A stretch of DNA of 64,000 nt from Nitrospira sp. (GTDB lineage: Bacteria; Nitrospirota; Nitrospiria; Nitrospirales; Nitrospiraceae): assembly GCA_024998565.1 (NCBI GenBank), contig JACOEM010000002.1:526522-590521 (forward strand), written 5' to 3'. A program made the translations under genes and the position numbers. The notes under the pieces are model-generated. The model saw only the letters and a list, made by a program, of their open reading frames with translations, was not told where the DNA came from and ran no database searches. This document shows, piece after piece, positions 1 through 64,000 of the stretch. Within the stretch, counting starts at the first letter, position 1; each line of letters starts with the position of its first letter.

Positions 1-1
1 A

Positions 2-346
2 CATGTATATACCGAACAGGGAATTCTCGCATTCACCACCGGGTCGGCGGAACAAGCCGCCATGGAAGACGGCGCGATGCCTGCGGGGCTCTTTCGCAGC
101 GTGTGCCATTTGCCGGCCAACTTGTTGAATACCGGCGTACACAGGATCGTTCTACTGATCGTCGAAAACCGAAGCAGGGTCACGTATCGCCTTGAAGACG
201 CCCTCTCCTTTGAGATGGTCGAGCTCAGTAAGCGCCACTTCGGATGGCAAGGTCGAGAGCCGGGCGCCGTTCGTCCGATGCTCAGATGGACGACCATCCA
301 AGTTCAAGCGGGCGAACCCGTCAATATGACGCCCTTACCCCATTGA
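2..346 (+). CDS. Wzt-type polysaccharide ABC transporter ATP-binding protein, C-terminal part (5' end outside window)
   Basis: The frame is open from the first bases, so the gene starts upstream of the window. The visible 114 residues match the carbohydrate-binding C-terminal domain of Wzt-type ATPases. Typical are the 'CHLPANLLNTGVHRI' strand (a relative of CxxPGNLLNEG), 'ALSFEM', and the terminal 'PGAVRPMLRWTT' stretch. In this family the N-terminal ATPase drives export of an undecaprenyl-linked glycan and the C-terminal domain recognises its capped end. The ATPase half is not visible, so its integrity cannot be judged. An ABC exporter at the edge suggests that the glycan locus continues to the left. 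Confidence 0.8.
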   Translation, partial: HVYTEQGILAFTTGSAEQAAMEDGAMPAGLFRSVCHLPANLLNTGVHRIVLLIVENRSRVTYRLEDALSFEMVELSKRHFGWQGREPGAVRPMLRWTTIQVQAGEPVNMTPLPH

Positions 347-510
347 GGGGGACGCGGCAGGAGCGAAACTTCGCATCGGTGCCAGAGATCCATGGGTACT
401 GTGTCCCATCGACAGGGATGCGACAATCGTGTAGCGCGCAGATCAGTTGCTCGTCTCAATCCATCTCAATTCCTTCGGTCAGAAACATCGGCGTGCCGTT
501 GCCGAGCAAC

Positions 511-1470
511 ATGGATCACGTGATTCCTGAGTTCCCATGCCAGGTGAATGCCAGAACTGGGCTTGCCCACACAGGGTATGCTCATGCGGACTACGCTGCA
601 TCCTTGGCGGAATTTGGAACCCCTCGCCATCTCCGGCGCTGTGATGGGTGGATCCTCGAGCGTCAGATTCCGGGCACCCCGTATCGAGATGCGATCGGCC
701 CCTATCCGTTGTTCAGCTGCCTGGATTGGTCTCAACTTGCCCAGGACCTGGACGAGATCGGAACGGACCTGGTCAGCCTCATGGTCGTTCCTGCCCCGTT
801 TGACGGGTATTCTCGTCTGCTCCTTGAGCGCTGTTTTACGCAGGTGATTCCGTTTAAGTCGCACTATGTGACCGATCTTACGCAGCCGCTGGAGAAGATC
901 GTCAAGAAATCTCACAAGGATACGGTGGCGCGCGCGGCGAAAAGGGTAGAAGTGTCACACTGCGTGGAACCGGTCGCGCATCTTACAAAGTGGGTCGAAC
1001 TATTCGACGTGCTCGTCAAGAGGCATCACATCACGGGCATTCGCGCTTTTTCGCAGGACGCCTTTGCCAAGCAATTAGCGATTCCCGGCATGGTGATGTT
1101 TGAGGCACGGGCAAACGGGGAAACCGTCGGACTCGATCTGTGGTATACGCAGGCAGAAGTCGCCTATGGACATTTGGTGGCGTTTAGTGAGCTCGGGTAT
1201 GAATTACGCGCGTCATACGCCACCAAGTGGTTTATGCTCAATCACTTTGCCGGGAAAGTGAGATGGGTCGATCTGGGAGGGGGCGCCGGCGTGAGTTCGA
1301 ACGCGACCGACGGCCTTTCCGTCTATAAAGACGGGTGGAGTACCGGAACCGTCCCCGCATATCTCTGCTGCCGAATTTTTAATCATTCTCTGTACGATTC
1401 ATTGTCCGCGGCATGCGGCGCCACCGGCAGCAGCTATTTTCCTGCCTATCGAGCAGGCATTCCGTTCTAA
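511..1470 (+). CDS. FemAB/GNAT-like acyltransferase
   Basis: A predicted protein of about 319 residues with the two-lobed GNAT fold of FemAB/BioF2-like acyltransferases. Visible signs are the basic 'KKSHKDTVARAAKR' helix in the middle, the strand 'MVMFEARANGETVGLDLWY', and the late 'LGGGAG' turn. The frame is open further upstream, but the residues before 511 look non-coding in composition and overlap the Wzt tail, so the ATG at 511 was chosen; no strong ribosome site confirms it. Such proteins in glycan clusters are thought to transfer acyl or aminoacyl groups to amino sugars. The substrate is unknown. Two further GNAT-like proteins lie at 44629 and 50503. Confidence 0.7.
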   Translation: MDHVIPEFPCQVNARTGLAHTGYAHADYAASLAEFGTPRHLRRCDGWILERQIPGTPYRDAIGPYPLFSCLDWSQLAQDLDEIGTDLVSLMVVPAPFDGYSRLLLERCFTQVIPFKSHYVTDLTQPLEKIVKKSHKDTVARAAKRVEVSHCVEPVAHLTKWVELFDVLVKRHHITGIRAFSQDAFAKQLAIPGMVMFEARANGETVGLDLWYTQAEVAYGHLVAFSELGYELRASYATKWFMLNHFAGKVRWVDLGGGAGVSSNATDGLSVYKDGWSTGTVPAYLCCRIFNHSLYDSLSAACGATGSSYFPAYRAGIPF

Positions 1471-1701
1471 TCATTTTATATTCAGGAGGGGTGCCGTCAG
1501 GACGGTATAGCTGCTTCGCTACCCCTCTGAATCTTATAGACTCTGACCGCTGCAACGTTTCACTACGCACGATGGACTGTCGCAGCATTACTCCCAACAT
1601 CCTGCCTGCCGGAGCGGTTCAGCGAAAAGAAGCCGTCAGATACGGCGTGAACGGCGGGGGCCTGATATACAACCGTAAGGAGGCCGGAAGGAGGATCCAT
1701 A

Positions 1702-2556
1702 ATGTCATCCCAAGTGTCTGTTGATGTAGCCAGATCCCTGCCGACGGTTGAGGAGTGTATCGCCTCAATCGAGCGCGATGGCTACTGTTACGTGCCGCAG
1801 ATGTTCTCGCCCGAACAGGTGTCCATGGCGCTGGAGCGGATTAAGTACTGGTTCGACAACACGCTGTCGTCCCAATCCGAGCGAATGCCGTATCTCAACA
1901 AAGACCAATCGATGGTGTACAACCTCCAGAGCAAGGACCTCTTTCTTCTTCGGATGGTGCTCGGCTGCGAGCTCATCGAGAAGGTTCTGATGCGGTTTCT
2001 GAATGACCGGTGGTTTACCTCAATCCCGTCAGATGCGCCCAATTATATCCTACGATCGTTTCTTGCCCGAAGCAGCAATCACCAAATGCCTTTGCACATC
2101 GACTCGTTCATCCCCTATGCGGGTCCCCATGTTTTCATCATGCAATGTTCGATCCCTCTGGAGGATCAGACGGAAGACAACGGTTGTACCGTGCTGATTC
2201 CAGGCTCTCACCTTTCGGGAAAATACTGTTCGCAAGACGCTTTCCCTTCCGCCGTGTCCATCAAGGCTCGGGCGGGAGATCTCGTCTTCTGGGACAGTCG
2301 AATCTGGCATGGAGCCCGTCAAAACACCAGCGGGGGGACGCGCTGGGCCATGATTGCTACATTTTGCCGCTGGTGGATTAAGCAAGCTTTCGATATCCCG
2401 GGCAATCTCCCCCAAGAGCTCTATGATCAGTTGACCGAACGCGAAAAAAGCGTGCTCGGGTACTGTTCGGTTCCTTATGACAACGAAAAGCATGGCATCG
2501 ATATGAAGCGGAGCTATTCGTTGCTGCCCCAACAGGTGGTGGATTACCGCAGGTAA
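1702..2556 (+). CDS. Phytanoyl-CoA dioxygenase (PhyH) family Fe(II)/2-oxoglutarate oxygenase
   Basis: 284 residues. The facial-triad motif is clear: H132-x-D134 in 'MPLHIDSF' and the distal histidine H203 in 'IWHGARQN', followed by R214, the expected 2-oxoglutarate-binding arginine. PhyH-family enzymes hydroxylate small molecules or lipid- and sugar-linked substrates using iron, oxygen and 2-oxoglutarate. The ATG at 1702 follows an AAGGAGG-like site (GGAAGGAGGATCCATA). It is 28 bases upstream of the MBL-fold gene and probably co-transcribed with it. A second PhyH gene lies at 6221. Two oxygenases in a sugar-nucleotide block suggest oxidative modification of a glycan residue (inference). Confidence 0.85.
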   Translation: MSSQVSVDVARSLPTVEECIASIERDGYCYVPQMFSPEQVSMALERIKYWFDNTLSSQSERMPYLNKDQSMVYNLQSKDLFLLRMVLGCELIEKVLMRFLNDRWFTSIPSDAPNYILRSFLARSSNHQMPLHIDSFIPYAGPHVFIMQCSIPLEDQTEDNGCTVLIPGSHLSGKYCSQDAFPSAVSIKARAGDLVFWDSRIWHGARQNTSGGTRWAMIATFCRWWIKQAFDIPGNLPQELYDQLTEREKSVLGYCSVPYDNEKHGIDMKRSYSLLPQQVVDYRR

Positions 2557-2584
2557 GCACATCAGGACAAAGAGGAAACGCACT

Positions 2585-4069
2585 ATGCCAAAAGATCTCA
2601 CAGTCACTTATGTCTCGCATGCTTGTCTCCGAATCGACGGCGAGTTTGGCTCGCTGTTGTGCGATCCCTGGTTTTTGAATGAGCCTGTTTACGACTACGC
2701 CCTCTGGAAGTTTCCCCCGGCGGTGATTCCACCCGAGGTCCTGCTGAAGGACCTCGATTATCTCTACATCACACATTCGCACGAAGATCACTTTCATATT
2801 CCGTCAATCAATCGTATTCCCCGTGACATCCAAGTGCTGCTCCCGGAATACGCCAACCGGCCTTGCTTGCGCGCGCAATTGGTGGAACGCACCATGCGGG
2901 AGATGGGTTTTCATCGGATCAGAAAAATTCAGCCGTGGGAAACGATTCACCTCGGGGGAATCACACCGTTTACCGTCGTGCCATCGGCGAAATCGCGCGC
3001 TCACGATTGGGAGAACTCCGGCTTCGTGATCGATCATCCCGGAACACGTCTTATCAACATGAACGACAACTGTGATGACGAAGAACTCTGTTCGGAGATC
3101 CACTCGCGCTGGCCGATCTTTGAGATCGGCTTTGTCCAAACCTCCAGTGCCACAGTGTTTCCAGCCTGCTATCGCATGCCGCCGGAAGCCAAGGAGGAAG
3201 CCGCCAGGAACAAGTGTGAGACGTTTACGCTGCACAAACGTTTAATCGAAATGCTTCATCTTCAACGCATCGTTCCTTTCGCGGGAGACTTCGGCTGGTA
3301 TGACGATCGGTACTTCAGCCACAATTGGCAGGGCCGGTCCACGCCGAAGATTCTGGAGAATTGGATCCGCGAAAATTATCCCGATCGGGATGTCGCCACG
3401 CTCTATCCATCCGACACCTGGTCCATTTCCACCGGTATTGTTCGTAATCATCCCGATGTTGATTGGGGGCAATATCTGGATTTCGTCAGAACCTGCAAAC
3501 AGAAACTTCAGAAGAAGGTGGATCACTACAATGCATGGATCGATGCATCGGATCGATCCAATCTTCTCCACCGTTCGCGCCGGCACACGGACACCATCAA
3601 CAAGCACATTACGCAAGACGGCATCGTCTTCAGTGGTCGTTTCCGCGTGATCGTGGAAGGAGACAACTCGAACTTTTCCTTTGTGTTGAAAGCCAATCCT
3701 CAGGACGGATTTTCCATCGATTGGGAAGACACGGAACCTGTCGACCAGTCGATTTATGTGCCCGAGCGTCTCTGGGCGGCGATTCTGGAAGGCAAGATCA
3801 TGTGGGGCATGTATCAATGGACGACGGAGATCAAGGAGCATGTGCCGTATAGACTGGATCTTGGCCGCTTCTGGTATTGGCTGGAATACAACCTCGATTT
3901 GGGTAACAAAAATTCCCAGGCCATCATGAACCCCAAATTGTTCCCGCATTTGAGCGGCCCGACGATTCGGCCGGAGTGGGGAACGATTGAATTCGAAGAC
4001 GATTGGGAGTTCCCGTGGCTCAATCGAGAAGTGGCCTCGGGGCAGGAGTCGGCTCACCAAAGTGCCTAG
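2585..4069 (+). CDS. Metallo-beta-lactamase-fold hydrolase, UlaG / CMP-Neu5Ac hydroxylase-like
   Basis: 494 residues. The MBL metal motif HxHxDH is present as H64-S-H66-E-D68-H69 in 'YITHSHEDHFH'. The opening part, with 'LLCDPWF', is typical of the UlaG-like branch that also contains the MBL domain of CMP-N-acetylneuraminate hydroxylases. The C-terminal 150 residues form a separate domain (around 'FSGRFRVIVEGDNSNFSFVL') that may bind a hydrophobic ligand, as SCP2-like domains do. No Rieske Cys-His motif is visible, so classical CMAH chemistry is not supported. The gene sits between a PhyH oxygenase and a formyltransferase, which points to a sugar or sugar-nucleotide substrate (inference). Confidence 0.75.
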   Translation: MPKDLTVTYVSHACLRIDGEFGSLLCDPWFLNEPVYDYALWKFPPAVIPPEVLLKDLDYLYITHSHEDHFHIPSINRIPRDIQVLLPEYANRPCLRAQLVERTMREMGFHRIRKIQPWETIHLGGITPFTVVPSAKSRAHDWENSGFVIDHPGTRLINMNDNCDDEELCSEIHSRWPIFEIGFVQTSSATVFPACYRMPPEAKEEAARNKCETFTLHKRLIEMLHLQRIVPFAGDFGWYDDRYFSHNWQGRSTPKILENWIRENYPDRDVATLYPSDTWSISTGIVRNHPDVDWGQYLDFVRTCKQKLQKKVDHYNAWIDASDRSNLLHRSRRHTDTINKHITQDGIVFSGRFRVIVEGDNSNFSFVLKANPQDGFSIDWEDTEPVDQSIYVPERLWAAILEGKIMWGMYQWTTEIKEHVPYRLDLGRFWYWLEYNLDLGNKNSQAIMNPKLFPHLSGPTIRPEWGTIEFEDDWEFPWLNREVASGQESAHQSA

Positions 4070-4134
4070 GTCCCGGTAGAGCTCGCAGGCGAAGAGAGAC
4101 TGCTCTGGCCTTGTACAGGCGGATACACAAGGAT

Positions 4135-4161
4135 AGTGGCGCCGTTTCAGGCGGCGCCACT
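4135..4161. other. Perfect 10-bp inverted repeat between the MBL and formyltransferase genes
   Basis: AGTGGCGCCG (4135-4144) pairs perfectly with CGGCGCCACT (4152-4161) around a 7-base loop. There is no T-run on either side, so it is not a classical rho-independent terminator. It could stabilise the mRNA end, pause transcription or be a partial terminator ahead of the next gene, whose start is 74 bases downstream. Confidence 0.6.
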
Positions 4162-4234
4162 CCCGGCCAATCGGCGCTCCATCCGTCACGCGAGCCGCCG
4201 ACAGACGCCTCTTCATGTTGTGTGGAGTCGTAGC

Positions 4235-4942
4235 ATGCAGAGACAAGATACACGATTCATTTTCGTCGTTTCGACTTCGGGTTCGGTGATGAACCGAGTC
4301 CTGGCAAGCAATTTTCTCCGCGCCGTGGTCCATTCCGTGGTTGTGGATCAACCATGCCAAGCTGTGGCGGAAGCGCAGGCTTGGGGGCTGCCCGTGACAT
4401 TGTTCGAGGAAGGCTCACCGGAGGCGTTCTGTTCCAGGTTGACCCAGTATATGGAAGAGCACCACATAGACTACATCATTTCCTTCTACACTCAGTTCTA
4501 TAGCAAAGCCTTCCGTGATGCCTATCGGGACCGCATTATCAATTTTCATCCGTCGCTGTTGCCGGCGTTTAAGGGAATGGACGGATTTGGCGACGGGGTG
4601 GCCTATCACACGAAGATTATCGGGACGACGGTGGAGTTCATCAAGGACGTGATGGACGAAGGCAAGATCATTATGCAAACCGCATGCACCGTGGATCCAA
4701 GATTGAGTCACGCAGCGTTGCGCCACCGTATTTTCGTGCAACAATGCAAGACGCTTCTCCAGGTTGTGAAGTGGCTGATCGATGATCGTGTGCGGGTTGA
4801 TGGTGACCGAGTGACGATCGCCGAGGCCGGGTATCATGACCTTGAGTTTGTGCCGGCATTGGAGTGTCGAGAAGCACTCGATCTCCAGGTAGCTCTCCCT
4901 TCTGTAGTGGCAGGGACCGCCACTATGGTGACACGGCGGTGA
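4235..4942 (+). CDS. Formyltransferase (sugar N-formyltransferase-like)
   Basis: 235 residues. The catalytic Asn-His-Asp triad of the formyltetrahydrofolate-dependent family is visible: N103 and H105 in 'IINFHPSLLP', and D141 in 'VMDEGKIIM'. The protein is short, about the size of PurN or of the catalytic domain of sugar N-formyltransferases, and lacks the C-terminal domain of methionyl-tRNA formyltransferase. The ATG at 4235 is preferred because the upstream codons of the same frame run through the hairpin. With a DegT/StrS aminotransferase at 7123 in the same block, formylation of a 4-amino sugar nucleotide is the best guess; a housekeeping purine role is less likely in this context. Confidence 0.8.
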   Translation: MQRQDTRFIFVVSTSGSVMNRVLASNFLRAVVHSVVVDQPCQAVAEAQAWGLPVTLFEEGSPEAFCSRLTQYMEEHHIDYIISFYTQFYSKAFRDAYRDRIINFHPSLLPAFKGMDGFGDGVAYHTKIIGTTVEFIKDVMDEGKIIMQTACTVDPRLSHAALRHRIFVQQCKTLLQVVKWLIDDRVRVDGDRVTIAEAGYHDLEFVPALECREALDLQVALPSVVAGTATMVTRR

Positions 4943-5002
4943 CTTACTTTGCCTAAGCCGATCACACCAGGCGTTCGCCCCGTCCTGATGGACGGGGTTG
5001 TC

Positions 5003-6175
5003 ATGGCACATGCATGCGTGCTCTGCGGGGCCGAGGAATGGGCCGAGCTGGTCGAGCCGCACCCCTGCCAGTCCGTTCGGGTTGATGGAGTGATTGAGCC
5101 GCGGCCGCTCGAGAGGCGCCAGTGCAGAGGCTGCGGGGTCGGCTTTCGAATATCCAAAGAAGACCTGGAGTTGATGTACCGGCAGGACTACGCCTTATAC
5201 AGCAACCGCCCAGGCGCCGACGCGTTCAACCGTCAGCGGCATCCCGCGGTGGTCGATCTCATCGCCAGTTCGATACAGCCCTTCCGGCCTCGTCGAATTC
5301 TCGAGGTCGGATGCGGAGACGGGAGCACGTTGAGCGCCATACGGGAACTGTGGCCCGATGCCGAAACGGTGGGCTTGGAACCCTCCCGCCATGCTGCAGA
5401 AGCGGCACGAGCAAGAGGCCATCGGGTAATCGAGGGGATGGCGGAGTCGTCGTTGGGAGAGGCGGCGGAGCAAGCGTTCGATCTTGTGTTCAGCGTTCAG
5501 GTTATCGAGCACACAGCTGACCCGGTCGCGTTTTTGGCGTCGCAAAGAGCTTGTCTGGCACCTGGAGGAGTCGTGGTGACAATTTGCCCCAATGGGGCGG
5601 TGCCTCATGCAGAACTTATCCATGCGGATCATCTGTTCTCGTTTACTCCTCATCATCTCGCGACCGTGACGGCCCGGGCTGGGCTGATCCGTCGTGGCGG
5701 GTGCGAATTCTTTCTTGATGAAGCCTGCGAATTCAATCAACTGGTGGTTGCAAGCACAGCCTCGGATTCCGAGTCGGCCGAAATCGGCAGGATGCCGGCA
5801 ATTAGCCAGGATGAGGTGGACCGGCTGGAACAGGCACGGAACGCGTATCTGCGTCGCTGGTCCTGTCTTGAAGGCGAGCTCAGCAAACGGGTCGGACAGT
5901 GCGGGACCCTCATCTGTTTTGGTACCGGTGGTTGGTCTGCCAATTTAGCCGGGTACGCGCCGGCCATATGGGAGCGCGTACGAGCCTGCACTGTTGATAC
6001 CCCCGCGACTATCACCTACATGAACAAACCCGTGGTCGAATACTCCAGCCTGCACGAGCAGGACCCGGACATAGTCATCGTGGCGGTCAATCCTTGTCGA
6101 CAGGATATGGTCTCCCAACGACTGCGCCGAGACGGGTATTGCACCGTTCAGTGGAACGATCTGATCCAGAGATAG
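5003..6175 (+). CDS. Class I SAM-dependent methyltransferase with N-terminal zinc ribbon (sugar C-methyltransferase type)
   Basis: About 390 residues. It starts with two Cys pairs (CVLC and CRGC), the zinc-binding arrangement found in sugar C-methyltransferases. The SAM motif I 'ILEVGCGDGSTL' follows, then the 'SVQVIEHTADPVAFL' and 'CLAPGGVVV' motifs. The C-terminal 100 residues ('LICFGTGGWSANLAGY') form the second Rossmann-like domain of C-methyltransferase proteins. Starts at 4988 (ATG) and 4949 (TTG) are also in frame; 5003 was chosen because a GGGG stretch precedes it at good spacing. It probably methylates a keto-deoxy-sugar nucleotide made by neighbouring enzymes. Two further zinc-ribbon methyltransferases lie at 25039 and 41572. 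Confidence 0.8.
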   Translation: MAHACVLCGAEEWAELVEPHPCQSVRVDGVIEPRPLERRQCRGCGVGFRISKEDLELMYRQDYALYSNRPGADAFNRQRHPAVVDLIASSIQPFRPRRILEVGCGDGSTLSAIRELWPDAETVGLEPSRHAAEAARARGHRVIEGMAESSLGEAAEQAFDLVFSVQVIEHTADPVAFLASQRACLAPGGVVVTICPNGAVPHAELIHADHLFSFTPHHLATVTARAGLIRRGGCEFFLDEACEFNQLVVASTASDSESAEIGRMPAISQDEVDRLEQARNAYLRRWSCLEGELSKRVGQCGTLICFGTGGWSANLAGYAPAIWERVRACTVDTPATITYMNKPVVEYSSLHEQDPDIVIVAVNPCRQDMVSQRLRRDGYCTVQWNDLIQR

Positions 6176-6220
6176 GACTCGCGCTCACGGGTGCGGTGTC
6201 GTGACGAAAGGGGAGAACTG

Positions 6221-7072
6221 ATGCAGGCCACAGCGTCCACTGCTACTACTCTTCGAACTACCTTCAATGATCAAGGTTATGTCCTCGTAAGGAACCTCAT
6301 TCCCGAAGTCATCGGGAACCGGGTGTTGGAGGATCTTAGGCTCGCGACCACCCAGCTCTTGCAGTCCCGTGGCCTCCTCACTCCGGAGCTCTTTCGTGGA
6401 GAACTGTTGGAATTGCTCAAGGCGGTGTTCAGTCTGGACCTTAACCTGTATCTCAGCATTCTGCGCTTGGGCAGCAAGTTACAGTCGGTCCATGCGTTGG
6501 CCTTGCATGAGCGACTCATTCACCTGCTCAATGAATTAGGCTGTAAGGCGAGTGTCCTGCCCTGTGGAGTTGCTATCCATCTTGTGGCCGACGAGTTGAA
6601 GATTCCAGGCGGTTACTTCGGGTGGGGCGCGCACCAGGACTGGTCGTCGGCTCAAGGCAGTTTGGACCAGCTGGTCTTATGGACGCCGCTCATGGACGTG
6701 GGCAAAGACTTCTATCCCGTCGAAATCGTACCCGGGAGCCACAAATTGGGCGTGTTACCTGGAGATCGGCAGAATGCCAACAACAGGGGCGCATTGATTA
6801 CCATTCAACCCGGCTTTGTGGACGAGAAGGATTTTGTGTCCGTCGAAATGAATCGTGGTGATGTCCTGATGTTCTCGGGGCTCCTCGTTCATCGGACCGG
6901 CACCGGGACGCGCAAAGGACTCCGCATCGCCTGCGGGGCGCGTTTCGACAATATTGAAGAGCACACGTTTGTTGATCGCGGCTATCCCTGTGCCTTTCGC
7001 CTCCATGCGGAAACGCAGATACTGCATCCGGGGTTCCCCACCGCCGATGAGGTGAATCGGCTCTTTCAGTAA
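6221..7072 (+). CDS. PhyH-family Fe(II)/2-oxoglutarate oxygenase (second copy)
   Basis: 283 residues with the iron-binding residues H138-x-D140 ('GAHQDWSS') and H224 ('LVHRTGTG'), followed by arginines about ten residues later for 2-oxoglutarate. The start at 6221 is supported by AAAGGGGAG just upstream. It is only distantly similar to the PhyH protein at 1702, so the two probably act on different substrates. It lies between a sugar methyltransferase and a sugar aminotransferase, which suggests hydroxylation of a deoxy-sugar or of its acyl group. Confidence 0.85.
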   Translation: MQATASTATTLRTTFNDQGYVLVRNLIPEVIGNRVLEDLRLATTQLLQSRGLLTPELFRGELLELLKAVFSLDLNLYLSILRLGSKLQSVHALALHERLIHLLNELGCKASVLPCGVAIHLVADELKIPGGYFGWGAHQDWSSAQGSLDQLVLWTPLMDVGKDFYPVEIVPGSHKLGVLPGDRQNANNRGALITIQPGFVDEKDFVSVEMNRGDVLMFSGLLVHRTGTGTRKGLRIACGARFDNIEEHTFVDRGYPCAFRLHAETQILHPGFPTADEVNRLFQ

Positions 7073-7122
7073 CCAGGTTTACACGAAAGTCCATACACGC
7101 AGTTGAGTTGAAGGAGGTGGGC

Positions 7123-8394
7123 ATGAAGGCATGGGAAGACCTGGCAATTTTCGGAGGGAAACCGACGTTTGAGAAACCGCTCCATGTGGGTTATCCCAAC
7201 ATCGGAAACCGCGCGGCCCTGTTCGAACGCATCAACGACATCCTGGATCGACGATGGCTGACCAACATGGGGCCCTACAGCCAGGAATTCGAGCAACGTA
7301 TCTCGGATATGCTCGGGGTCAAACATTGTATCGCTATGTGCAACGGCACGGTCGCGTTGGAAATTGCCATTCGTGCGCTCGGCCTTACCGGGGAAGTCAT
7401 CGTTCCCTCCATGACCTTTATTGCGACGGTGCACGCGCTGCAGTGGCAGGAGGTCAGGCCGATTTTCTGCGATATTGCGCCGGGTGAGTTCCATCTGGAT
7501 CCGGAGAAAGTCGAGGCGATGATTACGCCGCGAACCACCGGTATCATCGGAGTGCATCTCTGGGGACGGCCCTGCCACGTCGAGGCACTGACCAGAATCG
7601 CTCAACAACGGCGATTGAAGCTCTTGTTTGACGCGGCCCATGCATTCGGCTGTTCACATAACGGACGCATGATCGGCAACTTTGGCAATGCGGAGGTGTT
7701 CAGTTTCCACGCTACGAAATGCATCAACACATTCGAAGGGGGGGCGATCGTCACCAACGATGATGAGCTGGCGGAAAAAATTCGCCTGATGACCAATTTT
7801 GGTTTCGGGGGGACCGATAAGGTCGTCTACATCGGGACGAACGGGAAGATGAACGAAGTGTCCGCCGCGATGGGAATTACCTCTCTTGAGGATTTTGAGA
7901 CGTTTATTGAGCTGAACCGATCGAACTATCAAACCTATGTCAGGGAGCTGACGGGGATTCGCGGGCTCAGGCCGGTCATGTACGATGAGCAGGAGCGCAA
8001 CAACTATCATTACGTTGTCTTGGAGCTCGACGAAGCCGTGACCGCCGTGAGCCGTGATCAGGTGGTGGACATTCTCCGTGCAGAGAATGTGCTCGCCCGA
8101 CGATATTTCTACCCGGGCTGCCACAATATGGAGCCCTACCGGTCTTATTTTCCATTGAGCCAGCTGTGGTTGCCGGAGACGGAACGCATGACCAAGCGGG
8201 TGCTGGTGCTGCCGACCGGTGCAGCTGTGACTGCCGAGAGCATCAAGCTCATCGGGCAGATTATCCGGGTGGTTGTTTCCAGCGGCCGGGAGATTCGCGA
8301 TCGGCTGAAGCAACCGGTTCCTGCGGTGCAGCCACGGGTCGTCCAGGACCCGAATCAAGAATTGTCTGCGGAATTGGAAATCGTACCACGGTGA
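7123..8394 (+). CDS. DegT/DnrJ/EryC1/StrS-family PLP-dependent sugar aminotransferase
   Basis: 423 residues. The PLP lysine is K199 in 'FSFHATKCIN', followed by 'EGGAIVTND'; the pyridine-nitrogen aspartate is D170 in 'LLFDAAHAFG'. The family transfers an amino group to a keto-sugar nucleotide. A near-perfect ribosome site (AAGGAGGTGG) fixes the ATG at 7123; a TTG lies 15 bases upstream. The C-terminal 30 residues extend past the usual fold. The nearby formyltransferase and methyltransferase could use its amino-sugar product. It differs from the second DegT protein at 54772 in length and motifs, so the locus probably makes at least two amino sugars. Confidence 0.88.
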   Translation: MKAWEDLAIFGGKPTFEKPLHVGYPNIGNRAALFERINDILDRRWLTNMGPYSQEFEQRISDMLGVKHCIAMCNGTVALEIAIRALGLTGEVIVPSMTFIATVHALQWQEVRPIFCDIAPGEFHLDPEKVEAMITPRTTGIIGVHLWGRPCHVEALTRIAQQRRLKLLFDAAHAFGCSHNGRMIGNFGNAEVFSFHATKCINTFEGGAIVTNDDELAEKIRLMTNFGFGGTDKVVYIGTNGKMNEVSAAMGITSLEDFETFIELNRSNYQTYVRELTGIRGLRPVMYDEQERNNYHYVVLELDEAVTAVSRDQVVDILRAENVLARRYFYPGCHNMEPYRSYFPLSQLWLPETERMTKRVLVLPTGAAVTAESIKLIGQIIRVVVSSGREIRDRLKQPVPAVQPRVVQDPNQELSAELEIVPR

Positions 8395-8422
8395 AAGGGT
8401 AGCCGGCAGAAATACACAGGCG

Positions 8423-8437
8423 TGGCAGTGAATATGC
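8423..8437 (+). promoter_or_regulatory. Weak sigma-54 (-24/-12) promoter candidate
   Basis: TGGCAGTGAATATGC keeps the invariant GG and GC dinucleotides at the exact sigma-54 spacing, in the 240-base gap before the MBOAT gene. The -12 half is imperfect (ATGC instead of TTGC). A transcript from here would have a leader of about 190 bases. One such match can occur by chance. Confidence 0.25.
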
Positions 8438-8635
8438 GATGGGGCCACATCGCGGAGTGGGTTTCTACGAGCGACAGTTTCCGGATGGCCGCTTTTCTCA
8501 AGAATGCCCATGAGCTGGCCACACAAGTCCAAGCGGTGTTGTTTGGTCCGGTCGTTAGTCGGAGACAGTTCCGGCGAGTTGCTCTGTCGGTCGGGCACAG
8601 ATTGCAACATGCATGCAGGATAGAGCGACCGCGCC

Positions 8636-10099
8636 ATGCTGTTTAATTCACACGAGTTTCTGTTCCTATTCTTGCCGGCGACGGCGGCGATTTTCTTTCT
8701 GCTGGGTGGATTTGGTCGCCGTCAATTTTCAATAGCCTGGCTCGTCGCCGCGTCGGTGTTCTTTTATGGATACTGGAATGTTTCCTATGTTCCGTTACTG
8801 CTCTTCTCCGTGGTGTTCAATTACCTCCTGGGGGAAGCGTTAGACGCTGCCAAAAAGAAATGGATGTTGATAGGCGGCATACTGGTCAATCTTGGGCTGC
8901 TGGCATACTTCAAATATGCAACGTTCATTGTTGACAATCTGCGTTTTCTGCCGATAAGCGATCTACACGTTGTCCTACCCATAGGGATTTCATTTCTCAC
9001 GTTTGAACAGATCGCGTACCTCATAGACACCTATAGAGGCCAAACACCCCCAAGGGATTTTGTTCGTTACTGTTGGTTCATTACGTTTTTCCCGCGGCTT
9101 ATTGCCGGACCTATTGTCCGAGCTCGAGAAATCTTGCCGCAGTATGGAAAACGGTCATTTGGTTCTTTCAACACGACGTGGTTTGCTACTGGGGTGACGA
9201 TATTCGTTATCGGTTTATTCAAGAAAGTTATCTGTGCCGATCACGTCGGTTCGTATGCGACACACGTATTTCAGACTGCCGAAGGAGGGACGGCGATAAC
9301 GTTTTTTGAAGCCTGGGGGGGAGCGCTGGCGTTTACATGTCAGATCTATTTTGATTTTTCTGGTTATACCGATATGGCGATCGGGATTGCGCGCATGTTT
9401 GGCATTGTGCTGCCGCTCAATTTCGATTCCCCATACAAAGCTTTCAACATCATTGAGTTTTGGCGGCGTTGGCACATGACATTGTCGCGTTTTCTTCGAG
9501 ACTATCTCTATATATCCCTCGGGGGTGATCGCAAAGGAAAAGTTCGACGATACCTGAATTTAATGATCACCATGCTGGTTGCCGGTTTGTGGCACGGCGC
9601 AGGGTGGACGTTTGTTGCTTGGGGAGGGTTACACGGGCTCTACTTGTGTATCAATCATGGCTGGCGGGCAGTGCGAGCGAGGTTGGGGCATGATCTGAGC
9701 CGGACCACCTGGTGGGGGCGTGGAAGCGGGAGATTCGCGACCTTGGGCGCGGTTGTCGTGGCTTGGATTTTTTTTAGGGCCTCAAGTTTTCCCGGTGCAC
9801 TCAATATGTTGACCGGCATGGCGGGCATGAACGGGTTAGGGGGTACTTCCACGAGTCTCATGGGGTATTTCATTGCGCCGATTCTGTTACTGGTGTGTCT
9901 GGTTGCGCCTAATACCCAAGAATTAGTGGGCCAAATCGAAGATGAATCAATCGACCAGCCGAGCCATGTGAGGTCAGAATATAAACCCTGGTTCTTGTGG
10001 CAGCCCAATTTGAGCTGGTCGATAGTGATAGGGCTGATGTTTTACCTGGCAATTGTGTCGCTAACGGAAGAGAGCGAGTTTATCTATTTTAGATTTTAA
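8636..10099 (+). CDS. MBOAT-family membrane-bound O-acyltransferase (AlgI-like)
   Basis: 487 residues with about ten hydrophobic segments. The start 'MLFNSHEFLFLFLP' is the hallmark of AlgI/PatA-type polysaccharide O-acyltransferases. The catalytic histidine is H320 in 'LWHGAGWTFVAWGGLHG', and the preceding 'FWRRWHMTLSRFLRDYLYI' motif is intact. These proteins move acyl groups, usually acetyl, across the inner membrane for addition to a periplasmic glycan. The next gene, nine bases after the stop, encodes an AlgX/AlgJ-like protein, the usual partner that completes transfer. A small out-of-frame reading frame in the gap upstream was judged not to be a gene. Confidence 0.92.
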   Translation: MLFNSHEFLFLFLPATAAIFFLLGGFGRRQFSIAWLVAASVFFYGYWNVSYVPLLLFSVVFNYLLGEALDAAKKKWMLIGGILVNLGLLAYFKYATFIVDNLRFLPISDLHVVLPIGISFLTFEQIAYLIDTYRGQTPPRDFVRYCWFITFFPRLIAGPIVRAREILPQYGKRSFGSFNTTWFATGVTIFVIGLFKKVICADHVGSYATHVFQTAEGGTAITFFEAWGGALAFTCQIYFDFSGYTDMAIGIARMFGIVLPLNFDSPYKAFNIIEFWRRWHMTLSRFLRDYLYISLGGDRKGKVRRYLNLMITMLVAGLWHGAGWTFVAWGGLHGLYLCINHGWRAVRARLGHDLSRTTWWGRGSGRFATLGAVVVAWIFFRASSFPGALNMLTGMAGMNGLGGTSTSLMGYFIAPILLLVCLVAPNTQELVGQIEDESIDQPSHVRSEYKPWFLWQPNLSWSIVIGLMFYLAIVSLTEESEFIYFRF

Positions 10100-10108
10100 A
10101 GCGCCGTG

Positions 10109-11119
10109 ATGAAAGTGAGCCTGTTGAACAATACGAGCGAGAGCCAAGAGCACGGTTTGTATTTAGTCGGTCTGTTGCAGTGCGTGGTCTTTGTCTATTT
10201 GATCACGATGCTTTTTGTCCATACTCAGAAAATGGTGATTTTGGAACGTGATTATCCGATGTGGCTCAACGCAAAACGGGTTGCAAGTTCTGCTTCACCA
10301 AGTCGACAGGATCTTGTCGTCATCGGAGACTCGAGAGCCAAGGCTGGGTACATTCCCAATCTGGCTGACAAAAAATCGCTAAATCTGGCACTGACCGGCC
10401 AATCACCTATCGAGGGGTATTATCTTCTCTTGAATTATCTCAAGGGGCACCCAGCGCCGAAGAATCTGCTGTTGAGCTACGCGCCTTATCATCTCACCAT
10501 GGTCGATGTCTTTTGGGAAATGTCGGTCAAGTATGATTTTCTGAACTACAATGATTATCGAGAGGTTTGGGAAACTTCCCGTCGCCTAGAAGATAAGACT
10601 CTTGGCGAGAAGAGTCTGAGATGGCAATACTTCTTCCTGCCCAGCAAATACTGGGGAAGCGTGAGACACGCGGTGAAGGAGCGAAGGTGGAGAACCAACG
10701 ATGAGACGTATCGGACTGTCGTCAGTAGTAACGGGCATTTTTACTATGGGAAAAAATCCGGCTCAATCGATCTGAATGAAGAGGCAGAGCTGAAAAAATT
10801 TGCGACATCTCGCTTGTTGGACTCTTATCTCAATATGTTGATCGATCTTGCACAATCAAGAGATATCCAGGTGTTTTGGTATACGATGCCATTTAATCAT
10901 GAATCATGTAAGAACTTGCCGGAATCGTTCATCCGGGACTACGAAGCGTACCTCTCCGCTCTGGAGTCAAAAAAGGACATAAAGGTTATTCAGAAGATCT
11001 CATGCCTGCCCAACACACTGTTTGGTGATAAGAGTCACCTATACTTAGGCGCAGGTGCTAACACATTGGCGATTCTGAAAGCCGTGTTCGACGTTTCTGC
11101 GACAAGCCCCCTGTCGTAA
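10109..11119 (+). CDS. Membrane-anchored AlgX/AlgJ-like (SGNH-type) partner of the O-acyltransferase
   Basis: 336 residues. One transmembrane segment lies near the N-terminus (about residues 17-36) and the rest is probably periplasmic. 'VVIGDSRAKAG' (D74, S75) looks like the GDS block of SGNH hydrolases, and 'GDKSHLYLGAGA' near the end supplies a late Asp/His. The start is the ATG at 10109; a GTG directly before it is less likely. Its position after an MBOAT gene is the pattern of AlgI with AlgJ/AlgX. Family identity is from motifs and context only. Confidence 0.6.
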   Translation: MKVSLLNNTSESQEHGLYLVGLLQCVVFVYLITMLFVHTQKMVILERDYPMWLNAKRVASSASPSRQDLVVIGDSRAKAGYIPNLADKKSLNLALTGQSPIEGYYLLLNYLKGHPAPKNLLLSYAPYHLTMVDVFWEMSVKYDFLNYNDYREVWETSRRLEDKTLGEKSLRWQYFFLPSKYWGSVRHAVKERRWRTNDETYRTVVSSNGHFYYGKKSGSIDLNEEAELKKFATSRLLDSYLNMLIDLAQSRDIQVFWYTMPFNHESCKNLPESFIRDYEAYLSALESKKDIKVIQKISCLPNTLFGDKSHLYLGAGANTLAILKAVFDVSATSPLS

Positions 11120-11231
11120 GCCCATCTGAAACAGAGACCGTACCAGTACGACTCTGGCGCAAGAGCCACGAGAATCAGGAGATTCCCATGCGTCAGCCCA
11201 CGTTCATTGAAACACCCGGTGATGTGAGGCT

Positions 11232-12665
11232 ATGAGAGCCGGATTTGCCGAGCGGGATATCACACCTCCACGCGGTTTGGAAATGCCGGGGGGATCGCGG
11301 AGGGCATTTCACGAGGGAGCGGTTCATGATCCGTGCAAGGTGCGTGCGACGGTATTCGATGATGGCACCGAGCAGGTTGCCCTGGTCAGCGTCGATGCGG
11401 TCATCGTTCCTCAGACACTGGTGCAATCGGTCCGGGAGCAAATAAAGATTCGTTACGGTATTCATCCCTCCTCGGTGATGATCGCTGCCACCCATTCCCA
11501 CAGCGCGGGTCCGCTGGGATTCTATGAGCGTGGCCGATTCGATCATGCACCAGAATGGATTCAGCGGCTAGCCTACGAGCAATCGCCCTGCGCCGACACC
11601 GGCTACATCAGGCATGTGAGCGAGCAGATCGTATCGGCGGTGTCAGAGGCATGGGCCATTCGGATGGAAGTCCAGTGCGGGGTGGCGAAAGGGTGCGAAA
11701 CCAAGGCGGCCTTCACTCGCAGATTCCGCATGCGAAACGGACTCACCTATACGTTTCCGGGCCAGGGAAACCCCGATATCATTTCGCAAGCGGGTCCGAT
11801 CGACCCGGATGTGGGCGTTTTAGGAGTATGGGACCATGAGGGGCGTCTCCTGGGCTGTATCGTCAATTATGCCTGCCATCTGACGAGCAAGCCCGGCGGT
11901 ACCTCTGCAGATTGGGTTTACTATCTTGAACAGGTCATCCGTGCGGGTCTTGGCTCCGATGTCGTGGTTCTGTTCCTGAACGGCGCCTGTGGCGACATTA
12001 CCCCTGTTGATACGCTGGGGCGATATCAGAATCAGATCGGTGAGAAGTGGGCTCGGCGCATCGGCGCGCGCGTAGGGGCTGAAGCGATCAAAGCTCTCCT
12101 GGATGCAGTCCCGGGCGCAATGGCGCCGGTGTGCGCTCGGGTGACGCAGCTGAACATTCCTCGGCGTCGACCGAGTTCGGAAAGAGTCGAACAAGCCGGC
12201 CTGCTCCTGATGGACGGCAGTTCCCGGGAGGGAACGTCTGAAAGGTTTTTTGCGAGAGAAATAGTGCTGCTAGACGCCATCTTAGCGCAAGAACCTGAAG
12301 CCGGCGTGGAAGTCCAAGCAATCCAGATCGGTCCGGCTGTGCTGCTTGCCTGTCCAGGAGAACTCTTCTGTGAATTGGGGCTGAAGCTGAAAGCTTCCAA
12401 TCAGTTTGCATTTGTGTTTCCCGTCTCACTCGCCAACGGCTTTTGCGGGTATCTGCCTACCATTGAGGCGATGAGCGCCACCGGCGGTGGTTATGAAACA
12501 CGATTGACGAGTCATTCCAACCTTGAAATTGGGGCGGGTGACATAATCGTCCAAACCCTCGCGGAAATGGCTGCTGATTTGACTCCTGGTTCTATGCCGG
12601 AGCCTCCCTGTCCGCCTGGTTTCACAAGCGCCTGGAGCTTCGGCAACGTGCCGGCCGAATGCTGA
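11232..12665 (+). CDS. Neutral/alkaline ceramidase-like amidohydrolase
   Basis: 477 residues that resemble the N-terminal catalytic domain of neutral/alkaline non-lysosomal ceramidases: the opening 'AGFAERDITPP', 'VALVSVDAVIVP', 'MIAATHSHSAGP' with zinc-ligand histidines, and 'FLNGACGDITP'. In this family a zinc-activated water cleaves an N-acyl bond. Known bacterial ceramidases are secreted, but this one has no signal peptide: the catalytic domain begins about five residues from the start. A cytoplasmic amidase acting on an N-acylated sugar or lipid precursor is therefore possible. It follows the acyltransferase pair and precedes a CocE-type hydrolase, so this may be an acyl-editing block. 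Confidence 0.75.
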   Translation: MRAGFAERDITPPRGLEMPGGSRRAFHEGAVHDPCKVRATVFDDGTEQVALVSVDAVIVPQTLVQSVREQIKIRYGIHPSSVMIAATHSHSAGPLGFYERGRFDHAPEWIQRLAYEQSPCADTGYIRHVSEQIVSAVSEAWAIRMEVQCGVAKGCETKAAFTRRFRMRNGLTYTFPGQGNPDIISQAGPIDPDVGVLGVWDHEGRLLGCIVNYACHLTSKPGGTSADWVYYLEQVIRAGLGSDVVVLFLNGACGDITPVDTLGRYQNQIGEKWARRIGARVGAEAIKALLDAVPGAMAPVCARVTQLNIPRRRPSSERVEQAGLLLMDGSSREGTSERFFAREIVLLDAILAQEPEAGVEVQAIQIGPAVLLACPGELFCELGLKLKASNQFAFVFPVSLANGFCGYLPTIEAMSATGGGYETRLTSHSNLEIGAGDIIVQTLAEMAADLTPGSMPEPPCPPGFTSAWSFGNVPAEC

Positions 12666-12757
12666 CACCTTTCTACAAAGCTGGATCACGTCGTGAAATC
12701 CATTGAGGGAGCGCCAATTATCAAGGATAGGCTTCCGGCGATTCATTGAGGTGTGAG

Positions 12758-14566
12758 GTGCGAATCAGTGTGGTGAGCGGCATCGTGCTGGGACTGGTGC
12801 TCGGAGCGGCCTGCATCGGCTTGTATGCGTGGCGGCACCAAGGCACGTCAGATTTTGTGACCGACCTCATCATGGTGCCGATGCGCGACGGAGTGAAATT
12901 GCAAACGGTTGTCTGGCGGCCGATCGGGGAGGGGCGTTATCCGGTGGTCTTGAGCCGTGGATACAATACGACGGGACCAGCCCTCGCTAAACCCTTTGTC
13001 GATGCAGGGTATGCCTATGTCGGGCAAGCAACCCGTGGGCATGCAGGCTCGGAAGGGGAGCATGGTGTTGCCGACCGCTTCTTTGCCGACGCACGTGACG
13101 GATACGATACGTTGACCTGGGTCAGCGAGCAACCATGGTCCGATGGACAGATTGCCATGTACGGCAAGTCCTACTGGGCTGGGACACAGTGGCTGGTCGC
13201 GGTCGAACAGCATCCTAATCTGAAGGCCATTATCCCGCAAGTGATGAATGCCGACGTCTGGCAATGCGGCTACCGGTGTAATGGGGCGTTATCCTTGGCG
13301 TTAGCGGCCGGAGGCAGAGCCTATAGCAAAGACAGTATGGCCGAGATTACCGCCCTCGGCTTGCAGAATTTCTTTCGTCATCTCCCGCTCATTACGCTGG
13401 ACAAGCGGGTCGGTGGTACACGCCTTCGTGGCGCCCATGAACTGTGGGAGCAGTATGTGAGCCATTCCACGTTCGATGAGTATTGGCAAACAATCACCAT
13501 TCGCGGAGATGGACAAGACGGCAAATATCGAAAGATCAACATTCCCGTCTACCTTATGGGCGGATGGTACGACTACTATGCGGGGGCCGCGTTTACTAGC
13601 TATCAACAGCTGAGGAAGGCCGATCCCACGAGGGATGTGCGGATCGTCGTCAATCCCTCGGATCATTTGAATCGCGTGGTGAGCGGCCGGGAGTTCGGGG
13701 ACCATGCCGGTAAGAACGAAATCGCTCTTGCCACCAGATGGTTGGATTACGTGATGCGTGGGGGCGACAACGGAGTGGGAGCCGAACTTCCGGTCAAAAT
13801 CTTCGTCATGGGCATCAACGAGTGGAGATATGAGCGAGAGTGGCCCCTGGCGCGGACCCGGTATACAAAGTATTACTTTCATGCCCCGGACGGAACACGT
13901 CTTGGGACACTCGACACGCACCTCCCGGGCAACGAGCCACCGTCCCTCTATAAGTATGATCCTGATGACCCGGTTCCGACATTAGGTGGGAACCACTCCG
14001 TCATCGATGGCGAGTTGGCGTCGATCATCCGGGCTGGTACGGTGGACCAGCGACCCAATGAAGAGCGATCCGACGTATTGGTTTGGTCCAGTGCGCCCCT
14101 CGCGCAACCGATGGAGGTGACCGGGCCGATTGTGGTCAAGTTGTTTGCATCATCCTCGGCACCCGATACCGACTTTGTTGCCAGATTGATCGATGTGTAT
14201 CCGGATGGGACCGCCTATAATCTGACCGAAGGAATTCTTCGCGCGCGTTTTCACCGCTCCATTTATGGGGAGCCGGAGCTCCTGGTGCCGGGGACCATCT
14301 ACGAATTTACAGTCACACTGCAACCGACGAGCAATGTCTTCCTGGCAGGGCATCAAATCCGGCTCCATGTCACCAGCAGCAATTTTCCTCTCTGGGACCG
14401 AAACCCCAATACCGGGCACCCTCAAGGGATGGATGCCGAGATACAGCCTGCTACGCAACGGATCTATCATGATCGCGAGCATCCTTCGCACCTGGTATTG
14501 CCCGTGATTCCCGCCTCAACAGATTCGACCGCTATCCGACTGACTGGTGCAATGGAGGTGGGCTGA
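12758..14566 (+). CDS. CocE/NonD-family serine hydrolase (X-Pro dipeptidyl-peptidase S15 type), membrane-anchored
   Basis: About 602 residues. The N-terminal segment is a single hydrophobic stretch, a signal anchor, so the enzyme probably faces the periplasm. The nucleophile is S138 in 'MYGKSYWAGTQ', the family's GxSYxG-like elbow; a histidine in 'NPSDHLNR' fits the catalytic base. The C-terminal 250 residues are the jelly-roll domain of S15/CocE enzymes. The GTG at 12758 is preferred because GAGGTGTGAG precedes it; a TTG lies 12 bases upstream. Family members hydrolyse esters or N-acyl bonds (cocaine esterase, glutaryl-acylase). A role in deacylating the glycan or its lipid carrier is inference from context. 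Confidence 0.82.
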   Translation: MRISVVSGIVLGLVLGAACIGLYAWRHQGTSDFVTDLIMVPMRDGVKLQTVVWRPIGEGRYPVVLSRGYNTTGPALAKPFVDAGYAYVGQATRGHAGSEGEHGVADRFFADARDGYDTLTWVSEQPWSDGQIAMYGKSYWAGTQWLVAVEQHPNLKAIIPQVMNADVWQCGYRCNGALSLALAAGGRAYSKDSMAEITALGLQNFFRHLPLITLDKRVGGTRLRGAHELWEQYVSHSTFDEYWQTITIRGDGQDGKYRKINIPVYLMGGWYDYYAGAAFTSYQQLRKADPTRDVRIVVNPSDHLNRVVSGREFGDHAGKNEIALATRWLDYVMRGGDNGVGAELPVKIFVMGINEWRYEREWPLARTRYTKYYFHAPDGTRLGTLDTHLPGNEPPSLYKYDPDDPVPTLGGNHSVIDGELASIIRAGTVDQRPNEERSDVLVWSSAPLAQPMEVTGPIVVKLFASSSAPDTDFVARLIDVYPDGTAYNLTEGILRARFHRSIYGEPELLVPGTIYEFTVTLQPTSNVFLAGHQIRLHVTSSNFPLWDRNPNTGHPQGMDAEIQPATQRIYHDREHPSHLVLPVIPASTDSTAIRLTGAMEVG

Positions 14567-14571
14567 CCATC

Positions 14572-15444
14572 ATGGCGTTTGAAATGATGAAACGATCAGA
14601 CTTGTATGAGCGTATTGTTCGACCCCTCGTCTGGGCGCCCATTTTTGCGCACCGCCGGTATCAAGAGATGAAGCGCGCACGGTTGTTCGAGAGGCTGGCC
14701 ATCGAGGACGGCAAGCTGCTGGCCCATGTTCGCGCTCAAAAGGAGCATGAGTACCTAGGAGAGCGGTCGCCGCTCGTCAGCATCACCACGCCGACATACA
14801 ATCGAGGGCAATTGGTGGCGGAGAGCACCATGCCGGCCGTCCTAGCTCAGACCTACGCGAATTTTGAATGGTTGATCGTGGGCGACCACTGCACCGACGA
14901 CACCGTGGAACGCATGGCGGCGGTGAAGGATCCGCGAGTATCTTTTTGCAACCTCCCGACGCGTCCTCAGTATCCGAAGAACAAACGGAAGCGGTGGATG
15001 ATCGTGGGCACCAAGGCGAACAACCTCGCGCATCAGATGGCCAAGGGCTCATGGATCTCGCACCTCGATGACGACGATGTGTATACACCGGATCACATAG
15101 AACAACTGTTGGCATGTGCACTGGCCGGGAATCTTGAGTTTGTATGGGGCCGGTCCCGGGTCGAACTCCGGCCCGGTGAATGGGAGGAACGGGGTGCGGC
15201 TTGCAGCGCGGACGGAAAGGCTCCGGGATATGTATCCCATTCCACCGTGTTGTATCGGAAGTACCTCGACCAGGTCTTTCCCTATGATCCGCACACCCCC
15301 CTCAAACTCAACATGGGAGGCGACGCATTCCGGTGGAGACGAATGGTCAACGCCGGTGTCCGCGTCGGCTTCGTGGACCGTGTTGTGACATTTATTCCGC
15401 TTCGTCCGGGAGAGGCAGTTCGTACCATTTCGCTGCTCGACTGA
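14572..15444 (+). CDS. Glycosyltransferase family 2
   Basis: 290 residues. The GT-A fold start 'VSITTPTYNRGQLV' lies near residue 65, and the metal-binding aspartates are D166-D169 ('HLDDDDVYTP'). The first 60 residues are basic and amphipathic and may attach the enzyme to the inner membrane. Family 2 enzymes are inverting transferases that build polysaccharide repeat units. It starts five bases after the CocE gene and precedes nonulosonate module A. Confidence 0.85.
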   Translation: MAFEMMKRSDLYERIVRPLVWAPIFAHRRYQEMKRARLFERLAIEDGKLLAHVRAQKEHEYLGERSPLVSITTPTYNRGQLVAESTMPAVLAQTYANFEWLIVGDHCTDDTVERMAAVKDPRVSFCNLPTRPQYPKNKRKRWMIVGTKANNLAHQMAKGSWISHLDDDDVYTPDHIEQLLACALAGNLEFVWGRSRVELRPGEWEERGAACSADGKAPGYVSHSTVLYRKYLDQVFPYDPHTPLKLNMGGDAFRWRRMVNAGVRVGFVDRVVTFIPLRPGEAVRTISLLD

Positions 15445-15535
15445 CCGGACTGAAGTCTCGCCAGGATCTTTCCACGCGCTTGCTTCGAGAGACGATTTCG
15501 CCGGCGTTCGCCGGTCGGACCAAAAGGACCGCTTC

Positions 15536-16555
15536 TTGGCAATTATGACTCACCCTTGTCTCATTATCGGTGAAGTGGGGCAAGCCCACGACGGAAGCCT
15601 GGGGTTGGCCCATGCCTATATCGACGCGATTGCCAATGCGGGGGCCGACGCGGTCAAGTTCCAGACGCATATTGCGCAAGCAGAGAGCACGCCGGGTGAG
15701 CCCTGGCGGGTGAAGTTCAGTCGCCAGGATGCCACGCGCTACGACTATTGGCGACGCATGGAGTTCTCAGAAGAACAATGGCAGGGTCTTCGCGCCCATG
15801 CTGCGGATCGTAGGTTGAAGTTCATCAGTTCACCGTTTTCACTGCCTGCCGCTCAGATGTTGCAACGTGTAGGGTTGGATGGGTGGAAGGTCGCATCAGG
15901 GGAGATTACCAACCGCCCGCTGCTTGAGTTCATAGTCGCATCCGGCATCCCGATCCTGCTATCGACGGGCATGAGTGCTCTGTCGGAAATCGACGAGGTC
16001 GTCGGGTTTTTGCAGACACATCAGGCGCCTACCACCCTGCTTCAATGCACAACGGCGTATCCCTGCCCACCGGAAAAGATCGGCCTGAATCTTATTCCGA
16101 TGTACCGCGCCCGTTACCGGTGCAACGTCGGACTGTCGGACCATTCGGGGACTATCTATGCCGGCCTGGCAGCAGCAGCAATCGGGATCGAAGCACTCGA
16201 AGTCCACGTGACCATGAGTCGAGAGATGCCTGGGCCGGACGTGCCGGCGAGTGTGACCGCCGATGAGCTCCATCGGCTCGTCGAGGGGATCCGGTTCATT
16301 GAGAAGATCCGAAATCACCCTGTCGATAAGGATCAATTGTCGGAAGAAATGCGACCGCTTAGGCGCCTCTTTACCAAAAGTGTCGTGGCGATGTCGGACC
16401 TTCCTGCGGGAACGATTCTTTCATCCGAACATCTGACCTTCAAGAAACCTGGGACAGGGATTGCCGTCGAACGAGTCGGAGAGATTCTTGGGCGCAAGCT
16501 GCGACGGACGGTACCGGCAGATACGTTACTTTCGCAGGATGATTTCGAGCCATGA
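15536..16555 (+). CDS. N-acetylneuraminate / nonulosonate synthase family, with C-terminal SAF domain (module A)
   Basis: 339 residues. The TIM-barrel part shows 'GEVGQAHDG', 'GADAVKFQTH', 'WKVASGEITN', 'LSTGMSAL', 'TTAYPCP' and 'GLSDHSG', the set of NeuB-type synthases that condense phosphoenolpyruvate with an N-acyl-mannosamine-type sugar. Residues from about 280 on form the antifreeze-like SAF domain of full-length NeuB/LegI/PseI proteins. The TTG at 15536 has AAAAGGA seven bases upstream; an ATG lies at 15545. The gene overlaps the next one by four bases (ATGA). With NeuC and NeuA genes nearby it forms a legionaminic- or sialic-type pathway; the exact sugar cannot be read from sequence. 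Confidence 0.88.
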   Translation: MAIMTHPCLIIGEVGQAHDGSLGLAHAYIDAIANAGADAVKFQTHIAQAESTPGEPWRVKFSRQDATRYDYWRRMEFSEEQWQGLRAHAADRRLKFISSPFSLPAAQMLQRVGLDGWKVASGEITNRPLLEFIVASGIPILLSTGMSALSEIDEVVGFLQTHQAPTTLLQCTTAYPCPPEKIGLNLIPMYRARYRCNVGLSDHSGTIYAGLAAAAIGIEALEVHVTMSREMPGPDVPASVTADELHRLVEGIRFIEKIRNHPVDKDQLSEEMRPLRRLFTKSVVAMSDLPAGTILSSEHLTFKKPGTGIAVERVGEILGRKLRRTVPADTLLSQDDFEP

Positions 16556-17541
16556 GCACCCCTGTTCTCGCTGTCACGCCCGGACAGTATCGTATTCTCA
16601 ACCTCGAGCCGGAAGGGTACTGCGGAGAAGCACGTGCGGTCCTGGGGCGGTTAGGCGAGATCAACGACGGGCCGCTGTGTCGGCGCGAACTGCTGGAGCG
16701 TCTCTCAGCCTACGACATTCTGATCGTCCGGCTACGCCACCAGATCGATCGGGAAGTATTCGAAGCGGGAAAAAATCTGAAAGCTATCGTGTCGGCGACA
16801 ACCGGTCTCGACCATATCGATCTCGAGACGGCAGAGGCACGGAATGTTCCTGTCCTTAGCCTGAAAGGCGAACAGACCTTTCTGAGCAGCATCACCGCTA
16901 CGGCTGAACACACGTGGGGATTGTTGCTTGCCCTTATGCGACGGATTCCTGAAGCGATCGATTCAGTGCAGGCCGGACAATGGAATCGAGATGCTTTGAA
17001 GGGGCGCGATCTGGAGGGAAAACGGCTCGGCATCGTCGGGTTCGGGCGGTTAGGCAGGCAGGTCGCGACCTACGGATCGGCCTTCCGGATGCGTGTCGCC
17101 GCATACGACCCCTTCATCGAAACCTGGCAGACGGCGGTTCTGCGTAAACCTTCTTTGCCCGAGTTGCTCGCAGACAGCGATGTTTTGACCATTCATGTCA
17201 ATCTTCATCCGGGCGCCGTGAATCTAATCGGCCGAGCGGAATTGGCTGCACTTCCCGGAGGCGCTGTGCTGGTGAACACGTCGCGAGGGCAGATCTTAGA
17301 TGAAGCGGCCCTGCTTGATGCCCTCGTGTCCGGACGGCTCAGAGGCGCGGCGCTCGACGTGCTTGCGGATGAACGCCGTCACGACATCCGTTCGAACAAT
17401 CCGCTCCTGACCTACGCGAAGCATCACCACAACTTGCTGATTACTCCTCACATCGGAGGAGCGACTCATGAAGCCATGTGTAAAACGGAAGTGTTCATGG
17501 CTCATAAATTGACTCAATTCCTCCACAACTTCCCGGCCTAA
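16552..17541 (+). CDS. D-isomer-specific 2-hydroxyacid dehydrogenase
   Basis: 329 residues. The Rossmann motif is 'GIVGFGRLGRQVA'; the catalytic arginine lies in 'NTSRGQILDEAALL' and the catalytic histidine in 'PHIGGATHEA'. The family reversibly reduces 2-keto acids to D-2-hydroxyacids with NAD(P)H. It lies between a nonulosonate synthase and the hydrolysing epimerase and is translationally coupled to the former, so it probably acts in that pathway. Nonulosonates are 2-keto acids, so the product, a precursor or a side chain could be the substrate (inference). A stand-alone serine-pathway role is less likely here. Confidence 0.85.
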   Translation: MSTPVLAVTPGQYRILNLEPEGYCGEARAVLGRLGEINDGPLCRRELLERLSAYDILIVRLRHQIDREVFEAGKNLKAIVSATTGLDHIDLETAEARNVPVLSLKGEQTFLSSITATAEHTWGLLLALMRRIPEAIDSVQAGQWNRDALKGRDLEGKRLGIVGFGRLGRQVATYGSAFRMRVAAYDPFIETWQTAVLRKPSLPELLADSDVLTIHVNLHPGAVNLIGRAELAALPGGAVLVNTSRGQILDEAALLDALVSGRLRGAALDVLADERRHDIRSNNPLLTYAKHHHNLLITPHIGGATHEAMCKTEVFMAHKLTQFLHNFPA

Positions 17542-17563
17542 CGGAAACCGGATCGGAGTCATT

Positions 17564-18715
17564 ATGCGGAAAGTGTGTGTCGTCATCACTGCTCGGCCGA
17601 GTTATTCCCGGATCAAAACCGTTCTTCAAGCGATCAAGTCTCATCCGGATCTTCAACTCCAGCTCATCGTTGCGGCGTCGGCCCTGCTGGAGCGTTACGG
17701 GGAGGTCGTGAACGTCATTCGCGCGGATGGTTTCCAGCCAGACGCAATCGTCTATATGGTGCTGGAAGGCGAGAACCTGATCACGACCGCGAAGTCGACC
17801 GGCTTGGGCGTGGTCGAGCTCGCCACGATCTTCGACAATATCCGCCCGGATGTCGTGATCAGCGTCGCGGATCGATTTGAAACGATTGCGACGGCCATTG
17901 CGGCATCCTATCTCAACATTCCAGTGGCCCACGTCCAAGGTGGGGAAGTGACGGGATCGATCGATGAGAAAGTCCGGCATGCGGTGACGAAGCTCTCTAT
18001 CCTGCATTTCGTCGCCAATAGACAGGCAGCGGACCGGGTGATCCGCATGGGAGAAGATCCGGAGAAGGTCTTTATCACCGGCTGTCCTTCGATTGATCTC
18101 GCCGAGCGTGTTCAAGGCTCCATGGACAATGGCTTTGATCCTTTCGCGGCCTATGCCGGAGTCGGGAACCGCTTCGACGCGCGCGACGGCTATATGGTGG
18201 TCATGCAGCATCCGGTCACCACCGAGTACCGCGATTCGGCATCGCAGATTCACGAGACCATTTCTGCCGTCAGGACGTTGAACCGGCCGACCTTCTGGTT
18301 CTGGCCCAATGTTGATGCCGGTTCGGATCAGATCTCGAAAGGCCTGCGCCAATTCCGTGAGGCGGGGGAGACTTCGCAGATCTATTTTTTCAAGAATATG
18401 ACACCGGAGGATTTCCTCCGGCTGCTCGCCGGCGCCCGTTGTCTGGTGGGGAACTCCAGCGCGGGGATCAGGGAGGCGTCGTATCTCGGTCTTCCGGTGG
18501 TCAACATCGGCAATCGTCAGCAGGGGAGAGAACGAGCGAGGAACGTCATCGACGTCGGATATAACGCTGCCGAGATCGTGGAGGCCACCGAGAAACATCT
18601 GGCCAATGGCCGGTATCCATCCAGTCCTCTGTATGGCGACGGCAAAGCAGGCGAGCGGATTGCGCAAATCTTGGCCCGGGTCCCGTTGACCGTGGAGAAG
18701 AGGATTGCATACTGA
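17564..18715 (+). CDS. neuC: Hydrolysing UDP-N-acetylglucosamine 2-epimerase, NeuC/LegG-like
   Basis: 383 residues. Characteristic are 'VQGGEVTGSIDEKVRHAVTK' and, near the C-terminus, 'GNSSAGIREA', both hallmarks of NeuC-type enzymes. These hydrolyse a UDP-HexNAc while inverting C2 and release the N-acyl-mannosamine-type substrate of the NeuB synthase. Upstream genes supply NeuB and the next gene supplies NeuA, which it overlaps by one base (TGATG). If the UDP-sugar comes from the 4,6-dehydratase and aminotransferase at 54.8-58.5 kb, the product would be legionaminic-type rather than plain sialic acid (inference). Confidence 0.88.
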   Translation: MRKVCVVITARPSYSRIKTVLQAIKSHPDLQLQLIVAASALLERYGEVVNVIRADGFQPDAIVYMVLEGENLITTAKSTGLGVVELATIFDNIRPDVVISVADRFETIATAIAASYLNIPVAHVQGGEVTGSIDEKVRHAVTKLSILHFVANRQAADRVIRMGEDPEKVFITGCPSIDLAERVQGSMDNGFDPFAAYAGVGNRFDARDGYMVVMQHPVTTEYRDSASQIHETISAVRTLNRPTFWFWPNVDAGSDQISKGLRQFREAGETSQIYFFKNMTPEDFLRLLAGARCLVGNSSAGIREASYLGLPVVNIGNRQQGRERARNVIDVGYNAAEIVEATEKHLANGRYPSSPLYGDGKAGERIAQILARVPLTVEKRIAY

Positions 18716-19449
18716 TGGACAGGACCCAGAAAGTACTAGCGGTGATTCCGGCTCGGGGCGGCTCGAAAGGGGTGCCTCGCAAGAACATTCGTTCCGTCTG
18801 CGGGAGGCCGCTGATTACCTATACCATTGAACATGCTCGCGCCGCGCAGCATCTATTTTACCGTATCATCGTGAGCACGGATGATGAGGAGATTGCGACG
18901 GTGGCGAGGGAGCATGGGGCGGAGGTGCCATTTCTCAGACCAGCGAATCTGGCTCGCGACGAATCACCTATGATTCCCATGCTCCAACATGCCGTCGATT
19001 TCATTGAAAAACAGGATGGGGTCCGTATGGATTGGATTTGTCTTCTCCAGCCGACGGAACCGTTTCGGACGGTCTCAGATATTGAGCAGTGCCTCCGTTT
19101 GGGGTTTGCGGGAGGCTGTGATTCCGTCATCACTGTGGTGCGGGTTTTCGCCACACACCCCATTTTGATGAAGCGCATCGAAGATGACGTACTTCTGCCG
19201 TTTTGCGTGGAAGAGCGGGAAGGCACCAGACGTCAGGATTACCAGCCGGCGGCGTACATGCGTAACGGATCGATCTATCTGAGCAGGCGAGACGTCTTGA
19301 TGGAGCAGGGGTCTATTTGGGGACAAACGATTCGTCCCTATGTGATGCCTCTGGAACGATCGGTGAGTATCGATACGGAACTCGATCTCAAGCTGGCCGA
19401 ACTCATGATGTCGGAACAGATCGCCCTTGAACGGAGTGGAAGCCTCTAA
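18715..19449 (+). CDS. neuA: CMP-nonulosonate synthetase, NeuA-like (module A)
   Basis: 244 residues. The nucleotide-binding signature '[16 protein letters not shown]' is at the N-terminus, and 'LLQPTEPFRTVSDIE' follows, as in acylneuraminate cytidylyltransferases. The reaction joins CTP and a free nonulosonate to give the CMP-activated donor. It is coupled by a one-base stop/start overlap to the NeuC gene, and the AsnB gene begins one base after its stop. A second copy is at 25941. Confidence 0.9.
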   Translation: MDRTQKVLAVIPARGGSKGVPRKNIRSVCGRPLITYTIEHARAAQHLFYRIIVSTDDEEIATVAREHGAEVPFLRPANLARDESPMIPMLQHAVDFIEKQDGVRMDWICLLQPTEPFRTVSDIEQCLRLGFAGGCDSVITVVRVFATHPILMKRIEDDVLLPFCVEEREGTRRQDYQPAAYMRNGSIYLSRRDVLMEQGSIWGQTIRPYVMPLERSVSIDTELDLKLAELMMSEQIALERSGSL

Positions 19450-19450
19450 C

Positions 19451-21205
19451 ATGTGTGGCATTAGCGGATACGTCAGCTCAGAGCGAGTCACTTCAGATCC
19501 CACGATTCAACTCATGACCAGGCCCCTCGCACATCGCGGGCCGGATGGGGAGGGAGTGTGGGCTGAATCGCACGTGGCACTTGGTAACCGGCGGTTGGCC
19601 GTGCTCGATCTGTCCCCGCGCGGTCACCAGCCGATGATGAGTCACGATCGGCGTTTCGTCATGACCTACAATGGAGAGGTCTACAACTACCTCGAGTTGA
19701 AATCCGATCTTGAGAGGTCGTTTGAAACAGGAACCGATACGGAAGTCGTCCTTGAAGCCTTTGCCCGGTGGGGTCCAGAGAGTTTCAACCGGCTGAACGG
19801 AATGTTCGCCTGTGCGATCTGGGACCGCTTCACTGAACGATTGTTATTGGTCAGAGATCGCTTTGGGGTCAAGCCGCTCTACTATGCCGAATTGGATGGT
19901 ACGCTCTATTTTGCATCAGAGATCAAGTCACTCGCCGCGGCTGGCGTCCCCTTAGAGCCGGATCAGGACACCTGGTTCGCCTACCTGCGCTACGGTGCGT
20001 ACGACCACAGTTCCGCTACCTTCTTCAAGGGGATCAGGCGGGTCCCTCCCGGCCACTATCTCTCATGGAAAGATGGTCGTATCGAGCTGCATCGCTGGTA
20101 TGACCTTCCGGAACGGGTGAAGACAGACTGGCCGGACGAACGTTCGGACAGCGTCGTCAGCGAGGAATACCACCAGCTTCTCCAGGACTCCGTGCGTATT
20201 CGGTTCCGCTCGGACGTCCCCGTCGGGGTCTGCCTTAGCGGTGGCCTGGATTCCTCGACGTTGGTTGCGCTGTTGAAGGAGCTCTTCGGTTCGGCCCAGG
20301 ATATCCAGACCTATCACTTCGCTTGTGGTGATGCAGCCTATGATGAAACGCCGTGGGTTAAGCAATTACTCGCGGAAACCCGCTATCCGCTCAACATAGC
20401 TTATCTCGCTGCGGCTGAGATCCCAGGCCTCGCCGAGGAAGCGATCCTTTCCCAAGAGGAGCCCTTCGGAGGATTCCCGACCTTGGCAATGATTAAGCTC
20501 TTCAAGCTGGCCAAGAGCTCCGGAACAACGGTGTTGTTGGACGGGCAGGGTCTCGACGAGCAGTGGGCCGGGTATAGTTACTACGCACAGGGCGCAGAGA
20601 GTGCGTTATCAGGATCCATGCCCGTCCAGGGCTCTCTCAATGGGTCGACGCGTCATGGGTGTCTCTCAGATGCCTTCACCTCGCTTCGGCCTCGGCCGGT
20701 CTATCCGGAACCCTTTCAAGACCGGCTGTCGAACCTTCGCTATCGCGATCTCCGGTATACGAAGCTTCCACGCGCGTTGCGTTTTAACGATCGAGCCTCC
20801 TCACAAGCGTCCTGCGAGTTGCGGGAGCCGTTTTTGGATTACCGGTTGGTTGAACTGGCATTCAAACAACCGGACCATCGCCTCATCCGCCACGACCAAC
20901 ACAAATATCTCCTGCGGAAAATCGTTCGCCCACTCCTGCCGAAAGATTTTACTGAGGCTCCGAAACGGCCGGTGCAGACACCACAGCGCGAATGGCTGCG
21001 AGGACCTCTCCGGGACTGGGTGGAGAGTTGTCTGGCGCATGCAAGCATCACCCAGAGCGGGTGGTTTGACACCGACCGTCTGCATGAGTCATGGGAGCAA
21101 TACCTCCGAGGCGAGAGCGACAACTCTTTCTACGTGTGGCAGTGGATCAGTGTCGCGCTCAATCACCATCTTATTGAATCGATGAAAGCCGCTCACAAGA
21201 CTTAG
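19451..21205 (+). CDS. asnB: Glutamine-dependent asparagine synthetase-like amidotransferase (first copy)
   Basis: 584 residues. The start was set so that the protein begins Met-Cys-Gly-Ile, leaving Cys2 as the glutaminase nucleophile; a start eight codons upstream would bury it. The N-terminal Ntn domain ('RPLAHRGPDGEG', 'FVMTYNGEVYNY') is followed by the synthetase domain with the ATP-binding loop 'CLSGGLDSSTL'. In glycan loci such enzymes probably amidate a carboxyl group of a sugar acid rather than make free asparagine (inference). It follows the CMP-nonulosonate synthetase directly, so a nonulosonate or uronate amide is a possible product. A second copy is at 39566. Confidence 0.88.
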   Translation: MCGISGYVSSERVTSDPTIQLMTRPLAHRGPDGEGVWAESHVALGNRRLAVLDLSPRGHQPMMSHDRRFVMTYNGEVYNYLELKSDLERSFETGTDTEVVLEAFARWGPESFNRLNGMFACAIWDRFTERLLLVRDRFGVKPLYYAELDGTLYFASEIKSLAAAGVPLEPDQDTWFAYLRYGAYDHSSATFFKGIRRVPPGHYLSWKDGRIELHRWYDLPERVKTDWPDERSDSVVSEEYHQLLQDSVRIRFRSDVPVGVCLSGGLDSSTLVALLKELFGSAQDIQTYHFACGDAAYDETPWVKQLLAETRYPLNIAYLAAAEIPGLAEEAILSQEEPFGGFPTLAMIKLFKLAKSSGTTVLLDGQGLDEQWAGYSYYAQGAESALSGSMPVQGSLNGSTRHGCLSDAFTSLRPRPVYPEPFQDRLSNLRYRDLRYTKLPRALRFNDRASSQASCELREPFLDYRLVELAFKQPDHRLIRHDQHKYLLRKIVRPLLPKDFTEAPKRPVQTPQREWLRGPLRDWVESCLAHASITQSGWFDTDRLHESWEQYLRGESDNSFYVWQWISVALNHHLIESMKAAHKT

Positions 21206-21295
21206 GTCGATTCGGATCGCCCCTGTTGCTTGCTTCATCCTCGTGCTGTTTGGCGACACCCCTGAAACAGTTGTGATCAACGTGAGACCGATCAG

Positions 21296-22075
21296 ATGAA
21301 GACACAGAGAACCGCCGTCATTCTTGCAGGATCTGAAGGACTCGGTCTCGCTGCTGCGCAATGCCTCGGAGAGGAAGGACATCGCGTTGTCATCTTTTCG
21401 CGCTCCAAGGAGAAGCTCGAGGCTGCGCGGACTTTCTTCATCAAACGCGGTCACGACGCACTCATCTTTCCAGGAGATCTGACCTCACCTGACGATCTCG
21501 AACGGCTGTTCAGCTTTGTAGAAGAGCGCTTCGGCGGCACCGATATCCTGGTCAACAATACGGGTGGCCCCAAACCTGGGAATATCCTCGATCTGCCCGA
21601 CGACGCCTGGCATACGGCATTCGAAGAGCAGGCCATCTCCCTGATGAGAGCGATCCGGCGCGTCGTACCGGGAATGCGTGCGCGCCGATGGGGACGTATC
21701 ATCACCATCGCGTCGCTGTCTGTGAAAGCTCCGATCGAAGGGCTCGATCTTTCTAACTTCATGCGCGGTGGCCTGGCTGCAGTGCACCGCACACTTGCCC
21801 GCACGCTTGCTCCGCATGACGTCAACGTCCACATGGTGTTGCCAGGCTCCATTATGACTGCCCGATCACGCTCGTTGATTCAAAAACGGGCGGATAACCT
21901 TAAGATCTCGTTCGACGAGGCACTTTCCACCTCAATCGGGCGCATCCCGAAAGGGCGCCTGGGAACGCCGGAAGATGTCGGCCACGTGGTCGCCTTCCTC
22001 GCGTCGGAACGGGCCGGCTATCTCACCGGAAATTTCATCCGGGTAGATGGTGGCATGTATGCGGGGCTTGACTGA
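21296..22075 (+). CDS. SDR-family oxidoreductase lacking the catalytic YxxxK
   Basis: 259 residues with the SDR fold: glycine motif 'GSEGLGLAAA', 'NNTGGPKPG', and C-terminal 'GNFIRVDGGMYAG'. Where the catalytic Tyr-x-x-x-Lys should be, the sequence reads 'LDLSNFMRGGLAAV'. Both Tyr and Lys are absent, as in a known SDR branch with a Ser-Asn-x-x-Arg pattern. The enzyme may use another proton donor or only bind a cofactor or substrate. It overlaps the next gene by one base (TGATG) and opens a four-gene cassette (SDR, kinase, FAH, Gfo/Idh). Confidence 0.8.
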   Translation: MKTQRTAVILAGSEGLGLAAAQCLGEEGHRVVIFSRSKEKLEAARTFFIKRGHDALIFPGDLTSPDDLERLFSFVEERFGGTDILVNNTGGPKPGNILDLPDDAWHTAFEEQAISLMRAIRRVVPGMRARRWGRIITIASLSVKAPIEGLDLSNFMRGGLAAVHRTLARTLAPHDVNVHMVLPGSIMTARSRSLIQKRADNLKISFDEALSTSIGRIPKGRLGTPEDVGHVVAFLASERAGYLTGNFIRVDGGMYAGLD

Positions 22076-23097
22076 TGCTGACCCCTCCGTTCACCACCCT
22101 CATCAAGCATCTCGCTGCGGGTTATGCTTCGCTCGGGCGTCCGGTCAAGCTCGCCCCGCTCACCTTTGAGTTTCAAGTCAGCAATAATCTGTTCGAATAT
22201 TCGACGACCGGCGGGCGGTTCCTGTTAAAAGTGATGGCTCATCCCCAGGCTCTCTATGGAGAGCAGGATGTTGCCGAGCGGCTCGAGGTCGTGGGACAGG
22301 CAGTGTGTGAGCTCCATCGTGCAGGCCTCCCAGTTGAAGAGATCGTTCGGGGTGACGATGGCCGTTTCGTTCATCGTTACCAAGGGCATATCCTGCGGCT
22401 CTATGTGTTCAACAGCGGCAGGACATACACCGACCCCGATCTGGACAACCGACGCAGTGCCCGTTCTCTGCGCAGGCTTCATACCGAAGGACTCTTGTGC
22501 CTCAGCGATGCCACGCGGAAGGCCATGACAGGATTTGAAAAGGCCTATCCGATCCGCATCACTGCGAGCGAGCTTCCCACGCTGCATAGGTTTCTCAAGG
22601 ACCAGGCCGGCTCACGCCAGAGTTATGCGGAAATCCTGGAGCAGTGGGACACTGTCGAGTGGGCTGTGGAACGAACGCTCAGCCATCGTCCCGTTTCGCC
22701 GGACCGCGAGTGCCTGGCCCATACCGATTTCCACCCTCGGAATGCGTTATTCAGTCAAGGCCAAGACCAAGCGACGATGATCGATCTCGACAACATGATT
22801 ATAGACCGGCGGCTGCCATGTCTGGGGTTTAGCATTTTGCGGTTTGCTTTTTTACAGCGCGAGCGGACGCTCGAGGCCTTGCAGGAGTCGATCGCACTAT
22901 TTGCGGCGGATGAGCACCGGAAGCCGGAATTTCTCGATGGGTTGCACCATGCAATGATTGGCATCGAGATCGAGAAGGTGTTGCGGATCCTTCATCGCGT
23001 GAGAACGACCGGGCATTATACCGGGTTCATCGGCAACATCTGCCCGCTCCATCTGGCCAACATCAAATTCCTCAATACGAGTGTCGTTTGTGCGTGA
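22075..23097 (+). CDS. Phosphotransferase (APH/choline-homoserine kinase-like)
   Basis: 340 residues with the eukaryotic-kinase-like fold of aminoglycoside/choline/homoserine kinases. The catalytic loop is H216-T-D218-F-H-P-R-N ('LAHTDFHPRN') and the metal-binding aspartate follows in 'MIDLDNMII'. It phosphorylates a small molecule, probably a sugar, amino sugar or amino alcohol. It is translationally coupled to the SDR before it and overlaps the FAH gene after it by 17 bases, so the four genes probably serve one pathway. The substrate is not identifiable from sequence. Confidence 0.82.
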   Translation: MLTPPFTTLIKHLAAGYASLGRPVKLAPLTFEFQVSNNLFEYSTTGGRFLLKVMAHPQALYGEQDVAERLEVVGQAVCELHRAGLPVEEIVRGDDGRFVHRYQGHILRLYVFNSGRTYTDPDLDNRRSARSLRRLHTEGLLCLSDATRKAMTGFEKAYPIRITASELPTLHRFLKDQAGSRQSYAEILEQWDTVEWAVERTLSHRPVSPDRECLAHTDFHPRNALFSQGQDQATMIDLDNMIIDRRLPCLGFSILRFAFLQRERTLEALQESIALFAADEHRKPEFLDGLHHAMIGIEIEKVLRILHRVRTTGHYTGFIGNICPLHLANIKFLNTSVVCA

Positions 23098-23881
23098 GGA
23101 CCGGATCGCTCGAATCAATTGGGAGGGAAAGGTCTGGTACGCCAGACCCGAGGGAACCGATCTAGTACTCTTGTCCGGATCTCCGCTCGATGGGTTGATT
23201 GCAACGAACAGGCGTGTCGCGATCACGGAGGTCGGGTTCCTGCCGCCTGTTCCAGCGACGAAACTGATCGGGATCGGCGCCAATTTCCCCGGCGAGGAGC
23301 CGCTGGGCCCTGATCCATACCCCTCGTTTTTTATTAAACCGCCGTCATCGTTCACGGGGCATGAGATGACCGTCGAGCTGCCCCGTATCTTTCGATCAGT
23401 TCTGGCGGAAGGCGAGCTTGGTGTGGTCCTGCGGCGGCGATGTCGGGAGCTGACCCCAGACGAGGTGCCTGCGGCTATCCTGGGATGGACAGTAGTCAAT
23501 GACCTCTCAGGTCGCGACAGCATCCTCCGCGTAGTTCCGCCTGCGGCGAAGAAGTCTGCGGATGGGTTCGCACCGATCGGGCCGTACCTGAATCTCGACT
23601 CGACGATCCGTCCCTTCACTCTTACCACCCGGCGGAATGGAGCGGTCGTCCAGCAGGGTACGACCGCAGCCATGAGATTCGACGTGGTGCAGTGCCTGGT
23701 CTATCTATCCAGCGTCATGACGCTGGAACCCTACGACATTGTTGCTCTTGGCACCCCGCCGCCCAAGCCGGCATTAGTCCCGGGTGACGAGGTTGCCGTC
23801 GAGATTGAAGGAATCGGACGGCTGGTGAACCGTATCGCAGCTCGCGGAGCATGTGCTCATTTCACGGGAAAGACCGTGTGA
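23081..23881 (+). CDS. Fumarylacetoacetate hydrolase (FAH) family enzyme
   Basis: 266 residues. The FAH core shows 'KLIGIGANF', 'PSFFIKPPSSF', 'AEGELGVVLRRRC' (metal-ligand glutamates), 'LGWTVVNDLSGRD' and 'GFAPIGPYL'. The family hydrolyses, decarboxylates or dehydrates 2-keto acids with a divalent metal. The start is a GTG inside the end of the kinase gene, with no convincing ribosome site, so coupled re-initiation is likely. In a nonulosonate locus a 3-deoxy-2-keto acid would be a plausible substrate (inference). Confidence 0.85.
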   Translation: MSFVREDRIARINWEGKVWYARPEGTDLVLLSGSPLDGLIATNRRVAITEVGFLPPVPATKLIGIGANFPGEEPLGPDPYPSFFIKPPSSFTGHEMTVELPRIFRSVLAEGELGVVLRRRCRELTPDEVPAAILGWTVVNDLSGRDSILRVVPPAAKKSADGFAPIGPYLNLDSTIRPFTLTTRRNGAVVQQGTTAAMRFDVVQCLVYLSSVMTLEPYDIVALGTPPPKPALVPGDEVAVEIEGIGRLVNRIAARGACAHFTGKTV

Positions 23882-23891
23882 AGGGGAGACG

Positions 23892-24989
23892 ATGAAAGTA
23901 CTGTTCGCAGGACTCGGTTCAATCGGTCAACGGCATGTCCGAAATCTTCGCACGTTGCTGGGAGATCAAGTTGAAATCCTCGCGTATCGCGCCAACGGCG
24001 ATAGTCCTGTACTCAACGCCGATATGACTGTGAAGCAAGGAGCGGTGCCGGAGACGACGTATAACATTCGATCGTTTTCGAATCTCGATGACGCGCTGGG
24101 AGAGAAACCTGACGCGGTGTTTGTGACGAATCCCAACAGCTTGCACCTTCCCGTCGCCTTAGCGGCAGCCAAGGCAGGATGTCACCTGTTTATCGAGAAG
24201 CCGCTGGCCGATTCTCTCGACGGGGTCGAGGAACTGATCGACATGGTCGAGCGCAAGAACCTGGTGGCCTTTGTCGCCTATCAATTTCGCTTCCATCCCG
24301 GATTGCGTTGGATCAAGAATCTGCTCCAGGAACAACGCCTCGGACGACTGGTCGCCGCCCACATTGTCAACGGGGAGTATCTTCCGGATTGGCATCCCTA
24401 TGAGGACTACCGGCAAGGTCACGCGGCGAGGAGGGCGCTCGGGGGAGGGGCGCTCCGCATTCAAACACATGAGTTTGACTATGCCCTGTGGTTGTTCGGC
24501 ATGCCGCGCCGGGTGTATGCCGTGGGCGGACATCTCAGCGGGCTTGAGATCGACGTGGAAGATTCCGTCGATGTCCTGCTGTCTTGTGAAGATCGCGGGG
24601 GACTGCTTCCGGTTCACATTCATCTGGACTATGTGCAGCGGCCACCGCAACGGATCTGTGAGGTGATCGGAGATGCCGGGAAGGTACAGTACGATTTCTA
24701 TAGCAATCAGGTAGTCATGCATGACTTGCAGGCGCGAACGACTCAGCAGGTTCACTTCAACGGGTTCGAACGCAATCAGATGTTTCTGGACGAATTACGC
24801 CACTTTGTCGATTGCCTGCGCGGTGAGACACAGCCGATCGTGGATTTGCGCGAATCGGTTCGAAGTCTCCGCTTTTCTCTTCTGGCCGACGAGTCACTCC
24901 GCACGGGAAGTGTGGTGACTTGTGCGTCAGATCAACAGACGTCGCTTCTCACAAGCCATGGAATCACTCTCACGAGGAATGGGGGCTGA
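23892..24989 (+). CDS. Gfo/Idh/MocA-family NAD(P)-dependent sugar oxidoreductase
   Basis: 365 residues. The N-terminal Rossmann motif is 'VLFAGLGSIGQRHVRNL', followed by 'TNPNSLHLPVA' and the signature 'HLFIEKPLADS' with the EKP lysine. The family oxidises or reduces sugars and sugar acids. The ATG at 23892 has AAGGGGAG upstream and lies ten bases after the FAH stop. Its place after SDR, kinase and FAH genes suggests the last redox step of the cassette. Similar proteins occur in legionaminic-acid and glycosylation loci, but the substrate is not fixed. Confidence 0.87.
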   Translation: MKVLFAGLGSIGQRHVRNLRTLLGDQVEILAYRANGDSPVLNADMTVKQGAVPETTYNIRSFSNLDDALGEKPDAVFVTNPNSLHLPVALAAAKAGCHLFIEKPLADSLDGVEELIDMVERKNLVAFVAYQFRFHPGLRWIKNLLQEQRLGRLVAAHIVNGEYLPDWHPYEDYRQGHAARRALGGGALRIQTHEFDYALWLFGMPRRVYAVGGHLSGLEIDVEDSVDVLLSCEDRGGLLPVHIHLDYVQRPPQRICEVIGDAGKVQYDFYSNQVVMHDLQARTTQQVHFNGFERNQMFLDELRHFVDCLRGETQPIVDLRESVRSLRFSLLADESLRTGSVVTCASDQQTSLLTSHGITLTRNGG

Positions 24990-25038
24990 GAGGCCCTCCG
25001 TTTCAGCGTCCCCGGATATCGAGGAAGGACTCGCCAAC

Positions 25039-25941
25039 ATGATGCCCACGATGGTGCAACAGGAAACCGCGCTCTGCTGTCCGATATGCCTGGGCAAGGA
25101 AACAGCGGCGATTCGGCCCTATCGGTCGGGGCTTACACCATCACTGGGCCCATTTGCCGACCTCTCCATTCGCTCCTGCGGACAATGCAGCGCCGCCTTT
25201 GCCTGCCCTCTGCCGGAAGAGAATGAACTTGAAGCGTTCTATGCCGAAAGTTATCGGGTGGAACGAGGGCAACGCTCCATGCCTCGTCCTGATGCTTGGG
25301 ACGGAGGTTCGGTAAGGGCACGCGCACAAGCCGCATTTGTCTTGGAGCAGTTGGGATCAGGAGGAAGTTGGCTCGACATCGGGGCCGGCTATGGACTACT
25401 GCTCGACGAGGCCCGGCGGCGGCACGTCGCCAGAACGGGAGCGATCGAACCAGACCTGTACTGTGGCCGGCAGATACAGGAGTCGGGGCACCATCTGTAC
25501 GTGAGTCTCTCGGAGGTACGGTCTTCCTGGGACGTCGTGAGCTGCTCCCATGTCCTGGAACATCTGAGGAACCCCCGCGAATTTCTGCGGACCGTTCGTG
25601 GACTTCTCTCCAAGCAGGGAATCGTATTTTGCGAAGTGCCGAATGAGACGCGCTTGTCGGAATCGCCGCAGGACCTCCCGCATTTGCACTTCTTTACGCA
25701 GGTCTCGCTGATGCGACTATTTCAGGACAGCGGCATGACCATCCTGGCCCTGTCCAGTTGCGGGCCGATGGCTCCCGAATCAGGATGGCGTAAGACCATG
25801 AGAGAAGGCGCTCGGCGCGCCTCACAGAGACTGTTCAGGCAGCCTCCCTCTTGGATTGATCGCCTCGTGCACCCACACTTTCATTACCATGAAGACCGGT
25901 CAGCAGGCGCCTGGCTTCGCCTGCTGGCGAGAAAGGCCTGA
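25039..25941 (+). CDS. Zinc-ribbon class I SAM methyltransferase (second copy)
   Basis: 300 residues from the ATG at 25039, supported by GGAAGGA at nine bases. Two Cys pairs (CPIC, CGQC) open the protein; the SAM motif 'WLDIGAGYGLLLDEA' and 'SCSHVLEHLRNPREF' follow. It lacks the C-terminal domain of the methyltransferase at 5003. The start could lie at 24958 inside the Gfo/Idh gene. It overlaps the second cytidylyltransferase gene by one base (TGATG), which ties the methylation to nonulosonate module B. Confidence 0.8.
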   Translation: MMPTMVQQETALCCPICLGKETAAIRPYRSGLTPSLGPFADLSIRSCGQCSAAFACPLPEENELEAFYAESYRVERGQRSMPRPDAWDGGSVRARAQAAFVLEQLGSGGSWLDIGAGYGLLLDEARRRHVARTGAIEPDLYCGRQIQESGHHLYVSLSEVRSSWDVVSCSHVLEHLRNPREFLRTVRGLLSKQGIVFCEVPNETRLSESPQDLPHLHFFTQVSLMRLFQDSGMTILALSSCGPMAPESGWRKTMREGARRASQRLFRQPPSWIDRLVHPHFHYHEDRSAGAWLRLLARKA

Positions 25942-26696
25942 TGGATCGGACGATACTGGCGCTTATTCCGGCTCGAGGCGGATCAAAGGGCGTGCCTCGC
26001 AAGAACATCCTCCCACTCGCGGGAAAGCCGCTGATCGCCTATTCGATCCTCCAGGCGTTGGCCTCGAAATGGATCAATAGGGTCGTCGTCTCGACGGACG
26101 ACGAGGAAATCGCCCAGGTCGCGAGGGAGTGGGGAGCGGAAGTGCCGTTCATGCGCCCGGCGTGGTGCGCCGAAGACGCGTCGCCGGATATCGACGTGTT
26201 TCACCACGCATTGACCTGGTTGGCAGAGCAGGAAGGTTATCGGCCGGAGCTGGTAGTCCATCTTCGTCCACCTGGGCCCGTGCGACGTGTCGAACATATC
26301 GACCAGGCGATTGAACTGCTCCTGGCCCATCCCGAGGCGGACGCGGTGCGTTCGGTCAGTGTCGCCCGTCAAACACCGTACAAAATGTGGCATGTCACCG
26401 GGTCAGGCCATCTGCAGCCGCTGCTCCAGCTTCAGGACCTGCCGGACTGTCAATCGCTGCCGCGTCAGCGCCTGCCGATCGTGTATTGGCAAAATGGTTA
26501 TGTTGACGTCATTCGGCCCCGCGCCATACTGGATAAGCAATCGATGTGGGGGACTTGCGCGCTGCCCTATGTCCACAACGAGGAATTGCTCGAAGTCGAT
26601 TACCCGGAGGACATCCCCGCGGTTGAACAGGCTCTCCGTCGGATGCAATACGGTGACGAGCGTACCATCGCACAAGGAATGCGTCACCCAGTCTGA
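25941..26696 (+). CDS. CMP-nonulosonate synthetase, NeuA-like (module B)
   Basis: 251 residues with the same '[16 protein letters not shown]' signature as the copy at 18715. The next motif differs: '[10 protein letters not shown]' replaces the usual LQPTxPxR. The two copies are paralogous but clearly diverged, which suggests different nonulosonate substrates. It overlaps the methyltransferase by one base and heads module B, with an acetyltransferase, a SAF-less synthase, an SDR and a phosphatase-isomerase fusion. Confidence 0.88.
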
Positions 26697-26773
26697 CGTA
26701 CGTCACGTCCGCGACTCTGTATCCGCCGCTCTGCACGATTCGTTTCTTTGGCCGCCCATTCTCTCTCATCACG

Positions 26774-27358
26774 ATGAGCGTCACCAGATTGATGAGCCTC
26801 CTCGCCTACTACGGCTTCGCGAGGCATTTGCCGGCATCGGACAATCACTACGGCAGGTGGGCACGGGTCCTCCGCCGGGCGACTTGCCGCGGGTTGTTCA
26901 CACATATGGGACGTGGCGTCAACGTGGAACAGAAGGCTTTCTTCGGCGATGGACGCAATATCCGTATCGGAGATTATTCCGGCCTCGGCATCAACTGCCG
27001 ACTGTATGGTCCGGTCTCCCTGGGGAAGCATGTCATGATGGGACCGGATGTCATCATCATCACCTCGAATCACAAGTCCGACAGGCTTGACATCCCGATG
27101 ACGGAGCAGGGAGGCACAGGCCCTGATCCCGTCGTCATCGGTGATGACGTGTGGATCGGAACGCGGGTTATCATTTTGCCCGGCGTCACAATCGGCCACG
27201 GAGCCGTGCTCGCCGCGGGAGCGGTTGTCACGAAAGACGTCCGACCCTATGCCATCGTCGGCGGCAATCCAGCAAAACTTATTCGTTATCGCGACGCCGG
27301 TCACAGACCTGCGCACACTGACTGCTCTTCGGACGAAGACATTCACGCAGGCAGGTAA
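26774..27358 (+). CDS. Hexapeptide-repeat (left-handed beta-helix) O-acetyltransferase
   Basis: 194 residues with hexapeptide turns such as '[18 protein letters not shown]' and '[18 protein letters not shown]', then the typical end '[12 protein letters not shown]'. 'SNHKSD' supplies the catalytic-type histidine of the serine/maltose O-acetyltransferase branch. It would use acetyl-CoA to acetylate a sugar hydroxyl or amino group, perhaps the module B nonulosonate. Coding may begin a few residues earlier or later; no strong ribosome site is visible. Confidence 0.85.
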
Positions 27359-27419
27359 GTCGAGGGCGGAGCCTCTGCACTGCTCCTCGTTCCGGTTTGT
27401 CCCCCCTCGACGCACGGCT

Positions 27420-27465
27420 TCGACCATCGGTCGAGCGCGACCCCCGTGGGGGATCAGTCATTTTT
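27420..27465 (+). terminator. Tandem hairpins followed by a T5 run (possible attenuator)
   Basis: TCGACC (27420-27425) pairs with GGTCGA (27429-27434), and CCCCC (27441-27445) faces GGGGG (27448-27452). A TTTTT run follows at 27461-27465, eight bases beyond the second stem. The distance is too long for a strong intrinsic terminator. It may lower transcription between the acetyltransferase and the second NeuB gene. Confidence 0.3.
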
Positions 27466-27513
27466 CCTGTCACCACCAGTCCGCACATGTATTCTCAACA
27501 AAGGAGGGGTCCG

Positions 27514-28386
27514 ATGAGCCGCACAGTCCAGATAGGCAAGTTTTCCGTCGGAGAAGGGCAGCCGTGTTTCATGGTTGCTGAGATCGGGATTAATCACAAT
27601 GGGAACGTCGAGATCGCTAAGAAGCTCATCGACACAGCGGCACTCGCCGGCTGCGACGCCGTCAAGTTCCAAAAGCGGACGCTTGAGATCGTCTATACGC
27701 CTGAGGAACTGAGTAAACCTCGCGAAAATCCTTTTGGGAAGACCAACGGTGATCTCAAACGCGGGTTGGAATTCGGACGCGAACAGTACGGAGAAATCGA
27801 TCGCTACTGCAGAGAGAAAGATATTCTCTGGTATGGGTCCTGTTGGGATGAACCCTCCGTCGACTTCATGGAGCAGTTCAATCCGCCCTGCTATAAGATC
27901 GCTTCAGCAAGTCTGACCGACGACAATCTATTACGACATCACCGGAGTTGCGGCAGGCCGCTCATTATCTCGACTGGAATGAGCACCATCGAGCAGATCG
28001 ACCATGCGGTGGATGTGTTGGGGACCAATGATCTCATTATTCTTCATTGCACGAGCACCTACCCTTCGTCGGTGGAAGAATTGAATCTGGCCGCCCTGCA
28101 GACGTTGCGCGAGCGTTACGACGTCCCGATCGGTTACTCCGGTCACGAAGTCGGATTGGCCACGTCGGTTGCCGCGGCGGCGCTGGGAGCCTGCATGATC
28201 GAGCGCCATATTACGCTGGACCGGGCGATGTGGGGAAGTGATCAAGCGGCTTCGATTGAGCCACAAGGCGTGTGGCGTTTGGTCAAGGATGTTCGGGCCA
28301 TCCAGAAAGCCATGGGCGACGGCAAGAAGTGCCTCTACCCGAGCGAGGTGCCGGTGATGAACAAGTTGCGTCGAGTGGGCCTCTGA
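27514..28386 (+). CDS. NeuB-family nonulosonate synthase without SAF domain (module B)
   Basis: 290 residues. The barrel motifs 'AEIGINHNGNVEIAKKLI', 'GCDAVKFQKR', 'YKIASASLTD', 'ISTGMSTI', 'CTSTYPSS' and 'IGYSGHEVG' are intact. The protein stops where the SAF domain of full-length NeuB would begin. The start at 27514 is fixed by AAAGGAGGGG. Because it differs from the copy at 15536 in length and motifs, and lies near a KdsC-like phosphatase, it may make a phosphorylated intermediate (9-phosphate type) that the phosphatase releases; this is inference. Confidence 0.87.
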   Translation: MSRTVQIGKFSVGEGQPCFMVAEIGINHNGNVEIAKKLIDTAALAGCDAVKFQKRTLEIVYTPEELSKPRENPFGKTNGDLKRGLEFGREQYGEIDRYCREKDILWYGSCWDEPSVDFMEQFNPPCYKIASASLTDDNLLRHHRSCGRPLIISTGMSTIEQIDHAVDVLGTNDLIILHCTSTYPSSVEELNLAALQTLRERYDVPIGYSGHEVGLATSVAAAALGACMIERHITLDRAMWGSDQAASIEPQGVWRLVKDVRAIQKAMGDGKKCLYPSEVPVMNKLRRVGL

Positions 28387-28416
28387 TCCGTCTCGGCCTT
28401 AGGGAGAAGACATCCG

Positions 28417-29274
28417 ATGATATCAGGCAATCTCGTGGATGCCAGCGTCCGCGCTCGGTTCGACCTCTCCGGCCGAGTCGCGGTCATCACCGGAGGCGGA
28501 GGCCTCTTGGGTGCGCAACATGCGGACGCGATCGCGGAGATGGGAGGGACTCCGGTCCTGCTCGATATCGACACGCGCCATGCGCAGGAAACTGCTGAGC
28601 GCGTGTCGAAGAAATACGGAGTTCCGGCCGTCGCACTCTCGGCTGATATCACGCAAGCGGAGTCGATCCTTGGAACCGTCCGGCAGGTGACCGAACGGTT
28701 CGGGCAGATCGATATTCTGATCAATAATGCCGCCCGTAATCCGAAGCAGGAACAACTCAACGGCGCGAATGAGGGTAGTTCCAGACTCGAAGGATTTTCG
28801 GTGACGAGCTGGAATGAAGACCTTGCCGTGGGTCTCACGGGCGCATTCCTTTGTAGTCAGTTGATCGGCCAGGAAATGGCTAAGCGCGGCAGGGGTGTGA
28901 TTCTGAATATCGCGTCCGATCTTGGAGTCATCGCCCCTGATCAGCGTATCTATCGACGCGCGGATCTGCCGGATCATCAACAACCGGTAAAGCCCGTCAG
29001 CTATTCTGTCGTCAAACACGGGTTGATCGGATTGACCCGATACCTCGCCACCTATTGGGCGGAACAAGGGGTGCGGGTCAATGCACTCTCCCCGGGAGGT
29101 GTTTACACCGGGCAGGATGAGGCATTTGTGGCCCGTCTGACTCACCTAATTCCCCTAGGACGGATGGCCAGACAGGATGAATATAAGGCGGCGGTCGTTT
29201 TTCTCGTGTCGGACGCTTCGTCCTATATGACGGGTACGAATATGATCATGGATGGAGGACGTACTGTATGGTAA
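28417..29274 (+). CDS. SDR-family oxidoreductase (PtmA-like position)
   Basis: 285 residues. The cofactor motif is 'VITGGGGLLGAQHA', then 'NNAARNP', and the catalytic YxxxK is present in 'VSYSVVKHGLIGLTRY'; the end 'MTGTNMIMDGGRTVW' is typical. Flagellar glycan loci of the Ptm type carry an SDR beside nonulosonate genes, and this gene has that position. It overlaps the phosphatase-isomerase gene by seven bases, so the two are translated together. Confidence 0.87.
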   Translation: MISGNLVDASVRARFDLSGRVAVITGGGGLLGAQHADAIAEMGGTPVLLDIDTRHAQETAERVSKKYGVPAVALSADITQAESILGTVRQVTERFGQIDILINNAARNPKQEQLNGANEGSSRLEGFSVTSWNEDLAVGLTGAFLCSQLIGQEMAKRGRGVILNIASDLGVIAPDQRIYRRADLPDHQQPVKPVSYSVVKHGLIGLTRYLATYWAEQGVRVNALSPGGVYTGQDEAFVARLTHLIPLGRMARQDEYKAAVVFLVSDASSYMTGTNMIMDGGRTVW

Positions 29275-30341
29275 CCACAATTCGGATGCTGGCATTGGAC
29301 ATCGATGGGGTGCTGACGGATGGCACAGCGTCCCTATCCGAGTCGGGTGATGAAGACAAACGGTATTGCTTTCAGGATCTTGACGCGGTGACACAAGCCA
29401 AACGCGCCGGTCTGACGGTCGCCCTCGTGACGGGCGAAGACACGCCCTCTGTCGATCGATTGGCGCGTCGTTTCAATTGCGATCTAGTGAGGCGGGGAGT
29501 GAAGGAGAAACTGCTCGCGCTGGAGGGGCTCGCGCGCGAATTGAACCTCCGGCTTGATGAGTTCTGCTATGTTGGCGACGGGGACCGGGATGCTTCGGCG
29601 CTACGGCATGTCGGCTTGGGCCTCGCCCCCCTGAATGCAACACGTTCGGCCAAAGCCGCCGCGCACCGCATTCTCTCCAAGCCGGGTGGAGCGGGGGCCG
29701 TCGCGGAAGCACTCGGCCTGATACGCCAGATTCACATGTTCGAGGAAAGCGCGAGTATTCTGGAAAAGGACATGTACGCGATCGCAAAAAATAGCCTCGA
29801 AGCACATCAGCGTCTCATCGAGTTGTCCTTGCCGACGCTCGTCAAAATCATGCAGGCCTTCGTCAGGACCATCCGCACCGGCAATAAGATTCTTCTGTTC
29901 GGCAACGGCGGCAGCGCCGCGGATGCCCAGCATGTGGCCGGTGAATTGGTCGGCCGTTTCTTGCGTGAAAGCGAGCCATGGCCGGTCATCGCCCTCACCA
30001 CGGATACCTCGATTCTCACCGCGGTCGGCAACGATTGGGAGTTCGCCGATGTGTTTGCCAGGCAGGTCCGCGCCTTGGCCAAACCAGGGGATCTCGTGGC
30101 GGGCATCAGCACAAGCGGCCGATCGGCCAACGTCATACGCGGCCTGCAGGCGGCGCGGGCGAAGGGAGCCGCAACGATCGGATTTACCGGCGCCGGCGGG
30201 GGAAGCCTTGCGGAGCATGCCGATCTTTGTTTCCGGGCGCCGGCAGATTCGACGCCGCGTATACAAGAATTGCATCTGCTCGCCTGGCATACGATCTGCG
30301 AGTTGGTTGAGCGAGAACTCCTGCGAACGACCGAAGCTTAA
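29268..30341 (+). CDS. KdsC-like HAD phosphatase fused to GmhA-like SIS isomerase
   Basis: 357 residues, two domains. Residues 1-150 are a KdsC-type HAD phosphatase: D11-x-D13 in 'ALDIDGVLTDG', 'LVTGEDTPSV' and 'YVGDGDRDASAL'. Residues about 165-357 are a sugar isomerase (SIS) domain of sedoheptulose-7-phosphate isomerase type: 'GNGGSAADAQHVAGELVGRF' with E226, 'GISTSGRSANV', and 'RIQELH' with H336. Catalytic residues of both halves look intact. KdsC-type phosphatases act on 3-deoxy-ulosonate phosphates, and GmhA converts a ketose-7-phosphate to an aldose. The fusion beside a NeuB-like synthase suggests that one protein serves two steps around it (inference). Confidence 0.85.
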   Translation: MVTTIRMLALDIDGVLTDGTASLSESGDEDKRYCFQDLDAVTQAKRAGLTVALVTGEDTPSVDRLARRFNCDLVRRGVKEKLLALEGLARELNLRLDEFCYVGDGDRDASALRHVGLGLAPLNATRSAKAAAHRILSKPGGAGAVAEALGLIRQIHMFEESASILEKDMYAIAKNSLEAHQRLIELSLPTLVKIMQAFVRTIRTGNKILLFGNGGSAADAQHVAGELVGRFLRESEPWPVIALTTDTSILTAVGNDWEFADVFARQVRALAKPGDLVAGISTSGRSANVIRGLQAARAKGAATIGFTGAGGGSLAEHADLCFRAPADSTPRIQELHLLAWHTICELVERELLRTTEA

Positions 30342-30366
30342 CGATTCATCCAATAAGTCTGTTCTC

Positions 30367-31848
30367 ATGAGCATCATTATCGGCTGCGACAGTTTCTTGG
30401 CCTTGCGCAACGTACGGACCGGCGAGCTCGGACGCTGGCTGGCCGGAACGAAGATACAGGTCTGGGTGGATCCGAACAAGCTGCCTGGTTCCCTGGCCGC
30501 TCAGCCGGAAGGGATGTGCATAGAGGCTCTTGAAGAATTCGAAGTTCGACATGACCCCGCATTGGACCGGTTGCATTCTGCGGTGGGGTTCGCACGGAAG
30601 TGTCATCAGGATCCGTCCACGATGTGGGCCGACTTCCTGTTCAGTTGTTATCGTCACAACGACACAAAACCGTTGCGCCGGGCCGCCAGCATCAGCCGGG
30701 CGGCCGGTAGGTTTGGACGGTTCTGGTTGGCAGGACGATGCGGTTTGGCTGATCGGTGGCGTGCGGAGTTCGCCCAAACCCTGCGCAGGCATCCGATCAC
30801 CGAGGTCTACCGGCAACGTCTGCGGCAGGCAGGCGCCAGCGTCGTCGCGAGTTTTTCGCCCGAGGGGGCGCGGGAGATGGCCCTGATCGAGGCTGCCAAC
30901 TCTCTCGGTCTTCCCACTCTCGTCATGATCCGCTCCCGCGACAATCTGCAACACAAAATTCCTTATCTCCCGTTCGCCGATCTTTATCTGGTGTGGTCCC
31001 AGGTCGCGCGAGACTGTTTGTTGACCATGTACCCGGAAACTTCCCCTGAGCAGGTCCACGTGACGGGCGCGCCGCAATTCGACCATCATCTCGATCCATC
31101 GTTTCGCCTGACCAGGGAGGAGGTATTTTCTCTGATCGGACTTGATCCAAACCGGCCTCTCATTCTTTATACCATGGCCACGCCCACGGTGATTCCTCAT
31201 GAGGTTGCGATTGCTCAGCACCTGGCCGATGCCGCACATGCAGGCCGGTTTGCACAGGGGGCGCAGTTGCTCGTCCGCGGCCATCCCAGAATGTTCGGGT
31301 CAAACCTCAAGCTCCTGGAGAGAGAATACCCCGAGGCTCGCAGCTATCCACGTCCTACTCAGGTGGAATATGGGGGGGGGGAGCATGAAGCCCATCTCGT
31401 GCGGCATATTCTCGACGAGGAAAGAATGCATCTCTCTCTCCTGGCGAATCAGGACGTGCAAGTGAACGTCTGTGGAACCATGACCATCGACTCGGCCATT
31501 TTCGACAAGCCGACGGTCAATGTGTACTACGATCAGCTTCCAGGCATCCCGGCGGCGCTGTCGGTTCGACGCTTCTACAAACGCTCTGATACAAAACAGA
31601 TGATGTCCTATGGCAGCTCACAGTTGGCCGATGATGGAGATCACTGTATCGACCTGATCAATCGGTACCTGGAGAATCCATCTTTGGAGTCCGAGGGGCG
31701 CCGTCGCGCCCGTGTCGAAGATTGCGGCCCACTGGACGGTCAGGCCGGTAGGCGCACGGCGGAATTCCTCAAAGAGCTGAGCAAGCACCACATGCTTCCT
31801 ACACGAAGAAATGATTACAGCACAGAATCTCGATCAACGGTATCTTGA
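30367..31848 (+). CDS. Surface-carbohydrate glycosyltransferase-like protein (GT-B-like), contains a G10 tract
   Basis: 493 residues. No strict family motif is seen, but the C-terminal half ('ILYTMATPTV', 'LLVRGHPRMFG', 'VQVNVCGTMTIDSAIFDKP') looks like the nucleotide-binding domain of CDP-glycerol/UDP-sugar-dependent GT-B enzymes. The frame is open far upstream inside the preceding gene, but the ATG at 30367 begins the plausible protein. A run of ten G at 31372-31381 codes 'GGG' before 'EHEAH' and could slip during replication. The 3' end overlaps the next gene by 38 bases. It could be a transferase for nonulosonate or another residue. Confidence 0.65.
   Translation: MSIIIGCDSFLALRNVRTGELGRWLAGTKIQVWVDPNKLPGSLAAQPEGMCIEALEEFEVRHDPALDRLHSAVGFARKCHQDPSTMWADFLFSCYRHNDTKPLRRAASISRAAGRFGRFWLAGRCGLADRWRAEFAQTLRRHPITEVYRQRLRQAGASVVASFSPEGAREMALIEAANSLGLPTLVMIRSRDNLQHKIPYLPFADLYLVWSQVARDCLLTMYPETSPEQVHVTGAPQFDHHLDPSFRLTREEVFSLIGLDPNRPLILYTMATPTVIPHEVAIAQHLADAAHAGRFAQGAQLLVRGHPRMFGSNLKLLEREYPEARSYPRPTQVEYGGGEHEAHLVRHILDEERMHLSLLANQDVQVNVCGTMTIDSAIFDKPTVNVYYDQLPGIPAALSVRRFYKRSDTKQMMSYGSSQLADDGDHCIDLINRYLENPSLESEGRRRARVEDCGPLDGQAGRRTAEFLKELSKHHMLPTRRNDYSTESRSTVS
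31372..31381 (+). repeat. Poly-G tract of 10 inside a glycosyltransferase-like gene
   Basis: Ten consecutive G inside the open reading frame of the gene at 30367, about two thirds along the protein. Loss or gain of one base would truncate it. The frame is intact in this assembly. Confidence 0.95.
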
Positions 31849-33169
31849 GTTTGCGGCGAACACGCGTCGGGTCTTCGAGCGGTTTCCCCAACTCGAGCCC
31901 TTGCGCCACTTTATCTTCCGGGAGTTACTGGTTCAGCCCAGACCCTTTGGGTGGCGGGAGTCCGCGAAGCAGTGGCTCCGGCCTCTCATTCGTCGTGGGC
32001 GTACAACGGGCGTCCTTCGTCCGTGCGACATTTTGATCTGGATTGAGGGAACTCGTGAAGTGATTCGTGAATCGTTGTTGCCCGTGTTTCATGAGCTCAC
32101 CTCACGCGGCGAGAACGTCCGGCTTGTCTCGATGAATGGTCCCGCTGATCTGCCTTCTTCTTCCGTAACCCTTCGGTTCCCGAGTGTGTTCTTCCTTCCC
32201 GATTGGACGAAACAGGCCTGGGGGGCGCTCTGTCAGGCAGAAAAGAATCTGGCGAAACCGACGCTGACCCGCTCGTTCTTCAACGCCTGCGCCGATGTAC
32301 AGGGTCTCTTGAACGAAGTAGATCAGATTCTTGACGCCACCAAACCTCGTGTGGTCGTCACGGCCTCCACGCAACTGATTGGCGGAGCCGCACTGTTGGT
32401 CTCCGCACAGGCCAAACAGATGCGTACAGTTCTGTTGCAACATGGTGTGCTGCAGCCTTTCTATATTCCGATGCTGGCCGATCGGATGTGCACCTGGGGA
32501 CGGTCCTCCAGTGAAACCCTCACCAGCTTGGGCACGGATTACCGACGGTTGGAGGCACTCGGGAGCCCGAGACACGATGCTATGCGACCGGCCCCCGGCG
32601 GCCAGGCAAAGCGGGAGCTGCTCAGGAGTCTGTCGCTTGAAGACAGGCCAACCATTACCTTCTTCTCTAACGGCAACGATTTGTCTCGGAATGGATCGGC
32701 TCCCGGCGAATGCGTGCGATGGCTCGAGGCTGCAGCGGAACGATATCGGGATCGGATCAACATCATCGTACGTCTCCATCCCAACGAGGACGGATCGCTT
32801 TATCGCCCGACTTCGCATCTGGTGGTCACAAAAGATTGTCCTGAATTTGCGCTCCTCTTGGACGGCAGCGATTGTGTGGCGTCTCTGTGTTCTACTGCCA
32901 TGCTGGATGCCTTGCTGTATCACAAGCCGGTCTGGCACTTTCACGCCGATGGTTGGCCGGAGTTGGCAACGAATTGGCAAGAGGGCCTGGCTCAACGAAT
33001 CGGTTCAGCGAACCAGCTTTGTGCCATGATCGAGCAGGTGCTCCAGGGGAAGGCACTGCAGGACCGCTCACACCATCTGGCAGAAACAGTCTTTGTGAAT
33101 CACGGACGAGCGACACAGGCGGTCGCCGATTTCCTCGTGGCCCAGGCTGATATCTGCGCGGCGATGTGA
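31811..33169 (+). CDS. Glycosyltransferase-like protein, GT-B fold
   Basis: 452 residues. The C-terminal half contains 'LLQHGVLQPFYIPML', 'INIIVRLHPNEDGS' and 'DCVASLCSTAMLDALLYHKP', which resembles the nucleotide-binding half of CDP-glycerol glycerophosphotransferases and capsule-type transferases. Its first 38 bases overlap the end of the preceding gene, and the two proteins share this architecture, so they may be functional partners. The donor is unknown. Confidence 0.65.
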   Translation: MITAQNLDQRYLEFAANTRRVFERFPQLEPLRHFIFRELLVQPRPFGWRESAKQWLRPLIRRGRTTGVLRPCDILIWIEGTREVIRESLLPVFHELTSRGENVRLVSMNGPADLPSSSVTLRFPSVFFLPDWTKQAWGALCQAEKNLAKPTLTRSFFNACADVQGLLNEVDQILDATKPRVVVTASTQLIGGAALLVSAQAKQMRTVLLQHGVLQPFYIPMLADRMCTWGRSSSETLTSLGTDYRRLEALGSPRHDAMRPAPGGQAKRELLRSLSLEDRPTITFFSNGNDLSRNGSAPGECVRWLEAAAERYRDRINIIVRLHPNEDGSLYRPTSHLVVTKDCPEFALLLDGSDCVASLCSTAMLDALLYHKPVWHFHADGWPELATNWQEGLAQRIGSANQLCAMIEQVLQGKALQDRSHHLAETVFVNHGRATQAVADFLVAQADICAAM

Positions 33170-33204
33170 CTGAGTGAGTTGATGACTCGTCAAAGCGACT
33201 TCCG

Positions 33205-33846
33205 ATGAATCAGGGATTGATCAGAGTCATACGGGGTCCGTACACGACGTTCCGGTTGTTCCTGGACCGCATCTGTATTCCCGTCTGGCTTCGCTGGCTT
33301 GGGGTGACCTGTGGCCAGGGATGCTCCTTCATCGGGCGGCCGATCATCACTTTGGCCCCGGGTGGAACCATTGCGCTGGGAGAGGGTGTGCGTGTCTTCA
33401 GCCGTGTGAATAGCAATCCGGCCGGACTGCCTCATCCGACGATTCTCGCTGCACTGACGCCGGAGAGTGTGATTGCCATCGGGAAAGAAACCGCCATATC
33501 CGGAGCGTCAATCGCCGCACGAGTGAAGGTCACGATCGGCCGTCACGTTATGATCGGGGCGGGTGCCTGTATCTGGGATACCGATTTCCATCCCGTCGAT
33601 CCCTACCAGCGGCATCAACACCCGACGCGTGCGGCACGGTGCGCCCCGGTCATGATCCACGATGACGTGTTTATCGGCGCGCGTGCGATGATTTTAAAGG
33701 GTGTGACCGTGGGGTTGGGGGCGGTCATCGGCGCAGGCGCAGTGGTCACCAAAGACGTCGGAGCCTGGCAGATCGTGGCAGGCAATCCGGCCGTGGTCGT
33801 AGGTTCATCGCTTTCTAAGAATGAAGGGGTAAGGGAAGATTCATGA
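33205..33846 (+). CDS. Hexapeptide-repeat acyltransferase (second copy)
   Basis: 213 residues with a left-handed beta-helix: '[17 protein letters not shown]', '[18 protein letters not shown]' and the end '[14 protein letters not shown]'. 'TDFHPVD' provides the catalytic-type histidine. It would O- or N-acetylate a sugar. The stop overlaps the next start by four bases (ATGA), so it is coupled to the epimerase. Confidence 0.85.
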
Positions 33847-34925
33847 AGATCGTTGTAACCGGCTCAAGCGGGCTCATTGGTTCGGAGGTGGTGGGGTACT
33901 TTGACGCCTTGGGATGGGCCGTCCATGGCGTGGACAACAATATGCGGGCCGAGTTTTTCGGACCGGGAGGAGACACCAGATGGAACCAGACGCGCCTCGA
34001 GACACAGTGCCGAAACTTCCGCCACCATGAACTCGATATCCGTGATCGCGCCGGCGTGCTTTCCTTCATTGATGAACTTCGACCAGACGCGATCGTGCAT
34101 GCCGCGGCCCAACCGAGTCATGACCTCGCTGCCTCCCGGCCCTTCGACGATTTCGATGTCAACGCGGTCGGCACGCTCAATCTTCTTGAGGCAGTGCGGC
34201 GCTATGCGCCGTCCGCCGTCTTCGTATACATGTCGACCAACAAGGTTTACGGCGACGCGCCGAACGGTCTGCCGCTGGTGGAACTCTTGTCGCGTTGGGA
34301 GTACGCCGAAGCAGGGGATCGTGGTGGCATCCGCGAAGATATGCGGATCGATCAATCCAAACACTCTCTCTTTGGCGCGTCGAAGGTGGCGGCTGACGTG
34401 ATGGTGCAAGAGTACGGACGATACTTCGGATTATCCAGCTGCTGCTTGCGGGGCGGTTGCCTGACCGGCCCGAACCATTCGGGAGTAGAGCTGCACGGTT
34501 TTCTCAGTTACCTGGTGAAGGTCAACCTGACCGGCAGCCTATACCGGATCTATGGGTATAAAGGCAAACAGGTCCGGGACAACATTCATTCGTACGATGT
34601 GACGCGGTTCATCCATCACTTCATAGAGAAGCCCCGGTGCGGCGAGGTGTACAACCTGGGTGGCGGGCGGAACAACTCTTGTTCGATCCTAGAGGCGTTC
34701 GAGATGGTCGAACAGATCACGGGGAAATCCATGACCTATGAATACATCGACAGGAACCGGGAAGGAGACCACATCTGCTACATCTCGGACCTATCCAAGA
34801 TTCAAACGCACTACCCATCTTGGGCCCTCACGATGAAATTACCGACGATTCTGGAAGAAATCTGTTCCTCCTGGGAACAACGACTGGATACCGGCCTTTC
34901 TGTGCCCTTACTTTCCGAGAGATGA
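33843..34925 (+). CDS. NAD-dependent sugar epimerase/dehydratase (CDP-tyvelose epimerase-like)
   Basis: 360 residues, extended SDR. The NAD motif is '[17 protein letters not shown]', then 'AAAQPSHD', '[13 protein letters not shown]' and 'CLTGPNHSG'. At the catalytic site the sequence reads '[12 protein letters not shown]': Phe replaces Tyr of YxxxK and Lys is kept. As I recall, this Phe is common in one CDP-paratose 2-epimerase-like branch, so the enzyme may still be active. It probably epimerises a nucleotide-linked deoxy sugar for the same glycan. Confidence 0.82.
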
Positions 34926-34981
34926 CCGTATCCTGTCTGTATGGAACAGTTTGACTCTCTTTCTGGTTCAGGGGAGGCCAT

Positions 34982-35839
34982 ATGAACGCCCAGGACACGA
35001 CGTACGTCAACAATGAGGCCGCATCGAGAAGTGGTGAGCAGATCGACTTCTCGTTCGGGAAAAATTGGCTGGCTTACGTCTCGGGACTCGAGGAACGACA
35101 CATTGCTGCAGCCCAACGTTCGTTTGTCGAATCCACTGGACTGACAAGCCTCGCCGGGTACAGCTTTCTCGATGCCGGGTGCGGCAGCGGACTATCCAGT
35201 CTCGTGGCTTCCCGTCTCAACGCGGAGAAGGTCGTCTCGTTCGATATTGACCCCAATTCCGTGGCATGCACCGAACAACTGCGATCGCGATTCGCGCGGG
35301 ATGCCGGCAGATGGGAAGTCCATACGCACTCCCTGCTCGACCGCGACCTGTCATTGAAGATCGCGCCGGCGAATATTGTCTGTTGTTGGGGAGTCGCACA
35401 TCACACGGGAGGCATGTGGGAAGCCATTGATCATGTCGCAGGATGCGTCGCCGAAGGTGGCATGCTACTTCTGGCGATCTATAATCGCACGAAACATTCC
35501 GGCACATGGCTGACCATCAAGCGCATCTATAACTGGGCACCGGCACCTATTAAAAGATTGTTGCTCCTTGGGTTTCATGCCAAGACCTTTACCAGTCTGA
35601 TGTTGCACGGCCAGAACCCGCTTCGATTTCTGGACCAATATGTCAAGAACCGCGGTATGAGCTATTTTCGTGATGTTGAAGATTGGCTGGGCGGCCTACC
35701 GTATGAGTATGCTTCGGTCGATGAAGTGACCGCGTTCCTGGCTCCAAAGGGCTTCAATCTGGTACGGGTCAACCACGCTGCCTCCCACGGCTGCAATGAA
35801 TTTGTGTTTCAGAAACCAAGACCTCAGGAGCGGAGGTAA
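34982..35839 (+). CDS. Class I SAM-dependent methyltransferase
   Basis: 285 residues. The SAM motif is 'FLDAGCGSGLSSLVA' at about residue 60, followed by 'VVSFDIDPNSV' and 'CCWGVAHHTGGMWEA'. It has no zinc ribbon, unlike the other three methyltransferases in this window. AGGGGAGG lies directly before the ATG. It begins 56 bases after the epimerase and six bases before the GT gene, so it probably methylates a sugar of the repeat unit. Confidence 0.82.
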   Translation: MNAQDTTYVNNEAASRSGEQIDFSFGKNWLAYVSGLEERHIAAAQRSFVESTGLTSLAGYSFLDAGCGSGLSSLVASRLNAEKVVSFDIDPNSVACTEQLRSRFARDAGRWEVHTHSLLDRDLSLKIAPANIVCCWGVAHHTGGMWEAIDHVAGCVAEGGMLLLAIYNRTKHSGTWLTIKRIYNWAPAPIKRLLLLGFHAKTFTSLMLHGQNPLRFLDQYVKNRGMSYFRDVEDWLGGLPYEYASVDEVTAFLAPKGFNLVRVNHAASHGCNEFVFQKPRPQERR

Positions 35840-35845
35840 GCGGAG

Positions 35846-37006
35846 ATGGGCAAGGTGCTGCTTATCTCGTGGGGGGTTCCTCCGGAGACAACAGGGTCGT
35901 CCATCATAGTCGGCAATTTGGCGAAGCAGTTTGCGCGAGATGAGATGGTTGTCGCGGGGGAGAAGCCTTCCGAACGGCCCTCGGTGTTCTGGAAGGAAGA
36001 ATGGCCTGAAATCGTACATATCACTCAAGGGTGGCCGCCCACGAGACGAGGAGCCAGGTGGTGGCGGCGATTTCAGATCCCCTTCACGCTCTTCCGCTGC
36101 TTGTATCTCGCGAAGAAGCATCAATGTGCCAGTCTGCTCGTGGTGTACCCGAGCGAAGAGTTTCTCCTAGTAGGGTATCTCACGGCCAAACTAACCAAGG
36201 CCAGGCTCTATCCCTATCTACACAACACGTTTTTGGATCAATATGACCGAACCCGTTCTCGGTACCGCCTTGCGAAATGGTTGCAGTCACGAGTTTTTGA
36301 AGAAGCGGCTCATATCTTCGTGATGAGTGAAGGCATGGTCGAACTGTATCGTGAACGGTACCCGAAGGTGCGTTGCTCAGCTTTGCTTCATTCGTTTAAT
36401 GAGGACATTCCTGAGTTTGTTCCGCCGCCTGAGCCGGCCACACCTGTTCGCTTCGTCATATCCGGCAACATCAATGCCTCTTGTGCCGACGCGGCGACGC
36501 GTGTCTCAGCCGCCATAGCACAGATCGACAGTCGGTTGACGCTTTTATCTGGTACTCCAAAAGGCTATCTCAAAGAACTCGGGATTCTCCGCGACGGAGT
36601 TCACTACGAAACCGTGTCACGGGACCTTCTCCTCAGCCGTTTGAGTGAGGCGGATATCGTGATGCTCGTTCACGGTTTCACAGGCACCATGTCGAAAGAG
36701 GAGTACAGCACGATTTTCCCCACGAAGACGATTGAGTACCTCATCTGCGGACGTCCGATACTGGCTCATACTCCTCCTAACAGCTATCTGACGCGGTTTC
36801 TGCGCAGGCATCAATGTGCGCTGGTTGTCGATACCGCCGACGAAGAGGCCATTCTCACTGCCGTTCGACGCCTGCGCGATGACGCTGACTTGCGCGCATC
36901 TCTGGTTCGGAACGCCCTGCAGACTGCGAAGCTGTTCCGTGCTCCGGTGGTGGCAGCTGGCCTCCGCACCATTCTTGAGAAAAACGACAGAGGGCTTTTC
37001 CAGTGA
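35846..37006 (+). CDS. Glycosyltransferase, GT-B fold
   Basis: 386 residues. The N-terminus 'LLISWGVPPETTGSSII' is typical of GT-B transferases, and the donor-binding part shows 'IFPTKTIEYLICGRPILAHT' with the glutamate that contacts the nucleotide sugar. The stop overlaps the next start (GTGA), tying it to the polymerase-like gene. Its donor cannot be read from sequence. Confidence 0.8.
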   Translation: MGKVLLISWGVPPETTGSSIIVGNLAKQFARDEMVVAGEKPSERPSVFWKEEWPEIVHITQGWPPTRRGARWWRRFQIPFTLFRCLYLAKKHQCASLLVVYPSEEFLLVGYLTAKLTKARLYPYLHNTFLDQYDRTRSRYRLAKWLQSRVFEEAAHIFVMSEGMVELYRERYPKVRCSALLHSFNEDIPEFVPPPEPATPVRFVISGNINASCADAATRVSAAIAQIDSRLTLLSGTPKGYLKELGILRDGVHYETVSRDLLLSRLSEADIVMLVHGFTGTMSKEEYSTIFPTKTIEYLICGRPILAHTPPNSYLTRFLRRHQCALVVDTADEEAILTAVRRLRDDADLRASLVRNALQTAKLFRAPVVAAGLRTILEKNDRGLFQ

Positions 37007-38289
37007 CCGCCACGATACAGCCCGTAGTCTGGAGAAACGCCGGAATCGGCGTCCCCACGACCGGCCTTGAAAAGTGCCTGATCCTGCTAACCATTGTCGC
37101 CTTGCCGACCGAAAACCATTTCCTGTTCATTCCCGGGTTCAGCCTTCAATTTATTCTGTTCGGGGTCATTGCCGCCTATGTTGGGTTGAATCGATTCCCC
37201 GAACTCCTGAGGACGGTCGGGCACCCGGCATTGATAGCTGCCTACCTCTTCCTCATTGTCGGTTTCCTGCTGGAATGGACTCACGATTATGCGAGTTACC
37301 ACGAATTAACCCGGGTCATTCAGATGGTCATCGGGGCGATCCTGCTGGCATCCCTCTGCAGAGATCTTCCGGCCCTCAGGATGGCCTGTTATGGGTATCT
37401 GGCGGCTGGATTGTGGTTGTCGATCCTTTTGTTTTTGACCTCCTATGGAACCCTCAACGCAGCGACCGCTTCCGATTTCCAGCAGGCCTCTCAACTCCGC
37501 GCTATGGCGTTCGAAGATAACCCGCTGCAAGCCAATTTAAATAACATGGCCTTCGGCGCAGCGCAGGCGGCAGTTGTCGCACTGTCCTGGGGATTGGTCA
37601 CACGCAGCATAATTCCGAGGGGATTCTTCATCGCGGCGGGCGTGTTGTGCATGATTGGTGCGTTCTTACCTCTTTCCAGAAGCGGTGTCGTGATCGCCAT
37701 CGCTTCCTGCGCGACGGTGATGTATGCCTTCGGCCTCCGGCATGGGAAGGGAATTCTCATCGCCATCCTCCTGTTGGGGGCAGTTCTGATGTGGGTCCCC
37801 CAGGCCGTCTGGTCTCGCATGTCCTTCACCTTTGAGCAACACGAAGGTAAGACCGAAGGCCGCGCACGCGTGTATGGGGTGGCTATCGATCGGTTTCCTG
37901 ACTACTTTCTTACAGGGGTTGGTGCAGGCAATTTCTACTCGCATTGGGGGCAACGAACCGAACTCGTCAGTGACAGTGGTCGTGTGAGCGGGGTGCACAA
38001 CTGTTTCATGCAGGTCACGATCTACTGGGGCATCTTGGGAGTGACGGCGTTCATTTTGGTCTTCTGGCAGGCTTATCGCTGCTTGCCCCGCCATTCCAAT
38101 CGAGAAGCGGCTGCCTTGGCCCTCGTTGGGATCGGCGTCTCCATCATGCTGTTTTCCATGGTGAGCCATAACATTTATGCAAAGGAATTTACGCTGGCCT
38201 TCGGATTGCTGGTCGGCGCTCATACCTGGATATGGCCGCAAGGCATCGTCTACCCACTATCCGGCATGAGACAACAAACTTCTGGCTAG
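37003..38289 (+). CDS. O-antigen polymerase/ligase-family membrane protein (Wzy/WaaL type)
   Basis: 428 residues with about ten hydrophobic helices, including a hydrophobic pair after residue 60. The large loop contains 'GVGAGNFYSHWG' and 'SGVHNCFMQVTIYWGILGV', the Wzy/ligase signature around a conserved histidine. Such proteins polymerise repeat units or ligate a glycan to its carrier in the periplasm. The start is a GTG inside the previous stop. With the Wzt tail at the window edge, both polymerase-type and ABC-type glycan systems are represented here. Confidence 0.85.
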   Translation: MTATIQPVVWRNAGIGVPTTGLEKCLILLTIVALPTENHFLFIPGFSLQFILFGVIAAYVGLNRFPELLRTVGHPALIAAYLFLIVGFLLEWTHDYASYHELTRVIQMVIGAILLASLCRDLPALRMACYGYLAAGLWLSILLFLTSYGTLNAATASDFQQASQLRAMAFEDNPLQANLNNMAFGAAQAAVVALSWGLVTRSIIPRGFFIAAGVLCMIGAFLPLSRSGVVIAIASCATVMYAFGLRHGKGILIAILLLGAVLMWVPQAVWSRMSFTFEQHEGKTEGRARVYGVAIDRFPDYFLTGVGAGNFYSHWGQRTELVSDSGRVSGVHNCFMQVTIYWGILGVTAFILVFWQAYRCLPRHSNREAAALALVGIGVSIMLFSMVSHNIYAKEFTLAFGLLVGAHTWIWPQGIVYPLSGMRQQTSG

Positions 38290-38404
38290 CGAACCTCATA
38301 AAGATCCGATTGCCTTTCCGTCGTTTGTAACGGGCAGGCGCGCATGGCACATTCGTCGTCTCCTTCCACGCCTGTCCGAGTCGCACACTCATTAAGCCGG
38401 TTTC

Positions 38405-39493
38405 ATGCAACCTCGAATCCTTTACCTCATAGGTCAGCTACGGCTGGGCGGATACGAGCGGCAACTCTATTATCTGCTCCAGGCCATTGATCGTCAGCGG
38501 TACAGGCCTGCCGTGGCGGTGTGGAATGCCGCGCAGGGCACCGCTTTTGCGGAAAAAATCAAGGCCCTGGGGGTCCCCCTCTATACATTTTCGGAGCACC
38601 TTGCCGTCCACGAAAAAATGATGGCGCTGCGCCGGTTGGTGAAGGCACTCGCTCCGGAAGTCGTACATTCGTACAGCTTCTATACGAATTTTCCAGCCTG
38701 GTGGTGCACCCTCGGCACCGATATGATTTCCATCGGATCCATCCGAAACAATTTTCTGAGTGATCGCCAGCAAGCCGGCAATATCTTGGGACGCTTGAGC
38801 GCGCGCTGGCCATCGATTCAGATCTGTAACAGTCTTGCGGCCAAGCAAGCGGTCGCTGAGGCGGCGGGTCCGTTCAAACCTTCACGATTGAGTGTGGTGC
38901 CTAACGGACTGGATATTGAGAACTTCAAAGCGATATCAGATCTTCCTCGGAGACCGCAATTGCTTGCTATAGGCAGACTCTATCCCCAAAAACGTTGGGA
39001 CCGGCTCGTGGCCGCCGTTGCCGAGGTTCACAACAGAGGGCTCTCTTTCCGTGTTTGCCATGCCGGTGAAGGGCCGTTGCGTCAGGCGTTGGAAGATCAA
39101 GCCAGGCGCTTGGGGGTTCATCACTTGATCGAATTTTTGGGCGTCCGGCAAGACATTCCGAACTTGTTGGCGCAGTCGACCTTCCTGGTCCACACGGCTG
39201 ATGAAGAGGGATGCCCGAATGTCGTCATGGAAGCGATGGCCTGCGCCCGCGCCGTCGTCGCCACCGATGCAGGCCATTGTCCGGCCCTCGTAGAGCATGG
39301 AAAGACAGGATTTGTCGTCAAGAGGGGAGACGATCGCAATCTCGCAGACTGCATTGCGAGATTGGTCGAACATCCTGATTTGGCCATCAGCATGGGACAG
39401 GCCGGACGTGTGAAGATTGAACAAGAGTTCGGGCTCAACCAACTGGTCGATCGTACGGTCCGCACATACGCAGAGGCCGGTTGGAAAGGCTAG
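38405..39493 (+). CDS. Glycosyltransferase family 4
   Basis: 362 residues. 'LIGQLRLGGYERQLYYLL' is the GT4 start; 'LLAIGRLYPQKRWDRLVAAV' and 'EEGCPNVVMEAMACARAVVATDAG' form the donor site with the E-x7-E motif. GT4 enzymes are retaining transferases that use UDP-, GDP- or ADP-sugars. A 115-base gap separates it from the polymerase gene. The donor sugar is not determined. Confidence 0.88.
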   Translation: MQPRILYLIGQLRLGGYERQLYYLLQAIDRQRYRPAVAVWNAAQGTAFAEKIKALGVPLYTFSEHLAVHEKMMALRRLVKALAPEVVHSYSFYTNFPAWWCTLGTDMISIGSIRNNFLSDRQQAGNILGRLSARWPSIQICNSLAAKQAVAEAAGPFKPSRLSVVPNGLDIENFKAISDLPRRPQLLAIGRLYPQKRWDRLVAAVAEVHNRGLSFRVCHAGEGPLRQALEDQARRLGVHHLIEFLGVRQDIPNLLAQSTFLVHTADEEGCPNVVMEAMACARAVVATDAGHCPALVEHGKTGFVVKRGDDRNLADCIARLVEHPDLAISMGQAGRVKIEQEFGLNQLVDRTVRTYAEAGWKG

Positions 39494-39565
39494 ACCAGAC
39501 CTAGCCCATGGCTACAGGCCCCTATCGTAGAACCCCGAAACGATCAAGCTAAGGAACGATCGAAG

Positions 39566-41494
39566 ATGTGTGGAATTGCCGGATGGTTAGGGTCCGTTAC
39601 CGATGGGCAGCAGTCTGCCACGCGGATGGCGCGGGCGTTGAGGCACCGCGGACCGGACAGTCAGGGGATTCGATCCTGGCCGGAAGCGACGCTCGTCCAT
39701 ACGCGACTCAGCATCATCGATTTGTCTCCGACCGGCGCCCAGCCGATTGCGAATCAAGACGAAACGGTGTGGGCCGTCTTCAACGGCGAAATCTACAATC
39801 ATCGTGAGCTTCGCCGCGAGCTCGAGTCCCGAGGGCATGTATTCAGAGGGCGGTCGGATTCTGAAGTTCTGCCGCATTTGTACCAGGAAGAAGGTCCGGG
39901 GTTCGTCTCCAGGCTGCGCGGGATGTTCTCTCTGGCGATTTTCGATACTCGTGCAAAAACGTTGCTCCTGGCACGGGATCGTTTCGGCATCAAACCACTC
40001 TTTTATGCGCAGGCTCCGCACCGGCTGGCCTTCGCCAGCGAGATCAATGCACTCCTCACCTTGCCGGGGGTCGATGACCGGCCTGACCGGCAAGCCCTGT
40101 ATGATTTCGCCGCCCTCTTATATATTCCTGCGCCGGAAACCTTCTATAGGGGCATTCGCGCGCTCCAGGCGGGGGAAGTGTTGGAGGCGAGGCTGAACCA
40201 CGACGGAATATCATGGAAAACGCGCACCTTTCATCAGTGGGCCATCGCTCCCGATCCGGCCATCACCGCGACGCAAGCCGTCGACCGCACAGACGCCTTG
40301 CTGACGACCGCCGTTCAGCGGCAGATGGAAAGCGACGTGCCGCTCGGCGCGCTGCTCAGCGGAGGTATCGACTCGTCCCTCGTCAGCGCTGCCGCTCAAG
40401 AAGCGGCGACCAGATCCCTGCACACCTTCAACGTACGCTTCTCCGAACAGGAGTACGACGAGACCTGGGCTGCAGTGGCGGTCGCACAACATATCGGCAG
40501 TGACCATACCACATTGGACATGGATGATGTTCGAGGAACCTGGGAGCATGTCACCGGCCTTCTCCAGCACGCCGGCCAGCCCTTTGCCGACACCTCGCTC
40601 TTTGCGGCTCATGCCGTGTGCCGGCTGATGCGACAACATGTGACAGTGGCCCTGTCCGGAGACGGAGGGGATGAAGCATTCGGGGGCTATAACACGTTTT
40701 GGCAAATCGCCAGGATCGCGCGATTGCAACTGTTGCCGGCGCCCCTGTTGCATGCGGCATCCCTTCTACTCACGCCCGCGGCCGGATTGGGGCTGGTTCC
40801 GCACAGGCTGCTGCACCGGCTGCGAGAGTTCGAGAATGCCGACGATATCTCCGTGATGCAGAATCTCTTTTCCTGGACCCGTGAAGACGAACACCGCCGT
40901 CTCTGTCTCGATGAGGGGAAACAGCTGCCCATCCGGCGATTTTTCGAACCGAAGCTGGACATCCGTCTTCCCCGAGGCGCATCTCGCCTGGAGCGATTGT
41001 CCGCGGCCACCACAGAAACCAATCTCCGGCTGGTGCTTCCCAACGATTTCCTCTTCAAGGTCGACACGGCCAGTATGAAGGAAAGTTTGGAAATTCGAGT
41101 GCCGATGTTGGACGAAGACCTCTTCGCGTTCGGGCTCACACTTCCGCATCGCCTCAAGGTGAGCGGCAGGACAGGCAAGCTGGTCTTGCGTGGCGTGGCC
41201 GACCGGCGCCTCCCGCCGGCTGTGGCTCGGAAACCAAAGTGGGGCTTCTCCATTCCCATCGACACCTGGGTCGATGCGTCCTTTAAGACTCGCGTCAGGG
41301 AGACACTTCTCGGGCGGACGAGCCGGTTGCCTGAGGTCTTCCGTGCAGAAACCTATCGCCCCATCATTGAAGCCTTCTGTAGCGGTCAACTCCATCCCGA
41401 CATGTCACGGCAGGGTCTGTACCAAAGGGTCGTCATGCTCCTGTCCGTCCACCTTGCGTTAAGCAGCAAGTCCCATCCAACAGCGCTCGACTGA
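39566..41494 (+). CDS. asnB: Glutamine-dependent asparagine synthetase-like amidotransferase (second copy)
   Basis: 642 residues. Starts Met-Cys-Gly-Ile, so Cys2 is the glutaminase nucleophile. 'RALRHRGPDSQG', 'AVFNGEIYNH' and the ATP loop 'LLSGGIDSSLVSA' are intact, as is 'LSGDGGDEAFGGY'. Longer than the copy at 19451 and closer in form to the AsnB proteins of exosortase/PEP-CTERM loci, which are thought to amidate a sugar acid or protein. Having two copies in one locus argues for two different acceptors. Confidence 0.9.
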   Translation: MCGIAGWLGSVTDGQQSATRMARALRHRGPDSQGIRSWPEATLVHTRLSIIDLSPTGAQPIANQDETVWAVFNGEIYNHRELRRELESRGHVFRGRSDSEVLPHLYQEEGPGFVSRLRGMFSLAIFDTRAKTLLLARDRFGIKPLFYAQAPHRLAFASEINALLTLPGVDDRPDRQALYDFAALLYIPAPETFYRGIRALQAGEVLEARLNHDGISWKTRTFHQWAIAPDPAITATQAVDRTDALLTTAVQRQMESDVPLGALLSGGIDSSLVSAAAQEAATRSLHTFNVRFSEQEYDETWAAVAVAQHIGSDHTTLDMDDVRGTWEHVTGLLQHAGQPFADTSLFAAHAVCRLMRQHVTVALSGDGGDEAFGGYNTFWQIARIARLQLLPAPLLHAASLLLTPAAGLGLVPHRLLHRLREFENADDISVMQNLFSWTREDEHRRLCLDEGKQLPIRRFFEPKLDIRLPRGASRLERLSAATTETNLRLVLPNDFLFKVDTASMKESLEIRVPMLDEDLFAFGLTLPHRLKVSGRTGKLVLRGVADRRLPPAVARKPKWGFSIPIDTWVDASFKTRVRETLLGRTSRLPEVFRAETYRPIIEAFCSGQLHPDMSRQGLYQRVVMLLSVHLALSSKSHPTALD

Positions 41495-41571
41495 ACTGCC
41501 GCCGCTTGGCCCCCCCACAGCCTGTTTCTCTAGATGCTTCTGAATACGGTCTGGATAAGAAGGAGATCAGG

Positions 41572-42567
41572 ATGGCTTTCGAATTTACGATGGACCCGGT
41601 AGCGCGAATTCGCCTGGCCAAGACGGGTTTCGATCCCGCCTCAATCCCTCATGAATACTGTTACTCCTGCGACCTCTGCGGGTGGCAGGTTTTCCGGACC
41701 GTCTCACACATTGATCGCTATGGTTTCCCTGCCAGGTATCAAATGTGTGAGGGGTGCGGTCTAGTCTTCCAGAATCCGCGCCCGACTGCCAAGGGATACG
41801 CAGAGTTTTATGAAAAATGGTATCGGCCCCTGGTTGCGGCACTCAAAGGACAGCCTCAGGATGAAGAAGCACTATTACCGGACCAGAGAGCCTATGCGGC
41901 CAAGCTGGTGAGGTTTCTTCAACCGCATCTGCAGGCTGCAGAGATCTCTTTCAGTGTGGATCTAGGGGGCAGCACTGGATGCGTTGCGAGGGCTGTTCAG
42001 GACACGCTCGGTGGAAAGTGCCTGGTCGTAGATCCGTCGCCTTCCGAATTGAGGGGAGCCCGGAAATTAGGATTGGAATGCGAAGAAGGACTGGCCGAGC
42101 AGTGGAATCCACAGGACCGAAGATTTGACCTGGCACTCATTTGTCGCTCAGTCGACCATCTCCTTTCAATTTCCAGCGTGTTAGCCAAAGTTGCTCATTG
42201 CCTCAAGCCCGGCGGTTTTCTGTTTGTCGATCCCGTAGACTTCGAGAGCTGGGCGAGGACCATGTATGATTACCGTAAGCTCCTCAAGATGGATCACGTC
42301 TATTACCTATCCGATGAAACGATGCGACTATACCTCAGAGCCGCAGGCTTTGAGATTGTCGCCAGCGATTTTGGCGACGGCACCCATATCAGCTACCTGA
42401 CTCGCTGCACAGGGAAAATTCTGAAGCCGGTCCATGAAACAGACTACGCGTACGAAACCGGTCGGATGTTGCGAGCGCGCCTGGTCAAACCGATGCCACC
42501 GTCTTACCCGGTGGATCCGCTGACGCGCCTCGTAAGACTTGCGCGGCAATTAATCCTGACTGGGTAG
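41572..42567 (+). CDS. Zinc-ribbon class I SAM methyltransferase (third copy)
   Basis: 331 residues from the ATG at 41572, chosen because AAGGAGAT lies at good spacing; a TTG further up lacks one. Two Cys pairs (CDLC and CEGC) occur near residues 27 and 55. The SAM-binding region reads 'SVDLGGSTGCVARAV', a variant of the usual DxGxGxG, and 'HCLKPGGFLFVDPVD' follows. It may methylate a glycan sugar. The altered motif I could lower SAM affinity. Confidence 0.75.
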   Translation: MAFEFTMDPVARIRLAKTGFDPASIPHEYCYSCDLCGWQVFRTVSHIDRYGFPARYQMCEGCGLVFQNPRPTAKGYAEFYEKWYRPLVAALKGQPQDEEALLPDQRAYAAKLVRFLQPHLQAAEISFSVDLGGSTGCVARAVQDTLGGKCLVVDPSPSELRGARKLGLECEEGLAEQWNPQDRRFDLALICRSVDHLLSISSVLAKVAHCLKPGGFLFVDPVDFESWARTMYDYRKLLKMDHVYYLSDETMRLYLRAAGFEIVASDFGDGTHISYLTRCTGKILKPVHETDYAYETGRMLRARLVKPMPPSYPVDPLTRLVRLARQLILTG

Positions 42568-42673
42568 GCTGTGCCTGGTCTCAGTCCTCTCCCTATTAAT
42601 GCGGGCGTGCTCGCACACATCCCGCCGAACCGATAGAGTTTTTCCCTTAGAGCAAGGGAAAGGGATACGTGCG

Positions 42674-43489
42674 ATGCGTGTTGTTTGCTTGATGTACCAC
42701 GACATCATTGATCCCAATGCGCTTGAGGGAAGCGGATTTTCCGACAACTTCGGCAATCGATACGCCGTTGAACGAACGGAGTTCCAAGCTCACATGGCTG
42801 CCTTGAGCAAGCATTTGCCGGGAGGGCCGTCACTGGTTCCAGATGTCCTCCAGGCCTGGCCCGGGACTCCTTCCGTGATGTTGACCTTCGATGACGGAGG
42901 GATGAGCGCCTATACCACGGTCATGGATATATTGGAGCAATACCGATGGAAAGCCCATTTCTTTGTCGTGACGGACTTGATCGGAAAACCCCGGTTCATG
43001 ACACGAGAGCACATTCGGACATTGAGAAGCAGGGGGCATGTTATCGGTAGCCATTCCTGCTCCCATCCGTCGATGCTGTCCTCGCAAGGTCCCGGCACGA
43101 TACTCAGAGAGTGGAGCGACAGCGTGAAATACCTCTCGGACATCCTCGGCGAGGAGGTAACCACGGCATCCATTCCAGGCGGCTATTATTCTCAAGAAGT
43201 CGCGGAAGCCGCTTCCTTTGCCGGCATTCGCGCCATCTTTACCAGCGAACCCACCGGACGTAGCCACATGGTCGAAAACGCCAGGGTTTTCGGGCGTTAT
43301 GTGATCCGGCGTGGGACGACCCCTGAACGACAGGCCCGACTTATCCAAGGCCGCTACCTGATCCGAACAAGCGAACATGTGTCCTGGATGATGAGGAAAC
43401 TCGCCAAGATAGTCGGCGGAAAAAAATACCTTAAGCTGAGAGCACTGGCCGCACAACGTTTACAGAGGTCGCGGGTATTTGCTGGGTAA
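42674..43489 (+). CDS. Polysaccharide deacetylase (NodB/CE4 family)
   Basis: 271 residues. The NodB motif 'VMLTFDDGGMSAY' holds the metal and catalytic Asp pair, and 'GSHSCSHPSML' supplies the HxxxH metal site. It would remove acetyl groups from N-acetylated sugars of the glycan or its intermediates, in the periplasm or cytoplasm; no signal peptide is visible, and 'MRVVCLMYHDII' starts the catalytic fold. AGGGAAAGGGA lies before the chosen ATG. Confidence 0.87.
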   Translation: MRVVCLMYHDIIDPNALEGSGFSDNFGNRYAVERTEFQAHMAALSKHLPGGPSLVPDVLQAWPGTPSVMLTFDDGGMSAYTTVMDILEQYRWKAHFFVVTDLIGKPRFMTREHIRTLRSRGHVIGSHSCSHPSMLSSQGPGTILREWSDSVKYLSDILGEEVTTASIPGGYYSQEVAEAASFAGIRAIFTSEPTGRSHMVENARVFGRYVIRRGTTPERQARLIQGRYLIRTSEHVSWMMRKLAKIVGGKKYLKLRALAAQRLQRSRVFAG

Positions 43490-43529
43490 TGTTTTCTTGA
43501 GCAACACCGACAAGGTTCCGTCTCACCCC

Positions 43530-44546
43530 ATGCGTGTGTTAATGGTCATCGCGCCAACGCCCGGCACCGATTTGCCGACCGTCTGGGCCAAACGCCAGAT
43601 CGACTCGCTGAACGCTCTCGGCGTCGTCGTCGACACCTATGTCTTCCACAACCGACGTTCCCTCTTGGGACTGATCAAGGGTGGCCTGGCTCTGCGGCGA
43701 AAGGCTCGTAATTTTGATGCCGATCTTGTGCATGTCCATTTTGGAGCGGCCCAAGCGGTTGCAGGAGTGCTCTGTGCGGGTAAGCCTGTGATTCTTTCGT
43801 TTTGTGGAAGTGACCTCCTTGGCAACTACGATGAGCAGGGACGCAGAACCTGGTCGGGCATCCTGTCCGGTGTTCTCTCCCGCCTGGGAGCCTTCGGCTG
43901 TCGTCGAGCGATCGCAAAGAGCGAGGAACTCAAACAGGCCCTTTGGTTGACGCAATTGCGGCAGAAGTGCGCGGTTATTCCAAACGGGGTCGATCTCGAT
44001 GTATTTCAGCCCATCGCTCAGGCAACGGCACGCGCGAAGCTCGGGTGGAATCATGAGGATCCAGTGGTCCTGTTCATGGATCGAAAGGGCGCCTGGGTCA
44101 AGGACCCGGAGCTTGCGCATGCCGCCTATAGGGAGGCACAAAAGACGGTGCCTTCGCTCAGGATGTACGTCCTGGAACATGAGCCTGCTGAACGTATGCC
44201 GCTATTTTTTTGTGCGGCTGATGCGCTGTTACTCACGTCCCGGCATGAAGGATCCAACAACACGGTCAAAGAGGCCCTCGCATGTAATCTCCCGGTCGTC
44301 GCCACTGCCTGCGGCGATACGCCGGAGAGATTGCAGGGCGTAGCGTGGTCCTACATCTGCTCGCGCGACGCATGCGAGCTCGGCGAACGACTTGCCGCCA
44401 TCGCGACCACGCGAGAGAGAAGTAATGGTCGTCAGAATGTTCACGACCTCGCAATCGATCACGTCGCCCTTCGGATAAAAATGCTCTACGAAGAGGCTCT
44501 AGTTGGCCGTCAGGACCGTGGAGCGCTGAGGGTGCACTGTGAGTGA
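43530..44546 (+). CDS. Glycosyltransferase family 4 (second GT4)
   Basis: 338 residues. 'VLMVIAPTPGTDLPTVWAKRQ' starts the GT-B fold; 'PNGVDLDVFQP' and 'LLTSRHEGSNNTVKEALACNLP' are the acceptor and donor signatures with the E-x7-E pair. The start is uncertain: the frame is also open from a TTG at 43479 that overlaps the deacetylase end. ATG at 43530 was chosen because it begins a typical GT4 N-terminus. The sugar it transfers is unknown. Confidence 0.83.
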   Translation: MRVLMVIAPTPGTDLPTVWAKRQIDSLNALGVVVDTYVFHNRRSLLGLIKGGLALRRKARNFDADLVHVHFGAAQAVAGVLCAGKPVILSFCGSDLLGNYDEQGRRTWSGILSGVLSRLGAFGCRRAIAKSEELKQALWLTQLRQKCAVIPNGVDLDVFQPIAQATARAKLGWNHEDPVVLFMDRKGAWVKDPELAHAAYREAQKTVPSLRMYVLEHEPAERMPLFFCAADALLLTSRHEGSNNTVKEALACNLPVVATACGDTPERLQGVAWSYICSRDACELGERLAAIATTRERSNGRQNVHDLAIDHVALRIKMLYEEALVGRQDRGALRVHCE

Positions 44547-44628
44547 TTCTCCGTCTCTTCCCCCTCATCCGAGATCCGCTGAGAGGATGCTGAGTCGTAG
44601 TCGGTTTCTGTGCGAGAGGCGCTGTTGA

Positions 44629-45603
44629 ATGGCCGACTCACTTGTCCAACGTGCTACACCCATGAACAATGTATCCCCAATCGGTGCTGCATCGACGACC
44701 TGTACCCTGGACGGGTATGCTTCGGCGCTGGCGAGGAGCGGAAGACGGCTGCTGCCTGGATTGCCTGGCACTTTCTGGGTCAGGTACGAATCGTACGCCA
44801 TGATGCGGGTTCCAACTTTTGCGCTGACGCCACCTTCCGGTGATGAGCTGCACGACATCCTGCGACACAGCCGGTCTGCCGTGGCTAGTTATCTGCTTGA
44901 ACCGGACGAGTCCCACCAGGCAAATGCCTGCCTGTATATTTGCAACAACAGATCCTACTGTCTTGAGAATCTCAGCGTCGCAGGCCGGCGGGATGCCAGA
45001 CGGGCCGGTAGGAGCCTTCGGATAGAGTTTGTGGATTGGCCGACGGTAATGGCTCACGGCTTCACAGCTTTCAGTGAGACCCGCACTCGCGTGGGACTGC
45101 CAGATGGTACGGTCGAGCAGTTCCAGAGTCGATTTCACCAGTTTTCACTCAATCCCTTTCACTGTGCCGTTGGGGCGTGGCAAGACGATTCCCTAGTGGC
45201 GTTCATGACTCTGGTCGTCGTTGACGATTGGGTCGAGATCGAAGGCAGCTTCTCAGCCGATAACTCTCGAACCTCGTGCCCGAACGATGGTCTGGCCCAC
45301 TTCGTTCTCAGTCACTTTCTGATCAAGCGTCGTTTCAATACGGTCAGTTATGGTCTCAGCTCCATTCAGGACGCACAGCAAACAATAGGGCTGCACAGCT
45401 ATAAGAAGAAAGTCGGCTTCGATGCCAAGCCGGTGCACAGAGCATTTGTCCTGCATCCGCTCCTGCGTCCTTTCGCCAATCCGCTGATATTACGCGGGGC
45501 GAGAATGGTCACTAAAATGTTGCCGCAGAATCGAATGATAAAAAAAGCCAGTGGCGTCTTGGTGACGCTGCTGGAGAATAGTCCCACTTCCTTAATGTCG
45601 TAG
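44629..45603 (+). CDS. GNAT/FemAB-like acyltransferase
   Basis: 324 residues. The C-terminal half ('FHCAVGAWQDDSLVAFMTL', 'EIEGSFSADNS', 'SYGLSSIQDAQ') looks like the GNAT fold of FemAB-related proteins; the N-terminal 60 residues are poorly structured and may not all be translated. No catalytic residue can be assigned. It resembles the gene at 511 in role but not closely in sequence. Other options are an unrelated transferase of unknown function. Confidence 0.5.
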   Translation: MADSLVQRATPMNNVSPIGAASTTCTLDGYASALARSGRRLLPGLPGTFWVRYESYAMMRVPTFALTPPSGDELHDILRHSRSAVASYLLEPDESHQANACLYICNNRSYCLENLSVAGRRDARRAGRSLRIEFVDWPTVMAHGFTAFSETRTRVGLPDGTVEQFQSRFHQFSLNPFHCAVGAWQDDSLVAFMTLVVVDDWVEIEGSFSADNSRTSCPNDGLAHFVLSHFLIKRRFNTVSYGLSSIQDAQQTIGLHSYKKKVGFDAKPVHRAFVLHPLLRPFANPLILRGARMVTKMLPQNRMIKKASGVLVTLLENSPTSLMS

Positions 45604-45949
45604 GAAACGGTACCATCCCCGTCGAAGATTCAATCCCACTGCAATCGTACCAATTACAACGATCCGGTCAAAGCTCGATGCCGGGTGTAGTTTCGGAGAG
45701 TTCAGGCTCCTGGCTCGTGCCGACGGCTCGGTGCCAAGCGAGGGACCAGCAGCCGCGTCGGTAGCCCAAAGGGGGCAAAGTCCGCTGTGAATGGGTCCGG
45801 GGAAAGGCATACTCTGCCGACAAACACTTTGCCGCCATTGATGCATACGGCGACGTTCGGAAAAGCCAACTTGTTACCAGGCGTCCTTTTCGTTGTCAGA
45901 AAAAAACTTAACGCATCACGGAGCGTGATGCTCTTCACGCACACCCATC
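45604..45949. other. Intergenic region with a possible structured leader
   Basis: No gene fits here. From about 45690 to 45850 the sequence contains several short complementary arms (GGACC with GGTCC, GGCA with TGCC, CCGA with TCGG), so a folded leader is possible, but no known riboswitch class could be recognised. An 8-bp hairpin lies at its right end, next to the SGNH gene. Confidence 0.35.
45913..45931. other. Perfect 8-bp inverted repeat just upstream of the SGNH gene
   Basis: GCATCACG (45913-45920) and CGTGATGC (45924-45931) enclose a 3-base loop and end 18 bases before the ATG at 45950. On the opposite strand a T7 run lies six bases beyond the stem, too far for a strong terminator. It could act as an operator or control translation of the next gene. 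Confidence 0.45.
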
Positions 45950-47035
45950 ATGATCCGAAACATTCTTGTCCTCACGATACCATCTTGCCTAGCCGTCTTC
46001 CTGTTCTTGGAACTCACGGCAACCTTTGTTGTGCCAGCAGCGCAATTTCCGTCCTATTACTACGATCCGACCGACCGCATCCTCAGATTTTCGACGACAG
46101 ACCTTCGCGACGGTGTTTTCACCATCGGAGCGATGGCCCAACAGCGTGCCCAATGGCATATCAACAATACCGGATGGAACAGCGCGATTGACTTTGAAGA
46201 GACTAAGCGGAAACCACGCATCGCAATCATCGGCGATTCGTATGTCGAAGCGCTTCAGGTCAACGTAGAGACTTCTCTTGCCGGCCGGTTAAGAGAGCTT
46301 GTCTCCCCGCAGGCGGAGGTGTACGCCTTCGGTATCTCCGGCGCACCCCTTAGTCAGTATCTTCAGATGGCACGTTATGCCCGTAAACACTTTGACCCAG
46401 ATGTTCTGGTGATCAACGTCGTCCATAACGATTTCGACGAATCGCTCTGTTCGATCAAACGACAGGCAGGCATGCTGTGTCTTGAAGATGAGGGGCAAGA
46501 AATACGAGAAGCCGTGATCGATCCTTATCACCCCAATCAGATTCTCCGTATGGCACGGTCAAGCAGCGTGGTCCGTTACGCTGTGACAAACCTGCAGCTC
46601 GCCTCCCGGCTACGCGGCTTGTTCTCAGGCATACGAAATAAACCCACCTACAATGCCAACATTGATGTCGAACAGGTGAATGCCCGCAAGGCTCGCATCC
46701 AAAGAGCGACGGAGTATGTGCTCCGGACTTTGCAGCGTGAGAACGGTACCAAACCCGTCATCTTCGTTATGGATGCGCCTCGCCGGGACATTTATGCGGG
46801 CACTTTGGGAAACAGCACTGTGGTATGGCTGAATCAGCTGCTGAAAACCACGTGCGAGACAGTCGGATTCTACTTCGTCGACTTGACGCATGAATTTTCG
46901 AGACATTTCGCGGCGAATCACGTCCATTTCGAATCGGAGTTTGACTGGCACTGGAACGAGACTGGTCATCTCACCGCAGCGGGTGAGCTCCACAGGAAGT
47001 TAGATGCGCTCAGGCTGATTCAGCCCAATATATGA
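45950..47035 (+). CDS. SGNH/GDSL-type hydrolase, membrane-anchored
   Basis: 361 residues. One N-terminal transmembrane segment is followed by 'IAIIGDSYVEALQV' (GDS block, the nucleophile serine), 'FGISGAPLSQYL' and the late 'HWNETGHLTAAG' with catalytic Asp/His candidates. SGNH proteins in glycan loci are often O-acetylesterases or O-acetyltransferase partners that act in the periplasm. The ATG has no obvious ribosome site. It is convergent with the pectate-lyase-like gene. Confidence 0.75.
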   Translation: MIRNILVLTIPSCLAVFLFLELTATFVVPAAQFPSYYYDPTDRILRFSTTDLRDGVFTIGAMAQQRAQWHINNTGWNSAIDFEETKRKPRIAIIGDSYVEALQVNVETSLAGRLRELVSPQAEVYAFGISGAPLSQYLQMARYARKHFDPDVLVINVVHNDFDESLCSIKRQAGMLCLEDEGQEIREAVIDPYHPNQILRMARSSSVVRYAVTNLQLASRLRGLFSGIRNKPTYNANIDVEQVNARKARIQRATEYVLRTLQRENGTKPVIFVMDAPRRDIYAGTLGNSTVVWLNQLLKTTCETVGFYFVDLTHEFSRHFAANHVHFESEFDWHWNETGHLTAAGELHRKLDALRLIQPNI

Positions 47036-47330
47036 CGATTGCATCACGCAGGATTAGAACACTCTCGGCTGGCAGGCTTATCCCTTCCAAGAATGGGGGG
47101 GCTGTCTGCATGAGGAAAGCGCCAATCGATTGGATGGCCGGCCAAAGAAAAAAGAAGACCGCATGTACAGGATGAAGGAGTTGTTCCGTGGGAAAATGTG
47201 GTTAAACCGAGCTGGCCAGATACTGAAGGCTGTATGAGAATGGGGCTCGGCCTCGGAGCCGACGCTCGCGCCAACTCCGAAGCCGAAACTTCATGAACAG
47301 TATGGATATTCCCCCGTCGTCGGCAGCCGG

Positions 47331-49028
47331 TTAGGGCATTCCCGATGAGAGCACTGGCCAGCCGCCAACGGTCAGAGGGTCAGAGATCCAGGCTCCAGTA
47401 CCGTTTCTCACATCAGACACCACACGGGCGTCCGCTGCATCACGCGGTTTCGCTCCCGAGTTGTTCAGGACCAAGTCGTAAGCCGCTGCCGCTGATACTG
47501 TGGACATCTGGGGGTGGGGATACCGTTGCGCCTGTATGGTAATCCCACCGTTATCACCCCAGATGATGCATTTCGGAGGATCGCCAGCATTGCAGTGCCG
47601 TCCGATATTGTCTGCCACGTAGATCCCGGATTGCGCCGAGTAGGCGAAACTTCCCATCGTGCGGATCACATTGTAAGTGAGATTAAAGCCGCCATTGTAC
47701 GCGCGACTAGTTGGCCCATCCTTGTAGTAGTTCCCCACCATGTTGATATGTACCGGCCAATAGTAAGGAACAATCTGCGAGGTGACGCCGCTTGAGTTAT
47801 AGTCAACATTGTTGACCCAATCAATTTCGCCACCCGTCGCATTCGGAAACCGTAAGAACACATGGGCGCTGAGGGTGCGTAGGACGCTGAGCGTTTCTTT
47901 ATTGCCGGTTCCGACCAGGATGCCTTTTGAACTACAGTTGCTACACTTGGCCCCTGAGATCAGTCCTTCTGCGATGATGCTGTCTTGGATGGTAATGTTC
48001 TTGGCCCCGTTGATGACCCCAATGGAATCATCCGTGGTCCACGAGACGGAGACATGATCCGCAATATGGTCCCAGGTGCCTGACCCATCTTCACGGCTCA
48101 GGTAGACAATGCCGTTCGCATTGTACCCTCGTGTGATCCAGCTATAGGGGCCTGGCCTGACCCGCAAGTGTCGGATAATCGTATGATTCGCCCGTACGGC
48201 GATGCCTCCATCCTTCAGCGCCATCGGATAGGCCGATCCGTCGATAGTCACGTTGTCATTGCGGATGGTGATGTCGTATCCACCCAAGCTCACCGTGCCG
48301 GCAACCATGATGCGGCAGGTCCGCCGTCCGCTCATCACCTGCGCGCAGTCACGCAGGCTGCCGGGTCCGGAGTCGTTCAGGTTCGTGACATCCACGACCA
48401 CCCCACCACGCCCGCCTTGCGCGCAGCGGCCATACCCTTCAGCGCCTTCAAACGCGAGCGGCGCCCCGTTCGGACAAGGGCCGGAGGTGGTCGAGGGTGT
48501 CGGCGATGAGGAAGGCTCCGTTGGAGTCGAGGTTGTTCCACTGCCGGATGTGGGGGTAGTCGATGTCGAGGTCGGTGCAGTGGTGGCAGGAGGGGAGGGC
48601 GGAGGAGGGGGGGGCGCGGTCGGCGCGGTCGCTTTTGATGATACCGTGATGGGATTGCTTCTGGCCGCCTCAGTCCAGCCATCCTTCAAAAAATAGCGAA
48701 GTTCATAGGTCAAGCCATTTTGGGTAGCGGGAGTTGTCATGGTTATAAAACCACTCGTTCCGCTCGGAACAAATTTTAACTTCAAAGTTGTGGCCCCGTT
48801 TGACGGCTGGAAATTCAAGAACAGTCCAATCCAATCCCTGGTTGAGTGATCGCTGGGAGCCTGCCATGAAAATGTAATACTCTCGCCGGGTTTCACGGGT
48901 GTTGGTGAGGTTATAACTCTATATCCAGCGATCGAAACGGTCTGGGCCCAGCCAGCGGAAGGGGAGTACAGCGCAAAGAGGAGCGGAACAAGAATGGCTG
49001 CTGTTGATATTTTGAAGAACTTCTCCAT
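47331..49028 (-). CDS. Secreted pectate-lyase-like beta-helix protein with N-terminal Ig-like domain
   Basis: 565 residues. Residues 1-29 are a signal peptide ending near 'SAGWAQ'. Residues 30-130 form an Ig-like domain ('PVKPGESITFSWQAPSD', 'RDWIGLFL'), then a Pro/Ser/Thr linker of about 60 residues, then a right-handed beta-helix of pectate-lyase family 1 type ('AEGYGRCAQGGRGG', 'NVTIDGSAYPM', 'WDHIADHVSVSWTTDD'). It lacks a PEP-CTERM tail. It probably binds or cleaves an acidic polysaccharide outside the cell, perhaps the glycan made here. The start at 49028 is preceded by a GGAACACC region, and a strong sigma-54 promoter match lies about 100 bases upstream. Confidence 0.83.
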   Translation of the reverse strand: MEKFFKISTAAILVPLLFALYSPSAGWAQTVSIAGYRVITSPTPVKPGESITFSWQAPSDHSTRDWIGLFLNFQPSNGATTLKLKFVPSGTSGFITMTTPATQNGLTYELRYFLKDGWTEAARSNPITVSSKATAPTAPPPPPPSPPATTAPTSTSTTPTSGSGTTSTPTEPSSSPTPSTTSGPCPNGAPLAFEGAEGYGRCAQGGRGGVVVDVTNLNDSGPGSLRDCAQVMSGRRTCRIMVAGTVSLGGYDITIRNDNVTIDGSAYPMALKDGGIAVRANHTIIRHLRVRPGPYSWITRGYNANGIVYLSREDGSGTWDHIADHVSVSWTTDDSIGVINGAKNITIQDSIIAEGLISGAKCSNCSSKGILVGTGNKETLSVLRTLSAHVFLRFPNATGGEIDWVNNVDYNSSGVTSQIVPYYWPVHINMVGNYYKDGPTSRAYNGGFNLTYNVIRTMGSFAYSAQSGIYVADNIGRHCNAGDPPKCIIWGDNGGITIQAQRYPHPQMSTVSAAAAYDLVLNNSGAKPRDAADARVVSDVRNGTGAWISDPLTVGGWPVLSSGMP

Positions 49029-49409
49029 TGGTGTTCCTTTCTAGGAGACGAACATTAGAATCTTGTTTGTTCCAGCCCTTGGTGTGCTGACACCATTCGA
49101 CAATATTGTAGATGAGTAATTGCCTAATGCCAGTTACATGCCAGTGGCATTATCAAGTGTTTTCACTACTTAGCGTGAACGCGGCAAGAGAGAACTGTAT
49201 GGAATTCCTCTCAGGGAACACTATGACGTGGGTAAAGCGTTGTCATCATGAGGTTTCCTGGCCGGCGAAATATGTACACGTAAGAGCCTGAGGTATTCCT
49301 CAAACTTACGTTCAAGCGAAACTACACTGCGGCTGGCGCTACTCGAAACACCAGTTGGTATCTTAGCGGAGTGGGAGCATGACCACGTTGCGAGTCATTT
49401 TTTATTCAT
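49029..49409. other. Divergent intergenic region between pectate-lyase-like and GT2 genes
   Basis: No gene is seen. The left part carries the sigma-54 promoter match and a dyad for the minus-strand gene. No clear sigma-70 promoter was found for the plus-strand GT2, which starts at 49410. GTATTGTAGATGAGTAATT-like AT-rich stretches are present, as expected for a control region. Confidence 0.6.
49128..49143 (-). promoter_or_regulatory. Sigma-54 (-24/-12) promoter for the pectate-lyase-like gene
   Basis: Read on the minus strand the sequence is TGGCATGTAACTGGCA, which matches TGGCACG-N4-TTGCA with GG and GC at the exact spacing. Only two of the twelve defined bases differ. It lies about 100 bases upstream of the start codon at 49028, giving a leader of about 90 bases. 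A dyad AATGCCA...TGGCATT (49126-49132 and 49145-49151) overlaps it and may bind a regulator. RpoN control is known for other PEP-CTERM/exosortase loci. Confidence 0.6.
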
Positions 49410-50471
49410 ATGCCACCTGAGAAGTCAACCAAAAATTTTCCGATAGAGGTGTCAGTAATCGTCCCTTGCCGAAACGAGGAGGATACGATCGCCGATTGCG
49501 TGAGCTCGATCCTTCAGCAAGAACCGGTGGGGGATGGAATGGAGTTGATCGTCGCAGACGGCCTCTCAACGGACAACACGCGCAATGTCCTGTGGGATAT
49601 CGCGCACCACGATCCCCGTGTTCGAGTCATCGAGAATCCAGGGCGTATAGTGTCGAGTGGATTGAACGCCGCTCTGGAGACAGCTCGTGGTGCGATCATC
49701 ATACGCATGGATGCCCACACGCTCTATGCTCCTGACTATATCAGGCAATGCATCGCTGCGCTTCGGGAAACGGGCGCCGAGAACGTCGGAGGTCCGGCGC
49801 TGACGAGCGGAGAAGGTTATTTCCAGACGGCCATTTCGGCCGCTTATCACTCACCGTTCGCCGTGGGTGGTGCACGATTTCACAATCCCGATTACGAAGG
49901 TTTTGTCGATACCGTTCCCTACGGATGCTGGCCACGCAGGGTTTTCTCGGAGATCGGTCTCTTTGATGAAGAGTTGGTCCGCAATCAGGACGATGAGTTT
50001 AATCTTCGGCTCATACGTTCGGGCGGCAAAATCTGGCAATCACCACGCATCAAGAGCTGGTACCGACCGCGAGGATCACTTCGGGATCTGTTTCGACAGT
50101 ACTGCCAGTATGGATACTGGAAAGTCCGCGTCATCCAAAAGCATCGACTTCCGGCCTCTATCCGGCATGTGATTCCTGGTCTGTCTCTATTGTCCTTGGC
50201 GGGGTTGTTTCTTCTCTCCTTGTGGTGGCGTCCCGCAATCTGGGTCTTGGCCACCGTGGTCGCCCTCTATGCCGCCGGCATACTCGGAGCGTCCCTCGTC
50301 ACGGCTGCTAAGCGCGGCTGGAAACTCCTTCCTGTTCTCCCCGTAGTGTTCGCTACCTACCATGTGAGTTACGGGCTTGGCTTCCTGCGCGGTCTGTGGG
50401 ATTTCGTAGTCATTCGCAGGGGACCGCAACAATCATTGTCCACACTGTCGCGGGGCCCCGCAGCACGGTAA
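49410..50471 (+). CDS. Family 2 glycosyltransferase, ExoA-like, membrane-attached
   Basis: 353 residues. 'VSVIVPCRNEEDTIADCV' starts the GT-A fold, 'IIRMDAHTLYAP' holds the metal-binding Asp, and 'ELVRNQDDEFNLRLIRSGG' is the acceptor signature. Two or three hydrophobic segments follow residue 250, as in succinoglycan ExoA. It opens the exosortase half of the locus and may build or elongate the glycan attached to PEP-CTERM-linked polysaccharide. Confidence 0.87.
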   Translation: MPPEKSTKNFPIEVSVIVPCRNEEDTIADCVSSILQQEPVGDGMELIVADGLSTDNTRNVLWDIAHHDPRVRVIENPGRIVSSGLNAALETARGAIIIRMDAHTLYAPDYIRQCIAALRETGAENVGGPALTSGEGYFQTAISAAYHSPFAVGGARFHNPDYEGFVDTVPYGCWPRRVFSEIGLFDEELVRNQDDEFNLRLIRSGGKIWQSPRIKSWYRPRGSLRDLFRQYCQYGYWKVRVIQKHRLPASIRHVIPGLSLLSLAGLFLLSLWWRPAIWVLATVVALYAAGILGASLVTAAKRGWKLLPVLPVVFATYHVSYGLGFLRGLWDFVVIRRGPQQSLSTLSRGPAAR

Positions 50472-50502
50472 GTACAGTCCGATACCTAGAGGATGTGGGC
50501 AG

Positions 50503-52074
50503 ATGAGTCCTACTTTTGAAAAAATCCACCTGCCGTTTCCAGACTGGGGAAAAATCCTGAACACGTTCGAAGACCGGACGATCTTTCAGTCGCCGGCTTG
50601 GCTCGCATTCGTCACCAAGACGCAGAGGGCCGAACCTATTTTTGCCTGCCTCCGTGACGGAACCCGGACGTTGGGCTACTTCAGTGGACTGATCGTGAAA
50701 CGGTTCGGCCTCAAGATTCTCGGCAGCCCGCTGCCGGGTTGGACGACTTCATACATGGGCATGAATCTCCTGCCGGGCGTCTCGCGGCGTTCCGCACTGG
50801 AAGCCCTCCAGCGATTGGCGTTCGAGCGTTTGGGGTGCGTCCACATCGAAATGATGGATCGCAACCTGCGGGTCCAGGATGCCGACGGACTCGACTTTGA
50901 GTATCGAGAGTTCGGAGGGTTTGAAATCGACCTGACTCAGACCCTCGAACAGCTCTTCTCCAATATGGCGCCTGCCTGCCGGCGCTGTATCCGGCGAGCG
51001 GAAAAGAGCGGGGTCACCATCGAGGAGGCGCAGGATGCTGCCTTTGCCGGGGAGTATTATGCGCAGCTTCAAGAGGTGTTCCAAAAACGATCGTTAGTGC
51101 CGACATATGGTGTGGAACGGGTACGGGAATTGATCACCTGCTTGTCGGACACGGGCCAGTTGCTTCTCTTGCGCGCACGTGATCCTCAAGGTCGATGCAT
51201 CGCCACTGGGATTTTCCCGGCAATGAACACCACCATGTACTTCTGGGGAGGGGCCAGTTGGAGGGAATCGTTGGGCTCTCGACCGAATGAAGCGATTCAA
51301 TGGTACGCCATGCAGTATTGGAAGGCGAGAGGCATCCGGCGGTATGACATGGGAGGTGGTGGTGAATACAAACGGAAGTTTGGAGGCCGTGAGATCATGG
51401 TACCCTGGTTGCGTAAATCAAAGTATCCGGGATTGGCGTCCCTTCGCAACTTGACAAAACAGGTGGTTGGTTGGCGCCAGCGGATTGCCGGTCGGGTGGA
51501 GACCATCGCGGATCGACCCCGTTCATCAGCCGAATGGCCTGGATCGGCAGAGACTCAGGAGGATCCAGAAGTCCTCATGACCTTACCGGACAGTCACCGA
51601 AGGTTGTGTCATCGGGCTTTGTGCGAGGGTTCCCGTGATCCAAACATATTACATAAGGAGCGCATCATGACGTCGATCGTGCGCATTGTTGCTGTCGCGG
51701 CGGTATTCGTTACCGTACTTACGCTCCAAACATCGGGCGCTCAGGCGACACCTATCCTCTTGCCGGCAGTCAAGGCGGTCAATCCAGCGGCTGTGTTGCC
51801 CTTTGGGGCGACTACTCACAAAGCAACCTGGAACTGGTGGCCGAACTGGCAACAATTCCGTCAATACTGGAGCCAACGGACGAACTGGAGCTACGACACA
51901 AGAAGCGTTGCCCTGCCGGGGACGATCTTGCTCTTCGGCGCCGGCTTCGCCGGCTTGATCGGCTGGCGAAGCCGACATACTCGCCGCCGCAAATCGGTCG
52001 CGTATCGGCAGCAAGGGGTAACACCAGGCCGTCCGGCTCTGACTCCACCACCGGACGGCTCCCCCCTCTCCTGA
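50503..52074 (+). CDS. FemAB-like GNAT acyltransferase with a frame open into the downstream PEP-CTERM gene
   Basis: Residues 1 to about 350 form a GNAT/FemAB-like protein: 'FQSPAWLAFV', 'RRCIRRAEKSGV' and 'RRYDMGGGGEYKRKFGG'. Proteins of this type, adjacent to exosortase genes, are thought to add an acyl or aminoacyl group to a sugar or protein. The frame has no stop before the PEP-CTERM start at 51667 and continues to 52074, giving 523 codons. An out-of-frame TGA lies at 51578-51580, so a one-base indel may have removed the normal stop. Either it is a true fusion with an internal signal peptide, or the PEP-CTERM protein begins at its own ATG. Confidence 0.72.
   Translation: MSPTFEKIHLPFPDWGKILNTFEDRTIFQSPAWLAFVTKTQRAEPIFACLRDGTRTLGYFSGLIVKRFGLKILGSPLPGWTTSYMGMNLLPGVSRRSALEALQRLAFERLGCVHIEMMDRNLRVQDADGLDFEYREFGGFEIDLTQTLEQLFSNMAPACRRCIRRAEKSGVTIEEAQDAAFAGEYYAQLQEVFQKRSLVPTYGVERVRELITCLSDTGQLLLLRARDPQGRCIATGIFPAMNTTMYFWGGASWRESLGSRPNEAIQWYAMQYWKARGIRRYDMGGGGEYKRKFGGREIMVPWLRKSKYPGLASLRNLTKQVVGWRQRIAGRVETIADRPRSSAEWPGSAETQEDPEVLMTLPDSHRRLCHRALCEGSRDPNILHKERIMTSIVRIVAVAAVFVTVLTLQTSGAQATPILLPAVKAVNPAAVLPFGATTHKATWNWWPNWQQFRQYWSQRTNWSYDTRSVALPGTILLFGAGFAGLIGWRSRHTRRRKSVAYRQQGVTPGRPALTPPPDGSPLS
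51667..52074 (+). CDS. PEP-CTERM-type exosortase substrate
   Basis: 135 residues from an internal ATG with a good ribosome site (AAGGAGCGCATC). Residues 1-27 are a signal peptide ('VAVAAVFVTVLTL' then 'SGAQA'). A Trp-rich stretch ('WNWWPNW') follows. The C-terminal sorting signal is 'VALPGTILLFGAGFAGLIGW' then 'RSRHTRRR': motif, transmembrane helix, basic tail. The motif reads LPGT rather than PEP. Unusually, about 27 residues extend past the basic cluster, rich in Pro and Gly. The exosortase 47 bases downstream should cleave at the motif. Confidence 0.72.
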   Translation: MTSIVRIVAVAAVFVTVLTLQTSGAQATPILLPAVKAVNPAAVLPFGATTHKATWNWWPNWQQFRQYWSQRTNWSYDTRSVALPGTILLFGAGFAGLIGWRSRHTRRRKSVAYRQQGVTPGRPALTPPPDGSPLS

Positions 52075-52120
52075 CGCACCCAACTATGGCGTTACCGTTT
52101 CTTATTCACCGATCATCACA

Positions 52121-53047
52121 ATGAACGTGTCGAAATACTTCGGGCATGAAACCTGGGGTGGGATTCCTCCGCGGCGGTTCTGGCATGGTCGGGAATGGCC
52201 ATTTCGGTGGCCCATCGTCACGGCGGCCATCGGCCTCGCGTGGACCATCGTTCTATATGTGTGTTGGCCGACGGTTCAAACCCTGATTGATGCCTGGACA
52301 GCATCGAGGACATTTACGCATGGCTTCTTGATATTGCCCGCCACGATCTATCTTCTCTGGGTGTATCGTGAACGTCTGATAGGGATTTTGCCGGCTCGCA
52401 GCGCGCTCGGGGCAAGCATTTTTACCCTCCTGGCCTGGAGCTGGTGGGAGGGATACATCAATGAAGATGTGTTTTGGCAGCAGGTTTCCCTGGTCGCCAT
52501 GCTCCCGGCGCTCCTCTGGACCCTGTGCGGCACCGCTATCTTTCGCATTCTGTGTTTCCCTCTTGGACTGTTGGTCTTTGCCTTGCCGATAGGGACAGCG
52601 GTCGAGGGATGGTTACAGGACTTCACGACCGCGTTTCTGGAGGTGACGTTGAATGCCGTTGGAGTTCCCTTACTCCGCGAGGGGTACTTCATCAGCATCC
52701 CTTCGGGCCGGTGGGAGGTGGCAACGGATTGCGCCGGGCTGCGATATGTGATCCCGGGACTTGCATTGGGGTACATGTATGCGGCGATGGTGTATCGCCA
52801 GGCGCTGCGGCGTGTGGCGTTCCTCATTCTGTGCGGCGTGCTCTTGATTCTGGCCAACGGAGTCAGGGCCTTCAGCATCATTTTCTTCGACTTTGTGGGA
52901 CTGGCTGAAGGCACGGATCACCGGGTGTTCAGCTATCTCGTGTATGGGATCACAATCGTGTTTCTGGGGTGGATAGGGACGATCTGGGCTGAGGAGGCAA
53001 CGGAGGATACGATTGCCGGAGGATCGTCCCAGGTTGATTCAGCGTGA
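52121..53047 (+). CDS. Exosortase (XrtA-like)
   Basis: 308 residues with about eight transmembrane helices. The three catalytic residues of the family are present: C204 in 'VATDCAGLRYVI', R249 in 'ANGVRAFSII' and H267 in 'GTDHRVFSY'. Exosortases are integral-membrane transpeptidases that cleave PEP-CTERM tails and attach the proteins to an envelope glycan or lipid. The gene begins 47 bases after its substrate, in the middle of an EPS locus, as in XrtA systems. Confidence 0.92.
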   Translation: MNVSKYFGHETWGGIPPRRFWHGREWPFRWPIVTAAIGLAWTIVLYVCWPTVQTLIDAWTASRTFTHGFLILPATIYLLWVYRERLIGILPARSALGASIFTLLAWSWWEGYINEDVFWQQVSLVAMLPALLWTLCGTAIFRILCFPLGLLVFALPIGTAVEGWLQDFTTAFLEVTLNAVGVPLLREGYFISIPSGRWEVATDCAGLRYVIPGLALGYMYAAMVYRQALRRVAFLILCGVLLILANGVRAFSIIFFDFVGLAEGTDHRVFSYLVYGITIVFLGWIGTIWAEEATEDTIAGGSSQVDSA

Positions 53048-53186
53048 ATTGTTCGCAGGGATCGAAACAAAAGTGGTTCCTATACGCGACATGGGAGGTT
53101 CGGCGTTGAGCCAGGCGTGACGCAGAGCATTGTCCCGGTCGAGTCGCTGGTTGATTGATCTCGGAGTATGACAGGGCGGAGGAGGA

Positions 53187-54689
53187 GTGCTGTTTGGGGT
53201 CTATCTCACATACCTGCTCTTCTTTGCGTTGACGCCGTTTACGTTTCATATTCATTCGTCGGAACCACTTCTCACTCAGGTCCGGAACACGTTCGAGGGA
53301 TTCGAAGGTTTATCGAGTGCGACGCTGTGGGACGTTTGGACCAACCTCCTTTTGTTCGTGCCATTCGGTTTCTTGTTTCCGTCGCTGCCTGTCGTCGCCA
53401 CGCGGCCGTTGGCGACGAGGTTGCTGCTAGGCACCTCGTCGGCATGCCTGATGAGTGCGGGGATTGAATGCTTGCAGGTGCTGCTTCCCAGACATCCATC
53501 GATCAGTGACATTGTTTTAAATATCCTGGGGGCATTCGTCGGAGGGGTCGGCTACGTAGTTCACCGTTTGAGTCGCGCGCCTCGGCAAACCGATCGTCAC
53601 GCTTTCAGATCTGGAACGTCGTCGGTGCTTCCGCTTGTAAGTTACGCCTTGGCCTTGGGCCTTCTGTTTGGCGTCCCGTTTCCCCTCGCCAAGGATTTTT
53701 CCGAGTGGACCTCTGAATTCGATCTCTACCTCGGAAGCCAAGATGTTACAGAAAGGTCCTGGAGTGGTGAGATTTACCTCATTTCTCTCTACAACCGTGT
53801 GCTTCACCAAGCGGAGGTCAGAACGAATTTCTCTGCCGGTCCACATCGGGGATCAGGCTTGCCGCGGGTCGAGGAGGGGCAGCGTTTCAGCTATGATTTT
53901 TCTCGCACCGTTCGCGCTTCCGGAACCGGCATCGACGGTCCCGCAGTGCCGATCCACCTTGGGATCGAGGATTCGTCGAGGATCGAGTGGCTGACTCCGA
54001 ACGGTCTGGCGGTTCGAGATACCCGTGTGAGTCTCTTCTCGCGGCCCGTCGCGAGTCCTTCCGCAGGCCGATTTTTTGCCCACCGTCGTTTTTCTGTAGA
54101 GGCCTGGGTTGTGCCTTTCGATCGGCAGGACTGGGGGACTGCACGTCTTGTCTCCTACTCGACCAACCCTGAGCGCGGGGCCTTCGCGCTTACGGAGTGG
54201 AAACAGGAGGTTACCCTGTCCTTGGGACCCTTTCATGAAGGGGGGGGCTGGACCGTCCCGGTGGCAGGCTCCATGAACCAGGTATTGGGAACAGTCCCGC
54301 GGCACGTTGTGGTCAGCTACGATGATGGCTTGGAAACATCGTACGTGAATGGGATCGAAGTTGAACGTAGGTGGCAACGCTTCAAGAATGCCTCGATCGA
54401 CAGGCTCATTGGCTTCCTCGGACAGCCGTTTGCATGGCCCTTGTACTCCGCTCTCATGTTCCCGCTGGGGTACCTCACGTTTCGAGCGAACGTGCGGCAT
54501 CGGGGGATGATCCATTCGCGGTGGGTGTCATGTGCCGTTCCCGTAGTAAGCCTTACGTTTCTTCAAAGCGTTCGCAGTCTGGCCCTCAATGCTCCGATTG
54601 AACCCTCTCTTCTTCTCGTGGGAGCAGGTACCGTTTTGGCTTCAATGGTAATCGCGCCCCATCTGGCCGATCACCTCAACCCTCGCTGA
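53187..54689 (+). CDS. VanZ-like membrane protein fused to a LamG-type domain
   Basis: 500 residues. The N-terminal 130 residues are a VanZ-like domain with four hydrophobic helices and its two motifs ('LLLFVPFG' and 'ISDIVLNILGAFVGG'). Residues about 270-400 look like a concanavalin/LamG-type carbohydrate-binding domain ('FSVEAWVVPF', 'HVVVSYDDGLETSYVNGIEVER'), and three helices follow at the C-terminus. The GTG at 53187 has GGAGG a few bases upstream. VanZ proteins near exosortases are common; a glycan-binding module inside one is unusual. Its function is unknown. Confidence 0.77.
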   Translation: MLFGVYLTYLLFFALTPFTFHIHSSEPLLTQVRNTFEGFEGLSSATLWDVWTNLLLFVPFGFLFPSLPVVATRPLATRLLLGTSSACLMSAGIECLQVLLPRHPSISDIVLNILGAFVGGVGYVVHRLSRAPRQTDRHAFRSGTSSVLPLVSYALALGLLFGVPFPLAKDFSEWTSEFDLYLGSQDVTERSWSGEIYLISLYNRVLHQAEVRTNFSAGPHRGSGLPRVEEGQRFSYDFSRTVRASGTGIDGPAVPIHLGIEDSSRIEWLTPNGLAVRDTRVSLFSRPVASPSAGRFFAHRRFSVEAWVVPFDRQDWGTARLVSYSTNPERGAFALTEWKQEVTLSLGPFHEGGGWTVPVAGSMNQVLGTVPRHVVVSYDDGLETSYVNGIEVERRWQRFKNASIDRLIGFLGQPFAWPLYSALMFPLGYLTFRANVRHRGMIHSRWVSCAVPVVSLTFLQSVRSLALNAPIEPSLLLVGAGTVLASMVIAPHLADHLNPR

Positions 54690-54721
54690 CAGCGTATCTT
54701 TTGCCAGCCGAACCCCGGTGC

Positions 54722-54740
54722 ATCACTCGTTCCGAGTGAT
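54722..54740. other. Perfect 8-bp hairpin before the aminotransferase gene
   Basis: ATCACTCG (54722-54729) and CGAGTGAT (54733-54740) around a TTC loop, 31 bases before the chosen ATG. No T-run follows. It could affect translation of the aminotransferase or serve as an operator. Confidence 0.45.
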
Positions 54741-54771
54741 CATCATGCCCACACATTCGGAAGGATCCACC

Positions 54772-55926
54772 ATGACACAATTCTTGCCGTTTCACCTCCC
54801 TGATATCGGGGAGGAGGAAATCGATGCCGTAGTCTCAGTTCTGCGGTCCGGTTGGTTGACCACGGGGGCAAGGGCCAAGCAGTTCGAGCAGGATTTTGCA
54901 GCCATGGTAGGCGCCCGTTTTGCCATCGCGGTCAATTCCTGCACCGCCGCGCTCCACCTTGCGCTTGAAGCCATCGGGATCGAGGAGGGCGATGAGGTTA
55001 TTCTCCCCACGATGACCTTTACGGCAACAGCCGAGGTCGTGACCTATTTCAAAGCCAAGCCTGTTTTGGTGGATTGCCTTCCGGATACGTTGAATATCGA
55101 TCCCGACCAGATCGAGCGAGCCATCACGTCGAAAACGAAAGCCATTATCCCGGTGCACTTTGCAGGACATCCCTGTGACATGGATCGCATTTCGGACATC
55201 GCAAATCGATACGGGCTCCGTGTCATCGAAGATGCGGCCCATGCGCTCCCGGCCCGCTATCGAGGACGGTTGATCGGCACCATCAGCGACTGCACCTGCT
55301 TTTCCTTCTATGCCACGAAGAACATCACCACCGGTGAAGGCGGCATGATTACGACCGACAATCCCGAGTGGGCGGAACGAATCCGGACCATGAGTCTCCA
55401 TGGGCTGAGTCGTGATGCGTGGAAGCGATACGACGGTCACGGTTCATGGTTTTATGAAGTCCTCTCGCCGGGCTTCAAATACAATCTCACCGACATTGCT
55501 GCAGCCCTGGGTATTGCACAGCTCCACAAATCCGATCGTCTCTGGAAGACACGGGAACGGTATGCGGGTCTCTACGACGAAGGGTTTCGGGATCTCCCTG
55601 AAATCGTGCTTCCCACCGCGGCGGCTCATGTCCAACATGCATGGCACTTGTATGTCATTCGGCTGGACCCCGAACGGTCGGGGATCGGACGAGACCGGTT
55701 GATTGAGCATCTGGGGAAGGAGCACATCGGTTGTAGCGTCCATTTTATCCCGCTCCATCTTCACCCGTACTACCGCGACACCTGGGGTTATACCTCCGAG
55801 CAATTCCCGGTCGCCACGACTGCCTACCAGCAGATTGTGTCGCTGCCGCTCTACCCCAAGATGACCGAAACCGATATCCAACGTGTCATTTCAGTCGTTC
55901 GCACACTCATTCAAGGTTCCCGATGA
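54772..55926 (+). CDS. DegT/StrS-family sugar aminotransferase (PglE/LegC-like)
   Basis: 384 residues. The PLP lysine is in 'FSFYATKNITTGEGG' and the pyridine aspartate in 'VIEDAAHALPARY'. GGAAGGA precedes the ATG at 54772; earlier starts (54718, 54745) lack one. It overlaps the next gene, whose C-terminal part is a UDP-sugar 4,6-dehydratase. Dehydratase plus aminotransferase would make a UDP-4-amino-4,6-dideoxy-HexNAc, the precursor of bacillosamine or legionaminic acid. This could supply the nonulosonate modules in the same locus (inference). Confidence 0.88.
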   Translation: MTQFLPFHLPDIGEEEIDAVVSVLRSGWLTTGARAKQFEQDFAAMVGARFAIAVNSCTAALHLALEAIGIEEGDEVILPTMTFTATAEVVTYFKAKPVLVDCLPDTLNIDPDQIERAITSKTKAIIPVHFAGHPCDMDRISDIANRYGLRVIEDAAHALPARYRGRLIGTISDCTCFSFYATKNITTGEGGMITTDNPEWAERIRTMSLHGLSRDAWKRYDGHGSWFYEVLSPGFKYNLTDIAAALGIAQLHKSDRLWKTRERYAGLYDEGFRDLPEIVLPTAAAHVQHAWHLYVIRLDPERSGIGRDRLIEHLGKEHIGCSVHFIPLHLHPYYRDTWGYTSEQFPVATTAYQQIVSLPLYPKMTETDIQRVISVVRTLIQGSR

Positions 55927-58526
55927 TGATGAAACGAGCCATTGATCTCTTCGTTGCCGCGATCGGCCTATTGGCATTATCGCCGCTGTTCTTGCTGATT
56001 GCCATTCTGGTCAAGCTGGACTCTTCCGGGCCGGTCTTCTTTGGACAGGTTCGGATCGGTAGACGGTTTCGCCCGTTCCGAATCTATAAGTTTCGTACGA
56101 TGACCAGAGACGCCTCGTCGAATGGGGGCCAGCTGACGATTGGAGAGGATGCTCGCATCACTCGAGTCGGTCGGGTGTTACGTCGGCACAAGATCGATGA
56201 GTTGCCTCAGCTGCTGAACATCCTGCTGGGTGATATGAGCCTGGTGGGTCCTAGGCCGGAAGTTCCGCAGTATGTCGAATTGTTCAAGACCGACTACAGT
56301 GAAATTTTATCTGTACGTCCGGGGCTCACCGATCTGGCCTCGGTTAAGTACGTCGACGAAGCGACGATTCTGGCCGCGGCACGTGATCCGGAAGACGAGT
56401 ATCGAACAGTCATTCTTCCTGAGAAAATCCGCCTGGCTAAGCTGTATGTCCGCAATGCCTCATTGAGATTTGATGTGGCCATTATCGCGCAAACCGTCTT
56501 CCGACTGACTGGCCTGCCTCTCGTCCTGTGCGAGATACCTGAACTTCAATCTTCGCATGAACACTCCTTTGGAGAGGCCGTATCCAGAGCGATTGCCTGG
56601 TTGATTCGATGGCGGCGACCCCTGATCGTCGTGGTGGACCTTGCCCTCATTGTCTGCGCCAACTATCTGGCCTTTTTGTTACGCTTCGACGGAAGCCTTT
56701 CGGAGTCTGAGACACAACTGTTTGTTCAGGTGCTTCCCTGGCTCCTAGCCATAAGGGGAGGCGCGTTTATGTTGTTTAGTCTCAACGAAGGGCTCTGGCG
56801 ATACACGGGGATATGGGATTTGCAACGGATTGTCAGTGGCGTCTTCATCAGTACCTTGGCCGTCTACGGCCTCGTCTATTGGGGGCTCGGGTTGACCGCG
56901 TACCCTCGTTCGATTCTGATCATCGACAGCGTATTGTTAATCGGGCTTGTCACCGGGATCCGGCTGCCGTCCCGATTACTGGGAGAAAAACTCGTCTATC
57001 GCCACAAGAAGAACGTGCTCATTGTCGGCGCGGGGCATTCCGGCGAGCGGATCGTGCGGGAAATGAAAACGAACAGTTCCTCTCGGTATCAACCGGTGGG
57101 ACTCATCGACGATAATGTGTCCCTCCTCAACAAGCGGATTCATGGAGTCAAAGTGCTCGGAACCCGCAGCGACCTGCCTCGACTGCTCGCTGAGAAGCAA
57201 GTCGTGGAGGTTGTTCTGGCCTTGTCGAATGCCAAGCCGGCGCTTCTGAGAGAAATCATCTCTGCTCTTGAGCCGTTCAAGGTCTCCATCAAGACCCTGC
57301 CGAATTTGTCCGATCTTCTCGCTGATCGAAGTGCAGAAAGTCAGATGCGAAGCGTGTCTATGAGCGATCTGCTGCCGCGGGCTGCTGTGAATTCACAGGC
57401 CGATGCGATGAGGCACATGATTCAGGGAAAGTGCGTGTTGATCACGGGAGCCGGCGGTTCCATTGGATCGGAATTGTCGCGGCAAGTCGCCGCCCTGAGC
57501 CCGGAGTCGCTCGTCCTCTATGAGCGCCATGAAAACAGTCTCTACTTGATTGCCAAGGAGTTGGATGATCAGGGCCTTGGATCCTTTGTCCATCCGGTCC
57601 TCGGCGATGTGACGGATGTCGCTCGACTCTCTTCCACGGTCACCAAATACCGGCCGACCATTTTCTTCCATGCCGCTGCACACAAGCATGTACCGCTCGT
57701 TGAACTGAATCCGGCGGAAGCCCTCAAGAATAACTGTATGGGGACACGAATGGTCGCGGAGGTGGCCGCCCGGTTCGGTGTGGAGCGATTCGTCCTTATT
57801 TCCACGGACAAAGCCGTGAACCCATCGAGTGTCATGGGAGCCACCAAACGTGTAGCGGAGCTCATCGTCCAAGGGATCGCCCGGCAGAGCAAGACGCGTT
57901 TCATCACCGTCAGGTTTGGGAACGTACTCGGGAGTAACGGGAGCGTCCTCTTGCGATTCCAGGAACAAATTCGGGCCGGCGGTCCTGTCACGGTCACCGA
58001 TCCAGGAGTGCGGCGGTACTTCATGCTCATTCCCGAAGCCGTGCACCTGGTATTGCAGGCCGCCTCACTAGGGGAGCAAGGTGCGACGTACATTTTGAAC
58101 ATGGGAGAACAGATCAGTGTCTTAGACCTTGCAAGGAACTTGATCCGGCTGTCTGGATTCGTGCCTGGCCAGGAAATTCCGATCCAATTCGTTGGGTTAC
58201 GCCCAGGGGAAAAGCTCTCTGAAGAACTTGTCGGAGAAGGGGAGGCCACTGAGCCGTCCCCGATCGAGAACATTCTCAGAATTCGCCGCATTGCTCCGAT
58301 TGATTTCGACAATTTGCAGAATAAGGTGACGGCTTTGGAAGCAGCCGCCCGTCTGAACCACACCACGTGGGCCATCGATCGGTTACGGGAACTGGTTCCA
58401 GAGTTTCACTCTCCCGGGGAACTGGAGAGTGTGTCTGTTACGGCTATGCCCGCGGTGATGGAGGATCTCGGTGTTTCCCGGAAGACGGACTCACTGGTGG
58501 AGTCCGGTGCAACTCCTTCGGTATAA
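55923..58526 (+). CDS. Fusion of phosphoglycosyl transferase and UDP-sugar 4,6-dehydratase (PglC/WcaJ-like + WbpM/CapD-like)
   Basis: 867 residues. Residues 1-205 are a small monotopic phosphoglycosyl transferase: re-entrant N-terminal helix and 'HKIDELPQLLN' with the catalytic D92-E93, then 'MSLVGPRPE'. Residues about 230-360 are four helices, and about 370-800 are a CapD/WbpM-type dehydratase: NAD motif 'ITGAGGSIGSE' (from residue 507), 'STDKAVNPSS' (D629, K630) and 'VMGATKR' with Met638 at the usual Tyr position, as in WbpM/PglF. One chain would thus make the UDP-4-keto sugar and start glycan assembly by transferring the finished sugar-phosphate to undecaprenyl phosphate. Confidence 0.88.
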   Translation: MMMKRAIDLFVAAIGLLALSPLFLLIAILVKLDSSGPVFFGQVRIGRRFRPFRIYKFRTMTRDASSNGGQLTIGEDARITRVGRVLRRHKIDELPQLLNILLGDMSLVGPRPEVPQYVELFKTDYSEILSVRPGLTDLASVKYVDEATILAAARDPEDEYRTVILPEKIRLAKLYVRNASLRFDVAIIAQTVFRLTGLPLVLCEIPELQSSHEHSFGEAVSRAIAWLIRWRRPLIVVVDLALIVCANYLAFLLRFDGSLSESETQLFVQVLPWLLAIRGGAFMLFSLNEGLWRYTGIWDLQRIVSGVFISTLAVYGLVYWGLGLTAYPRSILIIDSVLLIGLVTGIRLPSRLLGEKLVYRHKKNVLIVGAGHSGERIVREMKTNSSSRYQPVGLIDDNVSLLNKRIHGVKVLGTRSDLPRLLAEKQVVEVVLALSNAKPALLREIISALEPFKVSIKTLPNLSDLLADRSAESQMRSVSMSDLLPRAAVNSQADAMRHMIQGKCVLITGAGGSIGSELSRQVAALSPESLVLYERHENSLYLIAKELDDQGLGSFVHPVLGDVTDVARLSSTVTKYRPTIFFHAAAHKHVPLVELNPAEALKNNCMGTRMVAEVAARFGVERFVLISTDKAVNPSSVMGATKRVAELIVQGIARQSKTRFITVRFGNVLGSNGSVLLRFQEQIRAGGPVTVTDPGVRRYFMLIPEAVHLVLQAASLGEQGATYILNMGEQISVLDLARNLIRLSGFVPGQEIPIQFVGLRPGEKLSEELVGEGEATEPSPIENILRIRRIAPIDFDNLQNKVTALEAAARLNHTTWAIDRLRELVPEFHSPGELESVSVTAMPAVMEDLGVSRKTDSLVESGATPSV

Positions 58527-58631
58527 TCGCTCGTTGAACGCTTGTTGATATGCGCCCGATGCTTTGATCCTGGTAGTCATGGCGAGTGACACATTGGATA
58601 CGGCAACTGGATCAATCCGTTGGAGTTTGAG

Positions 58632-60938
58632 ATGACCACATTCGATGCCGAAAGACAGATCGATCAGCCGCATTCTGGCCTTCCTCGCGATTTTTTGAGT
58701 GTAGCGAGACATCAGAAATGGATCATCGTCGCATGCATCCTCTTATCCGTGGTCGCCGCTGCGACATACTGTCTCATCGCCACGAAGTTATACCGCTCAG
58801 AGACCATGATCCTCGTCGAAGATCAGAAGATACCCGAAAACTACGTGAAGGGAGTAGACGAGGGAAATCTCGAACAGCGCATCTTCGTGATTCAAAAGCA
58901 GGTACGCAGCCGGGCGGTACTGACCGACATTGTGAACGAATTCCACTTGTATCCGGACCTAATGGAGAAGGAAGGGCCCGAGGCGGCCGTCTCGGCGCTG
59001 GCCAACGGGATTATGGTGGAAATGGTCGGCAAGGGCCCGCGCGGCAATTTTGTGGGTCGTAGCAGCCTTGACGCCTTTACGGTCTCCTTTATCCATGAGA
59101 GTCCTCGGACCGCCATGGAAGTGACCGCACGCGTGGCTACAAGGTTTATCGAGCAGAATTTGAAAACTCGTGAGCAGACCGCCGAGGGGACGACGGAATT
59201 TTTTGATGAGGAAGTTCTCAGAGCGAAGGCGGAACTTGAACGGAAGGAGAACGAGATCAGTCAGTTCAAGTCGCTGCACGTGGGAAAACTCCCTCAACAG
59301 ATCGAATCGAACCTGCGTGCTCTCGACCGGCTGCAAGGCGACCTGAAAGCCAGCACTGAAAGTTCACAGCGACTGTCCGACCGGCTGGCGCTGGTAGAGA
59401 ATGCGATTCGAGACTATCAACGGTCCGGCACCCCAAACCTCTCTCTCGTCCCCGGATCGGTAGAGCCGGATCCGCTCTTTCGTCGATTGAAGGAATTGCG
59501 GGAGAAGCTCGTCAAGTTACAGGCTGAATTCTGGGATACCTACCCGGACGTCGTTTTGACAAGAGATGAGATGCAAGACGTTCAGCGAAAACTCACGGAG
59601 GTATACGGTCCTGATATCCTTAAACCCGGTGAAAAACCGGTCGATCCGTACCTGCAGGATTTGAGGAGACAGCAAACAGAAGCCAAAAGCGAATGGGAGC
59701 TGCAGAACAAGCGGCAACTGGGGCTGCAGACTGAGAAGCGGGAGCTTGAGCGACGCATCGAGAAGGCGCCGCAAATCGAACAGGACTTGTTGATCCTGGA
59801 GCGTGACTACGACAACATGAAGACCAATTACCGGTCGCTTCTGGAGAAGCGCCTCAATGCCAGGGTGGCGGAAAACCTTGAGAAGCGACAGAAAGGTGCT
59901 CAATTTAGAATTCTCGACCCGGCGAGTTTTCCGAGAGTGCCTGAGTCTCCCAATGAGCGCCGGATTATGGTTTTTGGGCTCCTCTTCGGATGTGCGCTTG
60001 GGGCAGGATTTGCCTTGATCCGGGAACTCTCGACACCTCAATTCCGTCGTCCTGAGGATATTGAGCATATATTGGGACCGCAGCTACTTGCGGTAATTCC
60101 GGACTTCGCCATTGAATATAACCGCTTGAGGTGGCAGCGGTACTTTCCGACCGCTCGTTCAGCAGCTATTGTGCCTGCAGAACAGGGTGCCGTTGTGGGA
60201 GACCTCGCGCTGATTCCCTCGGCTCACCTGAAGCCGCGGAGCCCCCAGCCATGGAATGACGATTTTATTGTGAAATGGATGCCGCATTCTCTTGTGGCGG
60301 AGCAATATCGGGTCGCCGCGACGCGGCTCGCGTTGCAGAAGGGTAACGGAGATTCGACCATTGTGGCTGTCACTAGCGCAGTCAAAGGAGAAGGAAAAAC
60401 AACGACAGTGATCAATCTCGGCTATACACTTGCGCGGGATTTAGGTCTGCGCACGCTCTTGCTGGATTGCGATTTTGCGGTTCCGATGCCGGACCATTAC
60501 GTTGATACCGTCGCCAAGTGGGGGCTGGCCGATTGGCTTACAAGCGATATTCCTCTCGAGAGTTGTTTCTCAGAGTTTGCCGATGTCCCTTGTTGGGTGA
60601 TGCCGGTCGGGAATTCGGATGTGTCTATAAACGAGTTATTGAAAACGGAACGCCTGCCGAGCATCCTTGCCCAGTTGCGTGAACGGTTCGATATCATTCT
60701 TGTCAACACACCACCCATTTTCCCTTTGGCGACCATGAATGTCCTTGCGAATTACATCGATCATATGGTGCTCGTTGTGCGCGCCAATTCAACTCCTCAT
60801 CAGGTCGTCAGGCGCGCGCTGAAATCCCTCGGCACGCGTGTGCCGTTCCAGGTGTTGCTCAACCGGGTAGGGAGCGATGCCTTGCCTTCCTATGTCTATG
60901 GTCACTCTTACACGCAAGCGAAAGTCCAGTCGACGTAA
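58632..60938 (+). CDS. Wzz/Wzc-like chain-length protein with degenerate tyrosine-kinase domain
   Basis: 768 residues. Residues about 20-450 are the chain-length domain: a transmembrane helix near 30, coiled-coil stretches, and a second helix near 450. The C-terminal part is a BY-kinase-like domain. Walker A 'VKGEGKTTT' (K589) is normal, but Walker A' reads 'LLDCDFAVP' (the usual arginine is Ala616) and Walker B reads 'ILVNTPPIF' with N692 where kinases have Asp. Only three tyrosines occur in the C-terminal tail. It probably sets polymer length but may not autophosphorylate. GGAGTTTGAG precedes the ATG. Confidence 0.88.
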   Translation: MTTFDAERQIDQPHSGLPRDFLSVARHQKWIIVACILLSVVAAATYCLIATKLYRSETMILVEDQKIPENYVKGVDEGNLEQRIFVIQKQVRSRAVLTDIVNEFHLYPDLMEKEGPEAAVSALANGIMVEMVGKGPRGNFVGRSSLDAFTVSFIHESPRTAMEVTARVATRFIEQNLKTREQTAEGTTEFFDEEVLRAKAELERKENEISQFKSLHVGKLPQQIESNLRALDRLQGDLKASTESSQRLSDRLALVENAIRDYQRSGTPNLSLVPGSVEPDPLFRRLKELREKLVKLQAEFWDTYPDVVLTRDEMQDVQRKLTEVYGPDILKPGEKPVDPYLQDLRRQQTEAKSEWELQNKRQLGLQTEKRELERRIEKAPQIEQDLLILERDYDNMKTNYRSLLEKRLNARVAENLEKRQKGAQFRILDPASFPRVPESPNERRIMVFGLLFGCALGAGFALIRELSTPQFRRPEDIEHILGPQLLAVIPDFAIEYNRLRWQRYFPTARSAAIVPAEQGAVVGDLALIPSAHLKPRSPQPWNDDFIVKWMPHSLVAEQYRVAATRLALQKGNGDSTIVAVTSAVKGEGKTTTVINLGYTLARDLGLRTLLLDCDFAVPMPDHYVDTVAKWGLADWLTSDIPLESCFSEFADVPCWVMPVGNSDVSINELLKTERLPSILAQLRERFDIILVNTPPIFPLATMNVLANYIDHMVLVVRANSTPHQVVRRALKSLGTRVPFQVLLNRVGSDALPSYVYGHSYTQAKVQST

Positions 60939-61517
60939 CAGTGCCGCCAACACCCTGGCATCCGGACGGGAGAATGTTAGTATGGGATGCAGAGCGTCCC
61001 TTTTAGCCCAATCTGCTGAATTGTGCGCCCTCAGAAGTTTGTTTGAGTAATCCAGTCTTGAGCATGCTGCTCCGTGTCGCCTGTTGTCTTCCTGGCTCCA
61101 CCTGACGCGGAAGAAGTACGCCGCTGAAGACCTCCTGTCCCTTCGCATCGGCTCCAATGGTTCTGCTCCCATACGCCTCGCACGACCGGCTGTCGGGAAG
61201 GCCCGGTCTCCTTAGGCTCGGATCCAGCTCGTATACGTGAGCGCTCGGGTTGTGAGAAGAATGGCTCGGCTCAAGTACCGGCGGTAACTGATTCTTGGTT
61301 CACTGATACTCAGATCCCATCACGATGGGCAGGGATGATTTGACGATTACGGGAACAGTTCCTGCGATCAACCTGCGCGTTCGATTCTGAGCCAGCCCAG
61401 GATTCGCTGGGACGTCTGAACAGAGTTGGCATCTATGACCAGCATGGCGAACCAGATATCGCATCGATTACATATTGGCCTATGAATGTAGCCGTATTGT
61501 GGCAAGGAGGATGTATC
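60939..61517. other. Non-coding region between the EPS locus and the PRC-barrel gene
   Basis: No convincing gene on either strand in 579 bases. It begins with a rho-independent terminator. The rest lacks recognised promoters or repeats and may be decayed sequence that separates the glycan locus from unrelated genes. Confidence 0.6.
60984..61004 (+). terminator. Rho-independent terminator at the end of the EPS operon
   Basis: GGGATGC (60984-60990) pairs with GCGTCCC (60994-61000), one T-G wobble, around the loop AGA, and TTTT follows. It lies 46 bases after the chain-length gene, where the last transcript of the locus should end. Confidence 0.75.
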
Positions 61518-61787
61518 ATGAGCACCGAAAGCTTGATCGTTAGGACGTTGGAAGGCGAGGAGTGGGGCTTTATCAAACGGTTGATCATGGATTCGGTCAC
61601 CAGGCAAATCAGACATGCGGACGTTGTCCTCGCGGATACAGGAAAAATCGTCAGAGTGCCCTGGGAAAGTTTTGAATTCCAAAACGAGGACATCAGGCTT
61701 AGTGCCGATTTTGGTGAATCGCGCCCAAGCTCAATGGAATCTGAAGTTGAGATGGCGCACACGATGGCGATGGACTTATGGCCGTGA
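61518..61787 (+). CDS. Small PRC-barrel-like protein
   Basis: 89 residues, from the ATG with AAGGAGGATGTATC before it; an earlier in-frame start at 61482 is less likely. 'WGFIKRLIMDSVTRQIRHAD' and 'GKIVRVPWESFEF' resemble PRC-barrel domains, which bind proteins or RNA and occur in stress proteins. It stands alone with no obvious partner. Confidence 0.6.
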   Translation: MSTESLIVRTLEGEEWGFIKRLIMDSVTRQIRHADVVLADTGKIVRVPWESFEFQNEDIRLSADFGESRPSSMESEVEMAHTMAMDLWP

Positions 61788-61850
61788 GTTCGCCGCTCCT
61801 TCTCAGATCGGTGCGAGACCTGATAAATTAGCCGATTCGCCCTCCTCTGG

Positions 61851-61900
61851 CACATGTGGAATCTCTTCTCTTGACGTGAAGATACCCGTTCACATGTGAA
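61851..61900. other. Two CACATGTG palindromes around a TTGAC box
   Basis: CACATGTG occurs at 61851-61858 and again at 61891-61898, where it sits in the 12-base palindrome TTCACATGTGAA (61889-61900). TTGACG at 61871-61876 lies between them. A regulator-binding pair is possible, upstream of the orphan transposase gene, but no -10 box fits well. Confidence 0.3.
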
Positions 61901-62070
61901 TATTGTGGTGCTGCAGAGGGATGCGTCCCGTTCACTCATGTGTGGCAGTGCGCATGGACCTGATCGACGCAGCATTGATGTACGAACCCTTCAATCACCC
62001 TTCGGCTCTGGTACACCACGATCCACGGTGCGCGCTTTCCGATAGAGTGACATAGAATTGAGGAGCAGCC

Positions 62071-62349
62071 ATGCCACCCTCCCGTCTTAGTGTTACTGTA
62101 TTGACGTGCATTGTTAAGGATCTGAACGCCGGTGTGACTGTGAAAACTGTCTGCCGCCGGTATCATGTTTCGCCGCAGACGGTCTATCGCTGGCGGAAAA
62201 AACTCAGCGCCCAAGGAACTAGTTCCATCGAACGCCTGCATCACTTGGAGAATGAAAATCGTAAATTGAAGCGAAAGGTCGCCGAATTGTCGCTGGACTA
62301 TAATACGCTCAGGATAGCACTCATTACCCAGGCCAAAACCGAATGCTAA
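62071..62349 (+). CDS. IS3-family OrfA-type transposase HTH protein (orphan)
   Basis: 92 residues. A helix-turn-helix ('KTVCRRYHVSPQTVYRWRKK') is followed by a leucine-zipper-like stretch ('LENENRKLKRKVAELSLD'), the layout of IS3 OrfA. GAGGAG lies before the ATG. No OrfB or terminal repeats could be found downstream, so this is a partial element or a domesticated regulator. Confidence 0.65.
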   Translation: MPPSRLSVTVLTCIVKDLNAGVTVKTVCRRYHVSPQTVYRWRKKLSAQGTSSIERLHHLENENRKLKRKVAELSLDYNTLRIALITQAKTEC

Positions 62350-62751
62350 CCAGTATTGTTCAGGACATCCGTGATGAAGATGTGAAGACAGCAGGCGAGC
62401 CAATCTGTCCGGGTGCCAAAATCTCATACATAGATTTGTAGCGGCACCGTGCTCGCAGTTGCCGTATGGGAGACCAGGGTTGCTCGTCTGGTAATCCGAC
62501 TGAATATCGAAAAGCGACTCGATCAGTTCAACATCTGTTGCAAGAGACAGTGTGCGCGGTATCGTCTGATGCAGTTTCGTTTGCGCTCCAACACTTCACT
62601 CATCAGTACCCGCAGAGATCCTCCTCTCCGATTCCAGCCCCAGAGCCTCCTTCCTTCGTCACCCCTTTTTGCTCTTTCCCTCCGTTCCGCCAGAAAAACA
62701 TAGAGATGAATAAGAGAGTGTGGCTCTCTCAGACCAGCTCTTGCCCATTCT
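62350..62751. other. Non-coding region downstream of the orphan IS3 gene
   Basis: No gene with a plausible start is seen on either strand. It may be the decayed remainder of the insertion element. A short hairpin near its right end could terminate the minus-strand lipoprotein gene. Confidence 0.5.
62713..62729 (-). terminator. Weak hairpin after the minus-strand lipoprotein gene
   Basis: AGAGAG (62713-62718) and CTCTCT (62724-62729) enclose a 5-base loop. On the minus strand it lies 23 bases beyond the lipoprotein stop; a T-rich stretch follows at a distance. The stem is short, so the call is tentative. Confidence 0.3.
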
Positions 62752-63126
62752 CTATACTTTGGGCTGGTCCGTTTCCGGAATGCATTCCTGTGGCATGAGT
62801 TCGCCGCCATGGAAATGGGACACCTGTCTCCATTTCTGGAGCACGGCCTTGTCGTCGAAAGTGAGGAGATACTGTTCGCACCACATTCCGGGTGCGGTCA
62901 GACGGTTCCCGGACTGTTGCTCGCGCAATTCATACACCCACACGGTGGCTCCGCCTTCATCCTGTCGAACAGTCTTGGGAGCGCCTAGTTTCTCCCGCAC
63001 CTGGGCTTGAGTGGCCCACCCCTTGGCGGAATCCAGATAGGCCGCTTCCCGGTTCTGAAAATGGCTGCATGCCGCGAGCAGCATGGAGATGATGACGAGG
63101 CTGAGCGACCGACTGATCTGTATCAT
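62752..63126 (-). CDS. Small outer-membrane lipoprotein (SmpA/OmlA-like fold)
   Basis: 124 residues. The signal peptide ends in the lipobox 'LLAAC', so the mature protein starts with a lipid-bearing Cys. 'TQAQVREKLGAPKTVR' is the short BON/SmpA-like motif found in BamE-type lipoproteins. GGGAGG lies five bases before the ATG. It may be an envelope-assembly protein, but the fold call is tentative. Confidence 0.7.
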   Translation of the reverse strand: MIQISRSLSLVIISMLLAACSHFQNREAAYLDSAKGWATQAQVREKLGAPKTVRQDEGGATVWVYELREQQSGNRLTAPGMWCEQYLLTFDDKAVLQKWRQVSHFHGGELMPQECIPETDQPKV

Positions 63127-63384
63127 GTTGCCTCCCGATTCGACTGGGATCCGTTTTTGCCACCCGCTTGTCTGGCAGGGGATTGTACACGGATAGCGGG
63201 GGCGCGTCTTCTTTGGAGAAGATTTCCTGCACCGTCCCTGGTCTCCGTGAGTCCGAGGCGGCAGACTATTCGTGGGGGTGTGTGAGGCCGTACCGAATCT
63301 GAAGAAGAGCGAGCGGGGAGAAGGCGCAACTTAGGCGTGAGATCAGATCACGAGCTGACGAGATGGGGGAGAAATGCGGAGCAA

Positions 63385-63576
63385 TCAGACGGCTTTTTTA
63401 ACCAGGCCGGACCGCAGGCAACGCGTGCAAACCCGAATGCGCAAGGCCGACCCGTTTACCAGCGCCTTCACTCGCTGCAGGTTGGGATTGAAGACGCGCT
63501 TCGTCTTGTTGTTTGCGTGGCTGACGTTATTACCGGTTTGATGCTTTTTCCCACAGAGATCACAGGCAAATGCCAC
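63385..63576 (-). CDS. rpmB: 50S ribosomal protein L28
   Basis: 63 residues, clearly L28: '[20 protein letters not shown]' then '[12 protein letters not shown]' and '[10 protein letters not shown]'. It has the zinc-binding Cys pairs of the Cys-plus form. The start is GTG, with AAGGAG upstream. It is a housekeeping gene and marks the end of the accessory locus. Confidence 0.95.
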
Positions 63577-63734
63577 GGCCCTACTCCTTTGTTGCGGCGT
63601 CTTTCAACGACTAGTCCTTGGATGGGAGGGGATGCTACCATAGCGTCACAGGTCATGACAAGCTGCTGAGGTGAATTCTCCCTACCAGGATGCCCTCTCC
63701 CGCTCGCGCCGCTCACTCCACTGAGGTTGCAGAT

Positions 63735-63992
63735 ATGGATCAGGTCACGCTCATCGGATTGCTGGCAGGGACCCTCACCACCATCGCGTTCATTCCTCAG
63801 CTGCAACAGACCTGGCGCACTCGTTCCGCCCAGGATGTGTCGCTGGGAATGTTGCTCACCTTCGTGACCGGGGTCTTTCTCTGGCTGATCTACGGGCTTA
63901 TGCTCGGCGCCTTGCCCATTATTCTGGCGAATGTCGTGACCCTGGTGTTGACCCTGGCGATTCTCATCCTGAAGCTCCGGTATCGCTCGTAG
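63735..63992 (+). CDS. SemiSWEET-type sugar transporter (MtN3/PQ-loop)
   Basis: 85 residues, three transmembrane helices. The PQ motif sits in 'TTIAFIPQLQQTWRT', followed by 'VSLGMLLTFVTGVFLWLIYG', the usual SemiSWEET pattern. These small proteins dimerise and carry sugars or related solutes across the inner membrane. The ATG at 63735 was chosen over an earlier start in the same frame because it opens the first helix. It is divergent from the L28 gene. Confidence 0.88.
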   Translation: MDQVTLIGLLAGTLTTIAFIPQLQQTWRTRSAQDVSLGMLLTFVTGVFLWLIYGLMLGALPIILANVVTLVLTLAILILKLRYRS

Positions 63993-64000
63993 GGGCTGCA

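Follow-up and report, generated by a model that had tools for sequence, protein, structure and literature searches.

In the PEP-CTERM/exosortase system, 87% of the PEP-CTERM proteins have fewer than 10 residues after the domain, and those with long tails have been suspected to be non-functional (Haft 2006, PMC1569441). A locus of Nitrospira sp., found in a 64,000-nucleotide stretch of contig JACOEM010000002.1 (the window, which means the whole stretch analysed), resembles this system in having a signal peptide, a candidate sorting motif followed by a transmembrane (TM) helix and a basic cluster, and a neighbouring XrtA-type exosortase. It differs in that the motif is VALPGT, not PEP, and in that 26 residues follow the basic cluster, where mostly fewer than 10 follow the domain elsewhere. 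The preceding gene encodes a putative acyltransferase to be compared with the FemX/FemAB non-ribosomal peptidyltransferases (PF02388/PF13480; structures 6snr and 1ne9). As a pair, the two genes can be set beside run-on or fused gene pairs that arise through stop-codon loss, with which they share co-directional neighbours, one substitution and a short in-phase spacer; nothing essential separates the window from these, and it represents an ordinary case.

Positions 50503 to 52074 (plus strand) read as a single open frame of 523 codons beginning with ATG. The start of the PEP-CTERM gene, at 51667, is codon 389 of this frame, so that 388 codons without a stop precede it in the same frame, as an earlier note on this DNA had reported; every coordinate given in that note proved correct. 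With a probability of about 80%, the comparisons below indicate that the FemAB stop was lost when a base was substituted near 51604 (a relative has TAG, the window TTG), leaving a lineage-specific run-on between two still separate genes. The features of the locus are as follows.

49410-50471, plus strand: family 2 glycosyltransferase, upstream (PF00535, E 4e-27); its orthologues lie directly upstream of FemAB in relatives G010 (L045) and G018 (L011)
50503-51510, plus strand: FemAB/FemX-like acyltransferase, folded domain, residues 1-336 (PF13480, structure model, Foldseek)
51511-51603, plus strand: FemAB C-terminal tail, codons 337-367, weakly conserved and predicted disordered (dN/dS, pLDDT <50)
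51604-51606, plus strand: site of the missing FemAB stop, codon 368, TTG in the window and TAG in G010 (gapless codon alignment)
51607-51666, plus strand: probable former intergenic spacer, open by chance in the run-on frame; the first ~34 bases have an alignable counterpart in the untranslated G010 sequence past the TAG
51655-51660, plus strand: Shine-Dalgarno-like AAGGAG, read directly, 6 nt before the PEP-CTERM ATG; the G018 counterpart is GGAG
51667-52074, plus strand: PEP-CTERM cargo gene, 135 aa, with a signal peptide ending in AQA, a VALPGTILLF motif, a TM helix, an RHTRRRK basic cluster and an overlong tail
51994-52074, plus strand: surplus codons past the basic cluster (~26 and the stop), running through the intergenic hairpin (tail comparison; the hairpin recurs in noncoding G010 sequence)
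52028-52059, plus strand: GC-rich inverted repeat, GCCGTCCGG...CCGGACGGC, unique in the genome
52121-53047, plus strand: exosortase, XrtA type (TIGR03109, 214.5 bits; cut-off 208)
53187-54689, plus strand: VanZ-like plus LamG-like protein (PF04892, PF13385), with orthologues in G010 and G018

The FemAB and PEP-CTERM genes belong to an exopolysaccharide/exosortase cluster. A search of the genus revealed the same locus order (glycosyltransferase, FemAB, PEP-CTERM slot, exosortase, VanZ-like) in G010 and G018, the only two close relatives with the locus, which are ~90-94% identical to the window over the core. Two other ORFs of the window each match two families: the one at 29268-30341, in a nonulosonic acid cluster, is an apparent fusion, its residues 5-153 matching a KdsC-type phosphatase and residues 171-355 a phosphoheptose isomerase, and an 867-aa ORF at 55923-58526 has a sugar-phosphate transferase end (residues 2-195) and a PseB-like dehydratase (499-786).

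PF13480 covers residues 159-289 of the 523-aa ORF (E 5.4e-15, 56 bits against a cut-off of 22). PF02388 scores 24.7 bits for the 388-aa FemAB part, against a cut-off of 24, and 23.6 with the run-on. The structure model has pLDDT values of mostly 60-93 up to about residue 336, for the most part above 70 within the domain, and an overall pTM of 0.58, while residues 337-523 are below 50, the PEP-CTERM part having no aligned relatives there. Its double-GNAT fold finds FemX 6snr (E 1.5e-16), 1ne9 and relatives as the best Foldseek matches. Residues 1-336 are thus predicted to adopt a FemX-like double GNAT fold and to constitute a putative aminoacyl transferase; the two-GNAT fold of the model is shared with the FemX/FemAB peptidyltransferases, but identity is only 14% and PF02388 is reached at threshold only. 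The protein also shows weak similarity over residues 15-287 to TIGR03019 (FemAB family, XrtA/PEP-CTERM system-associated) and likewise lies in an exosortase locus; at 27.6-28.7 bits against a cut-off of 260.35 it is not a member. A genuine TIGR03019 member (390 bits) is encoded elsewhere on the same contig.

The alignment of the window with G010 contains no gap in the 379 codons (1137 bases) counted from the FemAB start. Past its TAG, G010 can still be aligned for ~34 bases, all of them untranslated spacer, before similarity is lost. The FemAB gene of G018 ends at a TGA equivalent to codon 356, 12 codons before the TAG of G010; this stop is followed, after 98 nt, by a separate PEP-CTERM homologue that has a ribosome site of its own. 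The earlier note had supposed that a point indel removed the FemAB stop. Loss of the stop is borne out; the indel is not supported, since the window and G010 differ at the stop site by a one-base substitution (TAG to TTG) within a gapless frame. Under the indel version, the TGA at 51578-51580, which direct reading confirms to be out of frame, would have been shifted there by the indel. An in-frame TGTGACC of G018 can indeed be aligned to CATGACC of the window with a 4-base gap, but the alignment is ambiguous in that stretch (58% over the last FemAB codons, where a small indel is allowed), and the collinear G010 has no TGA there, keeps the frame of the window and reaches its TAG at codon 368. 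An indel at 51578 is therefore a distinctly improbable origin. The expectation of a stop near 51578 in homologues holds for G018, where TGA occurs in frame at the positions matching codons 356 and 358 (51568, 51574), and fails for G010, which has none.

The reverse change, gain of a stop in G010, is to be weighed against loss in the window by parsimony with distant homologues, because only two close relatives carry the locus. Across the family, 14 homologous loci in 13 genomes all have a terminated FemAB gene, 343-392 residues from the start, and none of the 14 has a PEP-CTERM domain attached; in G165 a terminated FemAB is followed by a PEP-CTERM gene. The fused architecture was found neither in these loci nor among 395 genomes of the phylum, in which only two further genomes have homologues. 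The one long open frame there, of 541 aa in G434 (L078), proved to be a spurious upstream extension. Among the papers searched, none treats exosortase, PEP-CTERM and FemAB jointly.

These findings bear on the other proposal of the earlier note, that a genuine fused acyltransferase-substrate protein is made. Such a fusion would tether FemAB at the membrane beside the exosortase substrate, and the continuous frame, the plausible topology (residues 388-410 and 469-490 are hydrophobic) and the adjacency of both genes in G018 and G165 are consistent with it. The architecture is not conserved, however: both G010 and G018 carry stops between the genes, an outcome that the earlier note had itself named as refuting, the PEP-CTERM gene still has a start and a signal peptide of its own, the linker is fast-evolving and predicted to be disordered, and the slot in G010 holds different PEP-CTERM proteins. 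A functional fusion is highly improbable, and the locus looks like an ordinary sequence change in a single lineage and not a conserved enzyme-substrate protein.

The end of the FemAB gene is weakly constrained. Between the window and G010, dN/dS is ~0.11 in the core (codons 1-333) and ~0.41 in the tail (codons 334-367), and amino-acid changes make up a larger share of the differences in the tail (Fisher p 0.018). Among the family loci the C-termini extend 10 to 61 residues beyond the core. Genome G104 contains two FemAB copies (L047, L048) of ~343 and 392 aa, with stops ~49 codons apart and recognisably homologous 3' sequences, which are an independent case of FemAB stop drift. Because homologue C-termini vary and these two copies differ by ~49 residues, the gene end drifts easily. 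After loss of the stop, a run of 21 codons drawn at random from the local composition remains free of stops 33-42% of the time, and with one frame in three fitting, the chance of a run-on that is both open and in phase with the PEP-CTERM gene is ~0.11-0.14; no special cause is required. On this reading, with the acyltransferase stop substituted and the 20 spacer codons free of stops and in phase, two genes now form one open frame.

The start of the PEP-CTERM gene is as the earlier note described it: the ribosome site listed above is followed by a hydrophobic segment and an AQA site with which the separate ORF begins, as judged by reading the sequence. The PEP-CTERM match at residues 472-491 of the 523-aa ORF is below threshold in Pfam; the separate protein scores 20.4 bits with PF07589 (cut-off 20.7), the order of elements being present and the tail overlong. 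The note was also right that the tail is abnormal. The stretch between the PGT of the sorting motif and the stop measures 52 residues in the window and ~22-32 in ~20 related Nitrospira PEP-CTERM proteins, an excess of ~20 residues. The G018 product can be aligned with that of the window from its start as far as the basic cluster, where it terminates with the typical end RKQRKR. As the surplus codons cross a hairpin found in noncoding sequence in G010, the long tail is a run-on as well, which either a substitution or a frameshift may have caused. If a single frameshift were its origin, frame +1 would reach a TAA immediately ahead of the hairpin; the relatives align poorly in this part.

The hairpin at 52028-52059 was considered as a genome-wide repeat and rejected, being single-copy in this genome. 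In G010 there are two diverged copies, one directly before the exosortase; between the inverted repeat of the window and those of G010 (L045, 3550-3640 and 4200-4300) the stem is kept and the loop differs. The exosortase-proximal copies have fold z values of -2.5 and -3.7, and the element is possibly a cis element, or a terminator without a T run. An Rfam search gave no matches. No intrinsic terminator or sigma-70 promoter was found between the FemAB and PEP-CTERM genes, counts not being above those of shuffles.

Stops are missing in both genes, a coincidence that loss of the FemAB stop by substitution explains incompletely. It could be taken as a sign that a sequencing or consensus error created the run-on and that the organism has a normal stop: the assembly has 19 contigs, a single wrong base at 51604 would be enough, and the two anomalies fall inside 500 bases. 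Polished assemblies, however, rarely carry isolated substitution errors, and because of this and of the intact FemAB frame, gapless against G010 through codon 379, an assembly error is the less likely; the surroundings, moreover, differ by many natural substitutions. We regard such an error as unlikely.

Both genes probably still give rise to a product each. The main source of the PEP-CTERM protein would most likely remain the gene's own start at 51667 with its ribosome site, and ribosomes coming from FemAB would read through to give some 523-residue product. In that product the PEP-CTERM signal peptide would serve as an internal signal-anchor, with FemAB remaining cytoplasmic. Signal peptidase could cleave after AQA, yielding a normal PEP-CTERM precursor. 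From this the adjacent exosortase would remove the C-terminal anchor together with the overlong tail. As the two enzymes would free the cargo and discard the tail, loss of the stop may be nearly neutral. That the run-on is translated and used in this lineage, as a FemX-type transferase joined to exosortase cargo and cut by signal peptidase and exosortase, is scarcely probable; if it were, enzyme and substrate would reach the membrane together.

In G010 (L045, 3109-4280) the cargo slot contains two different short PEP-CTERM genes with a 3' remnant of the window's gene between them, ending in a stop after WRS. Automatic annotation of the window would report one 523-residue fusion, whereas comparison reveals two genes joined by the absence of a stop. 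The PEP-CTERM cargo slot, which in Nitrospira has a FemX-like transferase on one side and an exosortase on the other, appears to change rapidly through turnover of its cargo.
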